Origin: a virus
DNA length: 39,275 bases
Virus record (IMG/VR): IMGVR_UViG_3300020220_000137
Span: 1 to 39,275 of that record
Reading direction: 5' to 3' (one strand)
The translations under genes were made by a program, and so were the position numbers. The notes under the pieces are model-generated. The model was not told the DNA's origin and made no database searches. It was given only the letters and a program-made list of their open reading frames with translations. Positions 1 to 39,275 of this stretch are shown here, piece after piece (position 1 is the first letter of the stretch; each line of letters starts with the position of its first letter).

Positions 1-3000
1 TCAATAGTGCTATTGCAGGTACTGCATATGCTTCTCTTGGAACTTATGGTGCTCTCAAAGTTGATGGCGGAGCTTCAATTGCAAATAGTTTAGTTGTTGG
101 TGGTTCATTCAAAGTATATGGACAGTTCGATGTAGATGGTGCTGTAAGCTACAGTGGCAACACCGTTTTCAAAGGTAATGTTTCTATCGACAACGATGGT
201 GTATCACCATTCAAGTTCAATATTTCATCAAGCACAGCAAGACTTGATAGTATTGGACAAATTGTAACTACTAATGCTACCGATTCAACAACAACTTCTA
301 CTGGTGCTGTTATTGTAACTGGTGGTGTAGGCATCGGAGCACAACTTAGAGTTGGTGGTGCAGCAACCATCACTGGTAATACTTCGATAACTGGTGCTCT
401 TGCAGTAACTAGTAATACAACTCTTACTGGAAACTTGGTTGCTAATGGCTCTGCAACCCTAGGTGATGCAGCTGCAGATACCCTGACGGTAAACGCTACA
501 TCGACCTTCAACGCCCCTGTAACGGTCTCCTCGTCACAGGCAACAAGTTTGGGTGGCACACTGACTGTAACCGAGCTTACAACCCTGAATAGGGGTCTTA
601 CACTGCAAGGTAGTACAACTGCAGCATCCGAGTTCTTCAGGATTACTGATGGAGCTGGAACTCCTGTAACTAAATTTCTGGTTGACTCTGCAACAGGTAA
701 TACTACTATCGAAGGTTCAGTTGGAATTACTGGTGCAACAACACTTTCAAGCACTCTATCTGTTACTGATAATGTAACTCTAAACAAAAACGTAACAATC
801 GTTGGTTCTAACACTGCTGCGACAGAACTATTCAAGATTCAAAATGCATCTGCTGTAGACAAATTTACTGTAGATTCTTCCTCTGGTAATACAACTATTG
901 CAGGTACTGCAACTATCACCAGTGCAACTCAAATCAATAGCACTCTCGGTGTGACGGGTGTTACTTCACTGACAAATACAACTGAGCAGACTCTAACTGG
1001 AGCAGCTTACACTGCTGATGGTTCTGTTAGACTTACTGGTGGTCTTGGAGTTGCTAAAAACCTAGCGGTTGCTGGTAGTATGAGAGTCTTTGGAAACTTT
1101 GAAATCACTGGTAGTACTACACAGTCTGGTAACACTGGATTCAGTGGTAGAGTATCCATTTCCAATACTGATGATATTACCACTTTTGGTGATACTACAG
1201 TCTCCCTATCTACGACTGGTGGATTTAGAGCAACTAGAAATGCTTATATTGGTGGTGATTTTTATGTCTGGGATAATACAAATTCTAGAGTTGCTTTTGG
1301 TGTCACTAATTCAACTGGCGCTGTATCAACACATGGTAATCTAACAGTAGGTGGAAACCTAATCGTAAATGGAACTACAACTACTGTAAACTCAACAACA
1401 ATTACAGTTGATGATCCAATCATTACTTTGGGTGGAGATACTGCACCTACATCTGATGATAATAAAGATCGTGGTGTTGAATTTAGATATTTTGATTCAC
1501 AGGCTCGTCTAGGATTCTTTGGATTTGATGATTCATCCAATGAATTTATTTTCCTAACTGGTGCTACAAATACAAACGAAATTTATTCTGGAACTGACGG
1601 AACACTTCGTGCTGGTAGTATTAGAGTTACTGGAGCAAGTGGTACTACTTTTACTGTAGATAGTAACGCAACAATTACTGGTACAACAACTTCAACCAGA
1701 TATATTTCAACTACTACTACACTTGCTCCGCTAACTGTAAACTCAACAACTAAAGTTACAAACTTGAATGCAGACCTTCTCGATGGTCTAGACACATCAT
1801 CTTCAGATACAACTGGAAATAGTGTTGTATCAAGATCGTCTGGTAATTTCAGTGCTAATATTATTACAGTTGCTACTGGTACTGGTGCAGGTGCTGGTAT
1901 TCAAGGTAATGCTCTTACTGCAGATACTCTCAAGACTGCTCGTACAATTACAGTTGCTGGTGTTGTAGATGGATCTGTTTCATTCAATGGATCTTCCAAT
2001 GTAACAATTACAACTACATTCAACGATGCTGATATCACCGCTCTTGCAGCGATGGCAGGAACTGGCATTGTCACTAGAACTGCAGCAAATACATATGCTC
2101 AGCGTACAATTGTTGCTTCTCCATCTACTGGTTCTGGTATTACTGTAACCAATGGTGATGGTGTTTCTGGAAACCCAACGATCAACATCCTATCTTCCGC
2201 ATCAAACTCTGCAAATAACCTGGTTCTTCGTGGTTCTAGTGGAGAATTTTCTGCTGGTGCAATTACTGCAACATCTCTCACATCCTCTGGTGCTCTTTCT
2301 GTTACTGGCATTACTACTCTCAATGGAGTACTCAATGCTAATGGTGGTATTGCTGTTGATGGAACTAGATTTACAGTTGCAGATGCAACTGGTAATACAT
2401 CGATTGCAGGAACTCTTGGTGTTACTGGTGCCACAACACTCAGTTCAACTCTTGGAGTTACTGGTGCTACAACACTCAGTTCAACTCTAGGTGTTACTGG
2501 TGCAACCACACTCAGTTCAACCCTAGGGGTCACTGGTGTTACTACTCTCGCTGGAGTACTCAATGCTAATGGTGGTATTGCTGTTGATGGAACTGCATTT
2601 ACAGTCGCAGATACAACTGGCAACACTTCTATTACTGGTACTTTAGCAGTTACTGGAACATCTACATTTACTGGGGCGCTTACAGCAACTGGAGGAGTTG
2701 TAGGTAACTCTTCTACGGCAACTACTCTTGCAACAGCAAGAACGATTGCAATTTCTGGTGATGGCACTGGTACAGCAACATCATTCAACGGATCTGCAAA
2801 TATTACAATTCCGTTTACACTAGCAACGCAAACTGGTCTTACCGCTGGAGCTTATACAAAGGTAACAGTAAGCACTAAGGGTCTTGTTACTGCAGCTACA
2901 CAAGCAGTTACAACTGATATTGCTGAAGGAACTAATCTATATTATACAAACGCTCGTGCCGATGCTCGTATTGCACTACAAACTGGTGCAAACCTAGATC

Positions 3001-4118
3001 TTTCACAAAAGACAACTACTAATCTAACAGAGGGGACTAATCTATACTACACGAATGCTCGGGCAGATGCTCGTATTGCATTACAAACTGGTGCGAATCT
3101 AAACCTTGCACAAAAGACAACTACTAATCTAGCTGAAGGTACTAATCTATATTATACAAACGCTCGTGCTGATGCTCGTGTTGCACTGCAAACTGGCACA
3201 AACCTAGATCTTTCACAAAAGACAACTACTAATCTAGCTGAAGGTAATAATCTATACTATACACAAGCAAGATTTGACACTGCATTTGGTAATAAAACAA
3301 CAACAAGTCTAACTGAAGGCACTAACCTATACTATACAGAAGCAAGAGTACAAAGTAAACTTGATGACGCATTTGCTCAATTGCAAGCAATGCTGGATAA
3401 TCTAAGTACATCTACAACACTTATGCTCAATCTATCTGGTGATCCAACTCCTGGAGTTGTACTAGCTCTCGGAGGACTCATAGATAATGGTGGTGGTGGA
3501 TTTGTTTCTGCTGGCACTAATGTAGCAACAACCTCTAGTACTGGCACTGGTCTTACAGTAAATACTACAGTTTCTGGAGGAGTCATTACTGGTGTTGCAA
3601 TCAACCAGGCAGGTTCAGGTTACTTGATTGGAGATTTGATCACTATCCAAAATCCAAACGAAGGTGGTGTTCTTGCATTCGACTTTACAAGCTTTTCCGC
3701 AGGTAATGGATATGTAACTGCAACTGGAGTTCCAACTACGCCTACTGGTGCATCAGCTGGTACTGGATTGACTGTAAACATTACCGCCCTAAACGGAAAC
3801 GTTACTAACGTGACTATTGCTAACCCAGGCATTGGATATGAACCAGGAGATACGATTTTGATCAATCAGGATGGATCTGATCAGGATGCAACTATTGGCA
3901 TTGCAACTATAATGACAGACGCCAAATTTACACTAGCAGATATTAGAACAATGGAAATAGGTGCAACACTTACAGGAGCTACTAGTGGAACTACTGGCAT
4001 TATTTCAGCACTGGGTGCCGACAACGTGCTTTTGCATTCTGTTGATGGATTCTTCAAAATTGGAGAAACTGTTGGCGCTAATGATGTTACAACTCTAACA
4101 ATCACTTCATTCTCATAA
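1..4118 (+). CDS. Large tail-fibre-like structural protein (5' end outside window)
   Basis: The reading frame is open from the first bases, so the gene begins upstream; at least 1,370 codons are visible. The protein is almost entirely short Gly/Thr/Val/Ser beta-repeats of the kind seen in phage fibres and adhesins. Visible modules are GVTGATTLSSTL repeats, about four 35-residue units containing NLYYTNARADAR, and C-terminal units of the type VTNVTIANPGIGYEPGD. There is no transmembrane segment or enzyme motif. It ends 4 bp before gp13, where cyanophages commonly carry a long fibre or whisker-like gene. I infer a virion surface fibre; the exact attachment point (tail, neck or baseplate) cannot be told from sequence alone. 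Confidence 0.75.
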   Translation, partial: NSAIAGTAYASLGTYGALKVDGGASIANSLVVGGSFKVYGQFDVDGAVSYSGNTVFKGNVSIDNDGVSPFKFNISSSTARLDSIGQIVTTNATDSTTTSTGAVIVTGGVGIGAQLRVGGAATITGNTSITGALAVTSNTTLTGNLVANGSATLGDAAADTLTVNATSTFNAPVTVSSSQATSLGGTLTVTELTTLNRGLTLQGSTTAASEFFRITDGAGTPVTKFLVDSATGNTTIEGSVGITGATTLSSTLSVTDNVTLNKNVTIVGSNTAATELFKIQNASAVDKFTVDSSSGNTTIAGTATITSATQINSTLGVTGVTSLTNTTEQTLTGAAYTADGSVRLTGGLGVAKNLAVAGSMRVFGNFEITGSTTQSGNTGFSGRVSISNTDDITTFGDTTVSLSTTGGFRATRNAYIGGDFYVWDNTNSRVAFGVTNSTGAVSTHGNLTVGGNLIVNGTTTTVNSTTITVDDPIITLGGDTAPTSDDNKDRGVEFRYFDSQARLGFFGFDDSSNEFIFLTGATNTNEIYSGTDGTLRAGSIRVTGASGTTFTVDSNATITGTTTSTRYISTTTTLAPLTVNSTTKVTNLNADLLDGLDTSSSDTTGNSVVSRSSGNFSANIITVATGTGAGAGIQGNALTADTLKTARTITVAGVVDGSVSFNGSSNVTITTTFNDADITALAAMAGTGIVTRTAANTYAQRTIVASPSTGSGITVTNGDGVSGNPTINILSSASNSANNLVLRGSSGEFSAGAITATSLTSSGALSVTGITTLNGVLNANGGIAVDGTRFTVADATGNTSIAGTLGVTGATTLSSTLGVTGATTLSSTLGVTGATTLSSTLGVTGVTTLAGVLNANGGIAVDGTAFTVADTTGNTSITGTLAVTGTSTFTGALTATGGVVGNSSTATTLATARTIAISGDGTGTATSFNGSANITIPFTLATQTGLTAGAYTKVTVSTKGLVTAATQAVTTDIAEGTNLYYTNARADARIALQTGANLDLSQKTTTNLTEGTNLYYTNARADARIALQTGANLNLAQKTTTNLAEGTNLYYTNARADARVALQTGTNLDLSQKTTTNLAEGNNLYYTQARFDTAFGNKTTTSLTEGTNLYYTEARVQSKLDDAFAQLQAMLDNLSTSTTLMLNLSGDPTPGVVLALGGLIDNGGGGFVSAGTNVATTSSTGTGLTVNTTVSGGVITGVAINQAGSGYLIGDLITIQNPNEGGVLAFDFTSFSAGNGYVTATGVPTTPTGASAGTGLTVNITALNGNVTNVTIANPGIGYEPGDTILINQDGSDQDATIGIATIMTDAKFTLADIRTMEIGATLTGATSGTTGIISALGADNVLLHSVDGFFKIGETVGANDVTTLTITSFS
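2418..2525 (+). repeat. Three tandem 36-bp in-frame repeats in the fibre gene
   Basis: Three consecutive copies of a 12-codon unit encode GVTGATTLSSTL. A degenerate fourth copy (GVTGVTTLAGVL) follows. Copies differ mainly at third codon positions, so selection appears to act on the protein. Single copies of the same unit occur earlier in the gene. Confidence 0.85.
2921..3345 (+). repeat. 105-bp tandem repeats encoding NLYYTNARADAR modules
   Basis: The landmark actaatctat recurs at 2931, 3036 and 3141, with variants at 3246 and 3321. The period is 105 bp (35 codons) and the last interval is 75 bp. Each unit encodes EGTNLYYTNARADAR followed by a LQTGANLDLSQKTTTNL-type stretch. The YYTxAR unit is widespread in phage fibres. 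The near-identical copies could recombine and change fibre length. Confidence 0.85.
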
Positions 4119-4122
4119 AAAA

Positions 4123-4923
4123 ATGTCCGCAACTCAACCAGCCTCTAAAGCAGAATTGAAGGCATATGCCCTAAGAAGATTGGGGTATCCTGCTATCGAC
4201 ATCAATGTATGTGATGAGCAACTAGATGATCTAATTGCAGAAGCAATTAGTCAATGGCAAGAGTTTCACTACGAAGGCAATTATACTGGTCTTGTTAGAA
4301 TTCAAGTTACTGAAGCAATAAAGACTGCTGCTCTTCAATCGACTACTAATGGCGCTTGGGAAGAATTAGATAATTATATTGAGATGCCCCCAAACACTTT
4401 AGGTATCAACCATGTATATACTACTCTAGGACCAAGTAGTGTAGTGCCTAATAATATTTTCAATATCAAATATCAGATTTTTCTAAATGATATTTACAAT
4501 TTTACCCATGGTCAGATTCTTCATTATTTTATGACATCTCAATATCTTGAGACTCTAGACTGGGTAACTAGTTCTTCTCAACATCGAAGAGTGAGATGGA
4601 CAGTTCATCAAAATAAATTATACCTAGATTTTGATTGGAGAGATCTCCAAGTTGGTCAATATATTTTAGTTGAAGCTTCATTTGGAGTTGATCCTGAAGT
4701 TTATAATAATGCATATAATAACGAATGGCTGAAGGGATATACTGAGGCATTGTTCCAACAACAATGGGGGCAAAATCTTAGTAAATACGATGGTATTCAA
4801 ATGATTGGCGGCGTAACACTCAACGGTCGTCAAATTTTAGAAGATGGTAGAAATAAAAAAGAATCCCTAATTCAAGATCTTCATAGTAGATACGAATTAC
4901 CACCTCTTGATCTAATCGGATGA
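4123..4923 (+). CDS. 13: Neck protein gp13 (head completion)
   Basis: A 266-residue homologue of T4 gp13, which with gp14 forms the neck that closes the filled head and accepts the tail. The N-terminus (LKAYALRRLGYPAIDINV followed by an acidic ...DDLIAEAISQW stretch) is characteristic of the family. It is somewhat shorter than T4 gp13 (about 309 aa). It starts 5 bp after the fibre gene stop and overlaps gp14 by 4 nt (ATGA). Position immediately before 14, 15 and 16 confirms the call. Confidence 0.9.
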   Translation: MSATQPASKAELKAYALRRLGYPAIDINVCDEQLDDLIAEAISQWQEFHYEGNYTGLVRIQVTEAIKTAALQSTTNGAWEELDNYIEMPPNTLGINHVYTTLGPSSVVPNNIFNIKYQIFLNDIYNFTHGQILHYFMTSQYLETLDWVTSSSQHRRVRWTVHQNKLYLDFDWRDLQVGQYILVEASFGVDPEVYNNAYNNEWLKGYTEALFQQQWGQNLSKYDGIQMIGGVTLNGRQILEDGRNKKESLIQDLHSRYELPPLDLIG

Positions 4924-6089
4924 CTTACTCAAATACTCCACCAAAAAACTGTATTCAGTCAGATTATAACAGTACATGTAGGATCAATATAAATGGTTCT
5001 GCTCAGGAGCAGACATTTATAGAAAATCTTATAGTTGAGAGTATTGAAATTTATGGTCAAGAAATCTATTATATCCCAAGAACTAGAGTAAAAACTGATG
5101 ACATTCTCAACGAAATTCAAGCAAGTAGTTTCAATTCTGCTTACTCCTGTAGAGCCTACGTCAATAATGTTGAAGGATGGGAGGGACAAGGCGAATTACT
5201 TAGCAAATTTGGAGTACGTATCGAAGATAAAACGACGTTTGTTATTTCCCGCAAAAAATTTACTCAAAAGGTTGACAACAATGTAGCTCTTGCTGTAGAA
5301 GGTAGACCAAATGAAGGAGACCTTATCTGGTTCCCTGTTGCAAAACATTTGTTTGAAATCAAATTTGTAGAGGCAGAAAGACCATTCTATCAACTTGGTA
5401 AAGGATATGTTTGGGAAATGCAATGTGAACTATTTGAATATTCTGATGAGAAGATTGATACTGGAGTTACTGAAATAGATTCAATTGAAACTGCATTTGC
5501 TCATACTATATCACTTATTATGGATCCTGGTGGTATTGGTAACTTCACAGTTGGAGAAGAGATTGTTGGTGATGAGTTCCTTGCAAAAGCAACAGCAACA
5601 ATTACTAGCGGCGCTGTAAGTAGCACAACACTCAGCGATGGTGGAGAACACTACAATCCAGCAATCCCACCAGCTGTTACATTCTCAGCACCTCCTTCGC
5701 CTGGTACACGAGCTACAGGAACTGCAACAGTATCTGCAAATGGTATTGTAACTGGTATTACGCTAACCAATCCTGGAAGTGGTTACACGTCTGCTCCTAC
5801 AGTTACGATTGATTACTCACCAAAAGATAACAGGGCAGAAGTCAAGTCTTGGAATCCAACAACTCGTGCTCTAGAAGTCATCAATAGAACTGGTACATTC
5901 ACTACTGCTGAAACAATTACTGGTCTTACATCTAACGCAAAATGGAGTCCATATTCTTATAACACACTAAATAATACAAACAGTACTTATGATAAGAACT
6001 CTGAGTATGAAATTGCCGATGATAGTATCATCGATTTTACAGAAACAAATCCTTTTGGAAGTGTTGGATCTACTAGCGGTACATTCTGA
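4920..6089 (+). CDS. 14: Neck protein gp14 with an extra beta-rich domain
   Basis: A 389-residue homologue of T4 gp14 (about 256 aa), the second neck protein. Residues 1 to about 190 carry the family body (QTFIENLIVESIEIYGQEIY near the N-terminus), and the acidic end (IADDSIIDFTETNPFG) looks like the family C-terminus. Between them, roughly residues 200-345, lies an added stretch with two VTxxTLTNPGSGYTSAPTVT-type units, related to those at the end of the upstream fibre gene. The insert accounts for the unusual length. It overlaps gp13 by 4 nt and gp15 by 1 nt. Confidence 0.9.
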   Translation: MTYSNTPPKNCIQSDYNSTCRININGSAQEQTFIENLIVESIEIYGQEIYYIPRTRVKTDDILNEIQASSFNSAYSCRAYVNNVEGWEGQGELLSKFGVRIEDKTTFVISRKKFTQKVDNNVALAVEGRPNEGDLIWFPVAKHLFEIKFVEAERPFYQLGKGYVWEMQCELFEYSDEKIDTGVTEIDSIETAFAHTISLIMDPGGIGNFTVGEEIVGDEFLAKATATITSGAVSSTTLSDGGEHYNPAIPPAVTFSAPPSPGTRATGTATVSANGIVTGITLTNPGSGYTSAPTVTIDYSPKDNRAEVKSWNPTTRALEVINRTGTFTTAETITGLTSNAKWSPYSYNTLNNTNSTYDKNSEYEIADDSIIDFTETNPFGSVGSTSGTF

Positions 6090-6922
6090 TGTTAGGAAAT
6101 TATTTTTATCATTCAATTATTCGTAAAACAGTTGTTGCTTTTGGAACACTATTCAACAACATTGAAATTCGTCGTCAAAACGAAGTTATGAAAGTGCCGC
6201 TTGCTTATGGACCTACAGATAAGTTTTTGGCAAGATTGAATCAAAATCCAGATCCTACTAATAAAAGAGTTCAAATTACTCTGCCAAGAATTTCGTTTGA
6301 AATGACAAACATTGATTATGATCCTTCTAGAAAAGTAGCACCAACAAATAAAATAAAAATTCCAAATGCAGATGATGATTCTAAGACTGCATACATGCCA
6401 GTTCCATATAATCTAGAATTTGAATTAGGTATTATTGCAAAATCTCAAGATGATTCTTTACAAATCATTGAACAAATTCTCCCATACTTTCAACCACATT
6501 TCAATCTCAGTATCAAATTGATTGAGGATATCAATGAGATTCGTGATATTCCAATTACACTCAATAATATTAGTTACGAAGATAGTTATGAAGGAGAGTT
6601 TGCTACTCGCAGAGCTCTAATTTATACTCTGAAATTTACTGCAAAGACATATCTTTATGGTCCTGTTATCGATGCTCCAACTATCAAGAAAGCAATCGTT
6701 GATAGTTACACATCTATGGAGCAAATAACTGCTCCTCGTGTCACCAGATATACAGTTACTCCAAAGGCAAAGGTTGATTATAATAACGATGGATCTATAA
6801 ATGCTTCTGATGATCCATTTACAGATCCAGATGATGATTTTGGATTCAACGAATTATTTGCAACGTTCCAAGACAATAAAAAACGTAATCCAGTGACAGG
6901 ATCTGATGAGGATATCCCATGA
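6089..6922 (+). CDS. 15: Tail sheath stabiliser gp15
   Basis: A 277-residue protein matching the T4 gp15 family, which caps the completed tail and joins it to the neck. The opening (MLGNYFYHSIIRKTVVAFG, then FNNIEIRR) and the internal KVPLAYGPTDKFLARL segment are family hallmarks, and the length matches T4 gp15 (272 aa). The start overlaps the gp14 stop by one base; the stop overlaps the gp16 start by 4 nt. Confidence 0.93.
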   Translation: MLGNYFYHSIIRKTVVAFGTLFNNIEIRRQNEVMKVPLAYGPTDKFLARLNQNPDPTNKRVQITLPRISFEMTNIDYDPSRKVAPTNKIKIPNADDDSKTAYMPVPYNLEFELGIIAKSQDDSLQIIEQILPYFQPHFNLSIKLIEDINEIRDIPITLNNISYEDSYEGEFATRRALIYTLKFTAKTYLYGPVIDAPTIKKAIVDSYTSMEQITAPRVTRYTVTPKAKVDYNNDGSINASDDPFTDPDDDFGFNELFATFQDNKKRNPVTGSDEDIP

Positions 6923-7347
6923 CTACATTTGATGGACTAAATGATGTGTTTGGAACAGAACCAACAGAAGTAAAAAAATATGAAGATCAAAAAATGATTG
7001 TGAAAAAAAGTGAGCATGTTGATGTTCGCCAAGACTATGAAATCACTCGTGCTCAACTACATAATCTTGTTATGAAAGGGCAGGAGGCTGTTGATGGGAT
7101 ACTTGATGTAGCGCGGTCATCAGATCATCCTCGTGCTTATGAAGTTGCTGGTCAACTTATCAAAAGTGTTGGAGATGTAGCTGATAAACTTTTAGATCTT
7201 CAGAAAAAAATGAAAGATCTTGATGATGAACCAAAGAAAGGTCCAAGCAATGTAACTAATGCCCTGTTTGTCGGTAGCACTGCAGAATTGCAAAAGCTAC
7301 TAAAACAGCAAAATAGAATAAATAATACAGAACAAGAAGGCGTCTAA
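6919..7347 (+). CDS. 16: Terminase small subunit gp16
   Basis: A 142-residue gp16-type small terminase, which regulates the large subunit during DNA packaging. It is acidic and Lys-rich with helical segments (VDVRQDYEITRAQLHNLV; VADKLLDLQKKMKDL), as expected for the ring-forming coiled coil of this family. In T4, 16 and 17 are adjacent; here 3.5 kb of accessory genes separate them. Overlaps gp15 by 4 nt. Confidence 0.88.
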   Translation: MTTFDGLNDVFGTEPTEVKKYEDQKMIVKKSEHVDVRQDYEITRAQLHNLVMKGQEAVDGILDVARSSDHPRAYEVAGQLIKSVGDVADKLLDLQKKMKDLDDEPKKGPSNVTNALFVGSTAELQKLLKQQNRINNTEQEGV

Positions 7348-7349
7348 TC

Positions 7350-7625
7350 ATGTCAAGAAGAATTATTGTGCAAAATAGTGAGGTAACTCTCAGTACAGCT
7401 ACTAATCTAAGTAAGGCAAGATTGGTAAGAGTGTTGAACGATACCGCTGCAAGCATTGTTCTAACGATTGATGATGCTGCACAGGCAGCTGCTAGAGAAG
7501 ATTACGATACAAAAGGTTCTAGAACTATTACAGTTGGATCACTAGAAACTATCTATCTTGAGAAAGAACCATTGGAAACTATCAGTGGTTCTGGACTAAA
7601 ATGTACAGCAATTGCAAGACAATGA
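7350..7625 (+). CDS. Conserved-looking 91-aa hypothetical protein
   Basis: A 91-residue soluble protein without transmembrane segments or recognised catalytic motifs. It reads as a small beta-rich protein (SRTITVGSLETIYLEKEPLE) with one Ala-rich helix (DDAAQAAAREDYD). It starts 2 bp after gp16 and shares ATGA with the next gene, so it is translationally coupled to a candidate internal head protein. A virion or head-associated role is inferred from position only. Confidence 0.7.
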   Translation: MSRRIIVQNSEVTLSTATNLSKARLVRVLNDTAASIVLTIDDAAQAAAREDYDTKGSRTITVGSLETIYLEKEPLETISGSGLKCTAIARQ

Positions 7626-8923
7626 AAACATTTTCCGAGTTTATGGCAGAGGGTAATCCTACCGCTCGTATGCTTCACAAATCAAAAACTCAAGTCACAG
7701 GGCACATCTCTGCCGATCGTGGCGATGATGAAAGTGCAAATCGTACAAAGCGCAAATCACTTGAGAAAGATCTAAAGAAGCATGGTATTGGGCATCAGAA
7801 GGGTGTAGGTGAATACAAATATTCTTCTGGTGAGGGCACTGGTAGGGAGGTTTCCTATCAAACATCTAAACCAGATAAAATGTCTAAGCGTAGATTTGGA
7901 AAGGTAATGCGTCGTCTTGGTCGTAAGCATGGTCAAGAATCTGTTATCACAAAAGATTCCAACAAACCTGCTAAACTACATTATACTGATAAAGGATCTA
8001 AATCAACATCTGACACTATTGGTCATAGTAAATCAGGTAAGCACCCAGAAGGATATGGGGAAACTTCGGGCACTAAAGTTCGTGGTTCTAAACTTCCTAA
8101 GAAAACCACTAAGTCTGCTTATCACTACGAAGAATTTGTTGAAGAGGGACTGAGAAAAAGACTTGCTGCTGGTGCATTAGCTGCCGCAGCTGCAGTTGGA
8201 TCTGGCGGTGCGGCAAAAGCAGGTCATCATCATGGTGAGGTTCATGTTCGTCATGGTTCTACTCCTGCAACTGCCACTCATCATTCTGTATCAAGTGCAG
8301 TTGATAAGGCACTTGCAAATAAAGATAGTAGTGGTGGAAAGGAGTTTCATTCTGCATCTCATGAGAAGGGCAAAACTGGAACAACTGTTCATGGAAAGTA
8401 TGAGTATTCTGCTTCTGGCGGTTCAGATAATAAAAAAGCAACAGAGTCTCCTAAACCAAAACGAGGAGAAGATTCTCGTAAACGTGGTAAGCATGATCCG
8501 TCAAGGGGGTCAGCGCCAGCAGTTCGTTCTACAACACATAGTCCTGAGCGAGATCGAGCTCAGCATGGTGATCGGGGCAATGGCAATGGTCATCGGAGCA
8601 ATGGTAGTGGCGGTGACCGTGGCGGCGGATCAACTTACCGTATGAGCAGTTATATTCCTTCCTTTGGAGACTTCATGTCGGAAGGAGAAGCTTGGACTAG
8701 AAAGGAGGGTCAGAATAAAAATGGTGGTCTCAACGCAGCAGGTCGCGCATCTTACGAAAGAGCAAATCCTGGATCTGATCTCAAGGCACCTTCAAAGAAG
8801 GTTGGAAATCCCCGCAGGGCGTCATTCTGTGCCAGAATGAAAGGAATGCGTAAAAGACAAAAGGATAGTAACAACACTGGCGAGGACCGTCTATCGAAAT
8901 CGCTTCGTGCGTGGAATTGTTGA
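7622..8923 (+). CDS. Candidate internal head protein with three targeting/protease-like motifs
   Basis: A 433-residue, very basic protein. The ATG at 7622 overlaps the preceding stop; the in-frame ATG at 7601 is rejected because the protein from 7622 opens with MKTFSEFMAEG. That opening closely resembles the T4 capsid-targeting sequence (MKTYQEFIAE) of internal proteins, cut by gp21 after the Glu of L/I-x-E. Similar motifs recur at residues 169-176 (YEEFVEEG) and 347-355 (SFGDFMSEG), splitting the chain into three segments. Segment 1 (about 25-125) loosely resembles DUF3293 proteins. Segment 2 is Ala/Gly, His and Arg rich. Segment 3 (355-433: GEAWTRKEG, GGLNAAGR, NPGSDLKAP, KVGNPRRASFCARM, ending WNC) resembles a small phage family I associate with DUF6321. 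Packaging with DNA and ejection into the host is inferred. Confidence 0.72.
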   Translation: MKTFSEFMAEGNPTARMLHKSKTQVTGHISADRGDDESANRTKRKSLEKDLKKHGIGHQKGVGEYKYSSGEGTGREVSYQTSKPDKMSKRRFGKVMRRLGRKHGQESVITKDSNKPAKLHYTDKGSKSTSDTIGHSKSGKHPEGYGETSGTKVRGSKLPKKTTKSAYHYEEFVEEGLRKRLAAGALAAAAAVGSGGAAKAGHHHGEVHVRHGSTPATATHHSVSSAVDKALANKDSSGGKEFHSASHEKGKTGTTVHGKYEYSASGGSDNKKATESPKPKRGEDSRKRGKHDPSRGSAPAVRSTTHSPERDRAQHGDRGNGNGHRSNGSGGDRGGGSTYRMSSYIPSFGDFMSEGEAWTRKEGQNKNGGLNAAGRASYERANPGSDLKAPSKKVGNPRRASFCARMKGMRKRQKDSNNTGEDRLSKSLRAWNC

Positions 8924-8990
8924 TGAGCAATATTTATCAGTAAGTAAACACATACTTATCAAATTAGAACTTATTGTAACAATTTTTTTT

Positions 8991-9008
8991 GGTAAATAGT
9001 AGTATAAT
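8991..9008 (+). promoter_or_regulatory. Possible promoter before the small-membrane-protein cluster
   Basis: The 109-bp gap after the internal-protein gene holds a consensus -10 (TATAAT, 9003-9008) and a late-like GTAAATAG just upstream (8992-8999). No good -35 lies at 16-18 bp; the nearest TTGTAA is 23 bp away. It may be a weak early promoter, a late promoter, or neither. Confidence 0.35.
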
Positions 9009-9032
9009 TTTGTAGCAACTTGATACTTCCTT

Positions 9033-9251
9033 ATGGTAACGTACTACTGCACAGTAATAACACTCATTGCGATGATCTGGCTCTGGGGTCTAGACGGCAC
9101 AGAAAGATTATTCCTATATGTAGATTTTCAAATTAGATATTTTGGTCTAAAAATGAGATTGTGGAAAAGAGCGCGAAGGTTAGAAAAGGAACTTTCTATT
9201 CCACAAACATCATTTATAAAATTCTTAGAGGACTATAATAATGGAAAATAA
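9033..9251 (+). CDS. 72-aa membrane protein of unknown function
   Basis: A 72-residue protein with one N-terminal hydrophobic segment (residues about 4-20, TVITLIAMIWLWGL), followed by a basic amphipathic region rich in Arg, Lys and Trp (KMRLWKRARRLEKE). This suggests a single-pass inner-membrane protein with a cytoplasmic tail. It leads a run of small overlapping genes; its last 11 nt overlap the next. No family recognised. Confidence 0.6.
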   Translation: MVTYYCTVITLIAMIWLWGLDGTERLFLYVDFQIRYFGLKMRLWKRARRLEKELSIPQTSFIKFLEDYNNGK

Positions 9252-9492
9252 AGAACTGTCCGATCTATCAATTGATAGACAGGAATGTTTGAGATGTGGA
9301 GCAATCTGGTTGAATGGTCAGCATTATTGGTCTGGCACTGGTAAGTTGGGAGATCCTCATGATCTTGCTGGATTAGTTTGTAATATGGTCAACGATAAAA
9401 ATTGTATAAATCCTTGTAAAGGATCTACAAGTGGAGTAACATGGGTAGATCGTTGGCAAAAATTGGAGAAACTTGAGTGGCCCACAGAATGA
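9241..9492 (+). CDS. 83-aa cysteine-containing hypothetical protein
   Basis: An 83-residue soluble protein with four cysteines, including a CxxC (ECLRCGAIW) and later VCNMV, NC and PCKG, suggesting a small zinc- or disulfide-stabilised fold. Trp content is high and there is no signal peptide. It overlaps the upstream gene by 11 nt and the next by 4 nt (ATGA). Similar small proteins are, as far as I recall, common in marine T4-like phages, but no function is known to me. Confidence 0.65.
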   Translation: MENKELSDLSIDRQECLRCGAIWLNGQHYWSGTGKLGDPHDLAGLVCNMVNDKNCINPCKGSTSGVTWVDRWQKLEKLEWPTE

Positions 9493-9695
9493 ATCAAATA
9501 CATCCAGAACATCATGTTACTCACAAAGAATGTCAGGAGATGATTGATGCTGCTATTAGAAAGCATAATAGAAATGCATCAATCATCTCCATGTTCGTCG
9601 GTTGGTTTGTCCTTGCTTTATTTGCTGAAGGACTCCTAAGACTTATAGGCGTTATTCCACCACTACTACCATGGCTCAACATTACCCTGAAATAA
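9489..9695 (+). CDS. 68-aa membrane protein of unknown function
   Basis: The ATG at 9489 overlaps the upstream TGA and is preferred to the in-frame ATG at 9477. The product has a His-rich N-terminus (IHPEHHVTHKECQEM), a basic stretch, and a long hydrophobic region at residues 31-64 that could make one or two membrane passes. The His-rich head might bind metal; this is inference. Overlaps the next gene by 25 nt. Confidence 0.6.
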   Translation: MNQIHPEHHVTHKECQEMIDAAIRKHNRNASIISMFVGWFVLALFAEGLLRLIGVIPPLLPWLNITLK

Positions 9696-9862
9696 TTGGG
9701 GTCTCACTCTTACTAATATTTCTTGCTACAATGACCTATCATGGGATCATGATTCACAAAGGTTTGCGTGGATATAGAAATCATGCAAGGGAAGAACACG
9801 AATCTGAGCAGATGCGTCGAAGAATCGAAGACCTAATGAATGAAAAAATACATTCGAAATAA
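9671..9862 (+). CDS. 63-aa single-pass membrane protein
   Basis: One hydrophobic segment (residues about 8-28, IIGVSLLLIFLATMTYHGI) is followed by a strongly charged cytoplasmic-type tail (REEHESEQMRRRIEDLMNEK) likely to form a coiled helix. It starts inside the previous gene and ends 5 bp before the next. No family recognised. Confidence 0.6.
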   Translation: MAQHYPEIIGVSLLLIFLATMTYHGIMIHKGLRGYRNHAREEHESEQMRRRIEDLMNEKIHSK

Positions 9863-9867
9863 ATATC

Positions 9868-9996
9868 ATGCCAAGTAATTTTCCGTGGGGTGTAATTGCT
9901 ATCCTTAGTGTGGGACTGAGTTTCACTCTATATGTGATCGTATATATACTTCGTATTGCATATTTGGAGATGCAAGATGGCAAAAAGCCCAAATAA
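9868..9996 (+). CDS. 42-aa single-pass membrane peptide
   Basis: A very short ORF encoding 42 residues: a short N-terminus (MPSNFPW), one long hydrophobic helix (GVIAILSVGLSFTLYVIVYIL), and a hydrophilic end (LEMQDGKKPK). The size and layout resemble small membrane subunits, but I cannot match it to a named photosystem or cytochrome subunit. Spacing to both neighbours fits the operon (5 bp upstream gap; 20 nt overlap downstream). Confidence 0.5.
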   Translation: MPSNFPWGVIAILSVGLSFTLYVIVYILRIAYLEMQDGKKPK

Positions 9997-10093
9997 AGGT
10001 AAGAAAGGTTCTCCTGGAGGACAAAAAAATTCCAAGCAAAATCAGGGAAATGCCACAGCTAGAAAAGCAAAAAACGGTGGTAAAAAGAAATGA
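9977..10093 (+). CDS. 38-aa highly basic peptide
   Basis: A 38-residue peptide made almost only of Lys, Gly, Asn, Gln, Ser, Ala and Arg (opening MAKSPNKGKKGSPGGQK, ending NGGKKK). It is low-complexity and very basic, resembling disordered nucleic-acid-binding tails. It overlaps the previous ORF by 20 nt and shares ATGA with the next. Nucleic-acid binding is inferred from composition only. Confidence 0.45.
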   Translation: MAKSPNKGKKGSPGGQKNSKQNQGNATARKAKNGGKKK

Positions 10094-10302
10094 AGAACCT
10101 AGCAATCATTCTGTCAGCAACAAGTCTGGCAGTTAGTGGAGCATTGTGTTATGGTGCTTACGTAACCTATCAGAAAGCACAGAAGATTCTGGACAATCCA
10201 GAGGCGTTTGTCGGTGCCGTTGTGGAGAAACAAGTCAATAAAGCATTTGAGAAACTACCTATTCCCAAACTAAATACTAAAGAGTTTAGGTTGCCTTTCT
10301 AA
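10090..10302 (+). CDS. 70-aa signal-anchored small protein
   Basis: Starts in an ATGA overlap. The N-terminus (MKNLAIILSATSLAVSGALC) is a hydrophobic signal or anchor; a Cys at residue 20 could be a lipobox-like site, but a membrane anchor is equally likely. The rest is a soluble helical segment (YQKAQKILDNPEAFVGAVVE) ending in a Pro-containing tail. No function is recognised. Confidence 0.55.
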   Translation: MKNLAIILSATSLAVSGALCYGAYVTYQKAQKILDNPEAFVGAVVEKQVNKAFEKLPIPKLNTKEFRLPF

Positions 10303-10457
10303 TGAATTATATTGCATTCTTGGTTATTGGATTGGTAGAAATCGGTCCTAATGTATGTAAAGTTGATTACATGCGTTATGTTGATGTGCAATCCTTTACG
10401 ATGCCTTGCGATCATATTCAAAAAATTACAAAAGCTCCAGTGGATAGATCGATATGA
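10302..10457 (+). CDS. 51-aa small protein with hydrophobic N-terminus
   Basis: A 51-residue ORF starting one base inside the previous stop and ending in a 4-nt overlap with the nuclease gene. It has a hydrophobic start (MNYIAFLVIGLVEIG) and two cysteines (PNVCKVDY and MPCDHI) that could pair outside the cytoplasm. I recall similar short proteins (hydrophobic leader, NxCxVDY, later PC) in other marine phages, function unknown. Confidence 0.5.
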   Translation: MNYIAFLVIGLVEIGPNVCKVDYMRYVDVQSFTMPCDHIQKITKAPVDRSI

Positions 10458-10858
10458 AAGACCCCTATATCTACAGAATCCGTTCAATTGCAAAGGTGGT
10501 AGATGGCGACACTATTGACGCTAACATTGATCTCGGTTTTGATATCTCTCTCAATAAGCGAATTCGCCTTGCGGGCATTGACACGCCTGAGAGCAGGACA
10601 AAAGACGAATACGAAAAGAAACTCGGACTCGAATCGAAAGAGTGGTTGAAGAAGCATCTGGAGGGATCTAAAGATATTCTTATCAAGACTGAACTTCCAG
10701 ATAGCACAGAGAAGTATGGTCGTATCATCGGACACTTGTATATCAACGGTGAAGAAATATCAGTCAATAATAAAATGATCAACGAAGGATACGCCTGGGA
10801 ATATGACGGTGGTACAAAACAAAAAGATTTTTGGTCTCTTCTAAGTAAAAGAAAGTGA
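10454..10858 (+). CDS. Staphylococcal-nuclease-like (thermonuclease) enzyme
   Basis: A 134-residue SNase-fold protein, expected to hydrolyse DNA or RNA with Ca2+. The core motifs are intact: VVDGDTIDANIDLG (Asp19), RIRLAGIDTPE (Arg38, Asp43, Glu46) and KYGRIIGHLY (Arg90), corresponding to the catalytic Asp, Arg, Glu and Arg of the family. There is no secretion signal, so it probably acts in the infected cell, for example on host DNA or RNA. It is coupled by ATGA to the upstream small gene and ends 7 bp before terminase gp17. Confidence 0.85.
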   Translation: MKDPYIYRIRSIAKVVDGDTIDANIDLGFDISLNKRIRLAGIDTPESRTKDEYEKKLGLESKEWLKKHLEGSKDILIKTELPDSTEKYGRIIGHLYINGEEISVNNKMINEGYAWEYDGGTKQKDFWSLLSKRK

Positions 10859-10865
10859 AAAAATT

Positions 10866-12521
10866 ATGTCAGCAAGTGATTCGATATATCTTGGTAATCC
10901 AAATCTAAAGAGGGCAAATATTACTCAGGAATTTACTAATGAACAAATTAGTGAATTTGCTAGGTGTTACAATGATCCTGTATATTTTATTAGAAAATAT
11001 GTAAAGATTGTTTCTCTTGATGAAGGTCTTGTTCCTTTTGACATGTATGATTTCCAGCAAGAAATGGTATGGAAATTTCATAACAACAGATTCAATATTG
11101 CTAAACTTCCTAGACAGTCTGGTAAATCTACGATTGTAACATCATACCTTTTGTGGTATGTCATTTTCAATGACAACGTAAACGTTGCAATTCTTGCAAA
11201 CAAAGCAGCTACTTCTCGTGAGATGTTGCAGCGTCTACAAAGATCATATGAAAATTTACCTAAGTGGTTGCAGCAGGGTATCGTTCAGTGGAACCGAGGA
11301 AGTATTGAACTAGAAAATGGTTCTAAAATCATGGCAGCATCGACCTCTAGTTCTGCTGTCCGAGGTATGTCATTCAACATCATCTTCCTAGACGAGTTTG
11401 CGTTTGTTCCAAACCACATCGCAGATGAATTCTTTAGTTCTGTATATCCTACCATTTCTTCTGGTCAGAAAACAAAAGTTATTATTATTTCTACCCCAAA
11501 GGGTATGAACATGTTCTATAAACTTTGGCATGATGCTGAACGTAATAAGAACGAATATGTAACTACAGAAGTTCATTGGACAGAAGTTCCTGGTAGAGAC
11601 GCTACTTGGAAAGCACAGACTATTGCTAACACTTCAGAATCTCAATTCCGTGTTGAATTCGAGTGTGAATTTTTAGGATCTGTCGATACACTAATTTCTC
11701 CATCTAAACTTAGAACTCTAGTTTATGATGAACCGATTACTCAAAATAAAGGGTTATCTGTATACCATGGATCACAACCAGAACATAATTATACTATTTG
11801 TGTTGACGTTGCAAGGGGTGTAGCAAATGATTACTCAGCATTTACCGTTATTGATACTACTACTATCCCATACAAATTAGTCGCAAAGTATAGGAACAAT
11901 GAAATCAAACCTATTATCTTCCCAAATATTATTGTTGACGTTGCTAAAAATTACAATCATGCATACATCCTTGTTGAAGTCAATGATGTTGGCGGGCAAG
12001 TAGCAGATATTATTCAATATGATTTAGAGTACGAAAACCTCCTAATGGCATCAATGCGAGGACGAGCTGGTCAAATTGTTGGTCAGGGATTCTCTGGTAA
12101 AAAAACCCAAATGGGGGTAAAAATGTCATCTGCTGTGAAAAAAGTTGGTTGCCATAATCTTAGAGCACTGATCGAAGAAGATAAACTAATAGTAAATGAC
12201 TATGATATTATTTCAGAACTTACTACATTTATTGAAAAGGGTCAGACATTTCAGGCAGAAGAAGGATGTAATGATGACCTTGCTATGTGCTTGGTAATTT
12301 TTTCTTGGTTGGCTCTACAACCTTACTTCAAAGAGATGCATGACGATGATGTTCGTCAGAGAATTTACGAGGATCAAAGAGAAGCAATTGAAGAAGATAT
12401 GGCACCGTTTGGGTTTATGGATGACGGATTGAGTTCAAATCAATTTGTTGATGCAGAGGGAGAAGTGTGGCATACCGATGAATACGGTGATAAAGCGTAT
12501 ATGTGGGAGTATCTTAGTTGA
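10866..12521 (+). CDS. 17: Terminase large subunit gp17 (packaging motor and nuclease)
   Basis: A 551-residue DNA-packaging motor. The N-terminal ATPase has Walker A PRQSGKST (82-89) and Walker B IIFLDE (172-177, catalytic Glu177). The C-terminal RNase-H-like headful nuclease shows Asp314 in CVDVARG, an acidic EVND segment near 371-374, and Asp470/471 in GCNDDLAM. It is slightly shorter than T4 gp17 (610 aa). It docks on the gp20 portal and is regulated by gp16. It follows the SNase gene by 7 bp. Confidence 0.96.
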   Translation: MSASDSIYLGNPNLKRANITQEFTNEQISEFARCYNDPVYFIRKYVKIVSLDEGLVPFDMYDFQQEMVWKFHNNRFNIAKLPRQSGKSTIVTSYLLWYVIFNDNVNVAILANKAATSREMLQRLQRSYENLPKWLQQGIVQWNRGSIELENGSKIMAASTSSSAVRGMSFNIIFLDEFAFVPNHIADEFFSSVYPTISSGQKTKVIIISTPKGMNMFYKLWHDAERNKNEYVTTEVHWTEVPGRDATWKAQTIANTSESQFRVEFECEFLGSVDTLISPSKLRTLVYDEPITQNKGLSVYHGSQPEHNYTICVDVARGVANDYSAFTVIDTTTIPYKLVAKYRNNEIKPIIFPNIIVDVAKNYNHAYILVEVNDVGGQVADIIQYDLEYENLLMASMRGRAGQIVGQGFSGKKTQMGVKMSSAVKKVGCHNLRALIEEDKLIVNDYDIISELTTFIEKGQTFQAEEGCNDDLAMCLVIFSWLALQPYFKEMHDDDVRQRIYEDQREAIEEDMAPFGFMDDGLSSNQFVDAEGEVWHTDEYGDKAYMWEYLS

Positions 12522-12539
12522 TTTTGAAAAATTCCAATT

Positions 12540-12547
12540 TATAAATA
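12540..12547 (+). promoter_or_regulatory. Late promoter (TATAAATA) for gp18
   Basis: Exact match to the T4 late promoter box recognised by gp55, in the 65-bp gap between 17 and 18. An AGGAG ribosome site follows (about 12573-12577) before the ATG at 12587. Confidence 0.85.
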
Positions 12548-12586
12548 TTTCTAGAAACTGTAAAGATTCTTCTAGGAGTATTAGAC

Positions 12587-14869
12587 ATGCCAGCAAATTA
12601 TCAACTATCTCCTGGTGTAGTTGTTCTAGAGCGCGATCTCACCACCACGACTAATGTCCAACAGGGCAACGTTGGTGCAATCGCTGGACCATTCAGATGG
12701 GGTCCTGTAAACGCAATTGATGAAGTAAGTGATGAGAACGAGCTTGTAGATCGCTACGGAAAGCCAGATGACTATAACTACGAGACTTGGTTCTCAGGTG
12801 CCCAATTCCTCTTGTATGGAGGACTTCTGAAAGTTGTCCGTACAGACGCCGCATCACTAAAAAATGCAGTATCTGATGGTACTTCAACCCCAGTTACAGC
12901 AGTCAAAATCAGAAATATCGACGAGTACGAGCAATCCTATGCGGATGATGCGACCCTAAACCTGTGGAATTTTGCAGTAAAATATCCTGGTACTTGGGGA
13001 AACAGCATTCGTATGTATATGACCGATGCTGGTGCTGACCAAATTCTGGAACTACCTGCGCCTGGATCTGGTAACGAGTGGAAGTTCACTTCTGGTGATG
13101 CGCTATCAACTGCTAGTGGAGCAACTGGTAAAGTTTACAACTACAGAATTCGCCTAACACTAGCATCTGGGTATGTTGGAGACTTCAAAACTGGTGCCGC
13201 AACAATTGATATCGGTGGCACCGCAACAACTGTAACAGTTACTTCATGGAGAAAAGATACCAAGACTCTAGAGATTGAGCACGCTGGTATTACTGGCATC
13301 ATTGCAGCTGGTCAAGACGTTGTTCAAGCATCCTCTGGCGCTTCAGGTGAGATTGCAACTGCTGGTGTAGCGCGTGAACTACTCACAGTAAGCACCAAAG
13401 GTTCAATTCAATTTGTTGCAACTGATGTTATTGAAGATGCTAATAATGTTGATGTTACAGTAAGTGAGGTTCGTGTCGAGTACTTTGAGCGTGAGTATCT
13501 ACCCAATCAGCGTTGGGTCAACATTGCTCCTCGCCCAGGAACGACTCGTTTTGCTGATGAAAAAGGTGCTTACCGTGATGAACTTCATATCCTAGTCATG
13601 GACTATGATGGTGGAATCACTGGTACACCATACCAACTGCTAGAGAAATTCATCGGTCTATCTAAGGGATCTGATGCTAAGAGCACTGTTGGCGAAACCA
13701 ACTACTACAAAGAAGTTCTAAAACTCAATTCTAAGTATCTTTACTGGGGTGAGCATCCAGGTTCTACACAACTATTTACTGTAGGAGCTTCTGCTGCCGT
13801 TGGTAACTGGGGTCTTACACTTGCTAATCGTAATTTCAACATCATCAAAAATTCTCGTGGTAGTCTGGTAGAACCAGTAAACTCAACAGTTTATGGATCT
13901 GTAAATAACGCTACTCTTTTCTATGATTTCAAAAATGGTGCTGACTATGCAATTAGCAATAGTGAGTATCAGTTTACTCAAGATGATCTAAACAGTGCAT
14001 ACGATCAATTCAGTGATCCTGATACTGAAGATGTAAACTTCATTATCAGTGGACCTGCAGGTACTAGTCAAACAGCTGGACTTGCTAAGATTGCTCACCT
14101 TGCAGCAATTGCTGAACAACGTAAGGATTGCATGGCATTCTTCTCACCAATTCGTTCATCAATTATTGGTAGAACGGATCCTGATGAAATTACTGATCAA
14201 ATCACCTCATACTTTGATCAGGCAACGTCTAGTTCTTACTCTGTATTCGATAGTGGATACAAGTATATCTACGACAAGTACAATGATAAGTATCGTTACA
14301 TTCCAACTAATGCTGACATTGCAGGTCTTGTCCTCAATGCAGCACTAACATCTGAGCCTTGGTTCTCACCTGCAGGTTATCAGAGAGGGAATATCCGTAA
14401 CTCAATCAGACTTGCATTCTCTCCTAAGAGAGATCAACGTGACAAACTTTATTCTTCACGTATCAATCCAGTCGTAACCTTCCCTGGTCAAGGAACCGTC
14501 CTATTCGGTGACAAAACTGCTCTGGGTTATGCATCTGCATTTGATAGAATCAATGTTCGTCGCCTGTTCATTGTTATCGAAAAAGTCATCGCTGAAGCAG
14601 CAAAGACAATTCTCTTTGAGCAAAACGATGACATCACTCGCAACTCATTTATTGGTTTGGTCGAGCCATACATGAGAGACGTTCAGGGTCGTAGAGGTGT
14701 TGTTGACTTCCTAGTCAAGTGCAACACACAAAACAACCCACAAGATGCTGTTGATCGTGGTGAGTTTTACGCAGAAATCTTCGTAAAACCAACTCGCACC
14801 ATCAATTACATCACGCTGACATTTACTGCAACGAGATCTGGCGTTTCGTTTGCTGAAGTCGCTAATTGA
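12587..14869 (+). CDS. 18: Contractile tail sheath protein gp18
   Basis: A 760-residue sheath protein, longer than T4 gp18 (659 aa). Family marks include the start (MPANYQLSPGVVVLERDLTT), the GAIAGPFRWGPVN segment, and the C-terminal core (RRGVVDFLVKCNTQNN; YAEIFVKPTRTINYITLTF) that forms the inter-subunit handshake. Extra length lies in the middle (about residues 150-280), a Thr/Gly-rich surface-type domain. It has its own late promoter and strong SD, and more C-ending codons than the recombination genes downstream, as expected for an abundant virion protein. Confidence 0.95.
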   Translation: MPANYQLSPGVVVLERDLTTTTNVQQGNVGAIAGPFRWGPVNAIDEVSDENELVDRYGKPDDYNYETWFSGAQFLLYGGLLKVVRTDAASLKNAVSDGTSTPVTAVKIRNIDEYEQSYADDATLNLWNFAVKYPGTWGNSIRMYMTDAGADQILELPAPGSGNEWKFTSGDALSTASGATGKVYNYRIRLTLASGYVGDFKTGAATIDIGGTATTVTVTSWRKDTKTLEIEHAGITGIIAAGQDVVQASSGASGEIATAGVARELLTVSTKGSIQFVATDVIEDANNVDVTVSEVRVEYFEREYLPNQRWVNIAPRPGTTRFADEKGAYRDELHILVMDYDGGITGTPYQLLEKFIGLSKGSDAKSTVGETNYYKEVLKLNSKYLYWGEHPGSTQLFTVGASAAVGNWGLTLANRNFNIIKNSRGSLVEPVNSTVYGSVNNATLFYDFKNGADYAISNSEYQFTQDDLNSAYDQFSDPDTEDVNFIISGPAGTSQTAGLAKIAHLAAIAEQRKDCMAFFSPIRSSIIGRTDPDEITDQITSYFDQATSSSYSVFDSGYKYIYDKYNDKYRYIPTNADIAGLVLNAALTSEPWFSPAGYQRGNIRNSIRLAFSPKRDQRDKLYSSRINPVVTFPGQGTVLFGDKTALGYASAFDRINVRRLFIVIEKVIAEAAKTILFEQNDDITRNSFIGLVEPYMRDVQGRRGVVDFLVKCNTQNNPQDAVDRGEFYAEIFVKPTRTINYITLTFTATRSGVSFAEVAN

Positions 14870-14879
14870 TATCGTCCGC

Positions 14880-14887
14880 AATAAATA
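14880..14887 (+). promoter_or_regulatory. Late promoter variant (AATAAATA) for gp19
   Basis: A one-base variant of TATAAATA in the 39-bp gap between 18 and 19, followed by AAAAAAAGGAG directly upstream of the start at 14909. Confidence 0.6.
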
Positions 14888-14908
14888 TAAAAAAAGGAGC
14901 AATCAACA

Positions 14909-15565
14909 ATGGCATCTAGTTCTATCGACGCTTTCAAAGCTAGTGTAAAGAGCGACTTCGCAAGACCCAACTTGTTTGTAGTCGATCTTGCTTTCCCTGG
15001 TGCATTGAAGCTAGGAGGAGACGGTGGAGCAACCGCTTCTTCTCAACTTACCGCACTTGGTCAATTCACCGTTCGTGCAGCAAACCTCCCATCATCTCAG
15101 ATGGGAGTTATCGAAGTGCCCTACAGAGGTCGTGTTCTAAAAATTGCGGGTGACCGTACATTTGAACCATGGACTGTTACTATTATGAACGATACCAACT
15201 TCTCACTGCGTAGTGCAATGGAAGCGTGGTTCTCAGCAGTCCAAGCATATAATGAAAACTATACCTCACTTGGTACTCTCGGTGATGCATCTGACCAGAC
15301 TGGTTATTTTGCAGACATGTCTGTAACACAACTATCGCGTGATGCAACAGAAGGTGGATCTTCGTCTGCCTCAGGTACTTCCGATAAGACGCCTAAGGCG
15401 CTTAGGAAGTATAACTTCGTCAACGTATTCCCAAGCAACATTTCTGCTATCGATCTTGATTTCGGTAGCAATGACGCAATCGAAGAATTCACTGTTGAAC
15501 TACAAGTTCAATACTGGACTCCTGCCGTAACTGGCAAAGATTCTGGCAACAAAACTGGTTCATAA
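14909..15565 (+). CDS. 19: Tail tube protein gp19
   Basis: A 218-residue tube subunit that stacks inside the sheath as the DNA conduit. The family signature ARPNLFVVDLAFPG and the PSSQMGVIEVPYRGR strand-turn are present. Slightly longer than T4 gp19 (163 aa), with a Ser/Gly-rich insertion around residues 145-170 (EGGSSSASGTSDKTPK), probably a surface loop. The context 18-19-20 matches T4 exactly. Confidence 0.95.
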   Translation: MASSSIDAFKASVKSDFARPNLFVVDLAFPGALKLGGDGGATASSQLTALGQFTVRAANLPSSQMGVIEVPYRGRVLKIAGDRTFEPWTVTIMNDTNFSLRSAMEAWFSAVQAYNENYTSLGTLGDASDQTGYFADMSVTQLSRDATEGGSSSASGTSDKTPKALRKYNFVNVFPSNISAIDLDFGSNDAIEEFTVELQVQYWTPAVTGKDSGNKTGS

Positions 15566-15579
15566 GGTTTTTGATGTCG

Positions 15580-15587
15580 TATAAATA
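15580..15587 (+). promoter_or_regulatory. Late promoter (TATAAATA) for gp20
   Basis: Exact late box 24 bp upstream of the gp20 ATG (15611). The gap to the start codon has no strong SD. A terminator-like hairpin lies just inside the coding region. Confidence 0.85.
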
Positions 15588-15610
15588 AAATTGGGATTTG
15601 AATTGATATA

Positions 15611-17263
15611 ATGTCTCAACTCTTTGGATTTTCTATCGAAAGAGCAAAGAAGGTCCCCAAAGGACCTTCTTTTGTTCAGAAAGATAACCTCGATGGCACA
15701 ATGCCAGTCGTAGGTGGTGGTTATTATGGTTATGCAGTTGACTTTGATGCAACTGTCACTAATGATTGGGAACTAATTTCTCGTTATAGAGAAATGATTC
15801 TTCAACCAGAATGTGATAGTGCAGTTGATGATATTGTAAATGAAACAATTTGTGGTAATTTTGATGATGTTCCTATTGAAATTGAACTGAGTAATCTCAA
15901 AGTATCAGATAAAATCAAGAAATTGATTAGAGAAGAATTTGATGAGATTATTCGTTTACTAGATTTTGAAAATAGATCATACGAAATTTTTCGTAGATGG
16001 TATGTTGATGGACGACTTTTCTTCCATAAGGTTATTGATCCAAAAAATCCTTCTGGTGGTATTATCGAACTTAGATATGTCGATCCAAGAAAAATTAGAA
16101 AAGTAAAAGAAGTAGAAAACAAACCAGTCGAAAGAGCTGCTGGTATAGACGAAGCTCTTTCTCAAAAATCGGTTGAGTATTACATCTACCATCCGAAAGG
16201 TTTGAAAGCAATGAGTAATATCGGGCAAGGTGCTGGGCAACAGCAAGGATTGAGAATTGCTTCCGATTCTATTTGCTACGTGCATTCTGGTATCATGGAT
16301 TTGAATAAAAACATGGTGCTTTCACATTTACATAAAGCAATCAAGTCTGTAAATCAACTCCGCATGATTGAAGACTCTCTTGTAATTTACCGTTTGTCTC
16401 GTGCTCCAGAAAGAAGAATTTTCTACATTGATGTGGGTAATCTACCTAAGCAAAAAGCAGAACAATATCTGCGTGAAGTTATGGGTAGATATCGTAATAA
16501 GCTGGTTTATGATGCACAAACTGGCGAAATCAGAGATGATAAAAAGTTCATGTCGATGCTTGAAGACTTTTGGCTTCCTCGTCGTGAGGGTGGTAGAGGA
16601 ACGGAAATTACTACTCTCCCTGGCGGGCAAAATCTGGGTGAATTGGAAGATGTCAAATACTTCCAAAAGAAACTCTATAAAGCATTGAATGTTCCTGAGT
16701 CAAGGATGGAAACAGAACAAACATTCAACATTGGTCGTGCTGCTGAAATCACTCGTGATGAAGTAAAATTTCAAAAATTTGTTGCAAGACTTCGTAAAAG
16801 ATTCTCGGAACTTTTTACTGATATCCTGAAGACTCAACTAGTTTTGAAAGGTATTATCTCCATTGAAGAATGGGATCAAATAAAAGAGCATATTCAATAT
16901 GATTATGTTGCTGACAATTACTTTACAGAACTCAAGGAAATTGAAATTACTAATGAAAGAATGAATATGGTAAACACCATGGATCCTTTTGTTGGTAAGT
17001 ATTTTTCAATTGAGTATATTCGTCGTCAAGTTCTAAAACAAACTGATAGACAGATACTGGAAATTGATGAACAAATTGAATCTGAAATGCAAGATGGACT
17101 TATCCAAGATCCAAATGCAATGGATCCAACAATGATGGGTGGGGCACCACCTGCTGATCCAGGTGCAGCAGTAGATCCATCAAACCCTGCTGGCGGAGAT
17201 GAACAATCTTTATTCTCCAAAGCAGATATTGATGCAGAAGATAAGAAAATTTCTAAATTCTAA
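15611..17263 (+). CDS. 20: Portal vertex protein gp20
   Basis: A 550-residue portal protein: the 12-mer at the unique vertex that nucleates head assembly, docks gp17 during packaging and passes DNA to the neck. Family segments seen are CDSAVDDIVNE, ELRYVDPRKIRKVKE, YRLSRAPERRIFYIDVGNLP and FNIGRAAEITRDE. T4 gp20 is 524 aa. The C-terminal 40 residues are an Ala/Pro/Gly/Asp-rich disordered tail. The first codons contain an 11-bp perfect inverted repeat. Confidence 0.97.
   Translation: MSQLFGFSIERAKKVPKGPSFVQKDNLDGTMPVVGGGYYGYAVDFDATVTNDWELISRYREMILQPECDSAVDDIVNETICGNFDDVPIEIELSNLKVSDKIKKLIREEFDEIIRLLDFENRSYEIFRRWYVDGRLFFHKVIDPKNPSGGIIELRYVDPRKIRKVKEVENKPVERAAGIDEALSQKSVEYYIYHPKGLKAMSNIGQGAGQQQGLRIASDSICYVHSGIMDLNKNMVLSHLHKAIKSVNQLRMIEDSLVIYRLSRAPERRIFYIDVGNLPKQKAEQYLREVMGRYRNKLVYDAQTGEIRDDKKFMSMLEDFWLPRREGGRGTEITTLPGGQNLGELEDVKYFQKKLYKALNVPESRMETEQTFNIGRAAEITRDEVKFQKFVARLRKRFSELFTDILKTQLVLKGIISIEEWDQIKEHIQYDYVADNYFTELKEIEITNERMNMVNTMDPFVGKYFSIEYIRRQVLKQTDRQILEIDEQIESEMQDGLIQDPNAMDPTMMGGAPPADPGAAVDPSNPAGGDEQSLFSKADIDAEDKKISKF
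15646..15673 (+). other. Terminator-like hairpin inside the start of gene 20
   Basis: Eleven paired bases (AAAGAAGGTCC, 15646-15656, with GGACCTTCTTT, 15662-15672) around a 5-nt CCAAA loop, ending in a TTTT run, 62 nt after the late promoter box and within codons 12-21. It has the shape of an intrinsic terminator although it is coding sequence. Confidence 0.6.
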
Positions 17264-17266
17264 ATA
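17259..17266 (+). promoter_or_regulatory. Possible late promoter variant before gp67
   Basis: TCTAAATA overlaps the gp20 stop, 22 bp upstream of the next ATG. Two mismatches from the TATAAATA pattern at the 5' side; a GGAG site follows at 17276-17279. Confidence 0.35.
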
Positions 17267-17288
17267 GTATATACGGAGTGACGTAATT

Positions 17289-17600
17289 ATGTCTAAAAGT
17301 GCTAGTGAAATAGTTGATCAAATTTTTTCTGGAGATAAAGTTTCTGCATTAGATTCAATTGATAGTGCGTTACAATCTCGGGCATATGACTTGATTCAGC
17401 AAACAAAACATGAATTTGCTAAGCAATGGGGTTTTGAACTTGATCAAACTGGTCAAGCAGTTGCTGATGAACTTGAAGATACTTTGCCTGATGGTACGGA
17501 TGCTCCTCAAGATTATGAATTTGATGGTCGAATGCCCCATGAAGCCCCAGATGATGAAGTAACACCAGAAGAGGAAAACGAAAATGAAACTGATCTCTGA
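17289..17600 (+). CDS. 67: Prohead core protein, gp67-like
   Basis: A 103-residue acidic protein between portal and protease, the place of T4 gp67/gp68. The N-terminal half (VDQIFSGDKVSALDSIDSAL, then SRAYDLIQQTKHEFAKQ) parallels the helical pattern of T4 gp67. The C-terminal half is almost all Asp, Glu and Pro, as in that core protein, which gp21 degrades during maturation. Overlaps gp21 by 17 nt. I see no separate gene 68. Confidence 0.8.
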   Translation: MSKSASEIVDQIFSGDKVSALDSIDSALQSRAYDLIQQTKHEFAKQWGFELDQTGQAVADELEDTLPDGTDAPQDYEFDGRMPHEAPDDEVTPEEENENETDL

Positions 17601-18228
17601 GCAAATTGTAGACGTAAAATTTATTGCCGAAGAAGTAGAAGGTAAAAAAAATTACTTCATCGAAGGTATTTTTCTACAAGGAGAAATCAAGAATCGTAAT
17701 GGAAGACTGTATCCAATGAGTGTTTTGGATAGAGAAGTTGCTAAATATGATGAAAACTTTATCCAGAGTGGTCGCGCCCTTGGCGAACTTGGTCACCCTG
17801 ATGGTCCATCTTTGAACCTAGATAGAGTTTCACACAAAATTATGCACCTCAAAAAAGAGGGAACCAACTATGTTGGTAGAGCAAAAATTTTGGCAACTCC
17901 CATGGGACAAATTGCAAAGAATCTTCTAGACGAAGGTATCAAACTTGGAGTTTCATCCCGTGGAATGGGCTCTCTTATCAAAAAAGATGGCTATCAAGTA
18001 GTAGCAGATGATTTCATGCTTGCTACAGCTGCAGATATTGTAGCAGATCCTTCAGCTCCTGACGCATTTGTGAATGGAATTATGGAGGGTAAGGAATGGG
18101 TGTGGTCTAATGGCATCCTAAAGGAGTCAGAAGTAGCTTCAATCAAACATTTTATTGATGAATCAACTCTAATCAACCTACAGGAGCGCAAAATTTCCGC
18201 ATTCAAATCCTTTCTAAAAAGTTTATAA
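17584..18228 (+). CDS. 21: Prohead maturation protease gp21
   Basis: A 214-residue serine protease of the herpesvirus-assemblin-like fold that cuts scaffold and capsid proteins after L/I-x-E. Family marks: YFIEGIFLQGEIKNRNGRLYP near residue 24, GELGHPDGPS with catalytic-type His71, and LGVSSRGMGS with the nucleophile-type serine at 124/125. The length equals T4 gp21 (212 aa). It probably matures gp22, gp67, gp23 and the internal protein at 7622. Confidence 0.94.
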   Translation: MKLISEQIVDVKFIAEEVEGKKNYFIEGIFLQGEIKNRNGRLYPMSVLDREVAKYDENFIQSGRALGELGHPDGPSLNLDRVSHKIMHLKKEGTNYVGRAKILATPMGQIAKNLLDEGIKLGVSSRGMGSLIKKDGYQVVADDFMLATAADIVADPSAPDAFVNGIMEGKEWVWSNGILKESEVASIKHFIDESTLINLQERKISAFKSFLKSL

Positions 18229-18230
18229 CG

Positions 18231-18238
18231 TATAAATA
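18231..18238 (+). promoter_or_regulatory. Late promoter (TATAAATA) for gp22
   Basis: Exact late box 2 bp after the gp21 stop and 43 bp upstream of the chosen gp22 start. Confidence 0.85.
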
Positions 18239-18281
18239 ATTGATAGAAAAGCAAATGCCGACTACTAAAGGAGATACAGAA

Positions 18282-19373
18282 ATGTCTACAACCCTTGACA
18301 AAGAGTTTGAGGCGCACATGTCCGAAGAAGAAATTTCTGAGGAAGCAGCTACTGGTTATGCAGCTGTAACAAAGGGCGCTAAATCTGGTGAAAAAATTGA
18401 TCGCAGTGGTGCTAAGTACACTGAGATTGGTGGAACTCGTAATGATTCCGAAGAGGGTGCCAAGGGCACTAAAAATCTAGGTGCAGCAGCAGCAGGCGCT
18501 GTTGGTCATGAGGGAGATAAAACTCTCAAGAATAAGCCTTCCGATGCATCTAGTGCATTGCCAGGAGCACTATCTTCACAAATCTTTGACGAGGTAGAGA
18601 CCGATGAAGAAGAAACAATCAGCGAAGAAGATGCACTTGCATCCCAAGAATATGACTTTGCTGACGATGTTGACGCTCTTGTGGGGGGTGAAGACCTCTC
18701 CGAAGAATTCAAAGATCGTGCAAAAACCATCTTTGAAGCCGCAGTTACTTCTAGAGTAAAAGTAGAAGTTGCTGCAATCCAAGAAGCTTTTGAGAGCGCA
18801 CTTGAAGAACAAGTTGCAGCACTCAAAGAAGAATTGACTACTCAAGTAGATGATTACCTTTCTTATGTTGCTGGTCAATGGATGAATGAAAATACAATCG
18901 CCATTGAGCACGGTATCAAGACTGAGATCGCTGAATCATTCATGAGTGGTCTAAAAGAACTTTTCGTAGAACACAATTTCAGTGTACCCGAAGAGAAATT
19001 CAACATGCTTGACGGCATGGCTGAAGAGCTTGATGATATGGAGCAAAAACTCAACGAGCAAATCGACACCAATGTTCAATTGAACAAACAACTTGGACTT
19101 TTTATGAAAATGGAGATTGTGAGTGAAGTCGCTGCAGGTCTCGCTGAGACTCAGAAGGAGAAGCTTGCTTCTCTGGCAGAGGGTGTTGAGTTTGAAAGTG
19201 AAGCAGATTTTCGCAAGAAAGTCGAAACTATCAAGGAATCCTACTTTACTCGCCGTGATGTAGTTGCAACTACAGACACAACCGAAGATGTAGAACCATT
19301 GGTAGAAGAGACACAGCAAAAGAATACGCCAATGAGCAGATATGTTGATGCTCTTGCACGCTGGTCTAACTAA
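18282..19373 (+). CDS. 22: Prohead scaffold protein gp22
   Basis: A 363-residue acidic, helical protein, the main assembly core that gp23 polymerises around and gp21 later destroys. The ATG at 18282 is chosen over 18240 because AAAGGAG sits at 18267-18273 and the earlier start would fall almost on the late promoter. The chain is Glu/Ala-rich with coiled-coil stretches (EEQVAALKEELTTQVDDYL; MAEELDDMEQKLNEQIDTN). The end (RYVDALARWSN) resembles the conserved tail of gp22 proteins. T4 gp22 is 269 aa, so this one is enlarged at its N-terminus. Confidence 0.9.
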   Translation: MSTTLDKEFEAHMSEEEISEEAATGYAAVTKGAKSGEKIDRSGAKYTEIGGTRNDSEEGAKGTKNLGAAAAGAVGHEGDKTLKNKPSDASSALPGALSSQIFDEVETDEEETISEEDALASQEYDFADDVDALVGGEDLSEEFKDRAKTIFEAAVTSRVKVEVAAIQEAFESALEEQVAALKEELTTQVDDYLSYVAGQWMNENTIAIEHGIKTEIAESFMSGLKELFVEHNFSVPEEKFNMLDGMAEELDDMEQKLNEQIDTNVQLNKQLGLFMKMEIVSEVAAGLAETQKEKLASLAEGVEFESEADFRKKVETIKESYFTRRDVVATTDTTEDVEPLVEETQQKNTPMSRYVDALARWSN

Positions 19374-19385
19374 TTTGTAATTATT

Positions 19386-19393
19386 TGTAAATA
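19386..19393 (+). promoter_or_regulatory. Late promoter variant (TGTAAATA) for gp23
   Basis: Late-type box in the 50-bp gap between 22 and 23, continuing as TAAATAACC, followed by a CGGAG ribosome site (about 19408) before the ATG at 19424. Confidence 0.6.
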
Positions 19394-19423
19394 ACCTTTT
19401 TTCCAAACGGAGTAAACCTAAAA

Positions 19424-20827
19424 ATGGCTGACCTAAGACAACTTCAGGAAAAGTGGGCACCCGTTCTCGACCATGAGTCTCTTGATCCAATCAAAGATCC
19501 TCAAAGACGTGCGGTTGTCGCTCAAATCCTAGAAAACCAAGAAAGAGCTCTTTCTGAAGAAGCTCAAATTCTAACCGAAACAGTTCAAACTGTTGGTACA
19601 GGTGGTTTCGGTGGCGGTGCCACTGCAACTGGTCCTGTAGCTGGTTTCGATCCTGTACTGATCTCATTGATCCGTCGTTCGATGCCACAATTGATCGCCT
19701 ATGATATTGCAGGCGTTCAACCAATGACTGGTCCTACTGGACTCATCTTCGCAATGCGTACTGCATATGGCAGTGAGCGTGATGCTACCAGTGGTGATTT
19801 CCGTGAGGCATTCTTCAACGAGCCAAACGCTGGATTCTCTGGCGGTCGTGGCACTGGACTTGCCAACTACGACCCCACCGCTTCAGGTTCCGCAGTCAAC
19901 GATGCTGAAGGCACCAACCCAGGTCTCCTAAATGACAGCCCTGCTGGCACTTATGAGTTGACTGGAGATGCTACTGGCATGTCAACATCTGACGCTGAAG
20001 GTCAGAGTGATGCTGCTGCAGGTACAGCGTTCCGCGAAATGGGCTTCTCAATCGAGAAGGTAACCGTTACCGCTAAGTCACGCGCCCTCAAGGCAGAATA
20101 CTCGCTAGAACTAGCACAAGACCTCAAGGCTGTTCATGGTCTAGATGCAGAGCAAGAACTCAGCAACATTCTTTCCACTGAGATCCTTGCCGAAATCAAC
20201 CGTGAAGTTGTTCGTACCGTCTACACCAATGCTGTTGCTGGTGCTCAAAACAACACTGCTACTGCTGGTATCTTTGACCTAGACGTTGACTCCAACGGTC
20301 GTTGGTCAGTTGAGAAGTTCAAGGGACTTCTATTCCAGATTGAGCGTGATGCTAACGCTATCGGTCATCAGACTCGTCGTGGGAAGGGCAACATCATGAT
20401 CTGCTCTGCAGACGTTGCTTCAGCACTTGCAATGGCAGGTGTACTTGACTATTCCAGCGGCATCTCTGGTGCAGTTGGTGGTCTAGGCACTGTAGATGAT
20501 ACCTCCAGCACCCTGCTAGGTACTCTAAACGGTCGTATCAAAGTCTATGTTGACCCATATTCTGCAAACGTAAGTGACAAGCACTTCTACGTTGTTGGAT
20601 ACAAGGGATCATCTGCTTATGATGCAGGTCTCTTCTATTGCCCATATGTTCCCCTCCAAATGGTTCGTGCAATCAACCCTAACACCTTCCAGCCCAAGAT
20701 TGGCTTCAAGACTCGTTACGGCATGGTTTCCAACCCATTCGCTCAGGGTCTCACCCAAGGCAGTGGCGCTCTTACCGCCAACAGCAACAAGTACTACAGA
20801 AGAGTACAAGTCAAGAACCTCATGTGA
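19424..20827 (+). CDS. 23: Major capsid protein gp23
   Basis: A 467-residue HK97-fold capsid protein, shorter than T4 gp23 (521 aa) and typical of marine T4-like phages. The N-terminal ~60 residues form the delta domain removed by gp21; L/I-x-E cleavage-type sites include ILE (35-37), LSE (43-45) and LTE (50-52). The body has VAGFDPVLISLIRRSMPQL, VQPMTGPTGLIFAMR and the C-terminal RYGMVSNPF. Codons are strongly enriched for C-ending forms (AAC, TTC, ACC, GGC) compared with the AT-rich recombination genes, as expected for the most abundant product. It ends 22 bp before a strong terminator. Confidence 0.98.
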   Translation: MADLRQLQEKWAPVLDHESLDPIKDPQRRAVVAQILENQERALSEEAQILTETVQTVGTGGFGGGATATGPVAGFDPVLISLIRRSMPQLIAYDIAGVQPMTGPTGLIFAMRTAYGSERDATSGDFREAFFNEPNAGFSGGRGTGLANYDPTASGSAVNDAEGTNPGLLNDSPAGTYELTGDATGMSTSDAEGQSDAAAGTAFREMGFSIEKVTVTAKSRALKAEYSLELAQDLKAVHGLDAEQELSNILSTEILAEINREVVRTVYTNAVAGAQNNTATAGIFDLDVDSNGRWSVEKFKGLLFQIERDANAIGHQTRRGKGNIMICSADVASALAMAGVLDYSSGISGAVGGLGTVDDTSSTLLGTLNGRIKVYVDPYSANVSDKHFYVVGYKGSSAYDAGLFYCPYVPLQMVRAINPNTFQPKIGFKTRYGMVSNPFAQGLTQGSGALTANSNKYYRRVQVKNLM

Positions 20828-20849
20828 GTCACTTTGGTTCTGTTCATGG

Positions 20850-20870
20850 GGGTCCTTCGGGACCCTTTTT
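20850..20870 (+). terminator. Intrinsic terminator after gp23
   Basis: A GGGTCC stem, stable TTCG tetraloop, GGACCC stem, then TTTTT. It closes the structural operon and would isolate the highly expressed capsid gene from gp3 and uvsY. Confidence 0.92.
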
Positions 20871-20878
20871 ATTTGTCC

Positions 20879-20886
20879 GATAAATA
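20879..20886 (+). promoter_or_regulatory. Late promoter variant (GATAAATA) for gp3
   Basis: A one-base variant of the late box placed right after the gp23 terminator and 21 bp before the next ATG, so gp3 can be transcribed independently. Confidence 0.65.
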
Positions 20887-20907
20887 GTCTATACCCGAGA
20901 AATCGAT

Positions 20908-21489
20908 ATGTCTAGCTGGTACGAAAGAGAAATCAAAAATAAAAATTATTTGTCGCCAATTGGTTTCCGTTTGATCATTACCAAGGCACCAAAAACTTCT
21001 TTCTTGTGTCAAGAAGTGCAGATTCCTTCCGTTAGTTTGGGACGAGTCGATGTTCCATACAGAGGGTTTACACCGTTTCCAGTTGAAGGTAATGTGAAAT
21101 ACGGTGAATTTACTATGGAGTTTTTGATTGATGAAGATCTTACAAATTATCTAGAAATCCATGATTGGATACGTGGTCTAGGTACTCCATCAGGTGTTGA
21201 GGATAGAGTGAAGTACTTAGATCCTAAAAGATCCGTTACTGATTTAGCACCATCTATGAAAGCTGTAGAGCAAACATCGGATGCAACTCTAATCATACAG
21301 AATAATAATTTTGCTACAAATTTTGAAATTGTCTTTAGGGATATGTTTCCAACTGATTTGGCACCGCTGCCATTCAGTGTTGTCGGTAGTGATAATGACT
21401 ATCTAACCTCACGAGTAACCTTTGCATACACTTATTTTGATATCGTAAGATCTTATGACGGGCAGGGAATACCTCAACGCGGAGCTTGA
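20908..21489 (+). CDS. 3: Tail tube terminator, gp3-like
   Basis: A 193-residue protein with a tail-tube-like fold pattern: the strands VQIPSVSLGRVDVPYRGF and VKYGEFTMEFLIDEDL echo gp19 (MGVIEVPYRGR). In cyanophages the gene after 23 is usually the tail completion protein gp3, which caps the tube; T4 gp3 has 176 residues. It has its own late-type promoter. The name depends on synteny as much as on sequence; a gp54-like tube initiator is the alternative. Confidence 0.68.
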   Translation: MSSWYEREIKNKNYLSPIGFRLIITKAPKTSFLCQEVQIPSVSLGRVDVPYRGFTPFPVEGNVKYGEFTMEFLIDEDLTNYLEIHDWIRGLGTPSGVEDRVKYLDPKRSVTDLAPSMKAVEQTSDATLIIQNNNFATNFEIVFRDMFPTDLAPLPFSVVGSDNDYLTSRVTFAYTYFDIVRSYDGQGIPQRGA

Positions 21490-21514
21490 TTTTTCCTCAA
21501 ATCCATGCTAGGAT
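21486..21514 (+). promoter_or_regulatory. Possible early promoter before the uvsY block
   Basis: TTGATT (21486-21491), 17-bp spacer, TAGGAT (21509-21514) with an upstream TG (TGCTAGGAT, extended -10). Each box has two mismatches from consensus. Position at the switch from late to recombination genes supports it. Confidence 0.4.
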
Positions 21515-21536
21515 ACACAAAATTACTAAAACCAAG

Positions 21537-21716
21537 ATGAACACCTGGGCAGAAGACTACTTAGAAAAAAAACCTGGTCTATCAGCATTTCAAATTCAGT
21601 TGTTGAAAGAAGGTCCAAAAGGTCTCAGTCAAGCATGGGCGCTTGGAGCAATGAAGAGAGACTGGGATAAACATTTCAAAACTCGGATTGTGGAGAATAC
21701 CCTGGATGAATCTTGA
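21537..21716 (+). CDS. 59-aa hypothetical protein upstream of uvsY
   Basis: Start chosen at 21537 (MNTWAEDYLEKKPG); the upstream in-frame ATG at 21486 sits inside the gp3 stop and the possible promoter. The product is a small charged helical protein with two Trp residues (LSQAWALGAMKRDWDKHF). It overlaps uvsY by 11 nt, so it is probably co-translated with it. No family recognised. Confidence 0.6.
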   Translation: MNTWAEDYLEKKPGLSAFQIQLLKEGPKGLSQAWALGAMKRDWDKHFKTRIVENTLDES

Positions 21717-22134
21717 AAAAATACAAGAGATTTGGAAAAAAGATAGTGTGATGGACAATGATCTTCTGTGTGAGGAATCTACTAAGATTCCTCAACTTCA
21801 TCAGAAGTATATGGAATTATTCAATACTTTCTTCCTAATGAAGAAAGACCTTGAGGTAAAACTCAAAGTAATCAAGAGAGATAAGTGGTTATATTATAAG
21901 GGCAGAGCGCCTGCTGAAGTGTATAAAAATATGCCATTCGATTTGAAACTCACCACTAGAGAAGAAATTGATATGTTCATCGAAGCTGATGAAGACTATC
22001 AAAGAGCACTTCTAAAACTAGACTACATAGAACAGACAATAACATTTTTAGATTCGGTTCTGAGACAAATAAACAACAGAACCTATCAAATAAAGAATGC
22101 TATTGAGTGGCAAAAGTTTCAGAATGGATTATGA
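21706..22134 (+). CDS. uvsY: Recombination mediator UvsY
   Basis: A 142-residue protein with the length (T4: 137 aa) and pattern of UvsY, which loads the UvsX recombinase on gp32-coated single-stranded DNA. The start at 21706 (MNLEKIQEIWKKDSVMDN) parallels T4 (MRLEDLQEELKKDVFIDS). The basic centre LKVIKRDKWLYYKGRAP matches the ARLDYYSGR region. UvsX is not in this window. Overlaps the next gene by 4 nt. Confidence 0.88.
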   Translation: MNLEKIQEIWKKDSVMDNDLLCEESTKIPQLHQKYMELFNTFFLMKKDLEVKLKVIKRDKWLYYKGRAPAEVYKNMPFDLKLTTREEIDMFIEADEDYQRALLKLDYIEQTITFLDSVLRQINNRTYQIKNAIEWQKFQNGL

Positions 22135-22688
22135 GATACGGTGAACCATACGTCATCATGGAAGTTCCCCCTATTACTTGGGGGAACGTTACAAAACATC
22201 TAGATAACATTATTACTGAACAAGCAAAATTGTTTAGTAAAGATGGTTGGGAAGATAAAAGCAGTGTTAGAGATTCATTGGTTGGATGGGTCTCAGAGCC
22301 TAGTATCTTAGATTTATTCTTTGATATGGGGGAAGAAGCAAATAAAGCATGTGGATGGAATTTGAATATTCAATATTTGGAACCATTGCAATACACTGTG
22401 TACCATAAAGATGGATTTTATGATTGGCATGTGGATCAACATTCAAAAGTTGTTGATCGTGAGGTTAGAAAAATTTCTTTTACATGCTGGGTGAACGATG
22501 AATATGAGGGAGGTGAATTTGATTTAGAAGTGGGTAATCCAAATGATGAGGTTCGCTACAAAACTTTTGTGCGTGAACCAGGAAAAGTTATTTTCTTTAT
22601 GTCAGATTGGTTTCATCGTGTACGTCCAATTCGTTCTGGTGTACGTAAATCTCTAGTTGGTTGGTTTTCGGGTCCTCAATATGTCTAA
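22131..22688 (+). CDS. 2OG-Fe(II) oxygenase (PKHD/prolyl-hydroxylase type)
   Basis: A 185-residue double-stranded beta-helix dioxygenase that would use 2-oxoglutarate, O2 and Fe(II). Iron ligands are His100 and Asp102 (DWHVDQHS) and His162 (DWFHRVRP); Arg172 fits the 2-oxoglutarate clamp. ATG 22131 (ATGA overlap with uvsY) is preferred to the GTG at 22107. The substrate is unknown. Its place between uvsY and uvsW, with an 8-nt overlap into uvsW, ties its expression to recombination genes. Such oxygenases are frequent in cyanophages. Confidence 0.9.
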   Translation: MRYGEPYVIMEVPPITWGNVTKHLDNIITEQAKLFSKDGWEDKSSVRDSLVGWVSEPSILDLFFDMGEEANKACGWNLNIQYLEPLQYTVYHKDGFYDWHVDQHSKVVDREVRKISFTCWVNDEYEGGEFDLEVGNPNDEVRYKTFVREPGKVIFFMSDWFHRVRPIRSGVRKSLVGWFSGPQYV

Positions 22689-24144
22689 TATCAAAATTCG
22701 TAAGAAGAATGAAGTCTATCTAAAAATAGAAACAGAACCTCATATTCATTATGAGTTGTCTGAATTTTTCTGTTTTGAAGTAGAGTCTGCAAAGTTTATG
22801 CAGAGGCAGCAACGTTTCAAACGTTGGGATGGAAAGATTCGTCTATACTCACCTGGAACGGGAGAAATATATTGTGGTCTTATTGACTATCTTACTCAGT
22901 GGGCAAATGAACGTGGATACTCATATGAATTTGAGGAGTGCAAATTTTTTGGTCATCCAAAAGAAGAGAATGAATGGATCACTCCTGAGGGGACTGTAAC
23001 TTTCGTAAAATCTCTGGGTCTACCACATCATGTGAGGGCGTATCAGTATAAAGCTGTATACGAGGCACTACGATATAATAGACGACTTTTATTATCACCA
23101 ACAGCTTCTGGAAAGAGTCTGATGATTTATTCATTGGTTCGTTATCATGTGAATGCTTCTAGAAATGTGCTCATCGTTGTGCCTACAACTTCTCTCGTTG
23201 AGCAGATGTATAAAGACTTTGAGGAATACGGATGGATGGCATCCAAATATTGCCACAAGATTTATGCGGGGGCAGAAAAATACACTAAACATCAGGTAGT
23301 AATTACCACTTGGCAATCTGTCTATAAGGAACCTCGTTCTTGGTTTGATAGATTTGATGTTGTAATCGGTGATGAGGCACACCTTTTCAAAGCTAAGTCT
23401 CTTACTACGCTGATGTCTAAGTTGCATGAATGTAAGTATCGTATTGGATTTACTGGAACATTAGATGGTAGCAATACAAATCAATTAGTTCTTGAAGGAG
23501 TATTCGGTAGGTGCAGTCAAGTAACTAAAACTAGTGAGTTGATGAAGTCTGGGCATGTAGCAAACTTGAAAGTGAGAGTTTTAGTTCTTCAACATAAACC
23601 ACAGACATTTACAAACTATCATGAGGAGATAGACTATTTAGTTTCTAACGTTGAAAGAAATAAATTTATTCGTCGCTTGTGTCAAGATTTAGAAGGAAAC
23701 ACACTACTACTCGTCAACTATGTCGAGAAGCATGGAGACCCACTTTATGAACTGATAAATAGTAGTACTGACAGACCAGTATTTTATGTACATGGTGGTG
23801 TAGATGTTGATGACCGAGAAAGAGTTCGATCAATAACAGAAGAATCACATAATGCAATTATTGTTGCTACATACGGAACATTCTCAACAGGCATCAATAT
23901 TAGAAATCTACATAATGTCATATTTGCATCTCCCTCAAAATCGAGGGTTCGCAATCTTCAATCAATCGGACGTGTTCTGAGAAAGGGCGACAATAAATTA
24001 CAAGCAGTCCTCTATGACATTGCTGATGACATATCGAAAGGTAGGTCAAAAAGAAATTATACTCTAAATCATTTGATTGAACGGATCAAAGTTTATAGTG
24101 AAGAAAAATTTGATTATGAAATTTTAGAAGTAAAACTAGAGTAA
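22681..24144 (+). CDS. uvsW: DNA/RNA helicase UvsW
   Basis: A 487-residue superfamily 2 helicase. In T4 it unwinds R-loops, regresses forks and helps shut off origin replication in favour of recombination. It has an N-terminal substrate domain (about 1-110), Walker A SPTASGKS (139-146), DEAH at 231-234, and motif VI QSIGRVLRKGD. T4 UvsW is 503 aa. The start at 22681 gives MSNIKIRKKNEVYLKIE, with an 8-nt overlap with the oxygenase gene. Confidence 0.95.
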   Translation: MSNIKIRKKNEVYLKIETEPHIHYELSEFFCFEVESAKFMQRQQRFKRWDGKIRLYSPGTGEIYCGLIDYLTQWANERGYSYEFEECKFFGHPKEENEWITPEGTVTFVKSLGLPHHVRAYQYKAVYEALRYNRRLLLSPTASGKSLMIYSLVRYHVNASRNVLIVVPTTSLVEQMYKDFEEYGWMASKYCHKIYAGAEKYTKHQVVITTWQSVYKEPRSWFDRFDVVIGDEAHLFKAKSLTTLMSKLHECKYRIGFTGTLDGSNTNQLVLEGVFGRCSQVTKTSELMKSGHVANLKVRVLVLQHKPQTFTNYHEEIDYLVSNVERNKFIRRLCQDLEGNTLLLVNYVEKHGDPLYELINSSTDRPVFYVHGGVDVDDRERVRSITEESHNAIIVATYGTFSTGINIRNLHNVIFASPSKSRVRNLQSIGRVLRKGDNKLQAVLYDIADDISKGRSKRNYTLNHLIERIKVYSEEKFDYEILEVKLE

Positions 24145-24148
24145 ACGT

Positions 24149-24598
24149 ATGCTCAACTATGTAAGACAAGATGAAGAATTTTACTGCCACCTCAAGTTGG
24201 TTAGTAACGATGAAATCATGGGTAAATGTGTAGTTCATTTTGATGATGAACTACAAAAGAGAGTTGTGTTTGTACAAGAACCTGTGCAAATTACTATCTT
24301 CTTGAACGAACGCCCAGATGGTAAGACGGTTCGTGGAATAGGATTCACTAAGTGGATGCAATTTTCAGATGAAGATTTTTTCATCATCACTGAAGATCAT
24401 GTTGTGAGCATGGCAAGTCTTGCCCCTGACATGATAGAAATGTATGAGAAATTTTTGGTGTCGGAGGAAGAAGATAAAATCAAAGATGAAGATATGGATA
24501 AACTGAAGAAAAATGCTGCCAAACCCGAAAAGATGTTAGGTCACATAGGAACAATTGAAGAGGCTAGAAAGAAGTTTGAAGCTATGTTCAAGCTATAG
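24149..24598 (+). CDS. 149-aa acidic hypothetical protein, possibly LSm-like
   Basis: The first 95 residues read as a small five-stranded barrel (CHLKLVSNDEIMGKCVVHFD; KRVVFVQEPVQITIFL; EDFFIITEDHVVSMASL), a layout like LSm/SH3-type barrels that include regulators of mRNA. A charged helical tail follows (KIKDEDMDKLKKNAAKPE). It starts 4 bp after uvsW, and about 50 bp after its stop is the promoter that drives gp55. The LSm comparison is inference from strand pattern; no function is established. Confidence 0.65.
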   Translation: MLNYVRQDEEFYCHLKLVSNDEIMGKCVVHFDDELQKRVVFVQEPVQITIFLNERPDGKTVRGIGFTKWMQFSDEDFFIITEDHVVSMASLAPDMIEMYEKFLVSEEEDKIKDEDMDKLKKNAAKPEKMLGHIGTIEEARKKFEAMFKL

Positions 24599-24648
24599 AT
24601 ATTGAATTTCAACCCTTACAGTGTTGATTGTACTGAAAAAAGTGACCA

Positions 24649-24677
24649 TTGTCAAGTCCTTTATTATGTGTTATACT
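24649..24677 (+). promoter_or_regulatory. Host-type sigma-70 promoter for gp55
   Basis: -35 TTGTCA (24649-24654), 17-bp spacer, -10 TATACT (24672-24677). It lies in a 167-bp intergenic region and would start transcription near 24684, ahead of the late sigma factor. Early or middle expression of gp55 is what the T4 programme requires. Confidence 0.8.
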
Positions 24678-24765
24678 TTAGAGACTTACAAACGTAACAA
24701 TGATATCAACCGCAGTCACCTGGCCACCAGTGTCAAATTCAACTTGTAATAACCAGACATCAATA

Positions 24766-25293
24766 ATGAAGAAAAGAAAAGAAAAAGAACACTACGTTGA
24801 TAACAAAAAATTCCTTGAAGAGGTTATTCGTCTTCGCAATTTTTTTGCTGAGGGAAAGGACCTTGGGCACAATAACTATAAGGAAACTATCCTCTACTTT
24901 AGAAACCATAAAGATAGAAGAACCTCTGTAAAGTTTGTAAGATGTTATGAGTACTTGGGTGGAGTCTTCAAAAAAATTGCTAATCACTTATCATACAAAC
25001 CAAATTTCATCAACTACATGTATAAAGATGATATGATTTGTGATGGAATAGAAAACTGCATTCAGTACGTTCAAAATTTCAATCCCAGTAAGGGCGGTAA
25101 TCCGTTTGCATATTTTACGCAAATCGTGTATTATGCTTTTCTAAGACGTATCGCCAAAGAAAAACGTCAACTTGATATCAAAGATAAGATTATTGAAAAG
25201 TCTGGATTCAATGAAATTGCCTCTGTTGACGGTGACTCACCCTCTTCATATAATCAGATCAAATCAAAAATTGAAATGAGAATGAACTACTGA
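24766..25293 (+). CDS. 55: Late sigma factor gp55
   Basis: A 175-residue sigma-70-related factor that directs host RNA polymerase to the TATAAATA late promoters when tethered to the gp45 clamp. It aligns with T4 gp55 (185 aa): HYVDNKKFLEE matches YNYVNNKELLQ, and MICDGIENCIQYVQNFNPSK plus NPFAYFTQIVYYAFLRRI match the region-2 core. The start at 24766 gives the T4-like N-terminus; an in-frame ATG at 24700 (22 residues longer) is possible. Neither start has a clear SD. Confidence 0.92.
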   Translation: MKKRKEKEHYVDNKKFLEEVIRLRNFFAEGKDLGHNNYKETILYFRNHKDRRTSVKFVRCYEYLGGVFKKIANHLSYKPNFINYMYKDDMICDGIENCIQYVQNFNPSKGGNPFAYFTQIVYYAFLRRIAKEKRQLDIKDKIIEKSGFNEIASVDGDSPSSYNQIKSKIEMRMNY

Positions 25294-26336
25294 TGAAAAT
25301 TTTGCTTATTACTGATCAGCATTTTGGTGTACGTAATGACAACCAGGCGTACATTGAGATGTATAAAAAATTCTATAGTAATCTTGTAATCCCATTCATT
25401 GACAAAACGGGAATTGATACTGTTATTTGTCTAGGTGATACATTTGATAAACGTAAGTCAATCAACTTTATGTCTCTAGAAGAGGCAAAGACTATGTGGT
25501 TTGATCGCCTACAAGAACTAGGAGTGAAGATGTACATGCTTGTAGGAAATCATGATATCTACTATAAAAATACCCTACGAATCAATGCCCCTACCGAATT
25601 ACTTGGAGAGTACGAATACATCGATATTATTGATACCCCTTGCACTCGGACTATTGGGGATCTGGATATACTGTTTCTTCCTTGGATTTGTGATTCAACT
25701 AGAGATCGATCCTTCAGAGAAATCCAAAATACTACTGCTAGGGTCTGCATGGGTCATCTTGAACTTGCTGGTTTTGAGGCTCATCCTGGTTCCGTTATGG
25801 TAGGAGGTATGGATGAAACTATCTTTAGTAAGTTTGACAAAGTATTCTCTGGTCATTTTCATATGAAATCTTCAAGAGGAAATATCAACTATCTTGGAAA
25901 CCCATATCAACTCTATTGGAATGACTATGGATGTAAGAGAGGATTCCATGTATTTGATACTGAAACTTTGAAGACTACTTTCTATCGTAATCCATATGAT
26001 ATGTTTAGAAAAATCTATTACAATGCAGATGGCATTCGTTATGATAACGATCAACCATTGGAAGGAACGTATGTAAAATTGATTGTTGAAGATAAACAGA
26101 ATCATGCTAACTTTAGTGAATTCGTAAGAACTCTTCAAGAACAATCACCAGCAGATCTCAACATCATTGAAAATTTTTGTGTAGATTTAGAAAACGGTGT
26201 TGAAGTTCTGGAAACCGAAGACACCCTAACTATGTTAGAGACCTACATAGAAGAAGCGAAAGATTCCATCAAAGGAGATACCGAGTCAATCAAAAAACTT
26301 ATCAAGTCCCTTTACGTAGAAGCATGTGAAATCTGA
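25293..26336 (+). CDS. 47: Recombination nuclease gp47 (Mre11/SbcD-type)
   Basis: A 347-residue metallophosphoesterase forming the gp46/47 complex that resects DNA ends for recombination-dependent replication. The phosphoesterase motifs are all present: DQHFG (8-12), LGDTFDKR (48-54), VGNHD (84-88), GHLEL (154-158) and GHFH (187-190). T4 gp47 is 339 aa. It overlaps the gp55 stop by one base, and one small gene separates it from gp46. Confidence 0.97.
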   Translation: MKILLITDQHFGVRNDNQAYIEMYKKFYSNLVIPFIDKTGIDTVICLGDTFDKRKSINFMSLEEAKTMWFDRLQELGVKMYMLVGNHDIYYKNTLRINAPTELLGEYEYIDIIDTPCTRTIGDLDILFLPWICDSTRDRSFREIQNTTARVCMGHLELAGFEAHPGSVMVGGMDETIFSKFDKVFSGHFHMKSSRGNINYLGNPYQLYWNDYGCKRGFHVFDTETLKTTFYRNPYDMFRKIYYNADGIRYDNDQPLEGTYVKLIVEDKQNHANFSEFVRTLQEQSPADLNIIENFCVDLENGVEVLETEDTLTMLETYIEEAKDSIKGDTESIKKLIKSLYVEACEI

Positions 26337-26340
26337 TCAG

Positions 26341-26595
26341 ATGTACATACTAGTTGCCCCAGAGAGCGGTGGTATATATGCCGCAAGGGATATAGAACGC
26401 AAAAAGGTGGTGCAACTTTTTGTGCAGGAAGATGATGCTATTCGGTATTGTAATATGCTTGTTGCAGAAGACTTTCGTGAAAATCTTGAAGTCGTAGAAG
26501 CCGAGGTTAGTACGGTGGTTGCAAATTGCAGGAAATACGGTTATAATTATTGTATAATAGAGCCCAATCAACTACTAGTACCTCCTAAAGAATGA
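26341..26595 (+). CDS. DUF3110-like small protein between gp47 and gp46
   Basis: An 84-residue protein starting at 26341 (MYILVAPESGGIYAARD), 4 bp after gp47; an upstream ATG at 26326 would overlap gp47. The pattern MYIL...GIY, VVQLFVQEDDAIRYCNMLVAEDF and the ending LLVPPKE fits DUF3110, a family of small proteins that is cyanobacterial as far as I know, so host origin is plausible. It shares ATGA with gp46 and so sits inside the recombination operon; its role is unknown. Confidence 0.75.
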   Translation: MYILVAPESGGIYAARDIERKKVVQLFVQEDDAIRYCNMLVAEDFRENLEVVEAEVSTVVANCRKYGYNYCIIEPNQLLVPPKE

Positions 26596-28313
26596 TCACA
26601 TTTGAAACTGTCCGTTGGAAAAATTTCCTTTCAACAGGAAATACCTTTACAGAAATCGGATTACATGAATCTTCATCAACATTGATGATTGGTAGGAATG
26701 GTTCGGGTAAGTCTACCATCTTGGATGCGTTGTGTTTTGGTTTATTCAATAAACCATTTCGTAAAATCAATAAACCACAACTAGTAAATTCAATCAACGA
26801 AAAGGAATGTGTAGTTGAAATTGAATTTACAGCTTCTAATATCAAATATAAGATCGTGCGAGGTATCAAACCAGCTAAGTTTGAGGTGTATAAAGATGGT
26901 AAGTTACTTGATCAAGATGCAGCAACAAAAGATACTCAAAAGTATCTTGAGCAGTCAATTCTAAAACTAAATTATAAGTCTTTCACTCAGGTAGTTATTC
27001 TTGGGAGTAGTACTTTTGTTCCCTTTATGCAACTGCCTGCTGCACATCGGAGAGAAGTTATTGAAGATCTTTTGGATATTGGAATCTTTTCTAATATGAA
27101 TGTGATCCTAAAAGATCGTATCAATGTTCTCAAGCAAAAACAAATAGACTGTGAGCATATGATGAAACTTTGCTCAGAGAAAGTTGTAATGCAAAAGAAA
27201 CATATTGATAGTATTGAGCAAATCAAAGAGGAGCGTCTTGGTGAAAAGGCACAAAAGATTTCTGCCAATAAAAATGAAATTCACAGGATCACTGGAGAAC
27301 TTGGTAATCTCAAGCGGGATATTGAATCTAAAGCAATCGACATCACAAAGAGAAAAGAGGTATCAGAAAAATTAGATAAACTCAAAGATGTACGTGCAAG
27401 AGTCAGTCAAAAACGTAATCTTGTTCGGAATGAACTGAAGTTCTTTTTAGATAATGATGTTTGCCCAACATGCACCCAAAACATTACTCCAGAGTTCAAA
27501 GAACAAAAGAAAAAAAGTCTTGATGAGAAAGATACTGAATATAAAGATGCAATAGATCAAATGGTATCTAAAGTTGATGTACTTGTAGAAGAACTTCATT
27601 CTCTTGAAGAGCAATCTAGAGAACTGCAAACTATGAGATCTATACACATTTCCCTTGAACGAGAGATCGTCAGGATGGAATTTGAGAATCTCAATATTGA
27701 AAAAGAGATTCAAGATCTACAAACTAACCAAACAAATGTTGAAGTTGAAAAAACTGCATTGGTTGAATATTCAAAGGAACTTGAGTCAACGTCTATTGCT
27801 TGCTCTCAAGTAGATAAAGAATTTGATGAGTATCGAATTATTTCAAACCTTCTGAAAGATTCTGGAATCAAGAGTCGTATAATCAGAAAGTATATTCCAG
27901 TGTTCAATCAATTGATAAACAAGTATCTTCAAAGCATGGATTTTTATGTGAACTTCTCTTTAGACGAGAACTTTGACGAAAAAATTATGTCTCGGTTTAG
28001 AGATGATTTTTCATACGCATCTTTTTCTGAGGGCGAAAAGCAAAAGATTGATCTGGCACTCTTGTTTACTTGGAGAGAAATTGCCAGAATGAAGAACAGT
28101 GTTTCCACAAATCTTTTGATTCTTGATGAAGTTTTTGATAGTTCTTTGGATGAGAGTGGCACACAAGAGTTGATGAAGATCTTGCGTAATCTTGGGAATG
28201 ATGCTAATATATTTGTTATCTCCCACAAGGGAGAGATTCTAGTTGATAAGTTCCTGAGGACTGCTATCTTTGAAAAAGTCAATGACTTTTCTAAAATGAA
28301 GTACGATGGATAA
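26592..28313 (+). CDS. 46: Recombination ATPase gp46 (Rad50/SbcC-type)
   Basis: A 573-residue SMC-like ATPase, partner of gp47. Walker A GRNGSGKS (34-41), a long coiled coil interrupted by a zinc-hook CPTC (290-293), ABC signature SFSEGEKQK (476-484), and Walker B LLILDE (507-512). T4 gp46 is 560 aa. The gene is AT-rich with early-type codon use and ends just before the tRNA cluster. Confidence 0.97.
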   Translation: MITFETVRWKNFLSTGNTFTEIGLHESSSTLMIGRNGSGKSTILDALCFGLFNKPFRKINKPQLVNSINEKECVVEIEFTASNIKYKIVRGIKPAKFEVYKDGKLLDQDAATKDTQKYLEQSILKLNYKSFTQVVILGSSTFVPFMQLPAAHRREVIEDLLDIGIFSNMNVILKDRINVLKQKQIDCEHMMKLCSEKVVMQKKHIDSIEQIKEERLGEKAQKISANKNEIHRITGELGNLKRDIESKAIDITKRKEVSEKLDKLKDVRARVSQKRNLVRNELKFFLDNDVCPTCTQNITPEFKEQKKKSLDEKDTEYKDAIDQMVSKVDVLVEELHSLEEQSRELQTMRSIHISLEREIVRMEFENLNIEKEIQDLQTNQTNVEVEKTALVEYSKELESTSIACSQVDKEFDEYRIISNLLKDSGIKSRIIRKYIPVFNQLINKYLQSMDFYVNFSLDENFDEKIMSRFRDDFSYASFSEGEKQKIDLALLFTWREIARMKNSVSTNLLILDEVFDSSLDESGTQELMKILRNLGNDANIFVISHKGEILVDKFLRTAIFEKVNDFSKMKYDG

Positions 28314-28316
28314 ATA
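28309..28316 (+). promoter_or_regulatory. Late-type box (GATAAATA) ahead of the tRNA cluster
   Basis: GATAAATA overlaps the gp46 stop and continues TAAATAACC, 7 bp before the first tRNA. The same TAAATAACC string occurs before gp23 and in the following small-gene region. It may give the tRNAs late expression. Confidence 0.5.
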
Positions 28317-28322
28317 ACCCCT

Positions 28323-28410
28323 GGAGAGGTGGCCGAGTGGTTTATGGCAGCAGTCTTGAAAACTGCCGATGTGAAAGCATCCGTTGGTTCGAATCCTACC
28401 CTCTCCGCCA
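28323..28410 (+). tRNA. tRNA-Ser (UGA)
   Basis: Class II tRNA: acceptor GGAGAGG/CCTCTCC, anticodon stem-loop GCAGT-CTTGAAA-ACTGC with anticodon TGA, variable arm with GATG/CATC stem, TTCGAAT loop, discriminator G and an encoded CCA (28408-28410). One T-T mismatch in the T stem. It decodes UCA-type serine codons. Confidence 0.93.
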
Positions 28411-28484
28411 CGGAATGTAGCTCAGCTTGGTAGAGCACTCGCTTTGGGAGCGAGAAGTCGCAGGTTCGAATCCTGTCATTCCGA
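28411..28484 (+). tRNA. tRNA-Pro (UGG)
   Basis: Begins directly after the CCA of tRNA-Ser. Acceptor CGGAATG/CATTCCG, with the C1-G72 pair usual for proline tRNAs; anticodon stem CTCGC/GCGAG around TTTGGGA (anticodon TGG); TTCGAAT loop; discriminator A. The CCA end is not encoded. 74 nt. Confidence 0.93.
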
Positions 28485-28488
28485 CCTT

Positions 28489-28581
28489 GGGAGTGTAGCT
28501 CAATTGGCAGAGCGGAAAGCTTATACCTTTCGTATACGGCAGATTACCGTGCGGTTGGGGGTTCGAGTCCCTCCACTCCTA
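28489..28581 (+). tRNA. Probable tRNA-Ile (UAU) with an unusually long variable region
   Basis: Acceptor GGGAGTG/CACTCCT (G1-U72 wobble), class I D arm (GCTC...GAGC), perfect anticodon stem GAAAG/CTTTC around CTTATAC (anticodon TAT), T arm GGGGG-TTCGAGT-CCCTC, discriminator A. Between anticodon and T arms lie 25 nt instead of 4-5, containing ACGG-CAGATTA-CCGT. A UAU tRNA should be class I isoleucine, so identity is uncertain; folding of the extra arm needs checking. Confidence 0.6.
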
Positions 28582-28582
28582 C

Positions 28583-28611
28583 TTGACAATCTAACATAAA
28601 TACTCTATACT
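28583..28611 (+). promoter_or_regulatory. Strong sigma-70 promoter after the tRNA cluster
   Basis: -35 TTGACA (28583-28588, perfect), 17-bp spacer, -10 TATACT (28606-28611). The spacer contains CATAAATA (28595-28602), a late-like box, so this site may work in both phases. Drives the genes from 28635. Confidence 0.85.
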
Positions 28612-28634
28612 GATCAACATATATCATTTTAGTC

Positions 28635-28835
28635 ATGGCACACTACAAACCATACTCTCCTGAGTGGCATCGTTATCGGTATTTGAAAGAAGCACTAGAC
28701 AAGTATCTGGATGAATATATCGACAACGAAGTAATTCTTGAAGACATCACTGATATTTTATCTGAACGCTCTGAAAAAGCATATGAGGAATTCAGCAGGG
28801 TGAATGAATTGGAATCACTGATCAATGCTAAATAA
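28635..28835 (+). CDS. 66-aa hypothetical protein
   Basis: First gene after the strong promoter. A 66-residue charged, mostly helical protein: an aromatic N-terminus (MAHYKPYSPEWHRYRY) followed by acidic helices (DKYLDEYIDNEVILEDITDI). No cysteines or membrane segment. Early expression from the promoter suggests a small host- or phage-regulatory protein, but this is inference. Confidence 0.65.
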   Translation: MAHYKPYSPEWHRYRYLKEALDKYLDEYIDNEVILEDITDILSERSEKAYEEFSRVNELESLINAK

Positions 28836-28851
28836 CCCTATTTGGAAAACT

Positions 28852-28923
28852 ATGAGATCAACTAATAGGGGATGCTGTGGGGCAGGATGTCCTGATTGCC
28901 CCTTCCGACCTAAAAATAAATAA
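28852..28923 (+). CDS. 23-aa cysteine-rich miniprotein (CCxxxCxxC)
   Basis: A 24-codon ORF encoding RGCCGAGCPDCPFRP at its core. The four clustered cysteines recall the short C-terminal motif CCGxGCxxCPY of small bacterial proteins I associate with DUF5522, usually part of a longer protein. A late-type AATAAATA overlaps its stop. The local spacing (16 bp after the previous stop, 20 bp before the next gene) allows a real gene. Metal binding is a reasonable inference. Below normal gene-calling limits. Confidence 0.6.
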   Translation: MRSTNRGCCGAGCPDCPFRPKNK

Positions 28924-28925
28924 CC
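28915..28925 (+). promoter_or_regulatory. Late-type box (AATAAATA + ACC) before the 28944 gene
   Basis: AATAAATA (28915-28922) followed by ACC, overlapping the stop of the miniprotein and 21 bp before the next ATG. A weaker related string, CTAAATAACCC, lies at 28828-28838 upstream of the miniprotein. Confidence 0.45.
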
Positions 28926-28943
28926 TTACATCTGGAAAATCTT

Positions 28944-29270
28944 ATGCTCTCTACACAGTATCGTTTACGCTTGGAAGAAATCTGTAGAAAGATTAGTTTA
29001 CATGAAAGCGTAGGGTTAGAAGATATGATTTGGGCAGAGAAGCTAGGTAAAGCAAACCGCACTGCAGGCACCATGCTACGTCAAGCAAGACGTAAAGCAG
29101 AGAATCCAGACATGCAGGAAGGTGATATGGATGATTTTCTAAACCAATTGGACATTGGTGGAACTGGGCATGAGCGTTTTGGTCATCGTGGGTTTAGAAA
29201 TATTGACGATATGACTGACTGGTGGACTGAAGGCAGAGATAAACCTGATGACTGGAGACAAAGAGATTAG
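28944..29270 (+). CDS. 108-aa hypothetical protein
   Basis: A soluble protein with a helical basic N-terminal half (YRLRLEEICRKISL; MLRQARRKAENPD) and an acidic, Trp- and Gly-rich C-terminal half (MDDFLNQLDIGGTGHERFGH; DDMTDWWTEGRD). It ends 30 bp before the VWA gene, so the two may be co-transcribed. No domain recognised. Confidence 0.7.
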   Translation: MLSTQYRLRLEEICRKISLHESVGLEDMIWAEKLGKANRTAGTMLRQARRKAENPDMQEGDMDDFLNQLDIGGTGHERFGHRGFRNIDDMTDWWTEGRDKPDDWRQRD

Positions 29271-29282
29271 TGGCACAACCTG

Positions 29283-29312
29283 TTGACAGCGAGGGGTAGT
29301 ATGCCCTATACT
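29283..29312 (+). promoter_or_regulatory. Possible sigma-70 promoter overlapping the VWA gene start
   Basis: TTGACA (29283-29288), 18-bp spacer, TATACT (29307-29312). Transcription would begin near 29319, after the ATG at 29301, and would instead favour the in-frame ATG at 29337. The site is sequence-perfect at -35 but conflicts with the longer reading frame. Confidence 0.45.
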
Positions 29313-31430
29313 AGTAAGGTATTCAGGAACACCGAGATGCTTGTCAACACCGACGTAAAAGGAACACTTGCTAAATTACTGGCAACTGAAAACCTTCATG
29401 TTGAGCACCGTAAGATTTCTACGGCATACTTCGATGTTCACAAACGTGTGCTTGCCCTTCCAATTTGGAAAGATGTTACAGGTGACGTGTACGACCTTCT
29501 AGTGGGTCATGAAGTGGGTCATGCCCTCTATACCCCTGAAGATGATTATAAGACCGCTCCAAAGGATTATATCAACGTTCTAGAGGATGCTAGAATTGAA
29601 CGTAAGATGAAAGTTACTTACCCAGGACTTCGTAAATCTTTTTATCGCGGATACCAAGAACTAAACAATAAGAATTTCTTTGGAACCAACGATAAAGATA
29701 TTTCTAAGTATAACCTACTGGATAGGATCAATCTTCATTTCAAAGTTGGCACAGTCGATTGTATTTCAATTCCCTTTACAGAAGAAGAATTGCAATGGGT
29801 TGATCGCACAGCCAATACTGTGACTTTTGAAGACGTAGTAACACTTGCAGAAGAACTTTATGAATACTGCAAATCTACAGTAGTAGAAGAGATTACTCCT
29901 CCGCCACCACCTCCTTCAAATAACGGTGGAAATACACATTCTGATGAATATGATCCACAACCATCTGATGGAGAATATGATGATGAAGAAGAATGGGAGA
30001 CTAAAGATGGGTTTACCAATGAAAAAACTGAAACCTCTGCATCAGATATCCAGGGTGGAGATACAAGTCAAGATATTCAAAACTCTCTGACACAACAATC
30101 ACTTATTGAAAATCAAGAAACTCTTCTTGATGATAGTGCTCGTGAGTGGGTATATTTGACAATCCCTACTATAGATATGGATCATCATTTGGTTCCTTGG
30201 AGAAAAGTTGCAAATGATCTTCGCAGCTTCTATAACGACACGTATGTTACGTGCTCAAATGTTGAAGGTAGTTTCCGTAGATATGCTCTCTATAAGCGTG
30301 GGGCACAGAAATCTGTAAATTATCTTGTCAAACAATTTGAGATGAAGAAGTCTGCAGATCAATACGCTCGTTCTAGCATTGCAAAAACTGGAGTTCTAGA
30401 TACTAACAAACTTCATAACTATCAAATCACTGAAGATATTTTCAAAAAAATTACAGTGGTTCCTGACGGTAAAAATCATGGACTGATCTTCCAATTGGAC
30501 TGGTCTGGATCTATGCAGGGAGTTATTATGGATACTCTCAAACAACTCTATAACCTAATCTGGTTCTGTCAAAAAGTTTCCATTCCATTTGAAGTTTATG
30601 CATTTCAAAGTGGACTTCGTGACTCTCACGAATCACCTCAGGAAAAGGATTTGCATACCATTTATATTGGTAAAGACTTCAGGTTGATTCAGTTATTCTC
30701 CTCCGAAATGAATACTCGTGTTCTTGATCAACAAATGAAACATGTTTGGTCTCAGTGTTGGGGTATGGCGTCTCATGGTTATAGTCATGCATACGTTACA
30801 AGATATATGCTTGGTGGAACTCCTTTGGTTCAAGCAATCATTGCTACTAGGCAACTAGTTGCAAATTTCATCAAACGTGAAAAAGTGCAAAAGGTGAATG
30901 TTGTTTGTCTGACTGATGGTGAAGCAAATCCAATGAGTTATATTCTCCAGGATCGTACTGGTAACTATAGATGTTCAATGCTTTGTCATAACACAGCTAA
31001 AGTTCATATTCTCATTGACCCTATTTCTAAACGGCAACGTCGTATTTCACCTTACCCCAATCAAACTACAACTGAAATTGTTTCTTTCTACCGTAGTATT
31101 ACTGATTACAACTGGATCGGATTCCGTCTCTGCTCAAAGGGTGAGATGCAGCAAAATGTTACAGCGATCAATTCTGATAGTGCTTATGTCAAAAAGGCAA
31201 TCGACTGTTGGAATAAAGAACGTTATGTTGAACTTCGTAACGGTAGTGGATTTGATGTTCAATATATGATGCCAAACAAGTATATTGGTGAAGGAACTGA
31301 AGAACTCACTGTTTCTCAGAAAGGTGAGATTGCAACCAAAACTGAACTACATCGGGCATTCAAAAAGCATATGGGATCTAAAATGGCAAACAAAACTTTT
31401 CTCAATAAATTTGTGGAGATGATTGCATGA
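29301..31430 (+). CDS. HExxH metallopeptidase-like protein with VWA domain (CobT-like)
   Basis: A 709-residue protein. Residues 70-74 are HEVGH with a downstream NVLEDARIERK (about 92-102) that could supply the third zinc ligand; CobT and related VWA proteins carry a comparable EDAR/EQAR element. A Pro-rich and acidic linker (about 199-245) leads to a von Willebrand A domain with an intact MIDAS motif DWSGSM (400-405) and a later LTDGEAN. The start at 29301 has GAGGGG upstream; TTG 29283 is rejected and 29337 is possible. Two genes later is a CobS/MoxR AAA+ ATPase, the usual partner of VWA proteins. A remodelling or metal-insertion machine is inferred. Confidence 0.82.
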   Translation: MPYTSKVFRNTEMLVNTDVKGTLAKLLATENLHVEHRKISTAYFDVHKRVLALPIWKDVTGDVYDLLVGHEVGHALYTPEDDYKTAPKDYINVLEDARIERKMKVTYPGLRKSFYRGYQELNNKNFFGTNDKDISKYNLLDRINLHFKVGTVDCISIPFTEEELQWVDRTANTVTFEDVVTLAEELYEYCKSTVVEEITPPPPPPSNNGGNTHSDEYDPQPSDGEYDDEEEWETKDGFTNEKTETSASDIQGGDTSQDIQNSLTQQSLIENQETLLDDSAREWVYLTIPTIDMDHHLVPWRKVANDLRSFYNDTYVTCSNVEGSFRRYALYKRGAQKSVNYLVKQFEMKKSADQYARSSIAKTGVLDTNKLHNYQITEDIFKKITVVPDGKNHGLIFQLDWSGSMQGVIMDTLKQLYNLIWFCQKVSIPFEVYAFQSGLRDSHESPQEKDLHTIYIGKDFRLIQLFSSEMNTRVLDQQMKHVWSQCWGMASHGYSHAYVTRYMLGGTPLVQAIIATRQLVANFIKREKVQKVNVVCLTDGEANPMSYILQDRTGNYRCSMLCHNTAKVHILIDPISKRQRRISPYPNQTTTEIVSFYRSITDYNWIGFRLCSKGEMQQNVTAINSDSAYVKKAIDCWNKERYVELRNGSGFDVQYMMPNKYIGEGTEELTVSQKGEIATKTELHRAFKKHMGSKMANKTFLNKFVEMIA

Positions 31431-31576
31431 AGTGGGAAGTTACTTACAAAATAAAAGCAACTGGTTCTAAGTACCATAAAAAAATTGTTGAAGCAACTAC
31501 ACAATATGAAGCAAAATCCCTTGCCCAATGTGAGATGCCTGATGCTATACTGTGTGGAAATCCCCGACCCCTATGA
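31427..31576 (+). CDS. 49-aa hypothetical protein
   Basis: Starts in an ATGA overlap with the VWA gene and ends in another with the next gene (ATG at 31573). The product begins MKWEVTYKIKATGSKYHKK and continues VEATTQYEAKSLAQCEMPDA, a short beta-hairpin-plus-helix pattern common to many tiny phage proteins. Two cysteines. Tight coupling on both sides argues that it is translated. Confidence 0.6.
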   Translation: MKWEVTYKIKATGSKYHKKIVEATTQYEAKSLAQCEMPDAILCGNPRPL

Positions 31577-32082
31577 ATATTTTTGTCACTAATAAGTATC
31601 CTGCAGAATCTGCGATTGTTTTGCCAGACAAGCATATCGTAAAGATGCCACTCGAATGTTGTCAAATGTTATCTATTGTAGCATCCAAGTGGTATCACAA
31701 CTATGGACCTCTACCAAAACTAGATGGCAAACCTTATGCAACTGAAAAAGGTGCATTTAGAAATCATCCCTGTACTCAATGGGCTGCAAAGTCTGTACAC
31801 AATGCATACTGGTTGATCAAACATGGAATGAATCTATGTGATGAATATGCAGTACGTTACAACAAAATACACTCGTGTTATAATACTTTGCTTTCAGCAT
31901 ATTATCTTTTCCCCAAAGGAAAGGTTACAAAAGTAACACCATTTGTACGTGCAATGCCAGATATATATAAATTTGACGACAGCATAGATACCTATAGTGC
32001 TTACAAAATATACATTGCATCAAAACCCTGGGTTGCTAGTAATTATATCAAACTGCCTCAACGCAAACCAGAGTGGGTTTGA
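31573..32082 (+). CDS. 169-aa conserved phage protein of unknown function
   Basis: Start at ATG 31573; the GTG at 31552 is not favoured. Family-like elements: MNIFVTNKYPAESA, LPDKHIVKMPLECCQML, AFRNHPCTQWAAKS, CDEYAVRYNKIHSC and TPFVRAMPDIYK. Conserved His, Cys, Lys and Trp residues in these elements suggest an enzyme. Some relatives are, to my recollection, annotated as pyrimidine-dimer glycosylase-like, but it does not resemble T4 DenV in sequence, so I leave the function open. Confidence 0.7.
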   Translation: MNIFVTNKYPAESAIVLPDKHIVKMPLECCQMLSIVASKWYHNYGPLPKLDGKPYATEKGAFRNHPCTQWAAKSVHNAYWLIKHGMNLCDEYAVRYNKIHSCYNTLLSAYYLFPKGKVTKVTPFVRAMPDIYKFDDSIDTYSAYKIYIASKPWVASNYIKLPQRKPEWV

Positions 32083-32110
32083 TGGTCAGTTAGCCAACTG
32101 GACTTGACTC

Positions 32111-32139
32111 TTGCCATTTACGATTCCTAGTGCTATAAT
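32111..32139 (+). promoter_or_regulatory. Sigma-70 promoter with extended -10 for the AAA+ gene
   Basis: -35 TTGCCA (32111-32116), 17-bp spacer, -10 TATAAT (32134-32139) preceded by TGC (extended -10). Transcription would start near 32146, 20 bp before the ATG at 32166. Confidence 0.85.
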
Positions 32140-32165
32140 AACAAGGTACACAAAGAGGACACACG

Positions 32166-33251
32166 ATGCCTAAACCTAGCGTAAGCACCGAGCAACTGGT
32201 TCAGACTTTGACCGATAGCTTTGGTAAAACAGTAAATGCTAAACAGGTGCAAACAGTTGCTGATCAACTTGGCATCACTTATATTACTGCGTCTAGAAAA
32301 CTTGATCAGTTCAAGGAAGGTCGTGGTAAATGGAATCTTACCACTCAAGAAGTACGGCAACAACTTGAAACAATAATTTCATCATTTGTTCCATCATCTG
32401 ATAGTAACTTTGTTCCTTTCGGTAACTTCAGTGACATCAAAAAAATTATTCGCAGTAAACAGTTCTATCCAATTTTTATTACTGGACTATCTGGAAATGG
32501 AAAAACTGTTGGTGTTGAACAAGCATGTGCTCAACTACAACGTGATTTGATTCGTGTAAACATTACGATTGAGACTGATGAAGATGACCTTATTGGCGGT
32601 TTCCGCCTTGTTGATGGTGCCACTGTTTGGCACAATGGTCCAGTTATTGAAGCCCTCGAACGAGGGGCGGTCTTGTTACTTGACGAGATTGACCTTGCCT
32701 CCAACAAAATCCTTTGTCTACAATCCGTGCTAGAAGGTAAAGGAGTCTTCTTGAAGAAGATCGGTCGTTATGTTCAACCTGCGCCTGGATTCACAGTAGT
32801 TGCCACTGCTAACACCAAAGGTAAAGGTTCTGACGATGGACGCTTCATCGGCACTAACGTGTTGAACGAAGCATTCCTTGAGAGGTTCCCAATCACACTT
32901 GAGCAGGACTATCCTACTGCTAATATCGAAACTAAAATTCTTACCAACTATGGTTGCGATACTGAGTTTGCTGATAATCTAGTGAAGTGGGCAGGCGTTA
33001 TCCGCAAGACTTTCTTTGATGGTGGTGTTGATGAAGTTATTAGCACTCGTCGTCTTGTGCATATTGTTGAAGCGTACAATATCTTTGGTGATCGACTCAA
33101 AGCAATTCAAGTTTGCGTGAATCGATTTGATGAAGATACTAAGCAATCCTTTGTCGAACTCTACACCAAGGTTGATTCTGGTGAAGATCCCGATGATGAC
33201 GAATCTCCAGAAGAGATGGTGCGGCGTCATGCTATGGAATCGATCTCTTGA
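32166..33251 (+). CDS. cobS: CobS/MoxR-type AAA+ ATPase
   Basis: A 361-residue AAA+ protein of the MoxR/CobS branch. The N-terminal region (1-75) reads as helix-turn-helix-like (VADQLGITYITASRKLDQFK). Walker A is GLSGNGKT (107-114), Walker B LLLDEID (170-176), sensor 1 ATANT (213-217), and Arg240 in LERF fits the arginine finger. In bacteria CobS works with CobT in cobaltochelatase, while MoxR ATPases work with VWA proteins. The gene is near-universal in cyanomyoviruses, where it is called cobS. The VWA/HExxH partner lies just upstream; no CobN-like subunit is in this window. Confidence 0.88.
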   Translation: MPKPSVSTEQLVQTLTDSFGKTVNAKQVQTVADQLGITYITASRKLDQFKEGRGKWNLTTQEVRQQLETIISSFVPSSDSNFVPFGNFSDIKKIIRSKQFYPIFITGLSGNGKTVGVEQACAQLQRDLIRVNITIETDEDDLIGGFRLVDGATVWHNGPVIEALERGAVLLLDEIDLASNKILCLQSVLEGKGVFLKKIGRYVQPAPGFTVVATANTKGKGSDDGRFIGTNVLNEAFLERFPITLEQDYPTANIETKILTNYGCDTEFADNLVKWAGVIRKTFFDGGVDEVISTRRLVHIVEAYNIFGDRLKAIQVCVNRFDEDTKQSFVELYTKVDSGEDPDDDESPEEMVRRHAMESIS

Positions 33252-33276
33252 CATATCAAACTGAAATCTCTATAAT
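33248..33276 (+). promoter_or_regulatory. Full-consensus sigma-70 promoter for the DUF3310/gp45 block
   Basis: TTGACA (33248-33253, overlapping the cobS stop), exactly 17 bp, TATAAT (33271-33276). Both hexamers are perfect. It would fire early and drive the 95-aa gene, the sliding clamp and probably the replication genes after them. Confidence 0.9.
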
Positions 33277-33300
33277 AGAAGAACAACTCTATCTTTCATT

Positions 33301-33588
33301 ATGAACTTGAAGTACAACGAAGACGTAATTCTTGACGAATTACGTCAATACATTATGAACACTTACACCCAACACTATTCTGTTGGCGATGATAAGATTC
33401 AAACTCTAGATTTGATTGAGGCATGTGGTGACGGCGAAGCTTTTTGCCGTAGTAATATCTTGAAGTATGCTTCACGATATGATAAAAAAGGTAGCGCCCG
33501 CATGGACATTATGAAAGTGCTACATTATGCAGTTCTTCTGCTAAACTTCAATGACAAAAATGCCACCCGTGACAATTACAACCAATGA
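33301..33588 (+). CDS. DUF3310-like small protein
   Basis: A 95-residue protein with the pattern of phage DUF3310 proteins: TLDLIEACGDGEAFCRSN, then ILKYASRYDKKG, then MDIMKVLHYAVLLLNF. The family's helical bundle has been compared with nucleotide-metabolism proteins, but its activity is not settled. First gene after a consensus promoter, overlapping gp45 by 4 nt. Confidence 0.75.
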   Translation: MNLKYNEDVILDELRQYIMNTYTQHYSVGDDKIQTLDLIEACGDGEAFCRSNILKYASRYDKKGSARMDIMKVLHYAVLLLNFNDKNATRDNYNQ

Positions 33589-34241
33589 CAGTATTGACTA
33601 CTACCACACATAAAATCCTCAAGAACTTTGCTTCGATCAATAACTCTATTGTGATCAAACCTGGAAGCACTATTGGCACATTGAGTGTGAATAAAAACAT
33701 TCTTGCTGTTGCAGATGTAGAAGAAAAATTTGAAAAGCAAATTTCAATCTACGATCTTAGTCAGTTCCTGCATGGATTCTCATTCTTCAATGTTCCTGAG
33801 GTTGTGACTGATAATGAAAGTTATGTAACTGTAACTGAGCATGGAAACGATACAAAAAAAGTGCGTTTCTATTATGCAGATCCTGATATTATCGTACAAC
33901 CCCCAGATAAAACGATTGTACTTCCTTCCGTAGACGTGTCTTTCACCATCTCTGAAAGTAATCTGACAGAGTTGCGTAGGGCAGCGTATGTATTTGGTCT
34001 TCCTGATATTTGTGTGTATGGTGATAAAAAAATGATCACTATCTGCACAACTGATAAGAAGAACGATACCTCACATACCTATACCTTTGAACTTGGACCT
34101 ACAACTAAAGAGTTTTGCTACTGCCTCAAAGTTGAAAATCTTAGAATTCTAAATCAAGATTATAAGGTTAGCATCAGCAATTCGAATGTAGCATACTTTG
34201 ATGGTGGCAATGTCCGTTATTGGATCGCTCTAGAACCATGA
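33585..34241 (+). CDS. 45: Sliding clamp gp45
   Basis: A 218-residue trimeric clamp (T4: 228 aa) that tethers the DNA polymerase and also activates late promoters through gp55. Typical segments: LKNFASINNSIVIKPGS, VNKNILAVADVEEKFEK, SQFLHGFSFFNVPEV and the end NVAYFDGGNVRYWIALEP. Coupled by ATGA to both neighbours. The loader subunits gp44 and gp62 lie 1.1 to 3 kb downstream, separated by accessory genes. Confidence 0.95.
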   Translation: MTVLTTTTHKILKNFASINNSIVIKPGSTIGTLSVNKNILAVADVEEKFEKQISIYDLSQFLHGFSFFNVPEVVTDNESYVTVTEHGNDTKKVRFYYADPDIIVQPPDKTIVLPSVDVSFTISESNLTELRRAAYVFGLPDICVYGDKKMITICTTDKKNDTSHTYTFELGPTTKEFCYCLKVENLRILNQDYKVSISNSNVAYFDGGNVRYWIALEP

Positions 34242-34789
34242 ATAACTTTGAATTCTATGGATATGATTTCATACCAGGAATTCTAACTCCTAAAGATGCT
34301 GCAAATCTTCACCAAGATTTACAGCAACAAGAGTTCGATAAAGAACCACCAGAGTACGATCCTGGTAGAGGTCTAGTCAAGATGGTTTACAAACCAAAAT
34401 GTGCTGAAGATATATTCGATCAAGTACATCATTTACTAGAAACGTACCTGAGTACTGCTCTATATCCTACCTACTGGTTTTGTACTCAATATTACAACAA
34501 GTCTTACATGGCAGCACATAAAGATCGTGGGGCATGTGAGGTATCCATAAGCATGAATATCTCACAAGATGGTTTACCATGGGACTTGTGTTTACGTGAT
34601 AAAACTGGTAGAATTATTCGTCGCAAAACAAATCCTGGCGACGGGGTTCTATATGCTGGTACAGAAGTAACACATTGGAGAACTCCATATCAAGGGCGAA
34701 TCTACACTCAACTATTCCTTCATTATGTCAAAAAAAATGGAAAATACTCAGACTTCAAATACGACGAGCTCAAGTCCTCCCCTAACTAG
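34238..34789 (+). CDS. Second 2OG-Fe(II) oxygenase
   Basis: A 183-residue dioxygenase-like protein. Iron ligands His94 and Asp96 (AAHKDRGACE) and His146 (EVTHWRTP); Arg154 fits the 2-oxoglutarate site; TYWFCTQYYNKSYM precedes the first ligand as usual. The start at 34238 overlaps the gp45 stop. Its 3' end is overlapped for 65 nt by the next gene. Substrate unknown; placement inside the replication operon suggests a target linked to DNA metabolism, which is inference. Confidence 0.85.
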   Translation: MNNFEFYGYDFIPGILTPKDAANLHQDLQQQEFDKEPPEYDPGRGLVKMVYKPKCAEDIFDQVHHLLETYLSTALYPTYWFCTQYYNKSYMAAHKDRGACEVSISMNISQDGLPWDLCLRDKTGRIIRRKTNPGDGVLYAGTEVTHWRTPYQGRIYTQLFLHYVKKNGKYSDFKYDELKSSPN

Positions 34790-35327
34790 ACCCATTGTAC
34801 AGGGAGGTGTTCTTCAAACTAGTCGTGAATGTGGTACTTGTAAAGAATGTTGTGGAGGATGGTTGTGGGGCGAAGCGCATGGCATCCCATTCTTTCCCAA
34901 TCACCCATGTCATTATCTAGATCCTAATCCTGGTCGCTGTGGTGGATGTACTATTTACGAAGATCGTCCTGCAATATGTAGAGATTTTCAGTGCCTTTGG
35001 CTTCAAGATTTACAAATGCCTGGATGGATGAAACCTGAATTCTCTAAAGTTATTATGTACCAACGTACATATGAAGATGTTGAAGGTGAGGTCCATGAAC
35101 CTGGTTGGAGCATCACCTGGGTCTCTATGGTAGAATGTGGTGAAACTGTCGATCCTACAGTGTTGAATTGGGTTATTACCCAGGCACGAACACAAGAATT
35201 CAATTTGCATTACCAAGTAAAGAAGACTGATTACTATATGGGTAGTCCAGTATTCCAAGACTTTGCACGTACTTACGGTCTGCAAAGTAAAACGACTGTT
35301 GTTGTACATGAGGAAGAACATGCATGA
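34725..35327 (+). CDS. YkgJ-type zinc/iron-chelating cysteine-cluster protein
   Basis: A 200-residue protein with a dense cysteine set: Cys36, 39, 42, 43 (ECGTCKECCGG), Cys62, Cys72 and 75 (RCGGCTIYEDRP), Cys85 and Cys90 (ICRDFQC). This matches the YkgJ/CxxCxxCC family, thought to bind zinc or an Fe-S cluster. It starts 65 nt inside the oxygenase gene (ATG 34725 or 34737), and its first ~22 residues are Ser/Thr/Pro-rich, as overprinted sequence often is. It overlaps gp44 by 8 nt. Possible redox or metal partner of the oxygenase. Confidence 0.8.
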   Translation: MSKKMENTQTSNTTSSSPPLTRPIVQGGVLQTSRECGTCKECCGGWLWGEAHGIPFFPNHPCHYLDPNPGRCGGCTIYEDRPAICRDFQCLWLQDLQMPGWMKPEFSKVIMYQRTYEDVEGEVHEPGWSITWVSMVECGETVDPTVLNWVITQARTQEFNLHYQVKKTDYYMGSPVFQDFARTYGLQSKTTVVVHEEEHA

Positions 35328-36261
35328 TTTTCTTTGGGTTGAAAAATATCGTCCACAGTCAGTTGAAGATTGTATCCTACCTGAAGAAATCAAATCTATC
35401 TTTACTGGATTCTTGAAGCAGGGAGAGATACCTAATCTTCTTCTAGCTGGAACTGCTGGTGTTGGTAAGACTACTATTGCTAAGGCACTTTGCCAAGAAC
35501 TTGATGTAGACTACATGGTCATCAACGGATCTGATGAGGGTCGTTTTCTAGAAACTGTTAGGAATCAAGCAAAGGCATTCGCATCAACCGTCTCATTGAC
35601 CTCTAGCAGTCGCCACAAGGTGCTTATCATCGATGAGGCAGATAACACTACTCATGATGTTCAACTCCTTCTGAGGGCATCTATCGAGGAGTTTCAGCGT
35701 AACTGTCGATTTATCTTTACCTGTAACTACAAAAACAAAATTATTGATCCTCTTCATTCTCGTACTACAGTCGTTGATTTCAATGTAACTGGAAAACAGA
35801 AGGTTGATATTGCACAGCAATTTTTACTACGCTGTTGTGACATCCTTTCGCTTGAGCATGTCGAGTATGAACGTAAGGTTGTCGCTGAACTTATTATGAA
35901 GTTCTTTCCAGACTTCAGGCGTGTGCTCAATGAGTTACAAAGATATTCATCTACAGGTAAAATTGATACTGGAATCATTGCAGTATGCGGAGATGAAAGT
36001 TATGCTGCCCTCACAGATGCTTTGAAAGGTAAAAACTTTACTCAGGTGAAGAAGTGGGTTGACCAAAATATTGATAACTCACCTACCTTGATTATGCGAG
36101 GTATTTACGAGCGACTATATACAATGCTTGATAAAAAAAGTATTGCTGCCGCAGTGCTAATTATTGCTGAGTATCAGTATAAGTCTGCATTTGTTGCTGA
36201 CCAGGAAGTCAATCTTCTTGCGTTTCTTACTCAAATTATGTTAGAGTGTGAATTCTTATGA
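35320..36261 (+). CDS. 44: Clamp loader large subunit gp44
   Basis: A 313-residue AAA+ ATPase (T4: 319 aa) that opens gp45 with gp62. WVEKYRPQSVEDCILP matches the EQKYRPSTIDECILP start of T4 gp44. Walker A is GTAGVGKT (44-51), Walker B VLIIDEAD (101-108); LHSRTTVVDF corresponds to the SRC motif region. Start at 35320 chosen; ATG 35308 would add only four residues. Overlaps the methylase gene by 4 nt. Confidence 0.95.
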   Translation: MHDFLWVEKYRPQSVEDCILPEEIKSIFTGFLKQGEIPNLLLAGTAGVGKTTIAKALCQELDVDYMVINGSDEGRFLETVRNQAKAFASTVSLTSSSRHKVLIIDEADNTTHDVQLLLRASIEEFQRNCRFIFTCNYKNKIIDPLHSRTTVVDFNVTGKQKVDIAQQFLLRCCDILSLEHVEYERKVVAELIMKFFPDFRRVLNELQRYSSTGKIDTGIIAVCGDESYAALTDALKGKNFTQVKKWVDQNIDNSPTLIMRGIYERLYTMLDKKSIAAAVLIIAEYQYKSAFVADQEVNLLAFLTQIMLECEFL

Positions 36262-37157
36262 ACCTAAAAACACCCCTCAGATATCCTGGAGGTAAATCTC
36301 GTGCTACCGTAAAACTAGCACAGTTCCTTCCAGATATGGAAAAGATTACTTACTATAGAGAACCATTCCTTGGAGGTGGATCTGTTGCACTTTACATGAC
36401 ACAGAGGTATCCACATCTACAAGTATGGGTAAACGATCTATATTTACCCCTATGTGTTTTTTGGACGGTCCTTCGTGATAATTCAAAGGATCTTCATCGT
36501 ATTCTAAAGGAGTACAAAACTCTACATGATACTCCAGAATCTGCCAGAGAACTTTTCAATCAGATGAAAGTTGCTATAGATAATCCTAAGTTAGGTGAGT
36601 TGGATATAGCTGTAGCATTTTATGTAATCAACAAGTGTAGTTTTTCTGGACTTACTGAAAGTTCCTCATTCAGTGCTCAAGCATCTAATTCAAATTTTAG
36701 TATGCGTGGAATTGATAACATACCAGAATATTCTAAAATAATTCAAAACTGGAAGATTACAAATTATAGTTATACTCGGGTAATGGGTAATGGTCAAGAC
36801 ATTCTAATTTATCTGGACCCACCATATGAAATCAAAGACAAGTTGTATGGCAAGTCTGGCAACATGCACTCAGGATTCAATCATGACAAATTTGCAGGTA
36901 TCTGCCAAGAACATGTAGAAGCAACTAAGATGCTGGTATCATATAACTCAAGTCAATTGATTCGGGAACGATTTGCTGGCAAATGGTCTCCCTATGAATA
37001 TGACCACACATATACTATGAGATCTGTTGGAGACTACATGGCAGATCAAAAAAATCGTAAAGAACTTGCTCTTATAAATTATGACATCAGACCAGAACTA
37101 CCAACTAAAGGATTATCTAAAAACAATAAATCAAACAAAACAAAATCTGATGCGTGA
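36258..37157 (+). CDS. D12-class DNA adenine-N6 methyltransferase (Dam-like)
   Basis: A 299-residue SAM-dependent methylase. The D12-class N-terminus RYPGGKSRA (8-16), motif I FLGGGS (37-42) and catalytic DPPY (187-190) are present. The target site cannot be read from sequence. No restriction enzyme gene is adjacent, so it probably protects phage DNA or alters regulation. It sits between 44 and 62, which are adjacent in T4, and its Lys/Asn/Ser-rich last 25 codons overlap gp62 in another frame. Confidence 0.88.
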   Translation: MNLKTPLRYPGGKSRATVKLAQFLPDMEKITYYREPFLGGGSVALYMTQRYPHLQVWVNDLYLPLCVFWTVLRDNSKDLHRILKEYKTLHDTPESARELFNQMKVAIDNPKLGELDIAVAFYVINKCSFSGLTESSSFSAQASNSNFSMRGIDNIPEYSKIIQNWKITNYSYTRVMGNGQDILIYLDPPYEIKDKLYGKSGNMHSGFNHDKFAGICQEHVEATKMLVSYNSSQLIRERFAGKWSPYEYDHTYTMRSVGDYMADQKNRKELALINYDIRPELPTKGLSKNNKSNKTKSDA

Positions 37158-37485
37158 GGGAGATCCTCTTTGGCAAAAGAAGTATCCAGCATTTATTATC
37201 AACAAGTGTTTATCATTTCATATTGATACTGTCATGTATGCAAATGAAATGAACCAACATAATTCCATCGACAATCAACTGCAATATGATTTTTATATAA
37301 ATATTGTGAGACCAAGGGCAAGATTTGCACCTTGGGGTAAGAAGGAAAAGGTGAGCGATCTAGATTTCGTCAAGCAATATTATGGTTATAACAACCAAAA
37401 AGCATTAGACGCCCTTCGCATTTTGACTTCTACCCAACTTGAGTTTATTCGGTCAAAATTGAATACGGGTGGTAAAAATGGATGA
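37081..37485 (+). CDS. 62: Clamp loader small subunit gp62
   Basis: A 134-residue gp62 homologue, shorter than T4 gp62 (187 aa), as usual in cyanophages. The core YPAFIINKCLSFHIDTV, ANEMN, LQYDFYINIVRPRARFAPW and YYGYNNQKALDALRIL is characteristic. I keep the upstream start 37081 because YQLKDYLKTINQTKQNLM looks like the conserved N-terminal helix of marine gp62 proteins; ATG 37150 would delete it. The cost is a 77-nt overlap with the methylase gene. Overlaps regA by 8 nt. Confidence 0.85.
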   Translation: MTSDQNYQLKDYLKTINQTKQNLMREGDPLWQKKYPAFIINKCLSFHIDTVMYANEMNQHNSIDNQLQYDFYINIVRPRARFAPWGKKEKVSDLDFVKQYYGYNNQKALDALRILTSTQLEFIRSKLNTGGKNG

Positions 37486-37918
37486 TATTGAAATTTTTTG
37501 GGACAAGAATAAAATGGTCGAGGTCACCCTTGGTGAACCAGATGACTTTTTGAAAGTTCGTGAAACTCTGACACGTATTGGGGTCGCGTCTAGAAGGGAA
37601 CATAAACTGTACCAATCTTGCCATATCCTTCATAAAAAAGGGCAGTATTATATCGTACACTTCAAAGAACTATTTGCACTTGATGGTAAAAAAGCAAATA
37701 TTACTTTGAATGATATTCAACGTAGAAATAGAATTATTCAATTACTTTCTGATTGGGGATTGGTAACAATTGTTGATGCTACATCTATTGAAGATCTCGC
37801 ACCCCTAAGTCAAATCAAAGTTATTGCACATAAAGATAAAGAAGAATGGAATCTAGAGTCTAAGTATAATATTGGTAAACGTAAAATTCCAACATCTGAG
37901 GTTCGATCCGATAAATAG
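37478..37918 (+). CDS. regA: Translational repressor RegA
   Basis: A 146-residue RNA-binding protein that blocks ribosome binding on early phage mRNAs. It matches T4 RegA (122 aa) closely: PDDFLKVRETLTRIGVA, LYQSCHILHKKGQYYIVHFK, LSDWGLVTIVD and the end KYNIGKR. The N-terminus has 12 extra residues and the C-terminus about 14. It directly follows 45-44-62, as in T4, where these mRNAs are RegA targets. Confidence 0.95.
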   Translation: MDDIEIFWDKNKMVEVTLGEPDDFLKVRETLTRIGVASRREHKLYQSCHILHKKGQYYIVHFKELFALDGKKANITLNDIQRRNRIIQLLSDWGLVTIVDATSIEDLAPLSQIKVIAHKDKEEWNLESKYNIGKRKIPTSEVRSDK

Positions 37919-37924
37919 ATCGGA
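37907..37924 (+). promoter_or_regulatory. Late-type box inside a perfect inverted repeat after regA
   Basis: TCCGAT (37907-37912), AAATAG, ATCGGA (37919-37924) form a 6-bp palindrome centred on GATAAATA (37910-37917). A late promoter for the next gene is likely; the palindrome could add an RNA hairpin at the end of regA or a protein site. Confidence 0.5.
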
Positions 37925-37964
37925 CTTCATCATTACAACGATGGACAAGAAAAAGGAAAATGCT

Positions 37965-38258
37965 ATGGGACAATTGATTCGTATATGTATTTTGAGTTGG
38001 TCTGCTGCTCTTCTCACCGCTAGCTATTCAGGTATGCTATCCAAAATGGATCCCACCTTTATTGCTACTGTGTTCACAGCATCTGCTGCTACGTTCGGTA
38101 TCAATACCATGAAGAAAGGTGATGATGAAGAACCTAAAGCACCAGAGGCACGTAGAGAAGAATTTGTAGTTGCTCCTCCAGAACCACCATCACCAGAAAT
38201 AACTCTTGAAGAAAGAGTTGAAGCTCTGGAAGAGGGACAAGTTCAACCAAGAACCTAA
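37965..38258 (+). CDS. 98-aa membrane protein with charged C-terminus
   Basis: Start at ATG 37965 chosen for its AAGGA site about 10 bp upstream; ATG 37941 would add MDKKKENA. Two hydrophobic segments (IRICILSWSAALLTASYSGML and FIATVFTASAATFGINTM) are followed by a Glu/Pro-rich cytoplasmic-type tail (EEPKAPEARREEF; ITLEERVEALEEGQ). The two-helix plus charged-tail layout resembles small holins, but no lysis enzyme lies nearby, so function is open. A terminator follows. Confidence 0.65.
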   Translation: MGQLIRICILSWSAALLTASYSGMLSKMDPTFIATVFTASAATFGINTMKKGDDEEPKAPEARREEFVVAPPEPPSPEITLEERVEALEEGQVQPRT

Positions 38259-38281
38259 GAATTGTCGGTGTATACTAATCT

Positions 38282-38313
38282 AAAGTGTGGTTCCTACTAC
38301 CACACTTTTTTTG
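38282..38313 (+). terminator. Intrinsic terminator before hsp20
   Basis: AAAGTGTGG (38282-38290) pairs with CCACACTTT (38300-38308) across a 9-nt loop, followed by a T run. It ends the 37965 transcript and separates it from hsp20. The 129-bp gap also holds TATAAT at 38322-38327 without a convincing -35. Confidence 0.88.
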
Positions 38314-38387
38314 TTAGCTCTTATAATTAGTAGTGGATGCCGTAAGGGTCCACAAAATACAAACTCGCTTACAAAGGAGCTAACAAC

Positions 38388-38822
38388 ATGACTAACCTAA
38401 CAAGGTATACTACTGCGGATCTTCCTACATTGTTGGAGAAGATTACTCGCAACTCTATCGGAATGGATGAATATTTTGATAGATTGTTCAAAGTTCATGA
38501 ATCAACTTCTAACTATCCTCCATACAATCTAGTACAAGTCAGTAACGTAGAATCGAGACTTGAGGTTGCTCTTGCAGGATTTAGAAAGAAAGAAGTCTTT
38601 GTCTATACACAAGATGGTAAACTTTTTGTGGAAGGACAAAAAGAGGATAAAGAAACGGATTCTAATTATCTTCACAAAGGTTTAGCACAAAGAAGTTTTA
38701 CACGAACCTGGACACTCTCTGATGATACTGAAGTAAAATCGGTTGAGTTTGGGGATGGACTTTTGACCGTAGTGCTCGGTAGAGTTGTTCCAGAAACTCA
38801 TAAACGAAAGGATTATCTTTGA
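38388..38822 (+). CDS. hsp20: Small heat-shock protein Hsp20
   Basis: A 144-residue alpha-crystallin-type chaperone of the IbpA branch, which holds unfolding proteins during infection. Family marks: IGMDEYFDRLF, YPPYNLVQVSNVESRLEVALAGF, KEVFVYTQDGKLFVEGQKE, HKGLAQRSFTRTWTLSDDTE and the LLTVVLGRVVPE strand. A strong AAAGGAG site lies 11 bp before the ATG. hsp20 is a typical core gene of cyanomyoviruses. Confidence 0.93.
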   Translation: MTNLTRYTTADLPTLLEKITRNSIGMDEYFDRLFKVHESTSNYPPYNLVQVSNVESRLEVALAGFRKKEVFVYTQDGKLFVEGQKEDKETDSNYLHKGLAQRSFTRTWTLSDDTEVKSVEFGDGLLTVVLGRVVPETHKRKDYL

Positions 38823-38836
38823 TAACCAAATCTTAG

Positions 38837-38870
38837 TTGACATAATCCCAAGGTTGTGTCATAATAAATA
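38837..38870 (+). promoter_or_regulatory. Overlapping early and late promoter elements before the porin-like gene
   Basis: -35 TTGACA (38837-38842), 17 bp, -10 CATAAT (38860-38865), and a late-type AATAAATA (38863-38870) overlapping the -10. The gene could thus be transcribed throughout infection. Confidence 0.7.
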
Positions 38871-38880
38871 CATTCAAGTG

Positions 38881-38967
38881 ATGAGACCTCAATTACTCGT
38901 TGACTCACTGAAACGGAGTTTGTCGAAGCTCCTTCCATCCGCAGGTATTACTCTGCGAGAAACTTAG
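38881..38967 (+). CDS. Possible 28-aa leader peptide
   Basis: A short ORF starting MRPQLLVDSLKRSLSKLL lies between the dual promoter and the porin-like gene. It has no clear SD and no recognised family. It contains the GGAGTTT/AAGCTCC hairpin. It may be a leader peptide or simply open sequence in the 5' untranslated region. Confidence 0.25.
   Translation: MRPQLLVDSLKRSLSKLLPSAGITLRET
38915..38932 (+). other. Hairpin in the leader of the porin-like gene
   Basis: GGAGTTT (38915-38921) pairs with AAGCTCC (38926-38932) over a GTCG loop, seven pairs with one G-U. No T run follows, so it is not a terminator; it may stabilise or regulate the leader. Confidence 0.5.
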
Positions 38968-38980
38968 AGGTACAATTTTT

Positions 38981-39275
38981 ATGTATAAATTCGCAATCGC
39001 AGCTGTTGCAGCTGCTCCTTTTCTTGCCACCGCTGCGTTCGCTGGCCCTTATGTAGAATCGAAGACCACTGCTGGTCTTTCTGATGGCACCTACAAAGGT
39101 GCTCAAACCGAACTTCGTGTTGGTTATGAAGAGAAAGTTTCCAAGGGCGTAACTGTCTTTGGTGAAATCGGTCCTGGTTATGAGTGGACGGCGATTGATG
39201 GCTTCCTGCAGACCACTGGTGAAATCGTTGCCGTTGGTGAAGTTGGTGTGAAAGCCAAAGTTTCCGACCGTGTTA
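38981..39275 (+). CDS. Secreted outer-membrane (porin-like) protein, 5' part
   Basis: The gene runs off the window; 98 codons are visible. A signal peptide (MYKFAIAAVAAAPFLATA, likely cut after AFA at residues 20-22) is followed by alternating amphipathic strands (TELRVGYEEKVSKGVTVFGE; IVAVGEVGVKAKVSD), the pattern of small outer-membrane beta-barrels. An AGAGG site precedes the ATG by 12 bp. Codon use is C-rich, like gp23. I recall similar exported proteins in other marine cyanophages; the role, perhaps altering host envelope permeability or superinfection, is inference. Confidence 0.75.
   Translation, partial: MYKFAIAAVAAAPFLATAAFAGPYVESKTTAGLSDGTYKGAQTELRVGYEEKVSKGVTVFGEIGPGYEWTAIDGFLQTTGEIVAVGEVGVKAKVSDRV

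Follow-up and report, generated by a model that had tools for sequence, protein, structure and literature searches.

Does cobS, a gene carried by many cyanophages, serve cobalamin synthesis, or does it form with a neighbouring gene a machine of another kind? It is regarded as one of the core genes of cyanophages and serves as a community marker, and a role in cobalamin synthesis is commonly assumed, in the text drawn on from PMC3037559 and PMC9983427. We approached the question through a window of 39,275 nucleotides from the IMG/VR virus record IMGVR_UViG_3300020220_000137, in which the cobS product, an AAA+ ATPase, is encoded near a 709-aa protein with an HExxH motif and a VWA domain. Two descriptions of such genes are already published, as the cyanophage pair cobST and as a MoxR-vWA-metallopeptidase pair in jumbo phages. 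The original prediction was that the phage may carry a whole remodelling or metal-insertion device.

The locus comprises four open reading frames on the + strand, encoding proteins of 709, 49, 169 and 361 aa. The 709-aa zincin-VWA protein (29301..31430; PHROG 459, phrog_459 E 3.5e-272) is read from the ATG at 29301, the longest ORF starting at TTG 29283. It consists of an N-terminal zinc-metallopeptidase-like domain (residues 1-200, 29301..29900) recognized from an AlphaFold2 model and invariant residues, an acidic low-confidence linker (about residues 199-260, 29895..30080; pLDDT <50 over 199-256), and a long-helix region with a C-terminal VWA domain (about residues 279-709, 30135..31427) recognized from structure matches and a conserved MIDAS. 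The motifs DWSGSM, HEVGH and NVLEDARIERK all occur in its translation, and the ORFs are as originally given. Cyanophage annotation calls this protein 'peptidase', and in P-SSM2 it is T4-GC 146. Between the pair lie a 49-aa protein (31427..31576; PHROG 16595, phrog_16595 1.1e-18) and a 169-aa relative of pyrimidine-dimer glycosylase (31573..32082; PF03013 E 5.9e-15), whose frame is contained in a 176-aa ORF. The 361-aa AAA+ ATPase (cyanophage 'cobS', PHROG 249) follows at 32166..33251 and matches AAA_5 (E 9.5e-17) and CbbQ_C (2.4e-6).

The 709-aa family matches 463 of 50,697 phage records, in which the VWA and ATPase genes match equal numbers of records named Synechococcus (365), Cyanophage (61) and Prochlorococcus (24). 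We fetched 209 loci, of which 208 have the VWA protein and 187 are informative for linkage. The AAA+ gene adjoins the VWA gene in 186 of the 187, so the linkage is conserved and not peculiar to this genome; the single informative locus without it is L158 (4988 bp downstream). Counted over all 208 loci, the AAA+ gene is downstream, on the same strand and within 4 kb in 182 and adjacent in other arrangements in 4, while 21 loci end within 2 kb downstream of the VWA gene without an AAA+ gene. The VWA gene had been placed two genes upstream of the ATPase gene, which is correct for the window but not as a general layout: the gap ranges from 27 to 1380 bases in 70 of the first 79 loci (those with the ATPase found). 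Relatives of the 169-aa and 49-aa proteins lie between the pair in only 23/182 and 4/182 loci, respectively. Because the gap is variable and so rarely holds them, they are not conserved parts of the machine, and the proposal that they are substrates or adaptors, one of them being a PF03013 relative, is not supported.

The ATPase has an intact active site, with Walker A GLSGNGKT, Walker B LLLDEID, N216, R240 and R295/R296, and the AAA+ active-site residues are kept in 37 of 37 sequences. An AAA_5/CbbQ_C-type ATPase thus stands beside the gene for a MIDAS-bearing VWA protein, as in MoxR-VWA pairs. In a search of PDB sequences the top score went to Midasin/Rea1 (whole chain E 5.2e-49, four matched stretches) and the best single-stretch match was CobS (E 6.3e-22), a protein with deposited entries such as 9ujv. 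The CobS model TIGR01650 gave 73.9 bits, against a cut-off of 558.55. The ATPase N-terminus contains an HTH-like stretch of about 60 residues; searches with the ATPase N-termini gave HTH, Ros/MucR-like and zinc-finger-like matches, none of which reached its cut-off.

The VWA domain carries a full MIDAS (D400, S402, S404, T507 and D539) that is identical in 192 of 192 aligned sequences, an alignment that takes in the window protein and its near-copies. Its nearest structural relatives in VIA-align comparisons are the VWA domain of NorD (9qh6_G, Z 16.3) and the MIDAS domain of Midasin (8ql1_A, Z 15.5), with generic VWA domains at Z 12.5 or less; in Foldseek the top match of the VWA region is again NorD (9qhe_G, E 1.5e-4). 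Both NorD and Midasin are partnered with AAA+ proteins, in keeping with the kind of VWA partner that had been foreseen. VWA fingers of the two are reported inside the AAA+ pore in the portions of PMC13036017 and PMC9976466 used here, and a beta insertion at residues 546-582 of the modelled domain may be a candidate for such a pore finger.

In the N-terminal domain HEVGH occupies residues 70-74 and is followed by NVLEDARIER. Seven residues of this region (H70, E71, H74, N92, E95, D96 and R98) are identical in the same 192 of 192 sequences and show no variation among the 77 that pass an 85% identity filter; this degree of identity, shared by the MIDAS in the larger alignment, shows that the HEVGH, EDAR and MIDAS elements are not there by chance. 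The prediction of an AAA+/VWA pair with a protease-like zinc site is thereby supported. The AlphaFold2 model of the domain (pLDDT 87.7, pTM 0.82) places HEVGH on helix 61-77 and N92, E95, D96 and R98 on helix 88-106, and so has the layout of a gluzincin, with HExxH on one helix and the Glu further downstream on another. Among the structural matches listed, the best 19 (Z 7.2-4.7) all belong to zinc metallopeptidases or zincin-like proteins, with minimal gluzincins and zincin-like proteins such as selecase, ZMPSTE24, ArdC, IrrE/PprI and Wss1 as the best fold matches. With Z at most 7.2 and a best Foldseek E of 0.12, these fold scores are moderate. Profiles of the N-terminal domain and of the 709-aa protein found no credible match among PDB sequences, zincin-like structures included for the former, and a Pfam search with 77 N-terminal domains gave only scattered sub-threshold matches, some of them to zincin families. 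On the strength of the model, the 709-aa protein appears to carry an intact, predicted zinc-metallopeptidase site of gluzincin type.

How does this protein relate to CobT? The original prediction likened its EDAR element to the EQAR of CobT. No match to PF06213 or PF11775 was found in Pfam at E up to 1, nor to TIGR01651 in NCBIfam, and a direct comparison of the window family profile with that of bacterial CobT falls short of significance (probability 1.2-1.4%, P about 0.04). The N-terminal domain does prove homologous to that of CobT, solely through phage intermediates: the zincin domain aligns with six phage CobTs at an hhalign E of 2.1e-10, and these align with bacterial CobT at E 2.9e-44. 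Phage CobTs such as that of SSU5 match CobT along its length, and the SSU5 protein passes both PF06213 (2.1e-37) and PF11775 (2.5e-112) while retaining HEVAH. Because the phage CobTs bridge the two families, the EDAR/EQAR parallel is real. CobT was absent among the fold matches listed, which we do not count as evidence against homology.

The SSU5-type phage CobTs (PHROG 1576 type) share with the window protein the VWA and N-terminal domains and an AAA+ gene next door, and four of the six aligned have HEVAH or HEVGH followed by VED/LED...IER; they differ in that their VWA domain passes PF11775, whereas that of the window protein does not, and in that two of the six are without the zinc site. 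Bacterial CobS/CobT likewise combines an AAA_5/CbbQ_C-type ATPase with a long protein made of an N-terminal domain, an acidic linker and a C-terminal MIDAS VWA, but no CobT model recognizes the VWA protein of the window, and the ATPase falls far under the CobS cut-off. None of the 29 bacterial CobTs whose N-terminal domain we read has HExxH, in contrast to the invariant site of the window family. Since the phage bridge retains HEVAH and these bacterial proteins have no HExxH, the N-terminal domain of CobT looks, at the level of sequence, like a dead zincin, and CobT like a relative with a decayed protease site. A tree of 49 proteins does not settle the direction of change, because its branches are long, its bootstrap values unsettled and its root not a true one; the HExxH label changes three times on it, and three losses would fit. 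In the open-licence library searched, we found no paper joining CobT or cobaltochelatase with a metallopeptidase or HExxH.

Replication and recombination genes surround the pair. Among loci that extend far enough, 113 of 118 have the recombination gene gp46 upstream and 79 of 86 have a gene for a clamp or clamp loader downstream, although common descent makes this family context one observation and not 113. Outside the family, all seven phages read, hand-picked from 70 records, have replication genes within the stretch read. A scan of cellular genomes yielded nine loci, all of them probably on phage contigs: one comes from an isolate assembly of Nonlabens and the other eight from MAGs or bins; within the cyanobacterial family the only match among 101 genomes is the MAG that supplied one of our loci, L085. 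In IMG/VR the BUCTxx99 protein has two relatives and the Ochrobactrum phage protein none. The late-promoter core ATAAATA occurs 15 times against 10.5 expected, with as many in 11 of 100 shuffles and none between 28922 and 37297, and its count is therefore uninformative on the timing of expression.

Among known machines, NorQ/NorD is like the window pair in joining a CbbQ-branch AAA+ protein to a VWA partner; it differs in its role, iron insertion into nitric oxide reductase, and in its N-terminal domain, which the NorD text compared does not describe as a protease. Midasin/Rea1, the other close match, is one giant eukaryotic protein that acts on ribosome precursors. A further counterpart is the pair of jumbo phage group 2.2, a MoxR AAA+ gene beside one for a vWA protein that has a metallopeptidase joined to it at the N-terminal end, described with the same architecture and gene pairing as in the window (PMC7824862). 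The text of that paper compared here ascribes the pair to group 2.2, names P-SSM2 as a prototypical group 2.1 phage in another context, and does not link the pair to cyanophages or CobT.

We put at about even odds (probability roughly 0.5) the reading that the pair makes up a single remodelling protease, driven by ATP and linked to the DNA metabolism of the phage, rather than a cobalt chelatase, with CobT as a relative whose protease site has decayed. We infer a complex, a proteolytic step and a target as follows. As its family suggests, the 361-aa protein would assemble into a hexameric ring within the CobS/NorQ/Midasin branch of AAA+ proteins, and the 709-aa protein would dock its VWA domain onto the ring. 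The MIDAS metal site would grip a target, and the N-terminal zincin domain would cut it, or part of it, while the ring twists or unfolds it. Because the pair sits within replication gene clusters of unrelated phages, the likeliest target would be a DNA-bound host protein or one that takes part in the DNA metabolism of the phage.

Three other functions have to be weighed against such a protease. PMC8651126 puts forward, in the part consulted, that cyanophages hijack the host enzyme, a phage CobS/CobT-like pair with host CobN raising the supply of (pseudo)cobalamin, and holds that 'peptidase' is the usual, mistaken annotation of cyanophage cobT. The VWA proteins are indeed CobT relatives through intermediates, and a niche for such a helper exists: of 61 genomes of the host family, sampled around a Synechococcus MAG, 49 have a CobN above the curated cut-off and none has a CobT. 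Against it, the role of cyanophage cobS in cobalamin synthesis is stated as unknown in the text seen of PMC9983427 (2023). One cyanobacterial CobN query matched 2 of 50,697 phage records, neither of them a cyanophage, so with this query no CobN was found in cyanophage records, in line with what had been supposed. Moreover, phages whose names refer to Escherichia, Salmonella, Vibrio cholerae and Pelagibacter carry HExxH pairs, and none of these hosts is known to make B12 through CobN. These hosts, the lack of any CobT-model match and the missing zinc site in bacterial CobT make the metal-insertion half of the original prediction unlikely, and we regard a cobaltochelatase helper as improbable. 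A role in virion assembly or maturation, with the pair as chaperone and processing protease for structural proteins, is what the PMC7824862 text proposes for the same architecture in group 2.2; it also cites a MoxR-vWA pair without a peptidase as required for the tails of the Acidianus two-tailed virus. In the phages read, however, the genes lie among replication and recombination genes and not structural ones. T4-like phages, besides, possess their own prohead protease. The AAA/vWA pair of halovirus Hardycor1 is likewise placed in a replication/accessory module in the text used of PMC7911831, and we hold a virion function to have little probability. A protease that dismantles a host protein complex, for take-over or counter-defence, would suit a core gene pair of a large lytic lineage whose N-terminal fold matches include the antirestriction protein ArdC and IrrE/PprI. 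Neither protein has a PADLOC match, in a library that covers defence rather than counter-defence, and the architecture persists in phages whose hosts differ widely, which points to a target that is universal or internal to the phage and leaves host take-over unlikely too.

The zinc in the N-terminal domain could also have a structural or binding-only role, metal being held for structure or delivery while the machine only remodels. NorQD-type machines remodel without a protease in the descriptions used here. CobT and the nickie and BUCTxx99 proteins persist without HExxH, and the loss in the latter two, which are among the seven phages read outside the family, indicates that some machines of this type can do without proteolysis. 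The catalytic glutamate E71, however, is as invariant as the two histidines, and structural zinc alone would not need it; for the window family we consider zinc without proteolysis very improbable.

If the pair is a remodelling protease, genes that are abundant in ocean viruses would have been misread as serving cobalamin synthesis, and CobT's N-terminal domain would be explained as a dead zincin. A bolder picture, offered only tentatively, is that the 'vitamin B12 gene' found most often in marine T4-like phages has no part in making B12. Together with the gene next to it, it may encode a zinc protease powered by an AAA+ motor, which would remove or remodel proteins where the phage replicates its DNA, at the fork, and would broadly recall Wss1/SPRTN acting with p97; the ATPase N-termini would be DNA-binding-like and the CobT of cobaltochelatase a relative with a dead protease.

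The window is part of a T4-like marine phage genome. Its genes, with gp numbers partly after the P-SSM2 annotation, run from the late sigma factor gp55, gp47 and gp46 through three tRNAs and small genes to the 709-aa VWA protein (29301-31430, + strand), followed by two small genes, the 361-aa AAA+ ATPase (32166-33251, + strand), a DUF3310 protein, the sliding clamp gp45, two genes, the clamp loader gp44, a DNA methylase, a small clamp-loader subunit and a RegA-like repressor. The pair lies where the original prediction placed it. PHROG 459 'peptidase' is the family of the 709-aa protein (E 3.5e-272), for which Pfam gives no match at E up to 1. The ATPase falls in PHROG 249 'porphyrin biosynthesis' (E 4.5e-138), and its Pfam matches are AAA_5 and CbbQ_C. 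Between them, the 169-aa protein (31573-32082) has a PF03013 (pyrimidine dimer DNA glycosylase) match at E 5.9e-15, unlike the 'DNA binding protein' label of its PHROGs family. The tRNA row (28323-28582) reads Ser(TGA), Pro(TGG), Ile(TAT). The gene at 34226-34789 matches 'ferrochelatase' PHROGs (phrog_2954, 3531), a label that may be wrong; 2OG-Fe(II) oxygenases are annotated near its position in P-SSM2 and HTVC008M.

Among 50,697 phage records, tblastn matched the 709-aa protein in 463 (limit 1e-5) and the ATPase in 517 (limit 1e-10). Both genes have equal counts by record name in Synechococcus (365), Cyanophage (61) and Prochlorococcus (24), so, judging from these counts, they probably share the same records. 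We collected 209 loci by similarity from IMG/VR and a genome collection, a set that the fetching method skews toward the window's own family and in which L135 and L161 come from a single contig, and located the VWA protein by profile in all except L245. In 182 of these 208 VWA loci the ATPase gene follows on the same strand, at most 4 kb downstream; in 4 more it adjoins the VWA gene otherwise (abutting or overlapping its downstream end in two, upstream of it in two), so the predicted linkage extends beyond this genome. The 21 loci in which it is absent all end within 2 kb downstream of the VWA gene; L158 is the sole locus without it despite ample sequence (4988 bp downstream). gp46 is upstream of the pair in 113 of the 118 loci having at least 3 kb on that side, and gp45 or gp44 is downstream in 79 of the 86 having at least 4.5 kb.

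H70, E71, H74, N92, E95, D96 and R98, and the MIDAS residues D400, S402, S404, T507 and D539, are constant in a 192-sequence alignment that includes the window and its near-copies. Filtering the N-terminal domains at 85% identity leaves 77 sequences, some with as little as 40% identity to the window, and none of the 77 differs at any of the seven N-terminal residues. HExxH with a later ED.R or EN.R occurs in all 191 of the 208 VWA proteins long enough to count as full length, and DxSGSM in 189/191. The ATPase keeps its Walker A lysine, Walker B DE, N216, R240 and R295/R296 in 37/37. The full-length 709-aa model is fair (pLDDT 72.6, pTM 0.63) and the N-terminal 200 residues modelled alone are good (pLDDT 87.7, pTM 0.82), with HEVGH on helix 61-77, N92-R98 on helix 88-106 and three strands preceding, an order that we take to be the gluzincin layout. 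Against 483 chains preselected as Foldseek's best candidates, the top 19 rows for the N-terminal model are all zinc metallopeptidases or zincin-like (Z 7.2-4.7, moderate), including ZMPSTE24, ArdC, selecase, jannalysin, abylysin, BlaR1, IrrE/PprI, a putative Zn-dependent peptidase and Wss1; Foldseek itself ranks selecase first (E 0.12, probability 0.97), also a moderate score. For the VWA part, NorD chains from NorQD complexes score Z 16.3 to 12.6 and the MIDAS domains of Midasin and Rea1 15.5 and 14.2, against at most 12.5 for generic VWA domains, and NorD is Foldseek's best for the whole model (E 1.5e-4). A NorD finger enters the NorQ pore (PMC13036017), an arrangement suggested as general for MoxR/VWA pairs in PMC9976466; in the model, the beta insertion 546-582 could be a candidate pore finger. 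We consider the architecture of the pair itself highly probable.

Direct profile comparison of the window family with 29 bacterial CobTs gives a single weak local match (probability 1.2%, P 0.046; 1.4% and 0.038 in a second comparison), which begins at E71 and aligns EDAR to CobT's EQAR. An alignment of six phage CobTs, VWA proteins outside the window's family (SSU5, Cyrano, RHEph10, B1VFA, nickie and BUCTxx99), matches the family's N-terminal domain (E 2.1e-10, 179 columns), its full-length alignment (E 3.7e-12, 116 columns) and bacterial CobT (E 2.9e-44, 577 columns). Because these intermediates match both sides, the relationship to CobT is settled: the proposed likeness is weak when sought directly and stands as homology via the phage CobTs, through which the predicted EDAR/EQAR parallel also aligns correctly. 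Both Pfam models of CobT recognise the SSU5 protein (2.1e-37 and 2.5e-112), in which HEVAH stands at 77-81, within its PF06213 match. In the phage versus bacterial CobT alignment, anchored on a common R-G-F-x-D, HEVAH falls opposite A-Y-A-L-R and EDVFIER opposite EQARVEA. HExxH is present in five of the seven phage CobTs read out of 70 records (SSU5, Cyrano, RHEph10, B1VFA, ICP2), and in none of the 31 bacterial CobT loci read, 29 of them informative since two readings are without the N-terminal domain (TIGR01651 matched 89/115 genomes; one of the 31 loci came from a separate search). In nickie and BUCTxx99 (loci L249 and L082), SEISK and REVST replace it; both zinc histidines are lost and the CobT-like protein and AAA+ neighbour kept, natural 'dead' versions for comparison. 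On a 49-protein tree, unrooted with long branches and unsettled bootstrap, the HExxH label changes three times, and three losses would fit. Given these alignments and counts, the CobT N-terminal domain is best read, from sequence, as a decayed zincin; we found no paper describing it as one in the open-licence literature.

The phage pair has been proposed to act as a cobaltochelatase using host CobN (PMC8651126). This is possible because, in the sampled family of a Synechococcus MAG, CobN is over cut-off in 49/61 genomes and CobT in 0/61; any CobN match occurs in 59/61, and many weaker matches of ~1340 aa we judged to be ChlH paralogues. Against it, one CobN query matched 2 of the 50,697 phage records, neither from a cyanophage, in line with the original prediction of a device lacking CobN, and the protease site is invariant in the window family and missing in the bacterial CobTs read. 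HExxH-bearing pairs also occur in phages whose hosts (Escherichia, Salmonella, V. cholerae and Pelagibacter) are not known to have CobN. PMC4303638 describes Pelagibacter as bypassing or scavenging cobalamin. One of the two CobN-like phage matches is in Pseudomonas phage Y13 (OQ572414.1), an unannotated record, and could come from host-derived sequence.

A virion role, put forward for jumbo phages in PMC7824862, is at odds with the gene neighbours: DNA ligase, DNA polymerase, primase, helicase or recombinase genes in all seven outside phages read, and replication genes adjoining the pair in Ochrobactrum phage OC and two Pelagibacter phages. The ATPase N-termini look DNA-binding-like, being HTH-like in the window and, in some relatives of the SSU5 type, resembling Ros/MucR or zinc fingers, with all matches below cut-offs and none seen in some relatives. 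From the evidence against the chelatase and virion roles, together with these N-termini, the reading we prefer is a remodelling protease driven by ATP and connected with the DNA metabolism of the phage, with a probability of about 0.5 for the whole chain.

For jumbo group 2.2 phages, PMC7824862 already describes a MoxR-vWA pair whose vWA protein bears a metallopeptidase at its N-terminus; we found no paper joining it with cyanophage cobST in the open-licence literature. PMC8651126 regards the 'peptidase' label of cyanophage cobT as an error. On this evidence, an intact zinc-protease site and homology to CobT, both labels are instead partly right. A VWA relative and its ATPase also occur on a 188 kb contig of the Nonlabens xiamenensis 1Q3 isolate assembly, which may be a phage genome that the isolate carried or that was sequenced along with it; if so, the host range of the window's phage lineage would be wider.
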